A stretch of 39,464 bases of DNA from an uncultured Bacteroidia bacterium (lineage in GTDB: Bacteria > Bacteroidota > Bacteroidia > Bacteroidales > F082): NCBI GenBank assembly GCA_902770835.1, contig CACXUM010000025.1:1-39464 (forward strand). Direction: 5' to 3'. The position numbers and the translations under genes were made by a program. Positions 1 through 39,464 of this stretch are shown in pieces. Each line of letters starts with the position of its first letter. Position 1 is the stretch's first letter. The notes under the pieces are model-generated. The model did no database searches. It was not told the DNA's origin and saw only the letters and a list, made by a program, of their open reading frames with translations.

Positions 1-4
1 CGTG

Positions 5-12
5 CAAAAGTA
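5..12 (-). promoter_or_regulatory. Leftward -7 promoter box for an off-window gene
   Basis: Read on the minus strand this is TACTTTTG followed by CACG, which fits the Bacteroidetes primary sigma -7 consensus TAnnTTTG. Its transcript would leave the window at the left edge, so a leftward gene probably begins just outside. No -33 element is clear. The repeat-rich region at 60-185 would be its upstream region. Confidence 0.45.
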
Positions 13-59
13 GTACATTTTCTTATATGAAAAGCGCCTCAAAAACCCCAAAACAGAGG

Positions 60-185
60 TTTTGCAAATCCCGATAAAAGTTTTGCGGATTCCGCAAAAA
101 TTGCAGATTTTGCAACTAACCGTTTTATTTTTTGCAGATTTTGAAACTGTTTTGCAAATTCTGCAAATCCGTTTTTGCAGAATCT
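60..185. repeat. Cluster of TTTTGCRRAT-like direct and inverted repeats
   Basis: The non-coding stretch between the araC-type gene and the left edge contains at least six variants of TTTTGC(A/G)(A/G)AT. One is a perfect 9-bp inverted repeat, TTTTGCGGA/TCCGCAAAA around one central base (81-99). Another is TTGCA/TGCAA (101-115), and a third pair is near 150-168. The arrangement resembles operator half-sites upstream of the leftward promoter at 5-12. No protein-coding gene is seen in 1-206. Operator function is inference. Confidence 0.5.
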
Positions 186-206
186 AAAAGTCATTGGGGC
201 AGCTCC

Positions 207-1319
207 CTACTGCCCCTGACCGCGCATCCAGGCCGTCACGGTCTGTCCCATGCGTTGCTTGAAGGCGGTGCTGAAGGTGCTGTAGCTCCTGAAGCCGCTC
301 TCGCTGGCCAGTTGTTGCGCGGTGAAGGAACGTTGGTTGGCAACGGCTTCATTATAGAGATTGACAAAATGGCGGATGCGCAGCCCGTTGATGTAGGCGT
401 TGTAGGTCAGACCCTGCTGGGTGAAATACTGGCTGAGATAGTAGTGGTTGGTGCCGATGGCCTGCGAGAGTTGGGAAAGGGAGAGGTCGTGCTGCAAATA
501 CAGCTGGGCTTCCTCGCAATGCAGCTCAAGCAGTTGCCCGATGCCGGAGGGAGCGTCTGACGGTGACGCATCATCATCTTCCTGTTCCGCAGGGGCTTCT
601 TCCGTGGCTTCTACTGGCGTGCCATCCAATTGTTGCAGCGTTTCCACACGCCACAGCAGGAAACCGAAAAACGGGATTTCGATGGCTTGCACGATAAAGC
701 TGATGGCCATGTAGCGGGTGTCCCACATATAGAAGAGGATGAGCAGCAGCGAGACGACGACGATGAGCATATAGCTCTGCCTGACCTCCTTATGCTCCAA
801 GTCGGCGTAGTTGTCGCGCAGCCACTGCCTGTATTGCCTGACAGCGAACACCATATATATGATAAAGAGCACGTAGAACAACAAGATGCAGGCGATGGCG
901 ATGTCATAGAAACGACGATCGGGGAAGACAAGGTTCAGCGCCAGGAGCACCGCGTATAGTAAAATCGCCACGACGACGGGCCAGACAGGTCGCTTGCGGT
1001 CTTGGAGCATGGCAAACAGCGTGCCGGCGATAGTGGTGAGCAGCCCCACGCAGTCGAGCAACGAAACCACCATGCCGCCCACAGAGTTGATGTCGTTGGA
1101 ACGGAAGTATAGAAGGAGCCACCAAAAATGGCCCAAACACGCCACGGCAAAGAATGCCGCAGCCCAGCGGCGCATGGCCAGCGGCGGCGTCACGTCGGGC
1201 GCAAAGGCGTTGCCCCTGCGCAGCAGCAGATAGACGAAGGCGATGAGGGCAGCCATGGCCGCTCCGCCATAGAGCATGCTATAAAGCAGTTGGCCTGAAG
1301 GTATGTCTTGGATGAACAT
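207..1319 (-). CDS. Membrane-anchored AraC-family transcriptional regulator
   Basis: The product (370 aa) joins an N-terminal membrane module to a C-terminal AraC/XylS helix-turn-helix domain. About seven hydrophobic segments are visible across roughly residues 10-240. An acidic linker rich in E, D and P follows, then the DNA-binding domain in about the last 100 residues (LSLSQLSQAIGTNHYYLSQYF and GFRSYSTFSTAFKQRMG are its two helix-turn-helix units). This architecture recurs in Bacteroidetes and suggests a regulator responding to a membrane or envelope signal; the ligand is unknown. I chose the ATG at 1319. The longer frame begins with TTG at 1361, which overlaps the -7 box TATCTTTG (1351-1358) and so cannot be in the mRNA. 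The gene diverges from gap. Its target could be the off-window leftward gene with the repeat array, but that is a guess. Confidence 0.85.
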   Translation of the reverse strand: MFIQDIPSGQLLYSMLYGGAAMAALIAFVYLLLRRGNAFAPDVTPPLAMRRWAAAFFAVACLGHFWWLLLYFRSNDINSVGGMVVSLLDCVGLLTTIAGTLFAMLQDRKRPVWPVVVAILLYAVLLALNLVFPDRRFYDIAIACILLFYVLFIIYMVFAVRQYRQWLRDNYADLEHKEVRQSYMLIVVVSLLLILFYMWDTRYMAISFIVQAIEIPFFGFLLWRVETLQQLDGTPVEATEEAPAEQEDDDASPSDAPSGIGQLLELHCEEAQLYLQHDLSLSQLSQAIGTNHYYLSQYFTQQGLTYNAYINGLRIRHFVNLYNEAVANQRSFTAQQLASESGFRSYSTFSTAFKQRMGQTVTAWMRGQGQ

Positions 1320-1350
1320 GGGTTTGCGGTTTTGTACCTTTTCAAAGGTG

Positions 1351-1358
1351 CAAAGATA
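1351..1358 (-). promoter_or_regulatory. -7 promoter box of the araC-type gene
   Basis: The minus strand reads TATCTTTG followed by CACC, an exact TAnnTTTG match about 30 bp upstream of the ATG at 1319. It decides the start of that gene against the longer TTG frame. Confidence 0.7.
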
Positions 1359-1421
1359 CAAAATTCATGGGGCAATACGTGGCCTAATTCAATGAAAATC
1401 GTGTTTTTCCAAAAAAATGAC

Positions 1422-1429
1422 TAACTTTG
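1422..1429 (+). promoter_or_regulatory. -7 promoter box of gap
   Basis: TAACTTTG followed by C matches the Bacteroidetes -7 consensus and lies about 58 bp upstream of the gap ATG, giving an AT-rich leader. A T-rich run near 1403-1408 may serve as a weak -33 element. It is divergent from the araC-type promoter. Confidence 0.6.
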
Positions 1430-1487
1430 CATGGTTTTTTACAACCTAAATTAAACGTAATTGATTAAAAATCATAAATTTACAACA

Positions 1488-2495
1488 ATGGAAAAGATTA
1501 AAGTAGGTATCAATGGTTTCGGCCGCATAGGCCGCAACGTGTTCCGCATCATCTGCGAACGTCCGAATTTGGAAATCGTGGGCGTCAACGACCTGACAAG
1601 CACCAAGGTGCTGGCCCACCTGTTGAAATACGACTCCACCCAGGGCAAGTTCCCCGGCACGGTGGAATACGACGAAACCGCACTCATCGTCAACGGCCAG
1701 CGCATCCCCGTCACGGCCGAGCGTGCCCCGCTGAACATCAAGTGGAGCAAGACCCCTGACGTAGTGGTTGAATCGACCGGCGTGTTCCGCTCGAAGGAAA
1801 GCAGCAAGGGCGGCTACGGCGACCACCTGAAGGCCGGCGCAAAGAAGGTCATCCTCTCGGCTCCCTCCAAGGACGCCATCGACGCCACCGTCGTGGTGGG
1901 CGTGAACAACAACGACCTGACCGACGACGTGGAATGTGTGAGCAACGCCTCCTGCACCACCAACTGCTTGGCTCCCGTGGCCAAGGTGCTCAACGACCGC
2001 TTCGGCATCGAGCAGGGCTACATCACCACCATCCACAGTTACACCAACGACCAAGTCATCCTCGACGGCCCCCACAGCGACCTGCGCCGCGCCCGTAGCG
2101 CCGCCATGTCGCAAATCCCGACCACCACTGGCGCCGCCAAGGCCGTGGGCATCGTCATCCCTGAACTGAATGGCAAACTCGACGGTATCGCCGTCCGCGT
2201 TCCTACGCCGACTGGTTCATTGGTTGACCTCGTTTGCACGCTGAAGACCGAAGCCACGAAGGAGGAAATCAACGCCGCTATGAAGGAGGCCGCCGAAGGC
2301 CCGATGAAGGGCGTGCTCGAATACACTGAAGACCCGATCGTGAGCGTCGACGTGATCCACAACCCGCACAGCAGCATCTTCGATGCCCAAAGCACGATGG
2401 TGATGGGCAAGATGGTGAAAATCATGTCGTGGTACGACAACGAATGGGGTTATTCCAATCGCATGGTCGACCTGATTGAGATGATGAAATATTGA
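1488..2495 (+). CDS. gap: Glyceraldehyde-3-phosphate dehydrogenase, type I
   Basis: The enzyme oxidises and phosphorylates glyceraldehyde-3-phosphate to 1,3-bisphosphoglycerate with NAD in cytosolic glycolysis. The N-terminal NAD-binding Rossmann motif KVGINGFGRIGRNVFR and the active-site segment SNASCTTNCLAPVAKVL with the catalytic Cys are intact. The C-terminal SWYDNEWGYSNRMVDL signature is also present. I use the ATG at 1488, giving 335 aa, the normal family length; the frame extends upstream to a TTG that would add nine poorly conserved residues. It is monocistronic, with its own promoter and a palindromic terminator shared with the convergent gene. Codon use is C/G-biased at third positions, consistent with high expression. 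Confidence 0.97.
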   Translation: MEKIKVGINGFGRIGRNVFRIICERPNLEIVGVNDLTSTKVLAHLLKYDSTQGKFPGTVEYDETALIVNGQRIPVTAERAPLNIKWSKTPDVVVESTGVFRSKESSKGGYGDHLKAGAKKVILSAPSKDAIDATVVVGVNNNDLTDDVECVSNASCTTNCLAPVAKVLNDRFGIEQGYITTIHSYTNDQVILDGPHSDLRRARSAAMSQIPTTTGAAKAVGIVIPELNGKLDGIAVRVPTPTGSLVDLVCTLKTEATKEEINAAMKEAAEGPMKGVLEYTEDPIVSVDVIHNPHSSIFDAQSTMVMGKMVKIMSWYDNEWGYSNRMVDLIEMMKY

Positions 2496-2545
2496 TTGGA
2501 ACTACGAATTTCACGAATTGTACCAATTATTACGAATGGATTGAT

Positions 2546-2581
2546 TGTAGGGACGTGGCGCGCCGCGTCTCTACATTTTTT
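2546..2581. terminator. Palindromic terminator between convergent genes
   Basis: TGTAGGGACGTGGC pairs with GCCGCGTCTCTACA if G-U pairs are allowed, and a run of seven T follows on the plus strand, so it should stop gap transcription. The sequence belongs to the widespread GTAGAGACGCG-type dispersed palindromes seen in many bacterial genomes. The leftward gene ends inside the T-run (TAA at 2582-2580), so the hairpin also lies directly beyond that operon. Confidence 0.7.
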
Positions 2582-4838
2582 ATCGGACGATGGTAATGGA
2601 ACCTTGAAGGTGTAGTTTTTCCTCCCCTGTTTCACCATGATAAGTGATGTCACAGACATAAAAATAAGTGCCGGGCGGGCAGTCCATTTTGGTTAGTTTG
2701 CTCTTGCCGTCCCATTGGATGAGTGGGTCGTCAGTATCCCAAAGGATATTTCCCCAACGGTTGAAAATGACCGTCTTTGCATTGACAATCAAATCAATAC
2801 CTGTAACTATCGGTTCAAAAACATCGTTAAAACTGTCGCCATTGGGCGTGAACACGTTAGGCAGTTTGTAGGAAAACTCCTCAATCGGTTCCTCATGGCC
2901 AATGCGCACCGACTTGATGGCCGAATAATTGATTAAAGGTCGCATGATGCCCTCCAAGGTGTAATGCCCGAAGGTGCGGACATAATAGCGATAAATGCCA
3001 TCGCTTTCCACATCGGTGTCGGTGTATTCAAAATTCGTCACCGAAGCGATTCTAACGAAATGATTACCAATTTCTTTGAAAATTTGCGTACTGTCAACGA
3101 GCCATGGTACGGCTTCTGTCCACGAAAGGCGGGCTTCGTTGAAGGTTCCATTGGCCGAAAGCATCACTGCCGAGGCCGTCGCGCTCTCGCCCATCGTTTG
3201 CTGGTTGGCGTCGCGCATTTGCACCTTATATATTAATGTGGTTGCCGCCGCGAGGTCAAGGTTGGAATCAAGGAAGGTCGTGTCGGCACCTTCGTAAACG
3301 ATGGAAGTCGCACCGTCAAGGATGCGGGTCAAGGTATAGTTGAACGGCGCAACATATTGGTCGTCAATTTCTTTTGGCTTTGCCCAACAGGTGACGATAT
3401 GCCCCGAAATGAGGTCGATGCTGTCATTACTGACATGGGTCATCAGCGGGCTGTCGTTTTTCAATTCCACACAGGCCGCATCACTGACGATACTCAAAGC
3501 GCCATCGGGGAATCTTGCCAAAATACGATACTCATACGCAACGCCTTGAGAGAGGTTGGAATCGGTGTAGGAAGTCATGGAAACATTGTCCAAAGTGGCA
3601 ATGAGTTGGTAGCCTTCGCGGATGCCCGTTTCGCATTCCTCAGGCACATAAGCATTGCAACCTGCCTTGCGATAGACGAGCAAAACCACTGCATTCGGGC
3701 ACGAATAAGCCGCCCACGAAAGCGCAACATCATGACCATGCAAGTCTGCAACAAAACCTTGCACTTTGGGAGCCATCACATTGATAGTCACCGTTTTTAT
3801 ATTGGTCAGGCTGACAGGCGATCCATCGTCCTTGGCATGAATCACCACTTGATAGGGCGTATTGCGGATGTGGGCGTAAGTCGTGTTCCAAAGGAATTCC
3901 ATCTCAGGTTGCATCCCATAAGCCGATTCGGGGTTCAGGATGGCCGGACTGACCGCCACCTCAAAAGGCGCGCCCGAAGCCGTCAAAGAAACATGGTCGC
4001 CGTTGGGGTCGGAGGCTGAGATGATGAAATCGAGTTGCTCGCCGGCCACGAGGCAATACTGGTCATCGCAATGGATTTGGGGTAGGTCGTTATCACAATG
4101 GGAAATCAAGATTTGCATGTCGCGGATGACGGAACCGATTTTCACGCCGTGCCGCCATTCCTCGATGATGAAAGCCACATTGTATTCGCCTTGCAATACG
4201 GGATTTTCCCAATGCAATTCGCCTGTAACAGGGTCGATGTCAAACGATTGCGAGGCTTGCGGATAGGTATAGCCCGCAATGTCCATGCCGTCCATGCCCT
4301 TGCACGGGAGCAGACGATAACTCAGGCTGTCGCCATCGGGGTCGTAGGCCGAAGGATTATGCAAATACAACTTGCCCACGCAGCCCTTGTCGACAGGCGC
4401 ATTCAGCAATTGCACGGAGTTGTTGTAGCCCAAGAACGGATTGATGACCAATTCCGTCTCAATGTGCATCGGCACCATCACCGAATTAGGCACATTGACC
4501 ACGCCGTAATTGCGGTTGGCATCCTCCATGCTGATCGTGTAAGTCCCTGAAGTTGAGTAGTTATGGATGGCTTTATAATGGTTCACCACACAATCGTCGC
4601 CAAGATTCTGCCAATTGATGCGCGGGATGTTTTCCTCCGCTCCATCGCCCCATTTGACGTACAATGAATCGCGCTGATCCCAAGCGGCATTGGGCACATT
4701 GTAAGTCGTAAGCGTAAACTCGTAGGCATTGCCACCCAACCAAATGTAGGTGATTTCGGCAGCACGTTGGTGCGTCGCCCTCGCGGTGAAGGCGAAACAG
4801 AACAGCAAACCGATGACAAACAACAGTTTACGCCACAT
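2580..4838 (-). CDS. Secreted protein with T9SS type B (gliding-motility-associated) sorting domain
   Basis: The 752-aa product starts with a signal peptide (MWRKLLFVIGLLFCFAFTARA) and a domain beginning THQRAAEITYIWL, typical of large exported Bacteroidetes proteins. The middle has Ig/cadherin-like beta-sandwich segments (for example the DPNGDHVSLTASG type) and fibronectin-III-like stretches. The C terminus, LPNVFTPNGDSFNDVFEPI through IFNRWGNILWDT to GTYFYVCDITY, is a clear CHU_C/type B sorting domain. It should therefore cross the outer membrane by the type IX system and be shed or anchored; ligand or substrate is unknown. It is the last gene of the leftward operon, 5 nt behind engB, an odd partner for an essential GTPase. 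Confidence 0.88.
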   Translation of the reverse strand: MWRKLLFVIGLLFCFAFTARATHQRAAEITYIWLGGNAYEFTLTTYNVPNAAWDQRDSLYVKWGDGAEENIPRINWQNLGDDCVVNHYKAIHNYSTSGTYTISMEDANRNYGVVNVPNSVMVPMHIETELVINPFLGYNNSVQLLNAPVDKGCVGKLYLHNPSAYDPDGDSLSYRLLPCKGMDGMDIAGYTYPQASQSFDIDPVTGELHWENPVLQGEYNVAFIIEEWRHGVKIGSVIRDMQILISHCDNDLPQIHCDDQYCLVAGEQLDFIISASDPNGDHVSLTASGAPFEVAVSPAILNPESAYGMQPEMEFLWNTTYAHIRNTPYQVVIHAKDDGSPVSLTNIKTVTINVMAPKVQGFVADLHGHDVALSWAAYSCPNAVVLLVYRKAGCNAYVPEECETGIREGYQLIATLDNVSMTSYTDSNLSQGVAYEYRILARFPDGALSIVSDAACVELKNDSPLMTHVSNDSIDLISGHIVTCWAKPKEIDDQYVAPFNYTLTRILDGATSIVYEGADTTFLDSNLDLAAATTLIYKVQMRDANQQTMGESATASAVMLSANGTFNEARLSWTEAVPWLVDSTQIFKEIGNHFVRIASVTNFEYTDTDVESDGIYRYYVRTFGHYTLEGIMRPLINYSAIKSVRIGHEEPIEEFSYKLPNVFTPNGDSFNDVFEPIVTGIDLIVNAKTVIFNRWGNILWDTDDPLIQWDGKSKLTKMDCPPGTYFYVCDITYHGETGEEKLHLQGSITIVR

Positions 4839-4843
4839 AACAA

Positions 4844-5467
4844 CTATTGTGTATTCTTATTCATCAGATTAGCCACCTCCGCGTTTTGTGCTTCGATGTA
4901 GTCCAAAATCTCATCGCGGCCAGTCTTTTTCTCCGACGAAGTGATGAAGATGGGCGGCAGTTCCTCCCAATCTTCCAGCAACCGCGCCTTGAAAGCCTCG
5001 ACATTCCTGTCCAATTCGGCCTTAGAAACCTTGTCGGCCTTGGTGAAAACAATGCAGAACGGCACCTGATGCTCGCCCAACCATTCCACGAAGCCCAAGT
5101 CGTTGTTTTGCGGCTCAATGCGTGAATCGATGAGAACGAAAGTGCAAACCAAGTTGCGCCGACGCGAAATGTAGTTGTTAATCATGACGCGCCACTGCTC
5201 GCGGGTTTTCTTCGAGTGTTGCGCATAACCATAGCCCGGCAGGTCGACGATATACCATGAATCGTTGATAATGAAGTGGTTAATGGCCACCGTCTTGCCC
5301 GGAACGGAAGATGTCTTGGCCAAACCCCTCCGCTGCACCAACATATTGATTAGCGAGGACTTGCCCACATTCGAGCGACCGATGAAGGCATATTCGGGAA
5401 TGTTGTCGTTAGGCAAAAACTCGAAACGAGTGTTGCTCATCAAAAAATTGGCTTTCGTGATATTCAT
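4844..5467 (-). CDS. engB: Ribosome biogenesis GTPase YihA/YsxC/EngB
   Basis: This TrmE-Era-type GTPase (207 aa) assists assembly of the large ribosomal subunit. The G1 P-loop GRSNVGKSS spans residues 30-38, the G3 motif DLPGYG residues 75-80, G4 is TKADK and G5 is SSEK, all intact and in order. The length is normal for the family. It begins 4 nt after the stop of the GlsB-like gene and is followed after 5 nt by the T9SS cargo gene, so it is probably co-transcribed from the promoter near 7335. Confidence 0.96.
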
Positions 5468-5471
5468 GTCT

Positions 5472-6437
5472 TTATTTGATTTGAATCAAGTGTGATGGGG
5501 TTTCGTCTTTGTCGTAAGTCAGGTGGCGTTTCACCTTTTCCTCAAACATGTCTTTGATAGTCACCAAGATACCCGTTTCTTCCACCTTGCCGAAGCCGGG
5601 ATTGAGGGCCGTGCCAAACGAGCGCAAGGTGGGCGAAAGGTTCATGTAGGCGTTCACCAAGGGCGGCACAGCAGCACCGCGCTCACGCACCAATCTCACC
5701 AAAGTTTTGTAATCGTCGCGGTAGTTGTCGGCACAGAAAAGGCTCTCCAACCAAGCGCGGTCGGTGAGGATGGGCAGGTCGAGTTCGGGGCGCACCGTCA
5801 CCAATTTATCCTTGTCGGGGAAATGTTTCTGCATGAAATACAGAATCATGTCGCGCGAGGTGCGTTCCAAATGCGGATACATGGTCACCTTGCCGAAATA
5901 ATACTGCGCATCGGGATAGAGGTCGACCAACGAGCCTAAGCCATCCCACAGATTGTCAAGGGAATACATTCCTTTCGACAAACTTTTCGAGGGCTGGTAG
6001 TCGGGCTGCACAAACGAGCGGCCCAACTCCAAGGTATATGGCAAATACTCATTGACAAACTTCTCGGAATAGTGGAAAAGCTCGCTCGTGGGCGTGTCAA
6101 CCTGTCCGTTTTCGTCGATTTGCAAACCATCGCAAAGCAGGAAACGATAGCCGCCCATGATGGCCTTGTCGACTGGATTCCAAACAATTAGCTGAATGAA
6201 ATAATCCTCCTCACGGGTATCGAACTCGTCGATGTCGCAGTCTAAGCCCGTGCCGCCGCCCGAGTCGCGGAAACTGATTTCGCGCAGGCGACCGATTTCG
6301 CGCATGATGTTAGGCGAATCGTGTGCGGTGAGGACGTAAATCTCATTCCCGCCGTTGTTCGTCTTGCGGAAGAACTTGTCTTGGGTCAACTCGTCCATGA
6401 TGGCCTCCACAGGCACCGGTGCAATAATATCTTTCAT
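5472..6437 (-). CDS. glsB: GNAT-fold N-acyltransferase, GlsB/OlsB-like (glycine lipid synthesis)
   Basis: The product (321 aa) belongs to the hemolysin-like/OlsB GNAT acyltransferases, which place a 3-hydroxy fatty acyl group on an amino acid amine. Supporting segments are [24 protein letters not shown] and [22 protein letters not shown] in the N-terminal half and the long C-terminal region typical of the Bacteroidetes form. In Bacteroides the homologous GlsB/GlsA pair makes glycine lipids. Here the ATG overlaps the stop of the PlsC-like partner by 4 nt (ATGA), so translational coupling is likely. Assignment to glycine lipids rests on family and pairing; an ornithine lipid role is the main alternative. 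Confidence 0.72.
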
Positions 6438-7306
6438 ATCGTGTATTCTTTTTCGGGGTCAAAAATCTGGTTGGGGTCTTTCGGCAGTTGATAGGAGAAG
6501 GTGCGCAGTTTCTCGGCCCATTGTGCGTCGCTGAAACGATGGTCGAAAGTCTGGTAAGGGATGGGCTTGCCGAAAGTGATGGTCAGTTGCTTGTTGCGCT
6601 GCTTGAAAAACTCGTCGACGAGGAAAGCCATCTCAATGTTCACCTTGATTCCCAAGCGTTTGCGCCATAGAGCAAGGTTGTAGAAGAAATTCGAGTTGCG
6701 CCCTTCGATGTGGACGGGAACAATGTCGCGCTGGCTGGCCCGCGACTTGGTGACGAAGGTCTTTTTCCAGTCCAAGTCCATGATTTTGCCATTGGACTTG
6801 CGCGAGCAGAGGCCGAAAGGGAAATAGCAAATCGTGGCAGGGCCGGCGAAGGTCTCGTTGAAGAGTTTCAGGCTCTCCTCGCGGTTGGCTGTCGCACTGC
6901 CCACTTTGCTCACGGGGATAAAGATGGGTTGCAGGTTCTTCACGAACATCAGGAAGTCGTTGACGGGGGTAAGGGTTTCGCCACGATGATTGCCCACGGC
7001 ACCTATCAAGGCGATGCCGTCCAAACCGCCCAAAGGATGGTTGGAAGCCACGAGGATACGGTCTGAAGCCATCAGATTATCAACGCCTTGCAGCACCACC
7101 TCAAGGTTGAAGTCGGCCACCACCGCATTGATGAAGTCAAGCCCCTGTTGGTCGGCATACTTCGTCAAAATCTCGTTGATGTCGTCCTCGTGCAGCAGCC
7201 GTTGGATTTTCCTGAACAGCCATTCGGGCATGTGTTTCATCAACTTGGGCACCTTGGCCGTGAAGATTTTCCGAAAGTCAATCAAATTGTTTTGTTCCGT
7301 TTCCAT
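6434..7306 (-). CDS. glsA: PlsC-like O-acyltransferase, GlsA/OlsA-like
   Basis: This protein (290 aa) is of the glycerol-phosphate acyltransferase-like family; the pairing suggests it adds the second acyl chain (O-acylation) to the product of its GlsB-like partner. The acceptor motif NHPLGGLDG is the form found in this hemolysin/ornithine-lipid subgroup of the NHxxxxD family. Further support comes from the FPFGLCSRK and PVHIEGRNSNFFYNL segments. The frame runs back to 7411, but a TATTTTTG -7 box at 7331-7338 lies within that extension. The ATG at 7306 gives the usual family N terminus (METEQNNLIDFRKIF), so I start there. First gene of the leftward four-gene unit. Confidence 0.75.
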   Translation of the reverse strand: METEQNNLIDFRKIFTAKVPKLMKHMPEWLFRKIQRLLHEDDINEILTKYADQQGLDFINAVVADFNLEVVLQGVDNLMASDRILVASNHPLGGLDGIALIGAVGNHRGETLTPVNDFLMFVKNLQPIFIPVSKVGSATANREESLKLFNETFAGPATICYFPFGLCSRKSNGKIMDLDWKKTFVTKSRASQRDIVPVHIEGRNSNFFYNLALWRKRLGIKVNIEMAFLVDEFFKQRNKQLTITFGKPIPYQTFDHRFSDAQWAEKLRTFSYQLPKDPNQIFDPEKEYTI

Positions 7307-7330
7307 AGTCGAAAAACTCTCTACAATCGG

Positions 7331-7338
7331 CAAAAATA
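7331..7338 (-). promoter_or_regulatory. -7 promoter box of the glsA-glsB-engB operon
   Basis: The minus strand reads TATTTTTG followed by CC about 25 bp before the ATG at 7306. It matches TAnnTTTG and favours the shorter start of the PlsC-like gene. Confidence 0.55.
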
Positions 7339-7401
7339 GTAAAAAGAAAAATCGGAATCGCGTTTTCGGGCAAAAATCCTTCAAATAGCGCGAAACCGCC
7401 T

Positions 7402-7492
7402 TTATCAACAAATCATCTCCGCATTAAGCCATAATTCCTTAACAACAATATGAACAAGTTATCACAAGGTTATCAACAATGGATGTTGAAAA
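7402..7492. other. Cluster of DnaA-box-like 9-mers upstream of the dcw operon
   Basis: In this AT-rich intergenic stretch there are TTATCAACA at 7402-7410 and 7470-7478, TTATCACAA at 7459-7467, and TGTTGAAAA (reverse TTTTCAACA) at 7484-7492. Each is one or two bases from the DnaA consensus TTATCCACA. It could be a DnaA regulatory region or part of an origin; neither is shown by the sequence alone. Confidence 0.4.
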
Positions 7493-7503
7493 CTTTTAAG
7501 AAA

Positions 7504-7530
7504 AAAGTGGTACGAAGTGTCACAAAGTGG
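7504..7530 (+). promoter_or_regulatory. Putative MraZ operator: three AAAGTG(G/T)-type boxes at 10-bp spacing
   Basis: AAAGTGG (7504-7510), GAAGTGT (7514-7520) and AAAGTGG (7524-7530) repeat with an exact 10-bp period, so all face the same side of the helix. MraZ is known to bind such direct repeats upstream of its own gene (TGGG-type in Escherichia coli, AAAGTG[T/G] in Mollicutes). They overlap where the -33 element should lie relative to the -7 box at 7542, which would suit autorepression. Confidence 0.7.
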
Positions 7531-7541
7531 GAGAAATTGCA

Positions 7542-7549
7542 TAATTTTG
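7542..7549 (+). promoter_or_regulatory. -7 promoter box of the dcw operon
   Basis: TAATTTTG followed by CACC is an exact TAnnTTTG match, placed 24 bp upstream of the mraZ ATG and immediately after the MraZ-type boxes. The longer mraZ frame starting at 7517 would begin upstream of this box, so the ATG at 7574 is preferred. Confidence 0.7.
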
Positions 7550-7573
7550 CACCTGAAAAACAGACGAACAAAA

Positions 7574-8023
7574 ATGAGTTACCCGGTAGGACATTTCAAT
7601 TGCAAGTTGGACGCCAAAGGCCGCCTGATGATTCCTTCAGAATTCAAGGAACAGATGGGTGAGCAGGTGGAAGAAGGCTTCGTGCTTCGTCCCGGACTTC
7701 ATGCGACCTGCCTCGAACTCTACACGAGAAAGGACTGGGACGAGGTGCAAGCACAACTGCGCGCCTCCTTCAGCCAATTCATTGCCAAGCAGGAGGCCGT
7801 GCTGCGCAAGTACAACGCCGGCGCCCGCTTCGTGAAACTCGACGCCACCGGCCGTCTGCAAATTCCCAAAGACCTCATCGAAAAGGGTGCGCTCGTGAAA
7901 GACGTCATCATCACTTCGGTCACGACGAAGATGGAAATCTGGGACAAGGAACGTTACGACCAGTCCATCAACGAACTCGACGATGAGGAATTTTTCAACC
8001 TGCTTAGCGAGAACATTAAATAA
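7574..8023 (+). CDS. mraZ: Transcriptional regulator / division protein MraZ
   Basis: The product (149 aa) holds two SpoVT-AbrB-like MraZ repeats. The first begins with GHFNCKLDAKGRLMIPSEFK and the second with ARFVKLDATGRLQIPKDLI; both carry the DxxGR(L)xIP signature of the family. MraZ forms rings and binds direct repeats upstream of its own gene to control the dcw operon, and such repeats are present at 7504-7530. The start at 7574 gives the usual N terminus and sits downstream of the -7 box. First gene of the dcw operon. Its stop codon overlaps a strong purine-rich site (AAGGAGG) that serves rsmH. Confidence 0.95.
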   Translation: MSYPVGHFNCKLDAKGRLMIPSEFKEQMGEQVEEGFVLRPGLHATCLELYTRKDWDEVQAQLRASFSQFIAKQEAVLRKYNAGARFVKLDATGRLQIPKDLIEKGALVKDVIITSVTTKMEIWDKERYDQSINELDDEEFFNLLSENIK

Positions 8024-8028
8024 GGAGG
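8022..8028 (+). promoter_or_regulatory. Strong Shine-Dalgarno sequence for rsmH
   Basis: AAGGAGG overlaps the mraZ TAA stop and ends 7 nt before the rsmH ATG. Strong Shine-Dalgarno sites are uncommon in Bacteroidetes, where A-rich leaders usually replace them, so this one stands out. Confidence 0.6.
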
Positions 8029-8035
8029 AGGCATC

Positions 8036-8929
8036 ATGTATCACCAATCAGTCATGTTGGAACAGTGCCTCGAAGGACTGAACATCAAGCCCGAAGGCGT
8101 TTATGTCGATGTCACTTTTGGCGGCGGCGGCCATTCGAGGGCGATTTTGGAACGCCTCACCACGGGCCATCTCTACGCTTTCGACCAAGACGAGGACGCA
8201 GCGCAGAATGTTTTCGACGACGAGCGTTTCACCTTCATTCCGCAGAATTTCAAGTATTTCAAGAACTTCGTCCAACTCTACCACGGCGGAAAGATTGACG
8301 GCGTGATTGCCGACTTGGGCGTTTCGTCGCACCAGTTCGACACGCCCGAAAAGGGTTTCTCCACCCGTTTCGACGGTCCGTTGGATATGCGCATGAGCCA
8401 AATGACACCCAACGATGCGGCCACGGTGGTGAACACCTACGACCACGCCGCCCTGACGCGCATCTTGCGCCTCTACGGTGAGATGCAGCAGCCCCAACTC
8501 ATCGCATCCGACATCATCATGGCCCGCGACGCGGAACCCATCGAAACCACTGCGCAGTTGAAAATGGCCGTGCAACGCCATTTGCCCCGTGGCAAGGAAA
8601 ACAAGGTGTTGGCGCAACTTTTCCAAGCCCTACGCATCGAGGTCAACCAAGAGTTGGAAGCCCTCACGACATTCCTCGGCCAATGTCCTGACATGTTGGC
8701 TTCGGGCGGTCGGCTCGTCGTGATGTCGTATCACTCGCTTGAAGACCGTTTGGTAAAGAACTTCTTGAAAACAGGCAACGCCGAGGGCAAGGAGGAGAAA
8801 GACTTTTTCGGCAACCTGCTCACACCTTATAATATAATCACGCGCAAGCCCATCGTCCCCTCCGACGAGGAAACCGAAAGCAACAGCCGCGCCCGCAGCG
8901 CGAAACTCAGAATCGCAGAAAGGAAATAA
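8036..8929 (+). CDS. rsmH: 16S rRNA (cytosine-1402-N4)-methyltransferase
   Basis: RsmH (MraW) methylates N4 of C1402 in the ribosomal P site of 16S rRNA. The N terminus YHQSVMLEQCLEGL, the SAM-binding DVTFGGGGHSRAIL at about residues 22-35, and LGVSSHQFD, FSTRFDGPLDMRM and MSYHSLEDRLVKNF are all diagnostic and intact. The length (297 aa) is normal. It starts 12 nt after mraZ and is followed after 3 nt by the ftsL-like gene. Confidence 0.97.
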   Translation: MYHQSVMLEQCLEGLNIKPEGVYVDVTFGGGGHSRAILERLTTGHLYAFDQDEDAAQNVFDDERFTFIPQNFKYFKNFVQLYHGGKIDGVIADLGVSSHQFDTPEKGFSTRFDGPLDMRMSQMTPNDAATVVNTYDHAALTRILRLYGEMQQPQLIASDIIMARDAEPIETTAQLKMAVQRHLPRGKENKVLAQLFQALRIEVNQELEALTTFLGQCPDMLASGGRLVVMSYHSLEDRLVKNFLKTGNAEGKEEKDFFGNLLTPYNIITRKPIVPSDEETESNSRARSAKLRIAERK

Positions 8930-8932
8930 GCC

Positions 8933-9298
8933 ATGAAAGAACAGAAAGACAAGAAAAAGAAAGGCAACAAAGGCTTGATGGGCTCCATCTTGAACGGCAC
9001 GCTTCTCGTGAGGGAGGAATTCAGCAAGCAATTCCCCTTCATGGTCTATATCACGCTGTTGCTCATGGCCATCATCACCAACACCTACATTGCCGAGGGC
9101 AACATCCGCGAACTCACCCAAACCACGCGCAGGCTCAACGACTTGCAGGTGGAATATGTGCAAGTGAAGTCAGCCATCATGGAGGCCTCGAAGCAGTCGG
9201 TATTAGCCAAGAAATTGGTGGGCACCGGACTCAAGGAAGCCATCGAACCCGTGAAGCGCATCGAAATTGAACAACCCGAAAATCAGGAGAAGCCATGA
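8933..9298 (+). CDS. ftsL: FtsL-like divisome protein
   Basis: This 121-aa protein has a lysine-rich cytoplasmic N terminus, one transmembrane segment (about residues 34-54, FPFMVYITLLLMAIITNTYI) and a predicted periplasmic coiled coil (IRELTQTTRRLNDLQVEYVQVKS). That is the bitopic topology of FtsL, which links FtsQ/FtsB to the FtsW-FtsI synthase. Sequence identity in this family is low, so position between rsmH and ftsI is the main evidence. It overlaps ftsI by 4 nt (ATGA). Confidence 0.85.
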   Translation: MKEQKDKKKKGNKGLMGSILNGTLLVREEFSKQFPFMVYITLLLMAIITNTYIAEGNIRELTQTTRRLNDLQVEYVQVKSAIMEASKQSVLAKKLVGTGLKEAIEPVKRIEIEQPENQEKP

Positions 9299-11450
9299 AA
9301 ATCGACCCAAGAACCGATACCCTTTGGAAGACCTATTTGGTGTATTTCCTCGTCCTCATTTTCGGGATAGCCATCATCGCGAAGATCATCCTTGTACAAA
9401 CCCGCGACAACAAGGAACTCATGGAATTGGCCGAGCAGAACGAGTATCGCGTCAGGGTTTTGGAGGCTGCTCGCGGCAACATCATCTCGAGCGACGGCCA
9501 CCTGATGGCCACCTCCATTCCGCTCTACGATGTCTTTTTCGACTACAAGGCCGTCGACTCCGTGCTTTTCGCAAACAGCATCGATTCGCTTTGCGTACAG
9601 ATGTCAGGCTTGCTGCCCCACCGCAACCCTGCCCAATGGAAAGAGTTTTTCGCCATTGGCAAGGCCAAAAAGAACCGCCACTACAAGATTGCCCTGAACA
9701 TCACCCAACCCCAACTGCGCAAAATGCAGAAATTCGTGGTTTTCAAGGAAAAAGGCTACAAAAACGGACTCATCATCGAGAAGAAAATCCGTCGCAGCCA
9801 TCCTTACAAGGACCTTGCCAGCCTCATGCTCGGCATGGCCAACGAGGAAAAAGGCTACTATTTCGGGCTTGAAGGTGCCTACAACGACTACCTGAAAGGG
9901 CAAAACGGTCGCCAATTGGTGAGGCGGTTGCACCACAACGACTGGATTCCCGTCGATTCGGACGAAGACGTCGACGCGCAAAACGGCAACGATGTCATCA
10001 CCACTTTCGACATCAAACTGCAAGACATTGTGGAGAGTGCCCTCAACAACACCCTGACGGAAAACAAGGCCGAGCAAGGCTGCGCCATCCTGATGGACGT
10101 GGAAACCGGCCATGTGAAAGCCTTGGCCAACCTGTCACTCAACCACGAAACGGGAAAATACGAGGAAGCCTACAACGTGGCCTTGACCGAGCGTTACGAA
10201 CCCGGCTCTGTCTTCAAGATTGCCTCGATGGTGGTGCTGCTCAACCACAACAAAGACCTGAAACTCGACGACCATGTGAACATCGGCAGCGGCCCCATCA
10301 AGTTCTCGAACCGCACGATGAAAGACGACCACGCTTTTGCCAAAAGCGGCATCTGCACCGTGCAGGAAGTGATAGAGCAATCATCGAACAAAGGCACGGC
10401 GGTACTCATCACGAGAGCCTTCGCCGCGCATCCTGAAAAATACGTCGACGGCCTTTATGCCCTCGGCCTGAACAAGAAAATCGGGACGGGCATCACGGGC
10501 GAGGCGCAACCCGTCATAAAGCACCCGACCGACAAGGACAAAAAAGGCAACAAACTTTGGTCGAATGTATCACTTCCTTGGATGTCAATTGGTTATGAAG
10601 TCAATGTCACGCCGCTTCAACTGCTGATGCTCTACAACGCCATCGCCAACGACGGCCGCATGATGAAACCGCAATTCGTCACCGAAATCCGCCGAGGCAA
10701 CCAAACCATCGAAAAATTCGACCCCATCGTCCTCAACGAACACATCGTTTCGCCTGAAGGCATCGAGAAACTCCAAACCATGCTTGAAGGCGTGGTCATC
10801 AGGGGCACGGCCAAAAAGCAGTTCAAAGACTGCGTGGTGAGCGTGGCAGGCAAAACCGGCACGGCGCAATATTACGACAAGGTGCAGGGCTACGCCTACC
10901 ATGAGCCAGGAATCGGCAGAAAACTCTACAACACCACCTTCGTAGGCTACTTCCCCACCGACAAGCCAAGATACAGTTGCATCGTCATGGTGAGCCGCGC
11001 CCGTGGCCGCTTTTGGGCAGCAGGTAGCGTGTCGGCACCCGGATTCAGGGAAATCGCCGAAAAGGTCTATGCCATGCGCATCGGCTCGTCGGATGCAGAC
11101 ACACTTCCTCCTGTAACACTTGCATCGACGGAACCCATCATCACGCGCTACAGTAAGGAAACCAACTACCTCAACGGTATCGCAAAGAATTTCAACGACT
11201 TCGCCATCAACAGCGATTGGGTCACCGTGGAACATACCGAAAGTGGAGAAACCCTCCTCAAGGAAGCCCAACTGCCAACGAACACCGTACCCAATGTGGT
11301 CGGCATGGACATCACCGATGCGGTTTATCTGCTTGAAAACATGGGCATTGCAACGGAATTTGCCGGACAAGGGAAAGTCAAGGAACAATCGCTGCACGCC
11401 GGCGACACCATCAAAGCCAACAGCGTCATTCACCTAAAACTCGAAAAGAA

Positions 11451-11454
<4 letters not shown>
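9295..11454 (+). CDS. ftsI: Septal peptidoglycan transpeptidase (PBP3/FtsI) with PASTA domain
   Basis: The 719-aa product is a class B penicillin-binding protein that cross-links septal peptidoglycan. It has one N-terminal transmembrane helix (about residues 12-33), a dimerisation/pedestal region, and a transpeptidase domain. The active-site motifs are intact: SVFK with Ser305, SSN at 363-365, and KTGT at 520-523. The C terminus holds one PASTA domain (VPNVVGMDITDAVYLLENMG and on), as in many Bacteroidetes FtsI proteins. It overlaps both the ftsL-like gene and murE by 4 nt, so translation is coupled. Partner of FtsW, encoded downstream. Confidence 0.96.
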
Positions 11455-12943
<1,489 letters not shown>

Positions 12944-12944
<1 letters not shown>

Positions 12945-14221
12945 TGTTATACTATCTGTTCAATTATCTGCAAAAAGTCAACTTCCCGGGCGCACGGGTG
13001 TTCAACTATGTCACCTTCCGCGCTGCGGTAGCCATCATTCTTGCCCTCGTCATTTCGGTGTGGTTCGGCAACTGGTTCATCAAGATGCTGAAACGCAAGA
13101 AAATCATAGAAACCCAACGCGACGAGGCCACCGACCCCTACAACACCAAGAAAGTGGGCGTGCCCACTATGGGCGGCGTCATCATCATCGCGGCCATACT
13201 GATTCCCGTGCTGTTGGTCGGGAAGCTGCATAGCGTCTACACCCTTTTAATGATAGCTACCACCTTGATTCTCGGACTTTTAGGCTTCGCCGACGACTAC
13301 ATCAAGACCTTCAAGAAGAACAAGGACGGACTGAAACCGAAAATCAAGTTGGGCGGACAAATCTTGCTCGGCCTTATCGTCGGACTCACCTTGCGTTTCA
13401 ATCCTGCCGTGCAAATCAATGAAACGGTGCAGGTGAAAATCGAGGACAACAAGGAAATCGTGGTGAAAAGTCCCGACGTGAAATCAACACGCACGACCAT
13501 CCCATTCCTGAAGAACCACAACCTCAACTACGCCGACTTGTTCAAATGGGCCGGTCCGCGCTGGATGTATAATCTCGCGTGGATATTTCTCGTGCTGCTC
13601 ACCGTGTTCATCGTGGCCGCCGTCAGCAATGGTTCCAACCTCAACGACGGCATGGACGGCATGGCCTCCGGCAACTCCGCCATCATTGGCCTGACTTTGC
13701 TGATATTGGCCTACATCTCCAGTAATGCAGTCACAGCGAGTTACCTTAATGTTATGTATATCCCTGGAAGCGAAGAAGTTGTCGTTTTCATGGCCGCATT
13801 CGTCGGTGCCCTCATTGGTTTCCTTTGGTTCAACTCCTACCCCGCCCAAATCTTCATGGGCGACACGGGCAGCCTCACCATCGGCGGCATCATTGCGGTT
13901 TCGGCCATCATCATCCACAAGGAACTGCTGCTGCCCTTGCTCTGCGGTGTGTTCCTCTTCGAAATCCTTTCCGACTTGGACGTGAAGCGTTTCGTCAAGA
14001 CGGGCAAGAAGCACCGCATTTGGAAAACGGCTCCATTGCACGACCATTTCCGCATGAGTTACAGCAAGTTCAAAGAAAGATGGCCCAACTCGACCGTCAC
14101 CTTCAAAGGCCACGGCGAAGGCCACAATACCGTCCACCATGAGGTGAAAATCACCATCCGCTTCTGGATTGTGACCATCCTTTTGGCGGCGTTCACATTG
14201 ATAACTTTCAAAATCAGATAA
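12944..14221 (+). CDS. mraY: Phospho-N-acetylmuramoyl-pentapeptide transferase
   Basis: MraY transfers phospho-MurNAc-pentapeptide to undecaprenyl phosphate, giving lipid I at the inner face of the cytoplasmic membrane. The product (425 aa) is polytopic with about ten hydrophobic segments. Diagnostic motifs are TKKVGVPTMGGV, FADDYIKTFKKNKDGLKPK, the catalytic NLNDGMDGMASG and GDTGSLTIGG. The extra loop between the early and middle segments (about residues 148-190, charged) is usual for Bacteroidetes MraY. Its ATG shares a base with the murE stop, and the MurD-like ORF starts 3 nt after its TAA. Confidence 0.97.
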
Positions 14222-14224
14222 AAA

Positions 14225-14791
14225 ATGACTTACATCGAAGAATTGACCAACACGAAGCAGAAGCAGCGCAACTCGATGGTTGCGGGCATATCGTCTAAAA
14301 TCTTGCAAATCAGAAAAGAAAGCATCAAGCAAAGCCTGAGCGACCTCGACACCATTGAGCACAGGCAAGACCTTGTTGCCACCATCGACGGCGTGATGTA
14401 TTACGACGACTCGAGAGCCGAAACCGTGAACGCCACTTGGTTCACTTTCGAGAACATCGTGCGCCCCGTGGTGTGGATTGCAGGAGGCTACGACCGCGAC
14501 ACCGACTTCAAGGACCTGAAGCATGTGGCCAAGAAGAAAGTCAAGGCCCTGATTTGCATTGGGAAATACAACGCCAACCTGAAAAACGCCTTCCAACGCG
14601 ACATCAAGGACATCTACGAAGTGAAAGACTTGGAGGAAGCCGTCGACACGGCCTCGTTTTTGGCCAACGAAGACGACATTGTGCTGTTTTCGCCCGCCTG
14701 CAAGTCGGACAAGGAAGACGAAACCTACATTGAGCGTGGCAACTTGTTCAAGGCAACCGTAAAGCATTTGGAAAATGAACATTGTCAATAG
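14225..14791 (+). CDS. Shortened MurD-like protein (C-terminal domain only)
   Basis: The product (188 aa) corresponds only to the end of the central domain and the C-terminal domain of MurD (UDP-MurNAc-L-Ala:D-Glu ligase, usually about 450 aa). The UDP-binding domain and the ATP P-loop domain are absent. Matches to ordinary MurD are NSMVAGISSKIL for NSxAAGIxAxxL, SDLDTIEHR for SDFxGVEHR, VVWIAGGYDRD for xxWIAGGxDKG, and LFSPAC followed by ERGNLFK. Several residues important for catalysis differ: the GxHN motif is lost, NDSKATN reads DDSRAET, and the GGxDK lysine is Arg. The frame is open and its codon use matches its neighbours. It starts 3 nt after mraY and overlaps ftsW by 17 nt, so it does not look like random decay. 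Ligase activity is unlikely; a structural or regulatory role is inference. Confidence 0.8.
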   Translation: MTYIEELTNTKQKQRNSMVAGISSKILQIRKESIKQSLSDLDTIEHRQDLVATIDGVMYYDDSRAETVNATWFTFENIVRPVVWIAGGYDRDTDFKDLKHVAKKKVKALICIGKYNANLKNAFQRDIKDIYEVKDLEEAVDTASFLANEDDIVLFSPACKSDKEDETYIERGNLFKATVKHLENEHCQ

Positions 14792-16061
14792 GATATTGAA
14801 AGGCGACAAAGTCATCTGGATTGTCGCGCTGCTGTTGGGCATCATTTCGCTCATCGTGGTCTACAGCGCGACCAGTGCCTTGGCCGTTTCCAAATACTCA
14901 GGCAGCACGGGCACAGTGCTGATGAAGCATTTGGGGATGCTCGTCTTTGGCTTCCTTATGATGTTTGCCGCCTCCAAAATCAACTACAAGCACTACGCGA
15001 AAGCCGCCCTGCTGCTGATGATTCCGTGCTTGGCGCTGCTGCTTTACACTCTCGCCTTCGGCCAAAATCTCAACAGCGCAAATCGCTCCATCAATGTAGG
15101 CGGGTTCTCTTTCCAGCCGAGCGAAATGGCGAAAATCATCCTCATCACCTATTTGGCCCGCCAATTGGTGATGATGGGCGACACCAAGGACAATTTCAAG
15201 GACTTCTTGGTCAAGTTGGCTTTGCCCATCTTGGCCACCGCCGGCCTGATTTTCTCCGAAAACCTCTCAACCGCCCTGATTTTGGTGACGGTCTGCATGG
15301 TGCTGCTGTTCATCGGCAGGGTGAAATTTCTCCACCTGCTTGCCCTCGTGGGTCTTTGCGTCGTTGGCATGGGATTCTATCTTGCCTTGGATGCCGTCAA
15401 GACCAGCATCGACAACAAGCACCGGCTGAAAGAACACGAGCAAGCCCTGACGATTGGCGCGAAACAAGGCGAATACAAGGCCAAGCAAAACCGTATTATG
15501 ACATGGTCGAACCGCCTGAAATCGATGGGCGAGGACAAGGGCGAAATCAACCGCTTCGACGACAAGCACCTGCAACGCACATACGCCGACATTGCCGTGG
15601 CATCAGGCTCGGTGTTCGGCAAAGGTCCCGGTAAGAGCGAGCAGCGCAACTTCCTGCCCCACCCCTACTCCGACTTCATCTATGCCATCATCATCGAGGA
15701 ATACGGGCTGTTGGGCGGCATCATCGTGCTGATGCTGTATGTCATTCTGTTCACGCGCGTCATCCGCATCGTGGGCAAACGCCCGCTCACCTTCGGCTCG
15801 TTGATGGCCTTCGGATTGGGCTTTTTGGTCATCATGCAAGGAATGGTCAACATGGGCGTCAGCATCGGACTGTTGCCCGTCACGGGCCAACCATTGCCCT
15901 TCGTCAGCATGGGCGGCACCTCATTGATGGCCACGGGACTCATTTTGGGCATGATTCTGAGCGTCACTTGCAGCATGGACGAAAGCATCAGCAAAGAACA
16001 AGAAATACAAGCAATTACAGAAATATCTGAAAATGAAAGAGAACCTGAAAGTCGTGATTAG
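14775..16061 (+). CDS. ftsW: Septal peptidoglycan glycosyltransferase FtsW (SEDS family)
   Basis: FtsW polymerises lipid II into septal glycan strands together with FtsI. The product (428 aa) has about ten transmembrane segments. SEDS hallmarks are ANRSINVGGFSFQPSEMAKI in the first half, GKGPGKSEQRNFLPHPYSDFIYAIIIEEYG around the large periplasmic loop, and LPVTGQPLPFVSMGGTSL near the end. The long charged insertion between them (about residues 210-265) is normal in this phylum. It overlaps the MurD-like ORF upstream and murG downstream (29 nt), so all three are tightly coupled. Confidence 0.96.
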   Translation: MNIVNRILKGDKVIWIVALLLGIISLIVVYSATSALAVSKYSGSTGTVLMKHLGMLVFGFLMMFAASKINYKHYAKAALLLMIPCLALLLYTLAFGQNLNSANRSINVGGFSFQPSEMAKIILITYLARQLVMMGDTKDNFKDFLVKLALPILATAGLIFSENLSTALILVTVCMVLLFIGRVKFLHLLALVGLCVVGMGFYLALDAVKTSIDNKHRLKEHEQALTIGAKQGEYKAKQNRIMTWSNRLKSMGEDKGEINRFDDKHLQRTYADIAVASGSVFGKGPGKSEQRNFLPHPYSDFIYAIIIEEYGLLGGIIVLMLYVILFTRVIRIVGKRPLTFGSLMAFGLGFLVIMQGMVNMGVSIGLLPVTGQPLPFVSMGGTSLMATGLILGMILSVTCSMDESISKEQEIQAITEISENEREPESRD

Positions 16062-17139
16062 TGGCGGCGGCACGGGCGGCCACATCTTTCCCGCCATCGC
16101 CATCGCCGATGCCTTGAAGCGGAGATTCCCCGAGGCCGACATCCTCTTTATTGGTGCCAAAGGCCGTATGGAGATGGAGCGCGTGCCGAAGGCTGGCTAC
16201 CCGATTAAAGGCCTATGGATCAGCGGCTTCACCAAGGACATCCGCTCACTCGCGCTGCCTGTCAAACTGATGGACAGCATCAACCGCGCCATCGCCATCC
16301 TGAAACGCTTCAAGCCCGATGTGGTGATTGGCGTGGGCGGCTTTGCCAGCGGACCTACTTTGATGGCTGCCAACTACTTGCGCATCCCCACGGTCATTCA
16401 GGAGCAGAACTCCTATCCGGGCAAGACCAACCGCAATGTGGGCAAGAAAGCCAAGGCCATCTGCGTGGCATACGACCACTTGGACCAATGGTTCCCTGCC
16501 GAAAAGATACACTTCACGGGCAATCCGCTACGGGCCAACATCGTCCTCAACGGCACCCGCGAAGAAGCTGCCGAATACTTCCATCTCGACCCGAACAAAC
16601 CTGTTGCGCTGTTGGTGGGCGGCAGCCAAGGTGCCTTGGGCATCAACAAGGGCATCAGCGCACAATTGTCCGCATTCAAGGACAGCGACCTGCAACTCAT
16701 CTGGCAGACGGGAAAGACCTATATCACTCAGGCACAGGAGGAAGTGAACCGTTTGGGCTTGCAAGACCAAGTGAAGCCCACCATCTTCATCGACCGCATG
16801 GACTTGGCCTACGGCTTGGCCGACATGGTCATTTCGCGTGCCGGTGCCATGTCGATTTCGGAATTGGCCTTGGTGCAAAAGCCCGTCATTTTCGTGCCGT
16901 TGCCCACCGCCGCCGAAGACCATCAAACAAAGAACGCCCAGCAACTCGTCAACGCCGAAGCCGCCCTCATGGTGCGCAACGCCGACACGGAGAAAGAACT
17001 CGTCCCGACGTTGTTCCGCCTCAAGGACGACCGCGAATTGCAGGCCAAACTCAGCGCGAACATCGGCAAATTTGCCCGGCCTAATGCCGCTGATGATATA
17101 GTTAAGGTGATAGTTGAGAGTTTAGAGTTTAGAGATTAG
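16033..17139 (+). CDS. murG: Lipid II-forming GlcNAc transferase MurG
   Basis: MurG transfers GlcNAc from UDP-GlcNAc to lipid I on the inner membrane surface. The product (368 aa) has the GT28 two-domain fold: SGGGTGGHIFPAIAIADAL at the N terminus for lipid I, GVGGFASGP, QEQNSYPGKTNR, then LLVGGSQGALGIN and SRAGAMSISELALVQKPVIFVPLPTAAEDHQTKNA for the UDP-sugar. The last seven residues (ESLEFRD) and the TAG stop are encoded by a heptanucleotide tract that continues past the gene, so its natural C terminus may have been replaced. The next dcw gene follows after 99 nt, the widest gap in the operon. Confidence 0.96.
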   Translation: MKENLKVVISGGGTGGHIFPAIAIADALKRRFPEADILFIGAKGRMEMERVPKAGYPIKGLWISGFTKDIRSLALPVKLMDSINRAIAILKRFKPDVVIGVGGFASGPTLMAANYLRIPTVIQEQNSYPGKTNRNVGKKAKAICVAYDHLDQWFPAEKIHFTGNPLRANIVLNGTREEAAEYFHLDPNKPVALLVGGSQGALGINKGISAQLSAFKDSDLQLIWQTGKTYITQAQEEVNRLGLQDQVKPTIFIDRMDLAYGLADMVISRAGAMSISELALVQKPVIFVPLPTAAEDHQTKNAQQLVNAEAALMVRNADTEKELVPTLFRLKDDRELQAKLSANIGKFARPNAADDIVKVIVESLEFRD

Positions 17140-17153
17140 AGTTAATAGTTAAA
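17112..17153 (+). repeat. Heptanucleotide tract over the murG stop codon
   Basis: Successive 7-mers are AGTTGAG, AGTTTAG, AGTTTAG, AGATTAG, AGTTAAT and AGTTAAA. The fourth contains the TAG stop of murG. The first is the exact reverse complement of the murE repeat unit (CTCAACT), so the two tracts belong to one repeat family in opposite orientation. Confidence 0.85.
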
Positions 17154-17155
17154 AC

Positions 17156-17205
17156 CAGCCCCGTAGGGGCGACAGAACAATAGGCAGGCGGTGTAAACCC
17201 CTGCC
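17156..17205 (+). repeat. REP-like paired-hairpin element, copy 1
   Basis: A first hairpin, GCCCC-GTA-GGGGC, is followed after about 13 nt by a second imperfect palindrome, GGCAG..GGT-GTAA-ACC.CTGCC. The same order and near-identical sequence recur at 23033-23085. It fills the murG-murC gap, where it could act as an mRNA-stabilising or attenuating structure. It is of the kind mobilised by REP-associated transposases, none of which is in this window. Confidence 0.85.
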
Positions 17206-17238
17206 CAACAAACAACAAACAAAAAAACGAATGACAAA

Positions 17239-18582
17239 ATGACCAACGGAGAAGGACATACGATTTATATGTTAGGCATCGGCGGCATAGGCATGAGCGC
17301 CTTGGCCCGATACTACCAAAGCATGGGTTACGCCATTGCCGGCTACGACCGCACCAAGTCGCGGCTGACCTTTCAATTGGAAAAGGAAGGCATGGCCATC
17401 CATTACGAAGACCGTCCCGAATTGTTGCCCGAATCCATCGACATGGTCATCTACACGCCCGCCGTGCCTCACGACCTCAAGGAATTTGAGGCCTTGCGCC
17501 AACGCGAACTGCCGATTCTGAAACGCTCAGAAGCCTTGGGCAAAATCTCGAAAGACCACTTCACCATCGCCGTTTCCGGCACCCACGGCAAGACCACGAC
17601 CACGGCCATGATTGCCCACATCCTCAACCACAGCCGCCTCAACACCACAGCTTTCATCGGTGGAATCGCCAAAAACTTCGACAGCAATTTGCTCTTGGGC
17701 AAACCCAAAGACAGCATCCTCGTGGTCGAGGCCGATGAGTTCGACCGCTCCTTCTTGCAACTCCACCCCGACGTCAGCATCATCGGCTCCATCGATGCCG
17801 ACCATTTGGACATCTACGGCGACAAGGAGCATCTCATTGAGAGTTTCAACGACTTCGCGAAACTCACCAAGCGCAATGTCATCGTCAGGGAAGGTCTTGA
17901 GGTAGAGGCTTGGAACAAAATCACTTACGGTTTCGGCGACGACTGCAAATACCAAATCATTTTGGGGAACAGCGGCAGCGGCTACACCATGTTCTACATC
18001 AAGGGCGAAGGTCAGGACAAGTTCAAGATCATCATGCCCCTCGCCGGCATCCACAATGTGCTGAATGCCACCGCCGCCTTCATTGCCGCACGGCGCATCG
18101 GTGTGTCGCGCAATGCCATCGCCGAGGCACTCCACACCTTCATGGGCGTGAAGCGTCGCTTCGATGTTCGTATCAACACCGAAAAATATTGCTACATTGA
18201 CGATTACGCCCACCATCCCGAGGAAATCCGCTCGTGCCTGCAAGCCATCAGGGACTTCTATCCCAACCGTCGGCTCACCCTCGTTTTCCAGCCCCACCTC
18301 TACAGCCGCACTCGCGACTTCATGGACGAATTTGCAGAAGTGCTGGCCACCGCCGACGAACTGATTCTCTTGGACATCTATGCCGCGAGGGAAGAACCCA
18401 TCGAGGGTGTGTCGTCGCAAGTCCTGTTGGACAAGATACAAATGCCTGACAAGAAACTCGTCGCCAAGACCCAACTCATCAAACTGATTGACAGCGAGAA
18501 ACCTGAACTTTTGGTGACGATGGGCGCGGGCGACATCGACCGATATGTTGAACTTTTCGAAGAACTGATAAAGTCATGGTAA
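17239..18582 (+). CDS. murC: UDP-N-acetylmuramate:L-alanine ligase
   Basis: MurC adds L-alanine to UDP-MurNAc, the first stem-peptide step. The product (447 aa) shows the N-terminal UDP-binding YMLGIGGIGMSALARYY, the ATP loop GTHGKTTT at about residues 114-121, VEADEFDRSFLQL, SIDADHLDIYGD, and the C-terminal DDYAHHPEEI. All are intact, and the length fits the family. Its ATG at 17239 is the only in-frame start giving the conserved N terminus; an ATG at 17231 stops after three codons. It overlaps ftsQ by 7 nt. Confidence 0.97.
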   Translation: MTNGEGHTIYMLGIGGIGMSALARYYQSMGYAIAGYDRTKSRLTFQLEKEGMAIHYEDRPELLPESIDMVIYTPAVPHDLKEFEALRQRELPILKRSEALGKISKDHFTIAVSGTHGKTTTTAMIAHILNHSRLNTTAFIGGIAKNFDSNLLLGKPKDSILVVEADEFDRSFLQLHPDVSIIGSIDADHLDIYGDKEHLIESFNDFAKLTKRNVIVREGLEVEAWNKITYGFGDDCKYQIILGNSGSGYTMFYIKGEGQDKFKIIMPLAGIHNVLNATAAFIAARRIGVSRNAIAEALHTFMGVKRRFDVRINTEKYCYIDDYAHHPEEIRSCLQAIRDFYPNRRLTLVFQPHLYSRTRDFMDEFAEVLATADELILLDIYAAREEPIEGVSSQVLLDKIQMPDKKLVAKTQLIKLIDSEKPELLVTMGAGDIDRYVELFEELIKSW

Positions 18583-19340
18583 AGAAGATTTTGAGCATAG
18601 TGCTATGGGTTGCAACGGCTGCCGCGTTGGTCGTTTTGTTCATCTTCGCGAGGGAAAACTACCTGAACACCCCCGTCAAGTCCGTCAATCTGATGCCCGC
18701 CACTGACAGCGGTTTCGTGAGGAAAAGCGTGCTACACCGCGAAATCGAGGAAAACGTCTGCCGCTCGAAAATCGGCACCGTCGACATGATCAAAATACAA
18801 AGACACCTCGACGCCAACCCGTGGATTGAAAGCAATGCCGCCTACATCGACCTCGACGGCAACCTGAACGTCAGTTTCAAGGAATACGAGCCGCAATTCA
18901 GGGTGTTCGGCAAAAACGGCCATTCCGTCTACGTCACCCGCGAAGGCATCGTGATTCCCTCGTGCAGCAACTACACGCCTTACATGCTGATTGCCAGCGG
19001 CAACTTCGACCTGCGCAACGACACGACCGCCTACGCCCTTTGCGACACCCTCGACCCCGACCGCAACATCCTCAACGCCCTGCATTGGTTCAAGGCGATT
19101 GACGCCAATCCCTTCATCGAGAGTTGCGTCGGGCAGCTGTATTGCAACAACCGAAACCAGTTTGAACTCACCGTGAAAGGCTTGGATGCGCGAGTCATCG
19201 TGGGCGACACCTGCCTCGCCGCCGACAAGTTGAACCGCTTGGAAATCTTTATGAAACAGCGGATTGACAGGCCCGAAACCCAAACCATGAAAATCATCAA
19301 TCTGAATTATAAAAATCAAATAGTCTGTACAAAACGATAA
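18576..19340 (+). CDS. ftsQ: Cell division protein FtsQ
   Basis: The product (254 aa) has a short cytoplasmic N terminus, one transmembrane helix (about residues 5-25) and a periplasmic POTRA/FtsQ-type region. Supporting segments are RKSVLHREIEENVCRSKIGTVDMIKIQRHLDANPWIESNAAYIDLDGNL, the usual POTRA pattern, and REGIVIP. FtsQ scaffolds FtsL and the FtsW-FtsI synthase. Identification rests on these features and its place between murC and ftsA. It overlaps murC and precedes ftsA by 4 nt. Confidence 0.92.
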   Translation: MVKKILSIVLWVATAAALVVLFIFARENYLNTPVKSVNLMPATDSGFVRKSVLHREIEENVCRSKIGTVDMIKIQRHLDANPWIESNAAYIDLDGNLNVSFKEYEPQFRVFGKNGHSVYVTREGIVIPSCSNYTPYMLIASGNFDLRNDTTAYALCDTLDPDRNILNALHWFKAIDANPFIESCVGQLYCNNRNQFELTVKGLDARVIVGDTCLAADKLNRLEIFMKQRIDRPETQTMKIINLNYKNQIVCTKR

Positions 19341-19344
19341 TGCT

Positions 19345-20709
19345 ATGAGTGAAGGAAAAATCATCGTCGGATTAGACATCGGCACCACCAAAGTGGCCTG
19401 CATCGTGGGCCAGAAAGCCGATAACGGGAAAATCGAGATTCTCGGCTACGGAAAAACCATATCAACGGGCGTCAGGAGAGGCGTCGTCACCAACATTTTC
19501 GACACCGTCGAGGCCATCAAGACCGCCGTCAAGCAGGCCTCCGACCAGTCGGGCGTCGAAATCAACCGCGTCAGCGTGGGCATCGCCGGCCAGCACATCA
19601 AGAGTCTGCAACACCGAGGCGTGATGATGCGCGACAACCACGACACCGAAATCACCGAGGCCGAATTGGAACACCTGCGCAACGACACCTTTAAAATCAA
19701 TATGACCCCGGGCGAGGAAATCATCGACGTCATCCGTCAAGACACCTACGTCGATGGTGAATTGGCCACCAACCCCGTGGGCATGTTGGGCAATAAAATC
19801 GAAGCCAATTTCCATGTCATCATCGGGCAGACCTCGGCGGCCAAAAACATCGTGAAGTGCATCCAAAGCGCTGGCCTTGAGATGGATTACATGATTCTTG
19901 AGCCTATCGCCTCAGCCCAAGCCGTACTTGATGAGGAGGAAAAAGACGCGGGTGTGGTTCTCGTCGACATTGGCGGCGGCACCACCGATATTGCCATCTT
20001 CAAGAACAAGAAAATACAGCACACCGCCGTGATTCCTTTCGGCGGCAACATCATCACCGAGGACATCTGCACCGGCTGTTCCATCATCAAGCATTACGCC
20101 GAGGAAGTGAAGGTGAAGTTCGGCTCCGCCCTTGCCAGCGAGAACCGCGACGACGAGGTTGTGTCCATCCCGGGCATCCGTGGCCGCGAGCCTAAAGAAA
20201 TCTCTTTCAAGAACTTGGCACACATCATCCAAGCCCGTTTGGAGGAAATCTTCGAGTTGGTGAACTACGAAATCCAGAAGGCGAAAACGGAGAACCAACT
20301 CATTGCAGGCATCGTCCTCACCGGTGGCGGCGCCATGATGAAGCACATCCAGCAGTTGGCCGAGTTCAAGACTGGACTGGAAGTGCGCATCGGCTACCCC
20401 AACGAGCACCTCAACCAAACCAAGATGAAGGAAATGTCAAGCCCGATGTATTCCACCGGCATCGGCATCGTCATCGAAACCGTTGCACGGATGGAGCACG
20501 ACGACTTCCTTCAAGCCTCGAAGCAGGCGGAAATGGAGCGGAAAAAGCAGTACGAAAAGCAAGAAATCATCGTGACGCAACCCGAAACGACACAAATCCC
20601 CGACGAAAAGGACGAATCGACCTCCAAAAAGAAGAAGAAAAAAGGAATCGACCTGAAAAAAATCGTAACTTCGTTCACCGAAATTTTCATCCCTGACGAC
20701 ATTGATTAA
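19345..20709 (+). CDS. ftsA: Cell division protein FtsA
   Basis: FtsA is an actin-like ATPase that tethers FtsZ filaments to the membrane. The 454-aa product begins with IVGLDIGTTKVACIVG (phosphate 1), then the SHS2/1C region with VSVGIAGQHIKS. VVLVDIGGGTTDIAIF (phosphate 2) and GIVLTGGGAMMKHI (adenosine motif) follow. The last 45 residues are a charged linker with a run of lysines, followed by an amphipathic stretch (LKKIVTSFTEIFIP) that fits a membrane-targeting helix. It precedes ftsZ by 22 nt. Confidence 0.97.
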   Translation: MSEGKIIVGLDIGTTKVACIVGQKADNGKIEILGYGKTISTGVRRGVVTNIFDTVEAIKTAVKQASDQSGVEINRVSVGIAGQHIKSLQHRGVMMRDNHDTEITEAELEHLRNDTFKINMTPGEEIIDVIRQDTYVDGELATNPVGMLGNKIEANFHVIIGQTSAAKNIVKCIQSAGLEMDYMILEPIASAQAVLDEEEKDAGVVLVDIGGGTTDIAIFKNKKIQHTAVIPFGGNIITEDICTGCSIIKHYAEEVKVKFGSALASENRDDEVVSIPGIRGREPKEISFKNLAHIIQARLEEIFELVNYEIQKAKTENQLIAGIVLTGGGAMMKHIQQLAEFKTGLEVRIGYPNEHLNQTKMKEMSSPMYSTGIGIVIETVARMEHDDFLQASKQAEMERKKQYEKQEIIVTQPETTQIPDEKDESTSKKKKKKGIDLKKIVTSFTEIFIPDDID

Positions 20710-20731
20710 CCCCTAAAAAATCCTCAAAACC

Positions 20732-22450
20732 ATGGCAGAAAACTATACATTCAGCAACAGCAACGATGAAGTGTTCAAGCCCGTCGATGCGCAAAAGCCC
20801 AACTATATCAAGGTCGTCGGTGTGGGCGGCGGCGGCGGCAACGCCGTCAACCACATGATGGAAGAGGGCATCCAAGGGGTTGATTTCGTGCTTTGCAACA
20901 CCGACCACCAAGCCTTGCTGAAAAGCAATGTGAAAACGCGGGTTCACCTCGGTAAGCGCGAACTCGGGGCCGGCAACGACCCCAACATCGGGCGCGAGGC
21001 CGCCGAAATGAGCCGCGACGAGATTGAAGCCCTGCTCGACGACGAAACCAAGATGCTGTTCGTCACCGCTGGCATGGGCGGCGGCACAGGCACAGGTGCA
21101 GCCCCCGTGGTGGCCAAATTGGCCAAAGACAAAGGCATCCTCACCGTGGGCATCGTCACCATGCCGATGGAAAGAGAAGGCCGCCGGCGCAAGTTGCAGG
21201 CCCTGTCGGGCATCGAGGAACTGAAAAAGTGCGTCGACACGCTCATCCTCATCAGCACCGACAAACTCCGCGACCAATACGGCAACATGAAACTCTCCGA
21301 AGCCTTCAAAAAGGCTGACGACGTGTTGGCCACCGCAGCCCGTGGCATCGCCGAAATCATCACCGTGCCCGGCTATGTCAACGTCGACTTCGAGGACGTG
21401 AAAACTGTGATGAAGGACAGCGGCAAGGCCATCATGGGCGCAGGCGTGGCCGAAGGCGAAAACCGCGCTGAGAAAGCCATCAAGGATGCCATCCACTCGC
21501 CATTGCTCAATGATTCCAATATTGAAGGGGCAAAGAACATCCTGCTCTACATCACCTCCGGCACCGATGAAGTCTCGTTGGATGAAGTCGACGAAATCCT
21601 CGAAATCGCCCAAAACGCCTGCGGCAACAACTCCGACGTGATTTGGGGCAACGGCACCGACGAAAGCCTCGGCCAAGCCCTCAGCGTCACCCTGATTGCC
21701 ACCGGTTTCAACCACGACGCAAAGCCTTACAGCACAGTTTTGAACGAGAAGCAAGCCCCCACCCCTTCCACCCAGCCGAAGAAAGTCTACGACCTGAACG
21801 GCCAAGTGAAGGACGAGGAAAATGCCACTGCCGTCAGGCCAGCCGTGGGTTCCATTGCTGCCACAGAGGTAGGCCAATTCGTTCCTCAAGAAAAGCACGA
21901 GGAAAAGACCGTCCACTCCCTGTTTGCGGAAGAGTCCAAGGCCCCTGAGCCTGTCGAAGGGCCGACACAAACAGTTGAAAACAACCATCCCGAAGACGAC
22001 GAGCCACTCAATGAGCCGACGGTGGAGTTTACACCCGCTGCCCCCGTTCAGGAAAGGCCTACAGCGGTGCATTTCGAGGAGGAAAGACCCGTCGTCAAGG
22101 TGTTCGACAATCCTTTCCGTTCCACCGGTAGCGACGATGAAGGCTTTGAAATCACCTCGCGCATCATGACCAAGGAGGAAGTGCAGGCCAAGGCCGAGCA
22201 GAAGGTGGCCGTCCTTGAAGCGAAGAAGGCCAAGGAAATCGACCCGAAAGAGATGCTGAAGAAGCAGCGACTCCGCGCCCTGAGCATGAACTTCAGGACC
22301 GCACGCGGCTTGGAGGAACTCGAAAACCAGCCCGCCTACCTGCGCCGCAACGTGGACATCAGCCACCCCGACGAGGAACTGTCGCAATATTCCGCCACCA
22401 AAAACGGCATCAGCGGCGAGAACTCCTACTTGCATGGGAATGTGGATTGA
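20732..22450 (+). CDS. ftsZ: Cell division GTPase FtsZ
   Basis: FtsZ is the tubulin-like GTPase that forms the division ring. The tubulin signature GMGGGTGTG lies at about residues 114-122, and the N-terminal VVGVGGGGGNAVNHM and T7-loop region NVDFEDVKTVMKDSG are intact. At 572 aa it is far longer than the 380-400 of model FtsZ; the extra length is an acidic, proline-rich C-terminal linker, usual in Bacteroidetes. The tail ends NSYLHGNVD, matching the conserved Bacteroidales C-terminal peptide. Part of the linker (about 403-411, APEPVEGP) is coded by a dispersed palindromic repeat. Last gene of the dcw operon; a -7 box at 22509 starts a new unit. Confidence 0.97.
   Translation: MAENYTFSNSNDEVFKPVDAQKPNYIKVVGVGGGGGNAVNHMMEEGIQGVDFVLCNTDHQALLKSNVKTRVHLGKRELGAGNDPNIGREAAEMSRDEIEALLDDETKMLFVTAGMGGGTGTGAAPVVAKLAKDKGILTVGIVTMPMEREGRRRKLQALSGIEELKKCVDTLILISTDKLRDQYGNMKLSEAFKKADDVLATAARGIAEIITVPGYVNVDFEDVKTVMKDSGKAIMGAGVAEGENRAEKAIKDAIHSPLLNDSNIEGAKNILLYITSGTDEVSLDEVDEILEIAQNACGNNSDVIWGNGTDESLGQALSVTLIATGFNHDAKPYSTVLNEKQAPTPSTQPKKVYDLNGQVKDEENATAVRPAVGSIAATEVGQFVPQEKHEEKTVHSLFAEESKAPEPVEGPTQTVENNHPEDDEPLNEPTVEFTPAAPVQERPTAVHFEEERPVVKVFDNPFRSTGSDDEGFEITSRIMTKEEVQAKAEQKVAVLEAKKAKEIDPKEMLKKQRLRALSMNFRTARGLEELENQPAYLRRNVDISHPDEELSQYSATKNGISGENSYLHGNVD
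21940..21963 (+). repeat. Dispersed palindromic repeat read in frame within ftsZ
   Basis: The core CCTGAGCCTGTCGAAGG is flanked by GGCCC and GGGCC arms that can pair. This matches a short repeat found in many bacterial and metagenomic genomes (reverse form CCTTCGACAGGCTCAGG). Here it codes for part of the disordered FtsZ linker, so insertion would be tolerated. Confidence 0.7.
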
Positions 22451-22508
22451 GCCTCGCTAAAGTTTGGGACGTTCAGGCAAAAGGCCTTGCGAACTCCGAA
22501 AAAGTTGT

Positions 22509-22516
22509 ATCTTTGC
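22509..22516 (+). promoter_or_regulatory. -7 promoter box of the small ORF/GNAT unit
   Basis: TATCTTTG followed by CGG matches TAnnTTTG, with a TTG at 22487-22489 at 19-bp spacing as a likely -33 element. The small ORF starts about 35 nt downstream. Confidence 0.6.
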
Positions 22517-22551
22517 GGCGTAAATAACCACAAAAACGGAAAGGAAAGACT

Positions 22552-22713
22552 ATGGCACGCCCAATCAAGGAAACACCCATGCTCTATGGCGAGGAAGCAC
22601 TTCAGTTCGAGATGCGCATGATGGATCCGTTACCGATTCCCCCTGAGATGCTTGAAAACATTCTCAACGACTACGAGTTTCTCCGCACAAAATGCGTAAA
22701 CTGCTCATTCTGA
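22552..22713 (+). CDS. Small antitoxin-like protein paired with a GNAT gene
   Basis: This 53-aa ORF starts MARPIKETPMLYGEEAL and ends in a Cys-containing tail (CVNCSF). Small Bacteroidetes proteins beginning MARPIKETP are commonly found just upstream of GNAT acetyltransferases, in an arrangement resembling type II toxin-antitoxin pairs; that association is from memory of the family, not shown here. It has its own -7 box and lies 4 nt before a broken GNAT gene. The exact start base is set by reading frame back from the TGA. With its partner damaged, it may be a relic or an orphan antitoxin. Confidence 0.65.
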   Translation: MARPIKETPMLYGEEALQFEMRMMDPLPIPPEMLENILNDYEFLRTKCVNCSF

Positions 22714-22717
22714 GGCC

Positions 22718-23022
22718 ATGAACAAGGAAAAACTACAACTGCGACGACTCGGTAAATGTTCAAGAGTTACCCCGCCCTCAAGATTTGCCGCCTTGCCACC
22801 GACAAGAAGTATCGTGGCGAAAGCATAGGTGCCATGCTTGTCAACACCATCATCGGTTCCTATAGGAACGACAACAAGGCTGGATGCCGATTCATCACCG
22901 TTGATGCGTATGCCGATGCTTTGCCGTTCTATTTCAAACAAGGTTTCATGCCCCTTTCGAAAGAAGATGAGAGAGCCGAAACGCGCCTGCTCTATTTCGA
23001 CTTGGAAACCCTGAAATCATAA
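22718..23022 (+). pseudogene. GNAT N-acetyltransferase with internal deletion
   Basis: The first eleven codons (MNKEKLQLRRL, from 22718) match the usual beginning of GNAT proteins encoded after MARPIKETP ORFs. From about 22751 the frame is lost. The C-terminal half resumes in another frame from the ATG at 22756: SYPALKICRLATDKKYRGESIGAML contains acetyl-CoA-binding motif A (RGESIG), followed by GCRFITVDAYADALPFYFKQGF and LLYFDLE. Roughly 70-80 codons between these parts are missing. The 88-residue remnant might still be translated but lacks the N-terminal strands of the fold. I call it a deletion pseudogene. Confidence 0.75.
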
Positions 23023-23032
23023 TCCACAATCC

Positions 23033-23085
23033 CAGCCCCGAAGGGGCGACACCCAAAAACCAGGCAGGCGGTGTAAACCCCTGCC
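23033..23085 (+). repeat. REP-like paired-hairpin element, copy 2
   Basis: GCCCC-GAA-GGGGC is followed by the palindrome GGCAG..GGT-GTAA-ACC.CTGCC, in the same order as at 17156-17205, with slightly different spacer bases. It lies 10 nt after the broken GNAT gene. Confidence 0.85.
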
Positions 23086-23223
23086 GGCACCACCTACCAC
23101 CCAAACCATCCACCAAGCCCCCAACGGCATAAACGAATCGTTTGCTGGCATTTTGGCACAAAATAATTTTCCTCCCCCCTTAAATTTTTTCAAATTTTCC
23201 GCTCCGCGAATGAAAAAAAACAT

Positions 23224-23231
23224 TACTTTTG
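23224..23231 (+). promoter_or_regulatory. -7 promoter box of the FN3-rich export locus
   Basis: TACTTTTG followed by CGG matches TAnnTTTG. The start codon of the next gene is 178 nt downstream, so the transcript has a long leader. Confidence 0.55.
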
Positions 23232-23239
23232 CGGGGTCG

Positions 23240-23408
23240 TATACTATGCACTGAAGTTAAACCTAAATAAAATCGAATAAAAAAGAAAAACACAAACAAC
23301 AAACAAAACAAAAAAAGAAATCAAATGTAATTAATTAAACACCAAACAATTAAACAATCAAAACAATTCATCAATTCACTAAATTATTAACCTAAAATTC
23401 AAATCATT
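23240..23408 (+). other. Long A-rich, G-poor 5' leader
   Basis: About 170 nt of A/T/C-rich sequence separates the promoter box from the giant gene. The last 81 nt before the ATG contain no G, so no Shine-Dalgarno site is possible and little secondary structure can form. Such leaders are typical of strongly translated Bacteroidetes genes. No ORF is seen between 23086 and 23408. Confidence 0.6.
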
Positions 23409-26400
23409 ATGTGTAAAAAATCACTACTAATGATGCTGCTATTGGCCCTATTGGTGCCTTGGGCAGCGAATGCGCAGACTTCGCTTTTCAGCGAAGACTT
23501 CGAAGGTGGCACTATGCCTGCGGGCTGGACCACAGATGGACCTGGTAGCTGGTCAGTTGGAGTAGGAGACTACTCCACTAGCACTGGTGCCGGCCACGGT
23601 TCCTACAATGCCAAGATCACGCATGGCAGTACTGGCAATGTCACCAAACTGATCACCCCTGAAATCGACCTTTCGTCGGTCGCTTCAGCCGAATTGAGCT
23701 TCATGCACGTCCAACGTTCGTGGGCTGGCGACATTGACCAACTGAGAGTGTATTATCGTACCTCAAGCAGCGGTTCATGGACACAGATTGCGGAATATAC
23801 CGCAGCTTTTGCTTCCTGGACTACCGAGGACGGCATCGTCTTGCCCAACCTCAGCAGCACCTACCAAATCGCTTTTGAGCACACCGACAAGTATGGTTAC
23901 GGTGTTGGCGTTGACAATATTGTAATCGTGCAAGGTGCCTCTTGCCCCAAGCCCGCCGACTTGGCAGCGACTCCCAATGGCCAATCCGCTACCCTGACTT
24001 GGACTAGCGATGCCTCTTCGTTCGATGTAGCCTATTCCGCTGATGGTACCGCCAACCCTGACGACCTCACCTATACCACGGTGACCACCAACAGCTACAC
24101 GAAAGACAATCTGGCTATTGATGCTGACCATTATTTCTGGGTGCGCGCCAACTGTAGTGGCACTGACCAAAGTGCTTGGGCTGGCCCCGTCAGCGTACAT
24201 ATTGGCTACTGTGTTCCCGCCCCAACTTCGGTGGACGGCAACGGTATCTCCAACGTAACCTTCGGTATAGACGACTATGTCGTCAACAACGAAACACCTA
24301 AGGCAACATACGCCGACTACAGCAACCTCGTTGGCGCTGTGCGAGCTGGCGTTGAGGCTACCATAGCTATTACTTTTAAGACTGGTTACACCTATAACAC
24401 CTACGTTTGGGTTGACCTTGACAATAGTTTAAGCTTTGACGCTGACGAAGTCGTATGCTACGGCGAAAGCACAAGCTCCAATCCCACGACGCTGACCCTC
24501 AACTTCACCATCCCTGCTGACCAAACTTTAGGCGACTTCCGTCTGCGTATTGGTAGCGCCGACTCCGGCCTGGGTTCTGACCCGACTGCAGCCAATCCGT
24601 GCTATACGGGCTTCTATGGCTGCTTCCAAGATTACACCCTGCGTGTGCTTGAGGCCCCTTCCTGTTTGCCTCCTACGGGTCTGACCGTTTCCGACGTGAC
24701 GGCCCACACTGCCAACATCAGTTGGACCAGCGATGGCAATGCTTGGCAGATTGGCTATTCTACCGATGGATTTGTTACAGAGCAATATGTGGATGTCACA
24801 GAAACTTCTTACACGCTCACTGGCCTCGCTCCCGAAACAGCATACCAAGTCAGAGTGCAAAACAACTGCGGTGGCGGCACTTATAGCGTATTCACCAACC
24901 CCGTGAGCTTCACCACCGGAATAGCTTGCCCCGCTCCTACGGGACTTGCCACCAGCAACCTCACCGGCCACGGCGCAACCATTACCTGGACTGCCGAGGA
25001 AGGCGCTTTGTACCAAAGCGCACTGGTAAAGACTGCCGAATATGATGCGAATAATATCACTTGGAGCGAATCGTTCGAAGGTAACAGCCAGACCTGGAAC
25101 AATTTGGATCCCGAGACGGGCTACACCTTCGCACTGCGCAAGGATTGCGGCAGCGAGGATGGCTACAGCACGGTTGTTACGAGAACCTTCACCACCACCG
25201 TGGCTTGCCCCGCTCCTACGGTTGAGGTGACCAACATCACCACCACCACCGCCGATGTGAGATGCACCAACACCGATGCCTCAGCGTTCAACGTCCAGCT
25301 CATCAACCCCAACGCCACCCCCGCCGATACTACCTTGTTTGAAAATGTCGCCATGCCTTACACGCTGACTGGCCTCACCCAGAACACCAGTTACAGAGTG
25401 AGAGTGCAAGCCCTCTGCGGCGGCGACGGCGAGAGCGCCTGGAGCAACGGCACCAACTTCATGACCGCCGAAGAATGTCCCGACGGCATGGTCTGCATCG
25501 GCGCGGGCACTGCCACAAGTTCCTACGTGCCCGTCACCACTTGTTATAACTACTCATTGTCGCAGCAAATCTACACTGCCGCCGAGATCGGTGAGGCCGG
25601 TGCCATCTTAAGCATTGACTTCTACAGCACAAACGGTGCAACAAAGGCCCGTAACTTCGACATCTATATGGTCAGCACCGACAAGAGCAGATTTGAAAAC
25701 ACCACCGACTGGATTGCCGTCACTGCCGCTGACCTTGTTTATAGTGCAACTAACTACACATGGCAAACAGGCTGGAACAGCTTCGAACTGGATGTTCCTT
25801 TCGTCTACGACGGCACCAGCAACGTGGCCATCGTTGTTAACGACGAAAAGGTAACCAGCTACGAGTGCAGCGTTAATTTCCGTGTCTTTGAAGCCACGGG
25901 CCAAGCCATCTACGCGAGAAATGATGATGATGGACCCTATGATCCATTTAATACCTCATATACAGCCTATGGTTTGCTGAACACGAAGAACCGTATCCGC
26001 CTCGCCATCGGCGAACCGCCTGCGTGCCCGAAGCCCACTCAATTGGCTGTGAACTACGAAGGCGGCACCGAAGCCACCATCAGCTGGACCAGCGATGCCG
26101 AGGCTTGGAACATGCGCGTGAACGGTACTCCTATTAACGGCACCATCACCAATCCTTACACTTTGACTGGCCTTGAGCTCGCCACCACTTACGAAGTGGA
26201 AGTGCAGGCCAACTGCGGCGACGCCACCTCAGAGTGGGCTGGCCCCGTCAGCTTCACCACCGATGCTTGCATGCCTGAAGACATGACCGTCATTAACTAT
26301 GAACTGGAAGACAGCTACGGCGACGGATGGAACAGCAACTACATTCTTGTGGTTGACGGCGATTGCAATCTCGTCGAGGCTTTGACCATTACCTCTGGAA

Positions 26401-29057
26401 ACTCAGCCTCTGGCACACTCAAAGTTTGCGGCCAATATGTCAGCTTCATGTGGTATAACGGCAATTATGCCGACGAAACCTCTTGGACGTTCACCGATGC
26501 TGAAGGCACTGTGCTCTTCTCGGGTACTGGTTCTTCAAGCATGCAAAACTACGATGTCCTCTATGTCTATGACCATGAATCGGTGAAGCGTCCTTCCGAC
26601 CTTGTCGTTCACGAGGATGCCATCGGTCCTTACGGTGCCAAGCTGAGTTGGACTGAGAATGGCACTGCCACCGCTTGGCAGATTGGAGTCTATGACGAAG
26701 AAGAAACCCTCGTCAATACCGTTGATGCCAACAGCAATCCTTTCATGCTGACTGGCTTGCAGGCTGAAACGACCTACATCGTCAAAGTGCGTTCTGTCAC
26801 GTCCGCTGGCCAAAGCGCATGGACCTGCCCTGGTGTTGGTTTCACCACTGGCGTAGCCTGCGGTGCTCCTTCGGCATTGGATGTTACTCCTTATCCTATC
26901 ACTGCCGATGTGAACTGGACTGTATTCGAGGAAGGCTACGACATCGAATGGACTGAAGTTTCAGCCGCAAAGGATGGAGGCCTCTGGCTGCAATACGACA
27001 ATGGCATTAATTATACAAATATTGGTGGCACCACTTCTGGTGTTCGCACCTGGGGCGTGATGTATCCTGCTGCCATGCTTGAAGGCAACAAGAACCTCAC
27101 AAAGGTCGCCGTCTACGAAAATGCTACCTACTACACCTGTGAATCTTACACGATTAACATCTATCAGGGCATCAACCAACCCGAAACACTCGTTGGCACC
27201 GAAACCGTGGTTCCCACTGGCGAAAGCGGAATGCACGAAATCACCTTGACAGCACCTATCACCCTCGACCTCACACAAAACTTGTGGATCACTATGACTG
27301 TGGAAGGCACTTATGTTATGCCGGCTTGCCAAAGCACTGAACGGAATAACCAGTGGTGGGACAACAATGCCGATGGCGTTTGGACCAACATGGGTGATGA
27401 CAGTTCAAATCTGGCTGGTTATGGCTGGATGATTCGTGGTTACGTTGAAGGTTATGATCCCGCTGACTTCAATTGGACTTCTGAAACTAACGTTTTGCCG
27501 CCTTATACCATTGAGAGCCTCAGCCCTGAGACAACTTATTTCGTCAGAGTGAAGGCCTCTTGCGGTACCGATTGGATTTGGGCTCAGTTCACCACGCCTT
27601 CGGCCTGCGATGCTCCTGTCAATCTGACCGCCGTGGCCGAAGCCACTTCGGCTACCCTCAACTGGGTTGGCTATCAGGACAGCTACAATGTGCAATATAG
27701 AACGGCTGTGAAATATATACCTGTTTGGGAATATGACTTCGAAAACGGTATCGACAGCACTTGGACCATTGTTGCAGGAGATGGTGCCACCCATCCGGCT
27801 GCCGGTATTTGGTACACCATTAATCCTATTAGTGGTTTGAACTTCAATGCCCACAGCGGAACCCAATGCGCCAGTTCATGGAGTTGGAACAGCGATGCAT
27901 ACCATGCCGATAACTGGCTCATCACTCCTCAACTCGACCTCCAAGGCGTACTGAAGTACTATGTGAGAACCAGTTCTGGTTATCCTGACAGTTACGAAGT
28001 GCTGCTTTCCACCACTGATGCTGAAACCACCAGCTTCACTGTAACTTTGCAAGCAATGGCCCCCGCTCCTGCCAATGGAGAATGGAACGAGGTTGTCATC
28101 GACCTGAGTGCATACGCTGGACGGCAAGGCTACATCGCCATCCACCATGTGGATTATGACATGAACTACCTCTGCATCGATGATCTCGGTATCTATACTC
28201 CTGAGGCTGCTGGTGCTTGGATTCCTGTCACTGTTAACGAGCCTACATGCACTCTCACAGGTCTCACTCCCGAAACCGACTATGAATGGCAAGTGCAGGG
28301 TGTGAACGCCAGCTGCGACGGTGGCCTTACTGAGTGGTCTGAAATCCAAAACTTCACCACGCTTGAGCAGACTTTAGTTACCCAGACGACAGAACTTGCC
28401 ACTGGCTGGAACTGGTTCTCGACCTACATCGATGCATCAGGCGACCAAGGCCAAAACATTCTCAATCAGTTGAAAGAGTGCTTGGGCACGAATGGATTGC
28501 AGATTAGAACCCAAGGCGGAGGTATCACCTACCGCAATGGCAGATGGTGGGGTAGCATTACCATAAACAATGTAAGAGGCTACCAAATCAAAACCAGTGC
28601 CCCTGTCACCATTACGATTACGGGTACCGGGTATGCCAATCCCGAAGAATGTGAGATAACGATTAATGAGAATTGGAACTGGATTGGATACCCAGTGTCG
28701 GAATCCCAAACCGTGACGAATGCATTTGCTGATTTCCAACCCAACACTAACGATCAAATCAAGACATCGGGAGGAGGAGCCACCTACAGGGCTGGCAGAT
28801 GGATGCCCAACAACTTTACCCTTGAACCCGGAAAGAGTTACTTGTATAAGTCGTCCTCTACAGAGCAAAAAACGCTTGTATTCCCGAATGTCAACAGGAA
28901 GGCCGAAACGATGCCAGCAACTGTCATCAATAAAACTGTCATCAATAAAACTGTCATCAATAAAAAAGTTGAGTCTAAACCTGTCCAAAAAGCGAAAGGC
29001 ATCAATAAAGAATTCAAGAGCATTAATAAAATCAATAACAATCTTAAAATCAAGTAA
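23409..29057 (+). CDS. Giant secreted fibronectin-III-rich protein
   Basis: The 1882-aa product has a signal peptide (about residues 1-22). Rough domain order: choice-of-anchor J/cleaved-adhesin domain (23-178), FN3 (179-267), GEVED domain (268-415), three FN3 (417-688), a beta-rich module (689-868), FN3 (871-953), a DSYGDGWN module (954-1054), FN3 (1058-1148). Two FN3 domains then appear split by inserted modules (1150-1397 and 1398-1654; the second insert is another anchor-J-like domain). Two WNW-containing repeats follow (GWNWFSTY near 1661, NWNWIGYP near 1755). The last 60 residues are Lys/Asn-rich with three TVINK repeats; I see no T9SS sorting domain there, unlike the next gene. Likely a surface or matrix adhesin; its ligand is unknown. 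T/A-richer wobble bases than the dcw genes. Confidence 0.85.
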   Translation: MCKKSLLMMLLLALLVPWAANAQTSLFSEDFEGGTMPAGWTTDGPGSWSVGVGDYSTSTGAGHGSYNAKITHGSTGNVTKLITPEIDLSSVASAELSFMHVQRSWAGDIDQLRVYYRTSSSGSWTQIAEYTAAFASWTTEDGIVLPNLSSTYQIAFEHTDKYGYGVGVDNIVIVQGASCPKPADLAATPNGQSATLTWTSDASSFDVAYSADGTANPDDLTYTTVTTNSYTKDNLAIDADHYFWVRANCSGTDQSAWAGPVSVHIGYCVPAPTSVDGNGISNVTFGIDDYVVNNETPKATYADYSNLVGAVRAGVEATIAITFKTGYTYNTYVWVDLDNSLSFDADEVVCYGESTSSNPTTLTLNFTIPADQTLGDFRLRIGSADSGLGSDPTAANPCYTGFYGCFQDYTLRVLEAPSCLPPTGLTVSDVTAHTANISWTSDGNAWQIGYSTDGFVTEQYVDVTETSYTLTGLAPETAYQVRVQNNCGGGTYSVFTNPVSFTTGIACPAPTGLATSNLTGHGATITWTAEEGALYQSALVKTAEYDANNITWSESFEGNSQTWNNLDPETGYTFALRKDCGSEDGYSTVVTRTFTTTVACPAPTVEVTNITTTTADVRCTNTDASAFNVQLINPNATPADTTLFENVAMPYTLTGLTQNTSYRVRVQALCGGDGESAWSNGTNFMTAEECPDGMVCIGAGTATSSYVPVTTCYNYSLSQQIYTAAEIGEAGAILSIDFYSTNGATKARNFDIYMVSTDKSRFENTTDWIAVTAADLVYSATNYTWQTGWNSFELDVPFVYDGTSNVAIVVNDEKVTSYECSVNFRVFEATGQAIYARNDDDGPYDPFNTSYTAYGLLNTKNRIRLAIGEPPACPKPTQLAVNYEGGTEATISWTSDAEAWNMRVNGTPINGTITNPYTLTGLELATTYEVEVQANCGDATSEWAGPVSFTTDACMPEDMTVINYELEDSYGDGWNSNYILVVDGDCNLVEALTITSGNSASGTLKVCGQYVSFMWYNGNYADETSWTFTDAEGTVLFSGTGSSSMQNYDVLYVYDHESVKRPSDLVVHEDAIGPYGAKLSWTENGTATAWQIGVYDEEETLVNTVDANSNPFMLTGLQAETTYIVKVRSVTSAGQSAWTCPGVGFTTGVACGAPSALDVTPYPITADVNWTVFEEGYDIEWTEVSAAKDGGLWLQYDNGINYTNIGGTTSGVRTWGVMYPAAMLEGNKNLTKVAVYENATYYTCESYTINIYQGINQPETLVGTETVVPTGESGMHEITLTAPITLDLTQNLWITMTVEGTYVMPACQSTERNNQWWDNNADGVWTNMGDDSSNLAGYGWMIRGYVEGYDPADFNWTSETNVLPPYTIESLSPETTYFVRVKASCGTDWIWAQFTTPSACDAPVNLTAVAEATSATLNWVGYQDSYNVQYRTAVKYIPVWEYDFENGIDSTWTIVAGDGATHPAAGIWYTINPISGLNFNAHSGTQCASSWSWNSDAYHADNWLITPQLDLQGVLKYYVRTSSGYPDSYEVLLSTTDAETTSFTVTLQAMAPAPANGEWNEVVIDLSAYAGRQGYIAIHHVDYDMNYLCIDDLGIYTPEAAGAWIPVTVNEPTCTLTGLTPETDYEWQVQGVNASCDGGLTEWSEIQNFTTLEQTLVTQTTELATGWNWFSTYIDASGDQGQNILNQLKECLGTNGLQIRTQGGGITYRNGRWWGSITINNVRGYQIKTSAPVTITITGTGYANPEECEITINENWNWIGYPVSESQTVTNAFADFQPNTNDQIKTSGGGATYRAGRWMPNNFTLEPGKSYLYKSSSTEQKTLVFPNVNRKAETMPATVINKTVINKTVINKKVESKPVQKAKGINKEFKSINKINNNLKIK
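28920..28964 (+). repeat. Three 15-bp tandem repeats encoding TVINK
   Basis: ACTGTCATCAATAAA occurs three times in exact tandem, in frame, near the end of the giant gene. Degenerate ATCAATAAA copies follow. As the unit is a multiple of three, changes in copy number would alter tail length without breaking the frame. Confidence 0.9.
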
Positions 29058-29059
29058 AA

Positions 29060-30679
29060 ATGAAAAAAGTATTAATGACCTTATTAGGTCTCTGCGTAGG
29101 AATTACATTGGGGTTCGCACAAACTGGAGTGAATTGCCCATGGACTCCCAATTATCAGTATGAAAAAGTCATGCTTGTATTGGCCGTTGTCGACATCGAC
29201 GGCGTAGAACAGTATGATGAATCTTTCGGCGTGGCTTCATTTATCAACGGTGAATGTCGCGATACCCAAACTAACGCTGGTGAAGAAGATGGCCACTTGC
29301 TCTATGTACTGGCTGTTTCCGGAGACAACGGTGATATGATTTCCTTCCGTTTGTGGAACCAAGAAACAGGAGAGGCCTTGAATCTTGATTCTGATTTCAC
29401 TTTGGTATTTGATGAAGAAGGTGCAGGGTTTGATGAGTATGTCCGCATAGCCTTCACCACCCCTGCCGCCACCGGCATCACCAAGGATATCACCCCTTGG
29501 ACAGTCGAGACGACCGAAGGCGGACAAAAGGCCAACGGCTGGTATCTCCTCGCCTCTCCCGTGGGAACCATCGAGGTTGCCTCTGCGGTGACGAACCTGT
29601 TCTCAAACAATTATGACCTCTACGCTTTCGACGAGGCCCAAGAACTGGAATGGCTCAACTACGATGGCGACGAGGCACTTGAGTATGCAGGCCATTTCAG
29701 CATCGAAGCCGGCAAGGGCTACCTCTATGCCAACAGCGGTGATGGCGTAAGCGAAACCGTCACCCTCACCTTCCCCGGCGATGCCAACACGAATGATGTC
29801 ACCATCACCCTCGCCAAGACCGAAGGCGCTGTTTTTGAAGGCTGGAACCTCATCGGCAACCCGTTCAACGAGGATTACTTCATGCCGGATGCCCACCCAT
29901 TCTATGTGATGAATGGAGACCGCACCGATGTTGCCGTCCCCAACCGCAACTATCTCGAACCTATGGAAGGCGCATTCATCATTGCAACGCAAGACGAAGA
30001 ATCGTTTGTCTTCAGCATCGCTTCACCTGGACCCACTCCCGGTGGCGGCGGCGGCGGAATGGGTGGCGACGAACCAGAGTTCGCCATCAACCTTGGCAAT
30101 AGCCACACCATTATCGACCGCGCCGTTGTGCGCATCGGCGAAAGTCGCAGCGAACTGCGCAAGTTCCAACTCAACCCGAACCACACCAAGGTCTTCATCC
30201 CGAAAGAGGGCAAGGACTACGCCGTGGTGAGCGCAGGCGAGATGGGCGAGATGCCCGTCAACTTCAAGGCCGAGAAGAGCGGCGCCTACACGATGAACCT
30301 CAGCAGCGAGAACGTGAAGTTCAGCTACCTGCACCTCATCGACAACCTGACCGGCAACGACGTTGACCTGCTGGCCAACCCGACCTATTCCTTCAACGCC
30401 CAAACGACCGACTACGCCAGCCGCTTCCGCCTCGTGTTTGCCACGGACAGCAGCGTGAACAGCGACAGCTTCGGCTTCGTCAACAACAGCGGCAACTTCT
30501 GCGTCTACGGCATCGAAGGCGAAGCCACCCTGCAGGTGTACGACGTGCTCGGCCACATGCTGAGCAGCGAGACCTTCAGCGGCTCCATCGAGAAGAAGGT
30601 CAATGCCGCCACGGGCGTCTACATGATGCGCCTCATCAACGGCAACGATGTGAAAGTTCAAAAAGTAATCATCAAATAA
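29060..30679 (+). CDS. T9SS cargo protein with type A sorting domain
   Basis: The product (539 aa) starts with a signal peptide (MKKVLMTLLGLCVGITLGFAQ). The middle has two modules with the pattern W-x-L-(I/L)-(G/A)-x-P (NGWYLLASPVG, EGWNLIGNPF), a theme shared with the WNW repeats of the preceding giant protein. A glycine linker (about residues 326-335) leads to a beta-rich region. About the last 70 residues (NFCVYGIEGEATLQVYDVLG, ending GVYMMRLINGNDVKVQKVIIK) form a type A T9SS sorting domain. It begins 2 nt after the giant gene stops, so the two are surely co-transcribed and perhaps act together at the surface. Function beyond export is unknown. Confidence 0.85.
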   Translation: MKKVLMTLLGLCVGITLGFAQTGVNCPWTPNYQYEKVMLVLAVVDIDGVEQYDESFGVASFINGECRDTQTNAGEEDGHLLYVLAVSGDNGDMISFRLWNQETGEALNLDSDFTLVFDEEGAGFDEYVRIAFTTPAATGITKDITPWTVETTEGGQKANGWYLLASPVGTIEVASAVTNLFSNNYDLYAFDEAQELEWLNYDGDEALEYAGHFSIEAGKGYLYANSGDGVSETVTLTFPGDANTNDVTITLAKTEGAVFEGWNLIGNPFNEDYFMPDAHPFYVMNGDRTDVAVPNRNYLEPMEGAFIIATQDEESFVFSIASPGPTPGGGGGGMGGDEPEFAINLGNSHTIIDRAVVRIGESRSELRKFQLNPNHTKVFIPKEGKDYAVVSAGEMGEMPVNFKAEKSGAYTMNLSSENVKFSYLHLIDNLTGNDVDLLANPTYSFNAQTTDYASRFRLVFATDSSVNSDSFGFVNNSGNFCVYGIEGEATLQVYDVLGHMLSSETFSGSIEKKVNAATGVYMMRLINGNDVKVQKVIIK

Positions 30680-30691
30680 ATCCATACCACA

Positions 30692-30961
30692 ATGAAAAAG
30701 TTAGTATTGACAATCGCAATCGTCCTCGGACTGAGTATGACCACTTTCGCCAACAATGATGGAGGCGGCCTGTTCCAGCGCGGTGCAGCAACGCCCGAAA
30801 ACAGCACTGTCTTCAGCAACCGCGAAAACAACCCGATGCTTCCCAACCACAATTTGGAGGGCAACCAAGACGCCAACGAACTCCCATTGGGCAGCGGCAT
30901 TGCAGTGCTGGTTGGCCTCGGCGCGGCTTACCTCGTAGGCAAGAAGCGCAGGGAGGAATGA
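30692..30961 (+). CDS. Small exported protein with CTERM-like tail
   Basis: The 89-aa product has a signal peptide (MKKLVLTIAIVLGLSMTTFA), a short polar middle containing GGGLFQRG, and a C-terminal PLGSG motif. The motif is followed by a hydrophobic stretch (IAVLVGLGAAYLVG) and a basic end (KKRREE). Motif, hydrophobic segment and basic cluster form the tripartite layout of sortase or exosortase substrates, though I recognise no named family. It starts 12 nt after the T9SS cargo gene and precedes a strong terminator, so it ends this transcription unit. It could also be a simple bitopic membrane protein; processing is not shown. Confidence 0.7.
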   Translation: MKKLVLTIAIVLGLSMTTFANNDGGGLFQRGAATPENSTVFSNRENNPMLPNHNLEGNQDANELPLGSGIAVLVGLGAAYLVGKKRREE

Positions 30962-30996
30962 ATCTACTGAAGTCGCAATAGCGACAGTTCCCGAAA

Positions 30997-31028
30997 GCGG
31001 TGCCCCATTTTGGGGTGCCGCTTTTTTT
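30997..31028 (+). terminator. Rho-independent terminator after the export locus
   Basis: GCGGTGCCCC-ATTTT-GGGGTGCCGC forms a 10-bp stem including two G-U pairs, followed by seven T. It lies 35 nt after the small exported protein. A smaller hairpin, GTCGC-AATA-GCGAC, lies just before it at 30972-30985. Confidence 0.85.
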
Positions 31029-31031
31029 ATA

Positions 31032-31181
31032 ATCAACATCGGAATAACCGAAAATATCGGAAATCTTTCTTCTGTTCCTTCCGGTTTTTCTGATGTTACA
31101 TCAAACCATAATATCAACATCGGAATAACCGAAAATATCGGAAATTCTTTTTTCTGTTCCTTCTGGTTTTTCTGATGTTAC
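31032..31181. repeat. Two tandem imperfect-hairpin repeats
   Basis: Copy A (31032-31099) and copy B (31113-31181) are nearly identical and 81 bp apart. Each has outer arms AACATCGGAATAACCG and CGGTTTTTCTGATGTT (or a one-base variant) that pair with a few mismatches. The inner part of each copy reads AAAATATCGGAAAT followed by a T-rich stretch. The pair fills most of the 305-bp gap before the protease gene. No ORF or RNA family is recognised here. Confidence 0.85.
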
Positions 31182-31242
31182 AATACACACATATCTCAGT
31201 CAAAAAAATGCAGTTTGGTTTCAATCAGTTACTTAAAAAGTG

Positions 31243-31250
31243 TAATTTTG
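31243..31250 (+). promoter_or_regulatory. -7 promoter box of the C25 protease gene
   Basis: TAATTTTG followed by CAC matches TAnnTTTG and lies 16 nt before the ATG, giving a very short leader. The nearest TTTG (31214-31217) has a 25-bp spacing, longer than usual. Confidence 0.6.
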
Positions 31251-31266
31251 CACAAAATAAATCAAA

Positions 31267-34200
31267 ATGAAAAAACCACTTTTCCTCTTCATCATCAACC
31301 TCCTGACCATCAACCTCTTTGCGCAAGAATGGGTGAATTGCGGCAGCACAAGCCCCACTGCGCCCAGCGTGAAACTGCTTTCCGATTCGGAGCAAGAAAC
31401 CACCGTGAGTTTCGCGCTGCATGGGTTCTTCAGGGAATCCATCATCACACCGAGAGGCACGCAAAACCTCATCACCGTGCCCAAAATGGCCTCCATGTTG
31501 GAAGAAGCCGCCCCCGACCTGCCGTTGTTCGCCATCCCCATTCTCATCGGCGACATGGCCGAAATGGAGATTGAGGTCAATGAGGCGGAATTTCAGGAGT
31601 TTGAAAACATGGAAATAGTGCCTTCGAAGGGCAATTTCAGCCGCGAAATCGACCCCGAAAGCGTTCCCTACCGCTATGGCGAAGCCTATTCCCGAAACCG
31701 CTTTTTCCCTGATTTTCAGGCACAATTGGATAAGCCTTACATCCTCCGCGATTGCCGTGGTCAAAACATTTTGGTCTACCCCTTTGCCTACAATCCGATG
31801 GCGAAAACCCTTCGCGTCTACACCCATTTGACCCTGACGATGAAAAAGGTCGGCGACAAAGGAAGCAACTCGAAAATCGCCAGCAAGAAAGGCGCGTTGA
31901 AACTGTCGCCCGAAACCCAAGAGATGTACCGTCACCGTTTCATCAACTATCGGGAAAAGGCCGCGAAATACACCTTCATCCCCGACGAAGGCGAACTATT
32001 GGTCATCTGCCCGAACCAGTATTTGCAAGCCATGCAGCCCCTTGTGGATTGGAAAAACGAGTCGGGCCGACCGACCACGATGGTCAGTCTTTCGGAAATT
32101 GGCGGCAACAACGCTGACATAATTAAGTCGTTCATTCTCAGCCATTACAACAACCCAGAAGAGAACCTTTGCCATGTGCTTTTGGTCGGCGACTACAGCG
32201 ACCTCACGCCCAAAGCCATGTCGGGCGGACGCTCCGACATTTGGTTTGGCCAACTGGAAGGCAACGACAACTATCCCGAAATCCTTGTAGGACGATTTTC
32301 CGCTGAGAGCGTGGCCGATGTGCAAAATCAAGTCGCCAAGGTGTTGTATTACGAGCGCGACATGCCTTCCACCGTCGATTGGCTTGACAAAGGCATCGGC
32401 ATAGGCTCCACCGAAGGCGCGGGCAGCGGCCACAACGGCGGGGAGTCGGATTACATGCACATTGAATACATCCGCGACACCCTGATACATTACACCTACA
32501 GCGAGGTTTCGCGACACTATCTCGGCGTGGGCGTGGGCACCAATGCCGCCATGCTGAGCGAGAATTTCAACGCTGGCGCAGGCATCTGCAACTATTGCAA
32601 CCACGGCAGCACAACAAGTTGGTTTGTAGGCAATTTCAACAACGGCCATGTGAACGCCTTGGTGAACGACTACAAATGGCCTTTCATCTGGTCGACGGCC
32701 TGCTACAACGGCCAGTTTGACATGAACTGCTTCGGCGAGGCGTGGATGCGTGCCACCAACAATTCCACTGGTGCTCCCACTGGTGCCATCGGAGGCATGT
32801 TCAGTTGGATTTCGCAGCCGTGGCAACCGCCTATGACGGGTCAAGACGAGATGGTCGACATCCTTTGCGAATGGCGCAGTGCCGACCAGTTCCACCACAC
32901 TTTGGGCGGCGCCTCGCTCAATGGCAACATGAAAATCCTTGACATGCACCCCAACGACTACGGCAACACACACAATACATGGATTCTGTTCGGCGACCCA
33001 AGCCTCCTACTCCGCACGGCCAACCCCACCGAACTCAACGTGACGTGCCAACCCGAAGCCATTTTACTTGGGCAAAGCGAACTTACAATCACCGCCGACG
33101 CTGACTTCGCCCTTGCCACCCTTTCCATCAACGGCGAAGTGCTTTGCAGCATACCGGTCATCGATGGAGAAGCCACGCTCAATTTCACCTGTCCTGAAGA
33201 AATGGGGACGGCGAAACTGGTGGTTACGAGTTTCAACAAAGCGACTCATGTCCAAGACATTCAAATCATTCCAGCCAATGGAGCCTACCTCACCTACGAG
33301 GCTGTTGCCGTAAACGACACAAACGGCCAAGCCGACTATGGGGAAACTTGCAGCCTTAATTTAACCGTCAAGAACCTCGGCAACGAGGCTGCTGCCAATG
33401 TGCAGGTGAGTTTAAGCACCGATTCACCTTTCGTGAACATTCTTGACAACACGGCCACCATCACCAACATAGGCGCGTTGGAAAGCCAAACCATCAACGA
33501 CGGCTTCCAAATCTCTGTCAACGAACTGATTACTGACGGCAGCCAAGCGAATTTCACCTTGACTTGCACCGAAGGCAACCAGATTTGGGAGAGCCATTTC
33601 CGCTTGAAACTCCACGCACCATCCTTCACTTTGACTGAATTTCGACCTGTCACCACAGCCTATCCGGGCGTGATGGACACATTATTAATAAGCATCAAGA
33701 ACATCGGTTCCACCGATGCACATGAGGCGCAAATCCAATTGTTCAGCAGTTCCAGCAACCTCGTTTTCAACCAAATGAGTCACTCTTTCGGCGACATTCC
33801 CGCCGGAAGCACAGCCACCGCCACGATTCCTTTCAACGCCACATACGAAGTGCCAACAGGCTCCACTTTCGAGGTGTATTACCGCTTGGAGGCCGGCCAA
33901 TACGCCCTGAGCGGCAGCGAGTTCGTCAACATCGGCCCCATCAAGGAAACTTTCGAGAGCGGCGACTTCAGCGCATTTGATTGGGAAACCTTGGGCGGAG
34001 CACAATGGTTTGTCGACAATAGCACCTCAAACACAGGCACTTATAGCGCAAGGTCGGGAGCCATTGGCCATGCCAACCTCACCACTTTGCAGGTCGAAAT
34101 CGAGATCCCAGAAGAGGGGCAAATCAGTTTCTTAAAAAAGATTTCAACCGAGGCGGGCAAGGACAAACTCACCTTCTACATCGACAACACGGCCAAGGGC

Positions 34201-34842
34201 GAGTGGTCGGGCGAAATCAACTGGAGCCGCGAAACCTTCCCCGTGACCGAAGGAACGCACAAGTTCAAGTGGATATACATGAAGGACAGCAACGGCAGTT
34301 ACGGTGACGACTGCTGTTGGATTGACGATGTGCAATTCCCTGCTTCACATATCGTTACGCTATTGCCCCAAGTTGATGTTGAGGCGCAAGTCAACCTCAA
34401 CGAAGTCACATTGTCATGGGAAAGCACCGACCCCAGCCAAAACTACATCATCCGCCGCGATGGAGAGCAGATTGCCGTGCAACACGAAACGGTTTTCACT
34501 GAATTACAGGACATTGGCACATACCTCTACAGCGTCACAGCCTTCAATGACAATCAGCAACTGTCCATCCCGAGTTTCGTCAAGGTGACGGTAGACACGG
34601 TTGGCACCAAAGAAATGTCACGCAAAGTGCAAATCTTCCCCAATCCAGTCAACAATATGCTGTACATCAGCCTTGGCAGTGCGTTCAAGTACAAGATCTT
34701 CAACAGCATAGGACAACTGATTGCAGTAGGAGAAAGTGCTGGAGCCACGCAAATCAATTGCTGCAACATGACCAAAGGCGTGTATGTCATCCAAATTGAA
34801 TCGGGAGCCGAAATCACAATGAAAAAGTTTGTCGTCCAATAA
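31267..34842 (+). CDS. Gingipain-like C25 cysteine protease with T9SS sorting domain
   Basis: The product (1191 aa) has a signal peptide (about residues 1-20), an N-terminal propeptide-like region, and a peptidase C25 domain (about 220-580). The catalytic pair is visible: His446 in NYCNHGSTTSW and Cys479 in STACYNGQF. Their spacing of 33 residues equals that of the gingipain His-Cys pair. After it come Ig-like and CARDB-like beta domains, an anchor-J/cleaved-adhesin-like domain (ETFESGDFSAFDWETLGG, about 900-1035), an FN3-like segment, and a type A sorting domain (QIFPNPVNNMLYISL to the end). It should be secreted by T9SS and activated outside the cell. It has its own promoter and precedes trmH by 12 nt. 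Confidence 0.92.
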   Translation: MKKPLFLFIINLLTINLFAQEWVNCGSTSPTAPSVKLLSDSEQETTVSFALHGFFRESIITPRGTQNLITVPKMASMLEEAAPDLPLFAIPILIGDMAEMEIEVNEAEFQEFENMEIVPSKGNFSREIDPESVPYRYGEAYSRNRFFPDFQAQLDKPYILRDCRGQNILVYPFAYNPMAKTLRVYTHLTLTMKKVGDKGSNSKIASKKGALKLSPETQEMYRHRFINYREKAAKYTFIPDEGELLVICPNQYLQAMQPLVDWKNESGRPTTMVSLSEIGGNNADIIKSFILSHYNNPEENLCHVLLVGDYSDLTPKAMSGGRSDIWFGQLEGNDNYPEILVGRFSAESVADVQNQVAKVLYYERDMPSTVDWLDKGIGIGSTEGAGSGHNGGESDYMHIEYIRDTLIHYTYSEVSRHYLGVGVGTNAAMLSENFNAGAGICNYCNHGSTTSWFVGNFNNGHVNALVNDYKWPFIWSTACYNGQFDMNCFGEAWMRATNNSTGAPTGAIGGMFSWISQPWQPPMTGQDEMVDILCEWRSADQFHHTLGGASLNGNMKILDMHPNDYGNTHNTWILFGDPSLLLRTANPTELNVTCQPEAILLGQSELTITADADFALATLSINGEVLCSIPVIDGEATLNFTCPEEMGTAKLVVTSFNKATHVQDIQIIPANGAYLTYEAVAVNDTNGQADYGETCSLNLTVKNLGNEAAANVQVSLSTDSPFVNILDNTATITNIGALESQTINDGFQISVNELITDGSQANFTLTCTEGNQIWESHFRLKLHAPSFTLTEFRPVTTAYPGVMDTLLISIKNIGSTDAHEAQIQLFSSSSNLVFNQMSHSFGDIPAGSTATATIPFNATYEVPTGSTFEVYYRLEAGQYALSGSEFVNIGPIKETFESGDFSAFDWETLGGAQWFVDNSTSNTGTYSARSGAIGHANLTTLQVEIEIPEEGQISFLKKISTEAGKDKLTFYIDNTAKGEWSGEINWSRETFPVTEGTHKFKWIYMKDSNGSYGDDCCWIDDVQFPASHIVTLLPQVDVEAQVNLNEVTLSWESTDPSQNYIIRRDGEQIAVQHETVFTELQDIGTYLYSVTAFNDNQQLSIPSFVKVTVDTVGTKEMSRKVQIFPNPVNNMLYISLGSAFKYKIFNSIGQLIAVGESAGATQINCCNMTKGVYVIQIESGAEITMKKFVVQ

Positions 34843-34854
34843 CTTGCACACGAA

Positions 34855-35379
34855 ATGACCTATCTGAAATCCAACGACTTGTTCGGGAAACTTGCGCCAG
34901 AGAGACTTTTTGAGCAGGTTCCCCACCCCATCCTCATCGCAGACCACCTCCTCACTCCCGACAACATCGGAGCCATGATTCGCTTGGCCGACAACATCGG
35001 GGCTTCCGAAATCTGCTTCTTGGGCAACGAGGACGAGCATCGCCTCGGCAAGGTGCGCCGCGCCGCCGCCTCAAGCCGCGACAACATCCGCTGGTATTTC
35101 AGCGAAGAAACCGATTTGCACAAGATTGTGCCCGAAGGCAAGACCATTGTCGCCATCGAAACCGCCGACAACGCCACCTGCATCTACGAAACGCAACTTC
35201 CTGAAAACGTGGCCTTCATCGTAGGCAGCGAGAGCTATGGTCTGAATGAGGAACTGCTGGCGCAATGCGACATGGTAGTCTATATTCCCGTGCCAGGCCC
35301 AACGCGCTCGCTCAATGTGAGCCATGCCGCAGCCGTGGCCCTTTTTGAATGGCAAAGACAAATGAGATGTGGGAGGTAG
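34855..35379 (+). CDS. TrmH/SpoU-family RNA 2'-O-methyltransferase
   Basis: This SPOUT enzyme (174 aa) consists of little more than the catalytic domain. Motif 1 is DNIGAMIRLADNIGA, motif 2 AFIVGSESYGLNEELL and motif 3 VPGPTRSLNVSHAAAVALFEW, which together form the knotted SAM site. There is no N-terminal RNA-binding extension, so it resembles TrmL/TrmH-like minimal members; whether tRNA or rRNA is the substrate cannot be told. Its last codons (MRCGR) and TAG stop lie in a heptanucleotide tract shared with the next gene's start. Confidence 0.88.
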   Translation: MTYLKSNDLFGKLAPERLFEQVPHPILIADHLLTPDNIGAMIRLADNIGASEICFLGNEDEHRLGKVRRAAASSRDNIRWYFSEETDLHKIVPEGKTIVAIETADNATCIYETQLPENVAFIVGSESYGLNEELLAQCDMVVYIPVPGPTRSLNVSHAAAVALFEWQRQMRCGR

Positions 35380-35398
35380 GAGGTAGGAAGTATGAAGT
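35364..35398 (+). repeat. Heptanucleotide tract spanning the trmH stop and HAD gene start
   Basis: Successive 7-mers are GAGATGT, GGGAGGT, AGGAGGT, AGGAAGT and ATGAAGT. The trmH TAG stop is formed at the second/third unit boundary. The GGAGG units supply a Shine-Dalgarno-like stretch, and the last unit contains the ATG of the following HAD phosphatase. So both gene ends and the ribosome binding site are made of the repeat. Confidence 0.85.
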
Positions 35399-36090
35399 TT
35401 GGTTATAAACATATTTTTTTCGATCTCGATAGAACTTTGTGGGACTTCGATGCTGCGGCGGAGGTGGCTTTTGAGCGCATCTATGAAAAATACAATCTGA
35501 AAAGCCTTGGCATTCCGAGTGCGCATGAGTTCCATGAAGTGTATCATCCACTGAATGAACAACTTTGGGTGCTTTACCGCGAGGATAAAATCACCAAAGA
35601 CTACTTGAACCGCACCCGTTTCATGCAGCCTTTGGCGCATTATGGCATCCACGACACCGCCTTGGCCGATCATCTCAGCGAGGATTATGTGTATTGGTCG
35701 CCGCGCATTGTCCGATTGGTTCCCGGAACGATGGAATTGCTTGACTACCTGAAGCCGAAATACCATTTACACCTGATTACCAACGGTTTCCAAGAGGTGC
35801 AACACACCAAATTGAGCGGTTCGGGCTTGGAACCTTATTTCGAAACCTTGACCGTTTCGGAAGAAGTCGGGGTGAAGAAACCCAACCCTGAGATTTTCCT
35901 TTACGCCTTGCGCAAAGCCAATGCCTCTCCAACAGAAAGCCTCATGATTGGCGACGAGATGGCCGTCGACATTGACGGTGCCCGCGCCGCCGGTATCGAC
36001 CAGATTTTCTATAATGCAAGTGGGAAAACGGTTGTGGGAGAGCGGACGTTTGAGGTTCGCAATCTTTTGGAAATCAAAAAAATCATCTGA
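35392..36090 (+). CDS. YjjG-type HAD-superfamily nucleotidase/phosphatase
   Basis: The product (232 aa) has the HAD motifs in order: DLDRT at residues 11-15 with the nucleophile Asp11, a helical cap (about 20-100), LITNGFQEVQ as motif II, the motif III lysine in VKKPNPEIF, and GDEMAVDIDGARAAG as motif IV. This order and spacing match the YjjG group of noncanonical pyrimidine nucleotidases, which dephosphorylate modified nucleoside monophosphates. Other HAD phosphatase roles are possible. The start codon lies within a heptanucleotide tract 12 nt after trmH. Confidence 0.85.
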   Translation: MKFGYKHIFFDLDRTLWDFDAAAEVAFERIYEKYNLKSLGIPSAHEFHEVYHPLNEQLWVLYREDKITKDYLNRTRFMQPLAHYGIHDTALADHLSEDYVYWSPRIVRLVPGTMELLDYLKPKYHLHLITNGFQEVQHTKLSGSGLEPYFETLTVSEEVGVKKPNPEIFLYALRKANASPTESLMIGDEMAVDIDGARAAGIDQIFYNASGKTVVGERTFEVRNLLEIKKII

Positions 36091-36108
36091 CGCAATACAA
36101 ATAATTAC

Positions 36109-36116
36109 TATTTTTG
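36109..36116 (+). promoter_or_regulatory. -7 promoter box of the AAA-ATPase gene
   Basis: TATTTTTG followed by CAC matches TAnnTTTG, 26 bp upstream of the ATG at 36143. It shows that the longer frame from 35948, which overlaps the HAD gene, is not the real start. Confidence 0.65.
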
Positions 36117-36142
36117 CACTTATAAAGCCAATTTGTTGCACC

Positions 36143-37696
36143 ATGCAGAAACTACCCATCGGAATACAGAGTTTTGAGAGCCTTCGCCAAGACGGTTTTG
36201 CCTACATTGACAAAACCAAACTTGTATATGACCTTACACAAAATGGAAAATACGTCTTCCTTTCCCGCCCCCGTAGATTTGGCAAAAGCCTGTTGCTGTC
36301 TACCTTGAAAGCCTATTTCGAGGGAAAAAAGGAACTCTTTGAGAATCTGGCCATTGCTGAAATGGAACAGACATGGGAAGCCTATCCGGTCCTGTATCTC
36401 GACCTGAACGTGGGGCTATATACTTCGACAGATGGTCTTTTGGAAGCACTCAATTCAAATTTAGTGGACTGGGAAGAAAAATACGGCATCAAGCCGAACT
36501 CGACAGACACTGCGCAACGGTTCAAGTACATCATTAGAAAAGTAGCGCAAAGTTTGGGCAAAAAAGTTGTCATCCTTATAGACGAATACGACAAGCCGCT
36601 GCTTCAGGCCATCGACAATGAACCGCTGCAACAAGACTATCGCAATATCCTGAAATCGTTCTACAGCAACCTCAAAACCTGCGACGAGTATATCCGATTT
36701 GCCATGCTCACAGGCGTTTCAAAGTTCTCCAAAATCAGCCTCTTCAGCGACCTCAACAACCTGACAGACATTTCGTTGTATGAGCACTATGCCGACATTT
36801 GCGGCTTAACTGACGAAGAAATTTCCTCTTCGTTCAGTGATTATCTTGAAGCGTTTGCACAAAAGGAAGGTATAAACAAAACTGCCATAATCGAACAATT
36901 GCGCCAAATGTATGATGGCTACCATTTTTCGGAGGATCTTACAAAAGACATGTATAACCCTTTCAGTGTACTCAATGCACTTGCTGAAAAAAAATTCCGA
37001 AATTTCTGGTTCTCGACCGGCACACCAACCTTTCTCATCAAGCTGTTGCAAAATGGCGACTATGACTTGCAGGATTTCTCCTCGGGGAACATTTTGGCAA
37101 GCGACCTCGCCGCCAAGGAAAGTTTGAGCAAAGAACCTATCGCCATGTTCTATCAAACTGGTTATCTGACTATTAAAGGATACGACAAAGAGATTGAGTT
37201 GTTCTGCCTCGGTTTCCCCAATCGCGAGGTGGAACAGAGTTTCCTCAATTTCCTGCTGCCACGCTACACGGGAAACACTGACAACGATTCCTCGGCTTTC
37301 ATCGGGTATTTCGTGCGTGACTTGCGCAAAGGCGACATCAAGAGTTTCCTGAATCGAATGAAATCTTTCTTTGCCGACACGCCATACGAAATAGTGCGCG
37401 ATTTGGAAAACCACTACCAAAATGTGATGTTCACCGTTTGCCGCTTGTTAGGCTATTACACTACCTCAGAATACCACACCTCAAACGGGCGCATTGACAT
37501 GGTGGTGAAAACGCCACAATTCATCTATGTTTTTGAGTTCAAGTTCAATAAGTCGGCGGAGGAAGCCTTGGCACAGATTGATGAAAAAGGCTATCCGCTA
37601 CCTTTCGAAGCCGATGGACGGAAGATTTTCAAAATAGGAATCAATTTCTCGAAAGAAACCCGCAATATTGACAATTTCGTCTGGAAAGAAGGCTGA
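36143..37696 (+). CDS. AAA-ATPase-like protein with PD-(D/E)XK nuclease-like domain
   Basis: The product (517 aa) belongs to a family abundant and often multi-copy in Bacteroidales. It begins with the signature LPIGIQSFESLRQDGFAYIDKT. A Walker A-like RPRRFGKS is at residues 42-49, and a Walker B-like VVILIDEYDKPLL follows. The C-terminal region (DUF1703/PDDEXK-like) has GRIDMVV, then VFEFKF, matching the D...ExK active-site pattern. Biological role is unknown; defence or mobile-element control has been suggested for relatives, without proof. It has its own promoter and ends 2 nt before the convergent psd gene. Confidence 0.85.
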   Translation: MQKLPIGIQSFESLRQDGFAYIDKTKLVYDLTQNGKYVFLSRPRRFGKSLLLSTLKAYFEGKKELFENLAIAEMEQTWEAYPVLYLDLNVGLYTSTDGLLEALNSNLVDWEEKYGIKPNSTDTAQRFKYIIRKVAQSLGKKVVILIDEYDKPLLQAIDNEPLQQDYRNILKSFYSNLKTCDEYIRFAMLTGVSKFSKISLFSDLNNLTDISLYEHYADICGLTDEEISSSFSDYLEAFAQKEGINKTAIIEQLRQMYDGYHFSEDLTKDMYNPFSVLNALAEKKFRNFWFSTGTPTFLIKLLQNGDYDLQDFSSGNILASDLAAKESLSKEPIAMFYQTGYLTIKGYDKEIELFCLGFPNREVEQSFLNFLLPRYTGNTDNDSSAFIGYFVRDLRKGDIKSFLNRMKSFFADTPYEIVRDLENHYQNVMFTVCRLLGYYTTSEYHTSNGRIDMVVKTPQFIYVFEFKFNKSAEEALAQIDEKGYPLPFEADGRKIFKIGINFSKETRNIDNFVWKEG

Positions 37697-37698
37697 TT

Positions 37699-38373
37699 TC
37701 ATTTCAGCACCGCCAAAACCGTTTCCTTGCCCGTGGTCTTTTGGTTGATTTTCACCTTGACTTCAGCATCCAAAGGCAAAAACACATCCACGCGCGAACC
37801 GAAACGAATCATTCCAAGCTCCTCACCTACAACGGCCTCATCGCCAGCCTGGAGGTCGCACACGATACGCCGCGCCACAAAACCTGCAATCTGCCGAACA
37901 AGGATTTCACGCCCTTTCTTGTCCTTCAAGACAATCGTATTATGCTCATTATCAGTAGACGACTTCGGCTTGAACGCCAAAAGGAACTTTCCGGGATGGT
38001 ATTTGTAATAGGTCACCTTGCCGTCAAACGGAAAGAAATTGATATGCACATCGTAAATCGACATGAAAATAGAAACCTGGCGGCGGCGGTCGTGGAAATA
38101 CTCGTCCTCAAGCACCACCTCATTGGCAGCAACCAAGCCATCGGCGGGCGAAACCACTGCATCAGCCTCCATCGTTGTCTTACGCCAAATCGGGACGCGG
38201 AAAAAGCGGATGGTCAGTATAAAAACCACAAATTCAAACACATACAACAAATAATGCCAAATGGTTTGCGAAGGCCAAAGCCAATTGACAAAAACAATTG
38301 TTGCGGCAATAACTGCAAAGGCAATCAAAATGGCTCTTGTCCCTTCCTCGTGTAACCTTTTATTGATCTTCAT
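37699..38373 (-). CDS. psd: Phosphatidylserine decarboxylase, short type (Psd-A)
   Basis: The enzyme converts phosphatidylserine to phosphatidylethanolamine at the membrane. The product (224 aa) has N-terminal hydrophobic segments (about residues 10-55). The segments VVSPADGLVAANEV, SIFMSIYDVHINFFPFDGKV and RQIAGFVARRIVC are typical of the family. Self-cleavage at Gly192-Ser193 in RFGSRVD would create the pyruvoyl group. The frame extends upstream to 38577, but that part lies inside cdsA; the ATG at 38373 gives the family length and overlaps the cdsA stop by 4 nt (ATGA). Follows cdsA in one operon. Confidence 0.95.
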   Translation of the reverse strand: MKINKRLHEEGTRAILIAFAVIAATIVFVNWLWPSQTIWHYLLYVFEFVVFILTIRFFRVPIWRKTTMEADAVVSPADGLVAANEVVLEDEYFHDRRRQVSIFMSIYDVHINFFPFDGKVTYYKYHPGKFLLAFKPKSSTDNEHNTIVLKDKKGREILVRQIAGFVARRIVCDLQAGDEAVVGEELGMIRFGSRVDVFLPLDAEVKVKINQKTTGKETVLAVLK

Positions 38374-39182
38374 AGCAGCAGCAAATAAACGAAAATAAAC
38401 GGTACGCTGAACATCACCGAGTCGAAACGGTCCAAAATGCCGCCGTGGCCGGGGATGAGTTTGCCCGAGTCCTTCACTCCAGCCTGCCGCTTCAGCATCG
38501 ACTCGCAGAGGTCGCCCAATGTGCCGAAAATGACGACAATGGCCGCCATGCCAATACCTTTGGAAATGGGAAGCCATGCGGCATAATGGGCGAAAACCAT
38601 CATGGCCACCACGGTAAACACCAATCCTCCAAGGCTACCCTCGATGGTCTTTCCGGGAGAAATTCGAGAAAAAAGCTTGTGCTTACCCAACATTTTTCCC
38701 GTCAGATAGGCAAAGACATCATTGGCCCACAAAAGGCAGAACACCAAGACTATCAGACCCGAACCGGCCAAACTGCCAAACAACTCCGCACGATACATGA
38801 ATAGCATCAAGGCGGAAGGCAAGCTCAGGTAGGCAAGGGAAGCGTACAGATAAGGGAGGATATGCTTGGCATCGTGCTTTTTGGAAAACAAGGCGAAGAG
38901 GAACGGCAACATGAGCAACGGCAATTCGAGCAGCAGCCACTGCTGGCCAACGACCTGCAAGGCCACCATTGCCGCCAAACCGAATGTACCCAAAACGCAA
39001 GCCTCGCCTACGGCAACGCCCACCGTGGAATTCATCTGAAACAGCCTCGACATCTCGTAAGTGCCGACTGCAACGATGAACAGCAGCAAAGCGGCACAGG
39101 TGTAGGGCGAAACCAACACGCAAGCAAGGATTACGATGCACAGCAGCAAGCCTGAAACCGAACGAACCAACAATTCTTTCAT
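38370..39182 (-). CDS. cdsA: Phosphatidate cytidylyltransferase
   Basis: CdsA makes CDP-diacylglycerol, the precursor of phosphatidylserine and so of the Psd substrate encoded next. The product (270 aa) is polytopic (about seven or eight membrane segments). Near its C terminus, around residues 228-254, it carries the full family signature: SMLKRQAGVKDSGKLIPGHG then GILDRFD. The start at 39182 (MKELLVRSVSGLLL) is supported by the TATCTTTG box at 39203-39210; the longer frame from 39248 would begin upstream of that box. Confidence 0.96.
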   Translation of the reverse strand: MKELLVRSVSGLLLCIVILACVLVSPYTCAALLLFIVAVGTYEMSRLFQMNSTVGVAVGEACVLGTFGLAAMVALQVVGQQWLLLELPLLMLPFLFALFSKKHDAKHILPYLYASLAYLSLPSALMLFMYRAELFGSLAGSGLIVLVFCLLWANDVFAYLTGKMLGKHKLFSRISPGKTIEGSLGGLVFTVVAMMVFAHYAAWLPISKGIGMAAIVVIFGTLGDLCESMLKRQAGVKDSGKLIPGHGGILDRFDSVMFSVPFIFVYLLLL

Positions 39183-39202
39183 AACGACTGCGAAATGATG
39201 CG

Positions 39203-39210
39203 CAAAGATA
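39203..39210 (-). promoter_or_regulatory. -7 promoter box of the cdsA-psd operon
   Basis: The minus strand reads TATCTTTG followed by CGC, matching TAnnTTTG, 20 bp upstream of the cdsA ATG. Confidence 0.65.
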
Positions 39211-39286
39211 GGAAAAAGAATCATACGATGAGCATCATTGGCCAACACGATATCACATAGTCATGTCGCAAAAAAGCGGCGGGGGG

Positions 39287-39327
39287 AAAAACGGGAAACC
39301 CTCCCAGTTCTCTCTGGGAGGGTTTCC
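39287..39327 (-). terminator. rRNA operon terminator
   Basis: A perfect 14-bp inverted repeat (GGAAACCCTCCCAG against CTGGGAGGGTTTCC) with a 6-nt loop lies just downstream of the 5S gene on the minus strand and is followed by CGTTTTT. It is a strong intrinsic terminator for the leftward rRNA operon. Confidence 0.85.
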
Positions 39328-39333
39328 GCTGTG

Positions 39334-39445
<112 letters not shown>

Positions 39446-39464
39446 GTCTCTCGGCGGCCTTCTC

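Follow-up and report, generated by a model that had tools for sequence, protein, structure and literature searches.

A stand-alone C-terminal domain of MurD in the dcw cluster of Bacteroidales carrying a MurL/MurD2-type gene pair

In the draft genome of an uncultured Bacteroidia bacterium, the murD position of the dcw cluster is occupied by a short gene, here called murDc, which encodes only the C-terminal domain of the ligase; the window, i.e. the whole stretch of DNA analysed, comprises 39,464 nt of contig CACXUM010000025.1. Across a large group of gut-type bacteria, another route seems to have taken the place of the dcw MurD, and judging from the genes the stand-alone tail has apparently been kept many times over after this replacement, which suggests a second, non-enzymatic job for the retained part. 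We consider it probable that murDc is what remains of the dcw MurD and that it is functional without being catalytic. Work on MurD, a familiar target for antibacterials, has treated it as an enzyme. The lone domain amounts to a natural experiment: another pathway has apparently assumed the enzyme role while one domain was kept, which separates catalysis from a second function and indicates which part of the protein carries it.

The ORF starts with ATG, was confirmed with a length of 188 aa, begins 3 nt after the mraY stop codon and overlaps the start of ftsW by 17 nt (Table 1). In profile searches, rsmH, murE, mraY, murG, murC, ftsA and ftsZ of the cluster scored above their curated cut-offs, while an FtsI-type penicillin-binding protein and ftsW were best matches below the cut-off. 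Against the MurD model TIGR01087, murDc obtained 130.4 bits, below the curated cut-off of 211.95, and the match is confined to positions 271–440 of 441; the N-terminal UDP-binding and the central P-loop ATPase domains are absent. The Mur_ligase_C profile PF02875 is covered completely (1–127 of 127) with 43.3 bits, above the gathering cut-off of 28.4. Hence, murDc shares with the MurD ligase the fold of the C-terminal domain, the position between mraY and ftsW and an orthologous sequence, but it differs by the missing N-terminal and central domains with the P-loop, by the loss of GxHN and most amino-acid-binding letters, and by a score below the family cut-off. It shares 32–47% identity with the full-length dcw MurDs found in other families vs. 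23–36% with the second MurDs described below. Judged by position and sequence, murDc is an orthologue of the dcw MurD.

Table 1. Position of murDc, its dcw neighbours and segments in the window, and of putative MurL-MurD2 genes on other contigs
Feature	Position	Strand	Basis or remark
murDc, stand-alone MurD C-terminal (glutamate-ligase) domain, 188 aa	14225..14791	+	profile match
murE	11451..12944	+	TIGR01085 and NF001126, over cut-off
mraY, upstream neighbour	12944..14221	+	TIGR00445, 248.6 bits, over cut-off
ftsW, downstream neighbour, 17 nt overlap with murDc	14775..16061	+	TIGR02614 best match, 243.8 bits, below cut-off of 337.5
murG	16033..17139	+	TIGR01133, over cut-off
murC	17239..18582	+	TIGR01082, over cut-off
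murDc residues 1–17, poorly predicted N-terminal segment	14225..14275	+	replaces M-T-L-E-E-L-A-L-Q-G-x-H-N of full-length MurD, HN lost
murDc residues 18–39, conserved helix	14276..14341	+	just ahead of C-domain core
DDSRAET	14405..14425	+	former NDSKATN motif, Lys not kept
GGYDRDTDF	14483..14509	+	former GGxDKGNDY motif, degraded
SPACKSDKEDETYIERG	14690..14740	+	former SPACASFDLFxNYEDRG motif, degraded
MurL-MurD2 overlapping pair	L001:162-2772		own genome, contig C2
MurL-MurD2 single ORF of 910 codons	L035:31-2763		relative

A sequence-only reading of this stretch had described an isolated C-terminal part of MurD, tightly coupled in the murD slot, with an altered active site and a possibly non-catalytic role, and this description holds: slot, 3-nt gap and 17-nt overlap were confirmed, only the C-terminal part is left, and the anatomy fits a non-catalytic protein. 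The term paralogue used there has to be replaced by orthologue. All changes named there were present in the alignment (GxHN lost, NDSKATN to DDSRAET, GGxDK to GGYDR), and SPACASFDLF to SPACKSDKEDE was found in addition. Likewise, the proposed alignment of the murDc ATG with a Met just ahead of GxHN was borne out, as 58 of the 61 aligned full-length dcw MurDs contain this Met. Since it also occurs outside the order (judged from plus-strand loci), structural constraints may account for its conservation; possibly, translation could already be initiated at this internal site in full-length murD.

Residue conservation differs strongly along the protein. Among 50 related sequences, 38 columns are invariant, including I22, I29, R30, I34 and K35 of the helix formed by residues 18–39. 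We take this helix to belong to the central domain of MurD, and its persistence after loss of that domain suggests a binding surface. In 37 aligned stand-alone sequences from different families, the HN of GxHN is always missing, even where the other motifs are complete. In contrast, D62 (window numbering; the second Asp of NDS), presumably the ribose-contacting D317 of MurD, is unchanged in all 37, while W84, I85, V106, the SP of SPAC and F175 are almost always and H46 is mostly retained. The motifs are complete or nearly so in families f6 and f40 and heavily decayed in f1, f2 and f80; the division into young and old stand-alone families was drawn after seeing the motifs and is descriptive, and the D62 count is independent of it. 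In full-length dcw MurDs, the active-site letters of the C-domain are near-invariant, irrespective of whether the genome carries MurL.

Of 36 genomes of the genus, 33 contained the stand-alone ORF. A full-length murD at this place in all relatives, which would have pointed to an assembly error or a one-off pseudogene, is thus not observed within the genus; in G002, G003 and G006 (62–72% complete) it was not found, and neither was mraY. A scan of public genomes yielded 54 loci, of which 51 from Bacteroidales or Bacteroidia, originating from several projects and overlapping with the genus set, carry a stand-alone ORF of 178–190 aa between mraY and ftsW; the other three are full-length MurDs in records named as other groups. 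Many of the 51 records are named from ruminant samples. The frame, which had looked maintained from codon use, is under purifying selection, with a median dN/dS of 0.161 for murDc vs. 0.072 for mraY and 0.122 for ftsW. These values were calculated by the Nei-Gojobori method with our own script from 52 sequences (251 pairs at least 70% identical), using the 132 pairs, not independent of each other, for which synonymous divergence was usable in each of the three genes; the poorly aligned ftsW of L114 (0.72 identity) was kept in the ftsW median. Four murDc copies with identical proteins differ by 3–5 synonymous and no nonsynonymous changes. An assembly deletion or one-off pseudogene, conceivable for a draft assembly in 76 contigs, is thereby ruled out for practical purposes, since the same structure recurs in the genus and in the public loci and the ORF is selected.

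Another explanation would be that the ORF is kept solely as DNA or as a translated stretch for expression of ftsW by translational coupling, with an idle protein. The overlap of 17 nt with ftsW, which is similar in many close relatives, and the short gaps elsewhere would be in line with this. We nevertheless regard it as very unlikely, because the amino acids are constrained (dN/dS 0.16 and the invariant columns mentioned above), a short leader would suffice instead of a folded domain of 180 residues, and the distance to ftsW differs between families, with values of −17 to +289 nt.

The own genome (3.26 Mb, 85.8% complete) was searched for a full-length MurD, and one above the cut-off was found on another contig (C2:67255-68508, 319 bits). 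Directly upstream lies a MurL homologue, the two genes overlapping; it matches NF041275 with an E-value of 1.8e-80 and 270.7 bits. Since this is far below the cut-off of 700, which is set for Xanthomonadales, MurL activity is treated here as putative. According to the accessible part of PMC8788868, MurD2 of Xanthomonas oryzae takes L-Glu and MurL then epimerises the product, the specificity for L-Glu being set by E197 and R358 of MurD2, which correspond to D182 and K348 of Escherichia coli MurD. The second MurD of the own genome contains FEEHLDHF and GGFDRG, and an E before the conserved His together with GGxDR was present in 15 of 15 second MurDs checked; these residues match the E197 and R358 positions. 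MurL was detected in 32 of the 36 genus genomes and MurI (glutamate racemase) in none, i.e. neither in the own genome nor in its 35 relatives. Because MurD2 overlaps a MurL homologue and bears the specificity residues and MurI was not found, the lineage most likely adds L-Glu by MurD2, followed by epimerisation by MurL. The earlier suggestion that D-Glu is added by an enzyme encoded elsewhere was thus right about the full-length ligase on another contig and probably wrong about D-Glu. The pair suggests why the dcw ligase could be lost.

The pair resembles the MurL/MurD2 system of X. oryzae (XOO_1319/XOO_1320), as far as it is described in the available parts of PMC8788868 and PMC5808125, in the overlap of the MurL homologue with a MurD carrying the E and R residues and in the absence of a detected MurI. 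It differs in that the old dcw murD is here often cut to its C-domain, that MurL-MurD2 fusions occur and that the MurL match of the own genome is below the Xanthomonadales cut-off. One such fusion is the single ORF of a relative listed in Table 1, and long frames common to MurL and MurD2 matches in further genomes of f1, f80 and f107 point to more fusions.

The other matches to the MurD model in the own genome are the second MurD, murC, murE, murF and a murF-alr fusion, and no lone N-terminal MurD half is among them. This bears on the idea of a split MurD whose second half, murDc, works in trans, for which the complete or nearly complete C-domain motifs of the stand-alone forms in f6 and f40 could be quoted. 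With every match accounted for, it is rejected for the own genome, and given also the loss of the Glu-side motifs in the murDc of the window, it is extremely improbable overall. Two MurF proteins are encoded on other contigs of the own genome, a single one (L004:1258-2583) and a fusion with alanine racemase (L006:1159-3693).

To place these genes in a broader context, 295 genomes sampled evenly from the order were analysed. MurL homologues were detected in 97 of them (E up to 1e-20), none above the Xanthomonadales cut-off, and in none of 14 named control genomes. This distribution is wider than in the reviews, insofar as their accessible text goes: one calls the MurL route limited to relatively few genera (PMC8788868), the other lists Gamma- and Alphaproteobacteria and Actinobacteria (PMC5808125), and Bacteroidota are not named as carriers in the accessible text of either. 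For the search of the dcw locus, 80 of the 96 MurL-positive genomes remaining without the own genome were used, after omitting three of the same genus and 13 of 70–88% completeness; the MurL-negative set consisted of the first 80 of 173 genomes of the order. A stand-alone C-domain was present in 30 of 80 MurL-positive genomes, representing 17 families, vs. 0 of 80 MurL-negative genomes (Fisher p 6e-11, species not being independent). MurI exceeded its cut-off in 0 of 80 vs. 74 of 80 genomes, and 16 of the MurL-positive genomes gave weak MurI matches. Among 138 genomes sampled across the phylum, with matches in 136, the stand-alone form occurred in the own genome only; a short piece in G344 sits at a contig edge.

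Of the 80 MurL-positive genomes, 46 retain a full-length dcw MurD whose C-domain motifs are intact or almost so (e.g. at L183, L145 and L161), including G142, whose frame of 267 is open at the contig start, and 44 of the 46 have a second match to the C-domain profile. The full-length gene is kept there although MurI does not exceed the cut-off, so the MurL/MurD2 swap does not force truncation, and MurD may still act in these genomes. Outside the 46, G195 has a full-length dcw MurD cut by the contig end, and no dcw murD was found in three of the 80, namely G055, G164 (mraY not found either) and G112. In G112, mraY (L244) stands beside ORFs which by eye look unlike dcw genes.

In the first sample of 60 genomes, the 18 MurL-negative ones outside the genus comprised 16 with full-length murD, G052 (70% complete) without a find, and G050 (98% complete) with a stand-alone C-domain at L080:3549-4061 and no detected MurL, MurI or MurD over the cut-off. 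G023 (97% complete) and G016 (77%) contain the short ORF, and neither MurL nor a second MurD was found in them, possibly due to assembly gaps. Together with the 46 full-length MurL-positive genomes, these exceptions would allow for MurD having a function in the new route. Among the MurL-negative genomes, a frame of 272 in G087 was considered as stand-alone and discarded, since a contig break splits the gene, the N-terminal part of murD lying behind mraY where another contig ends. Although MurL-negative, G087 additionally contains a fragment of a second MurD, located at the edge of a contig.

The near confinement of stand-alone forms to MurL-positive genomes would also be expected if murDc were a regulatory partner of the new route, binding MurD2, MurL or a nucleotide-bound Mur ligase and tuning its activity. 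The invariant D62 and the mostly retained H46 fit this, and H46-R47 should by alignment correspond to H301-R302 in E. coli MurD; these are hinge residues, and R302 is in contact with ADP according to the accessible part of PMC4816537. This explanation appears unlikely to us in view of the 46 MurL-positive genomes with full-length dcw MurD and no stand-alone form, of G050, and of the location of murDc in the dcw cluster and of murL-murD2 on a separate contig in the own genome.

The number of truncations was assessed from gene starts, gaps and trees, all trees being quick searches with starred branches less reliable than those from careful searches. Eight families contain both short and full-length forms (f4, f6, f13, f27, f35, f50, f74 and f95). 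A tree of mraY and ftsW built from 97 loci requires no fewer than 13 changes to explain the short state, eight of them forced by starred branches, and contains 16 all-short clades if a lost half-gene cannot return; a second tree under a simpler model gave 16 changes. A single clade of short loci was rejected on mraY+ftsW (AU p 5.7e-112, G050 left out).

These data also have to be weighed against few truncations, after which homologous recombination in the mraY–ftsW interval would have carried the short murD allele from family to family. The C-domain gene tree, which rests on a short sequence and is poorly resolved with long branches meeting, does not decide between one and many truncations and does not reject a single short clade (AU p 0.42, two longest rows left out), and the short genes of f4, f6, f27, f35 and f95 stand apart from the full-length genes of their own families, so that spread by local recombination is possible. 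In addition, the stand-alone form starts at or near the Met of the segment M-T-L-E-E-L-A-L-Q-G-x-H-N in most families. Against such a spread, the short gene of f50 groups with the full-length genes of its own family (SH-aLRT 99), as does that of f13 (89), the gap between mraY stop and stand-alone start varies (mostly 1–125 nt, 246 nt in G253), the loss of motifs ranges from almost none to nearly all, and the mraY+ftsW tree contradicts it. We judge this course of events improbable, to about the same degree as the regulatory partner, and favour repeated truncation with retention of the tail.

The following course is proposed for murDc as a non-catalytic remnant. Judging from gene content, a lineage with MurL and MurD2 and no detected MurI would have come to incorporate L-Glu by MurD2 with subsequent epimerisation by MurL. 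In many such lineages, about 265 codons for the UDP-binding and ATPase parts are missing from the dcw murD, which mostly starts near the old internal Met. Within the group of the window, the remainder is under purifying selection while catalytic and glutamate-binding letters have decayed. Finally, the C-domain and the preceding helix would hold a second function independent of ligation, as suggested by conservation of the protein during decay of the catalytic letters. Some non-catalytic role of the C-domain is in our opinion very probable.

For the nature of this role, we tentatively propose docking or scaffolding, with slightly less than even confidence, i.e. a protein contact in the membrane-proximal precursor and divisome assembly (MurG, MraY, FtsW or MurE); full-length MurD in relatives would provide the same contact. 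The scaffold or regulator suggested by the sequence-only reading would accordingly be plausible. According to the accessible part of PMC3605390, a mycobacterial complementation assay showed binding of Mur synthetases to FtsW, FtsQ and FtsZ and no binding among the synthetases themselves, the latter counting against docking to MurE. MurD, MurE and MurF of Thermotoga maritima bind MurG and MreB, as cited in the consulted part of PMC6420597. A regulator of Acinetobacter baumannii binds MurD via residues 53–354 according to the available text of PMC12208494; as these lie mostly outside the C-domain, this contact is probably not the one kept in murDc. A broader view would see the C-domain of canonical MurD, in Bacteroidales and maybe beyond, as a moonlighting module whose non-catalytic role is essential or under strong selection and has been exposed repeatedly by the MurL/MurD2 replacement; we regard the chances of this view as even.

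Other Mur ligase folds that are bound to partners or do not act as ligases are MurT in GatD/MurT and the plant MurE-like subunit of the plastid polymerase, both of which keep more than the C-domain. The likeness would lie in the association of a Mur ligase fold with a partner protein, whereas murDc is the C-domain alone, is bacterial and stands at the original locus. The literature searched, which covered few subscription papers, contained no report of a stand-alone MurD C-domain.
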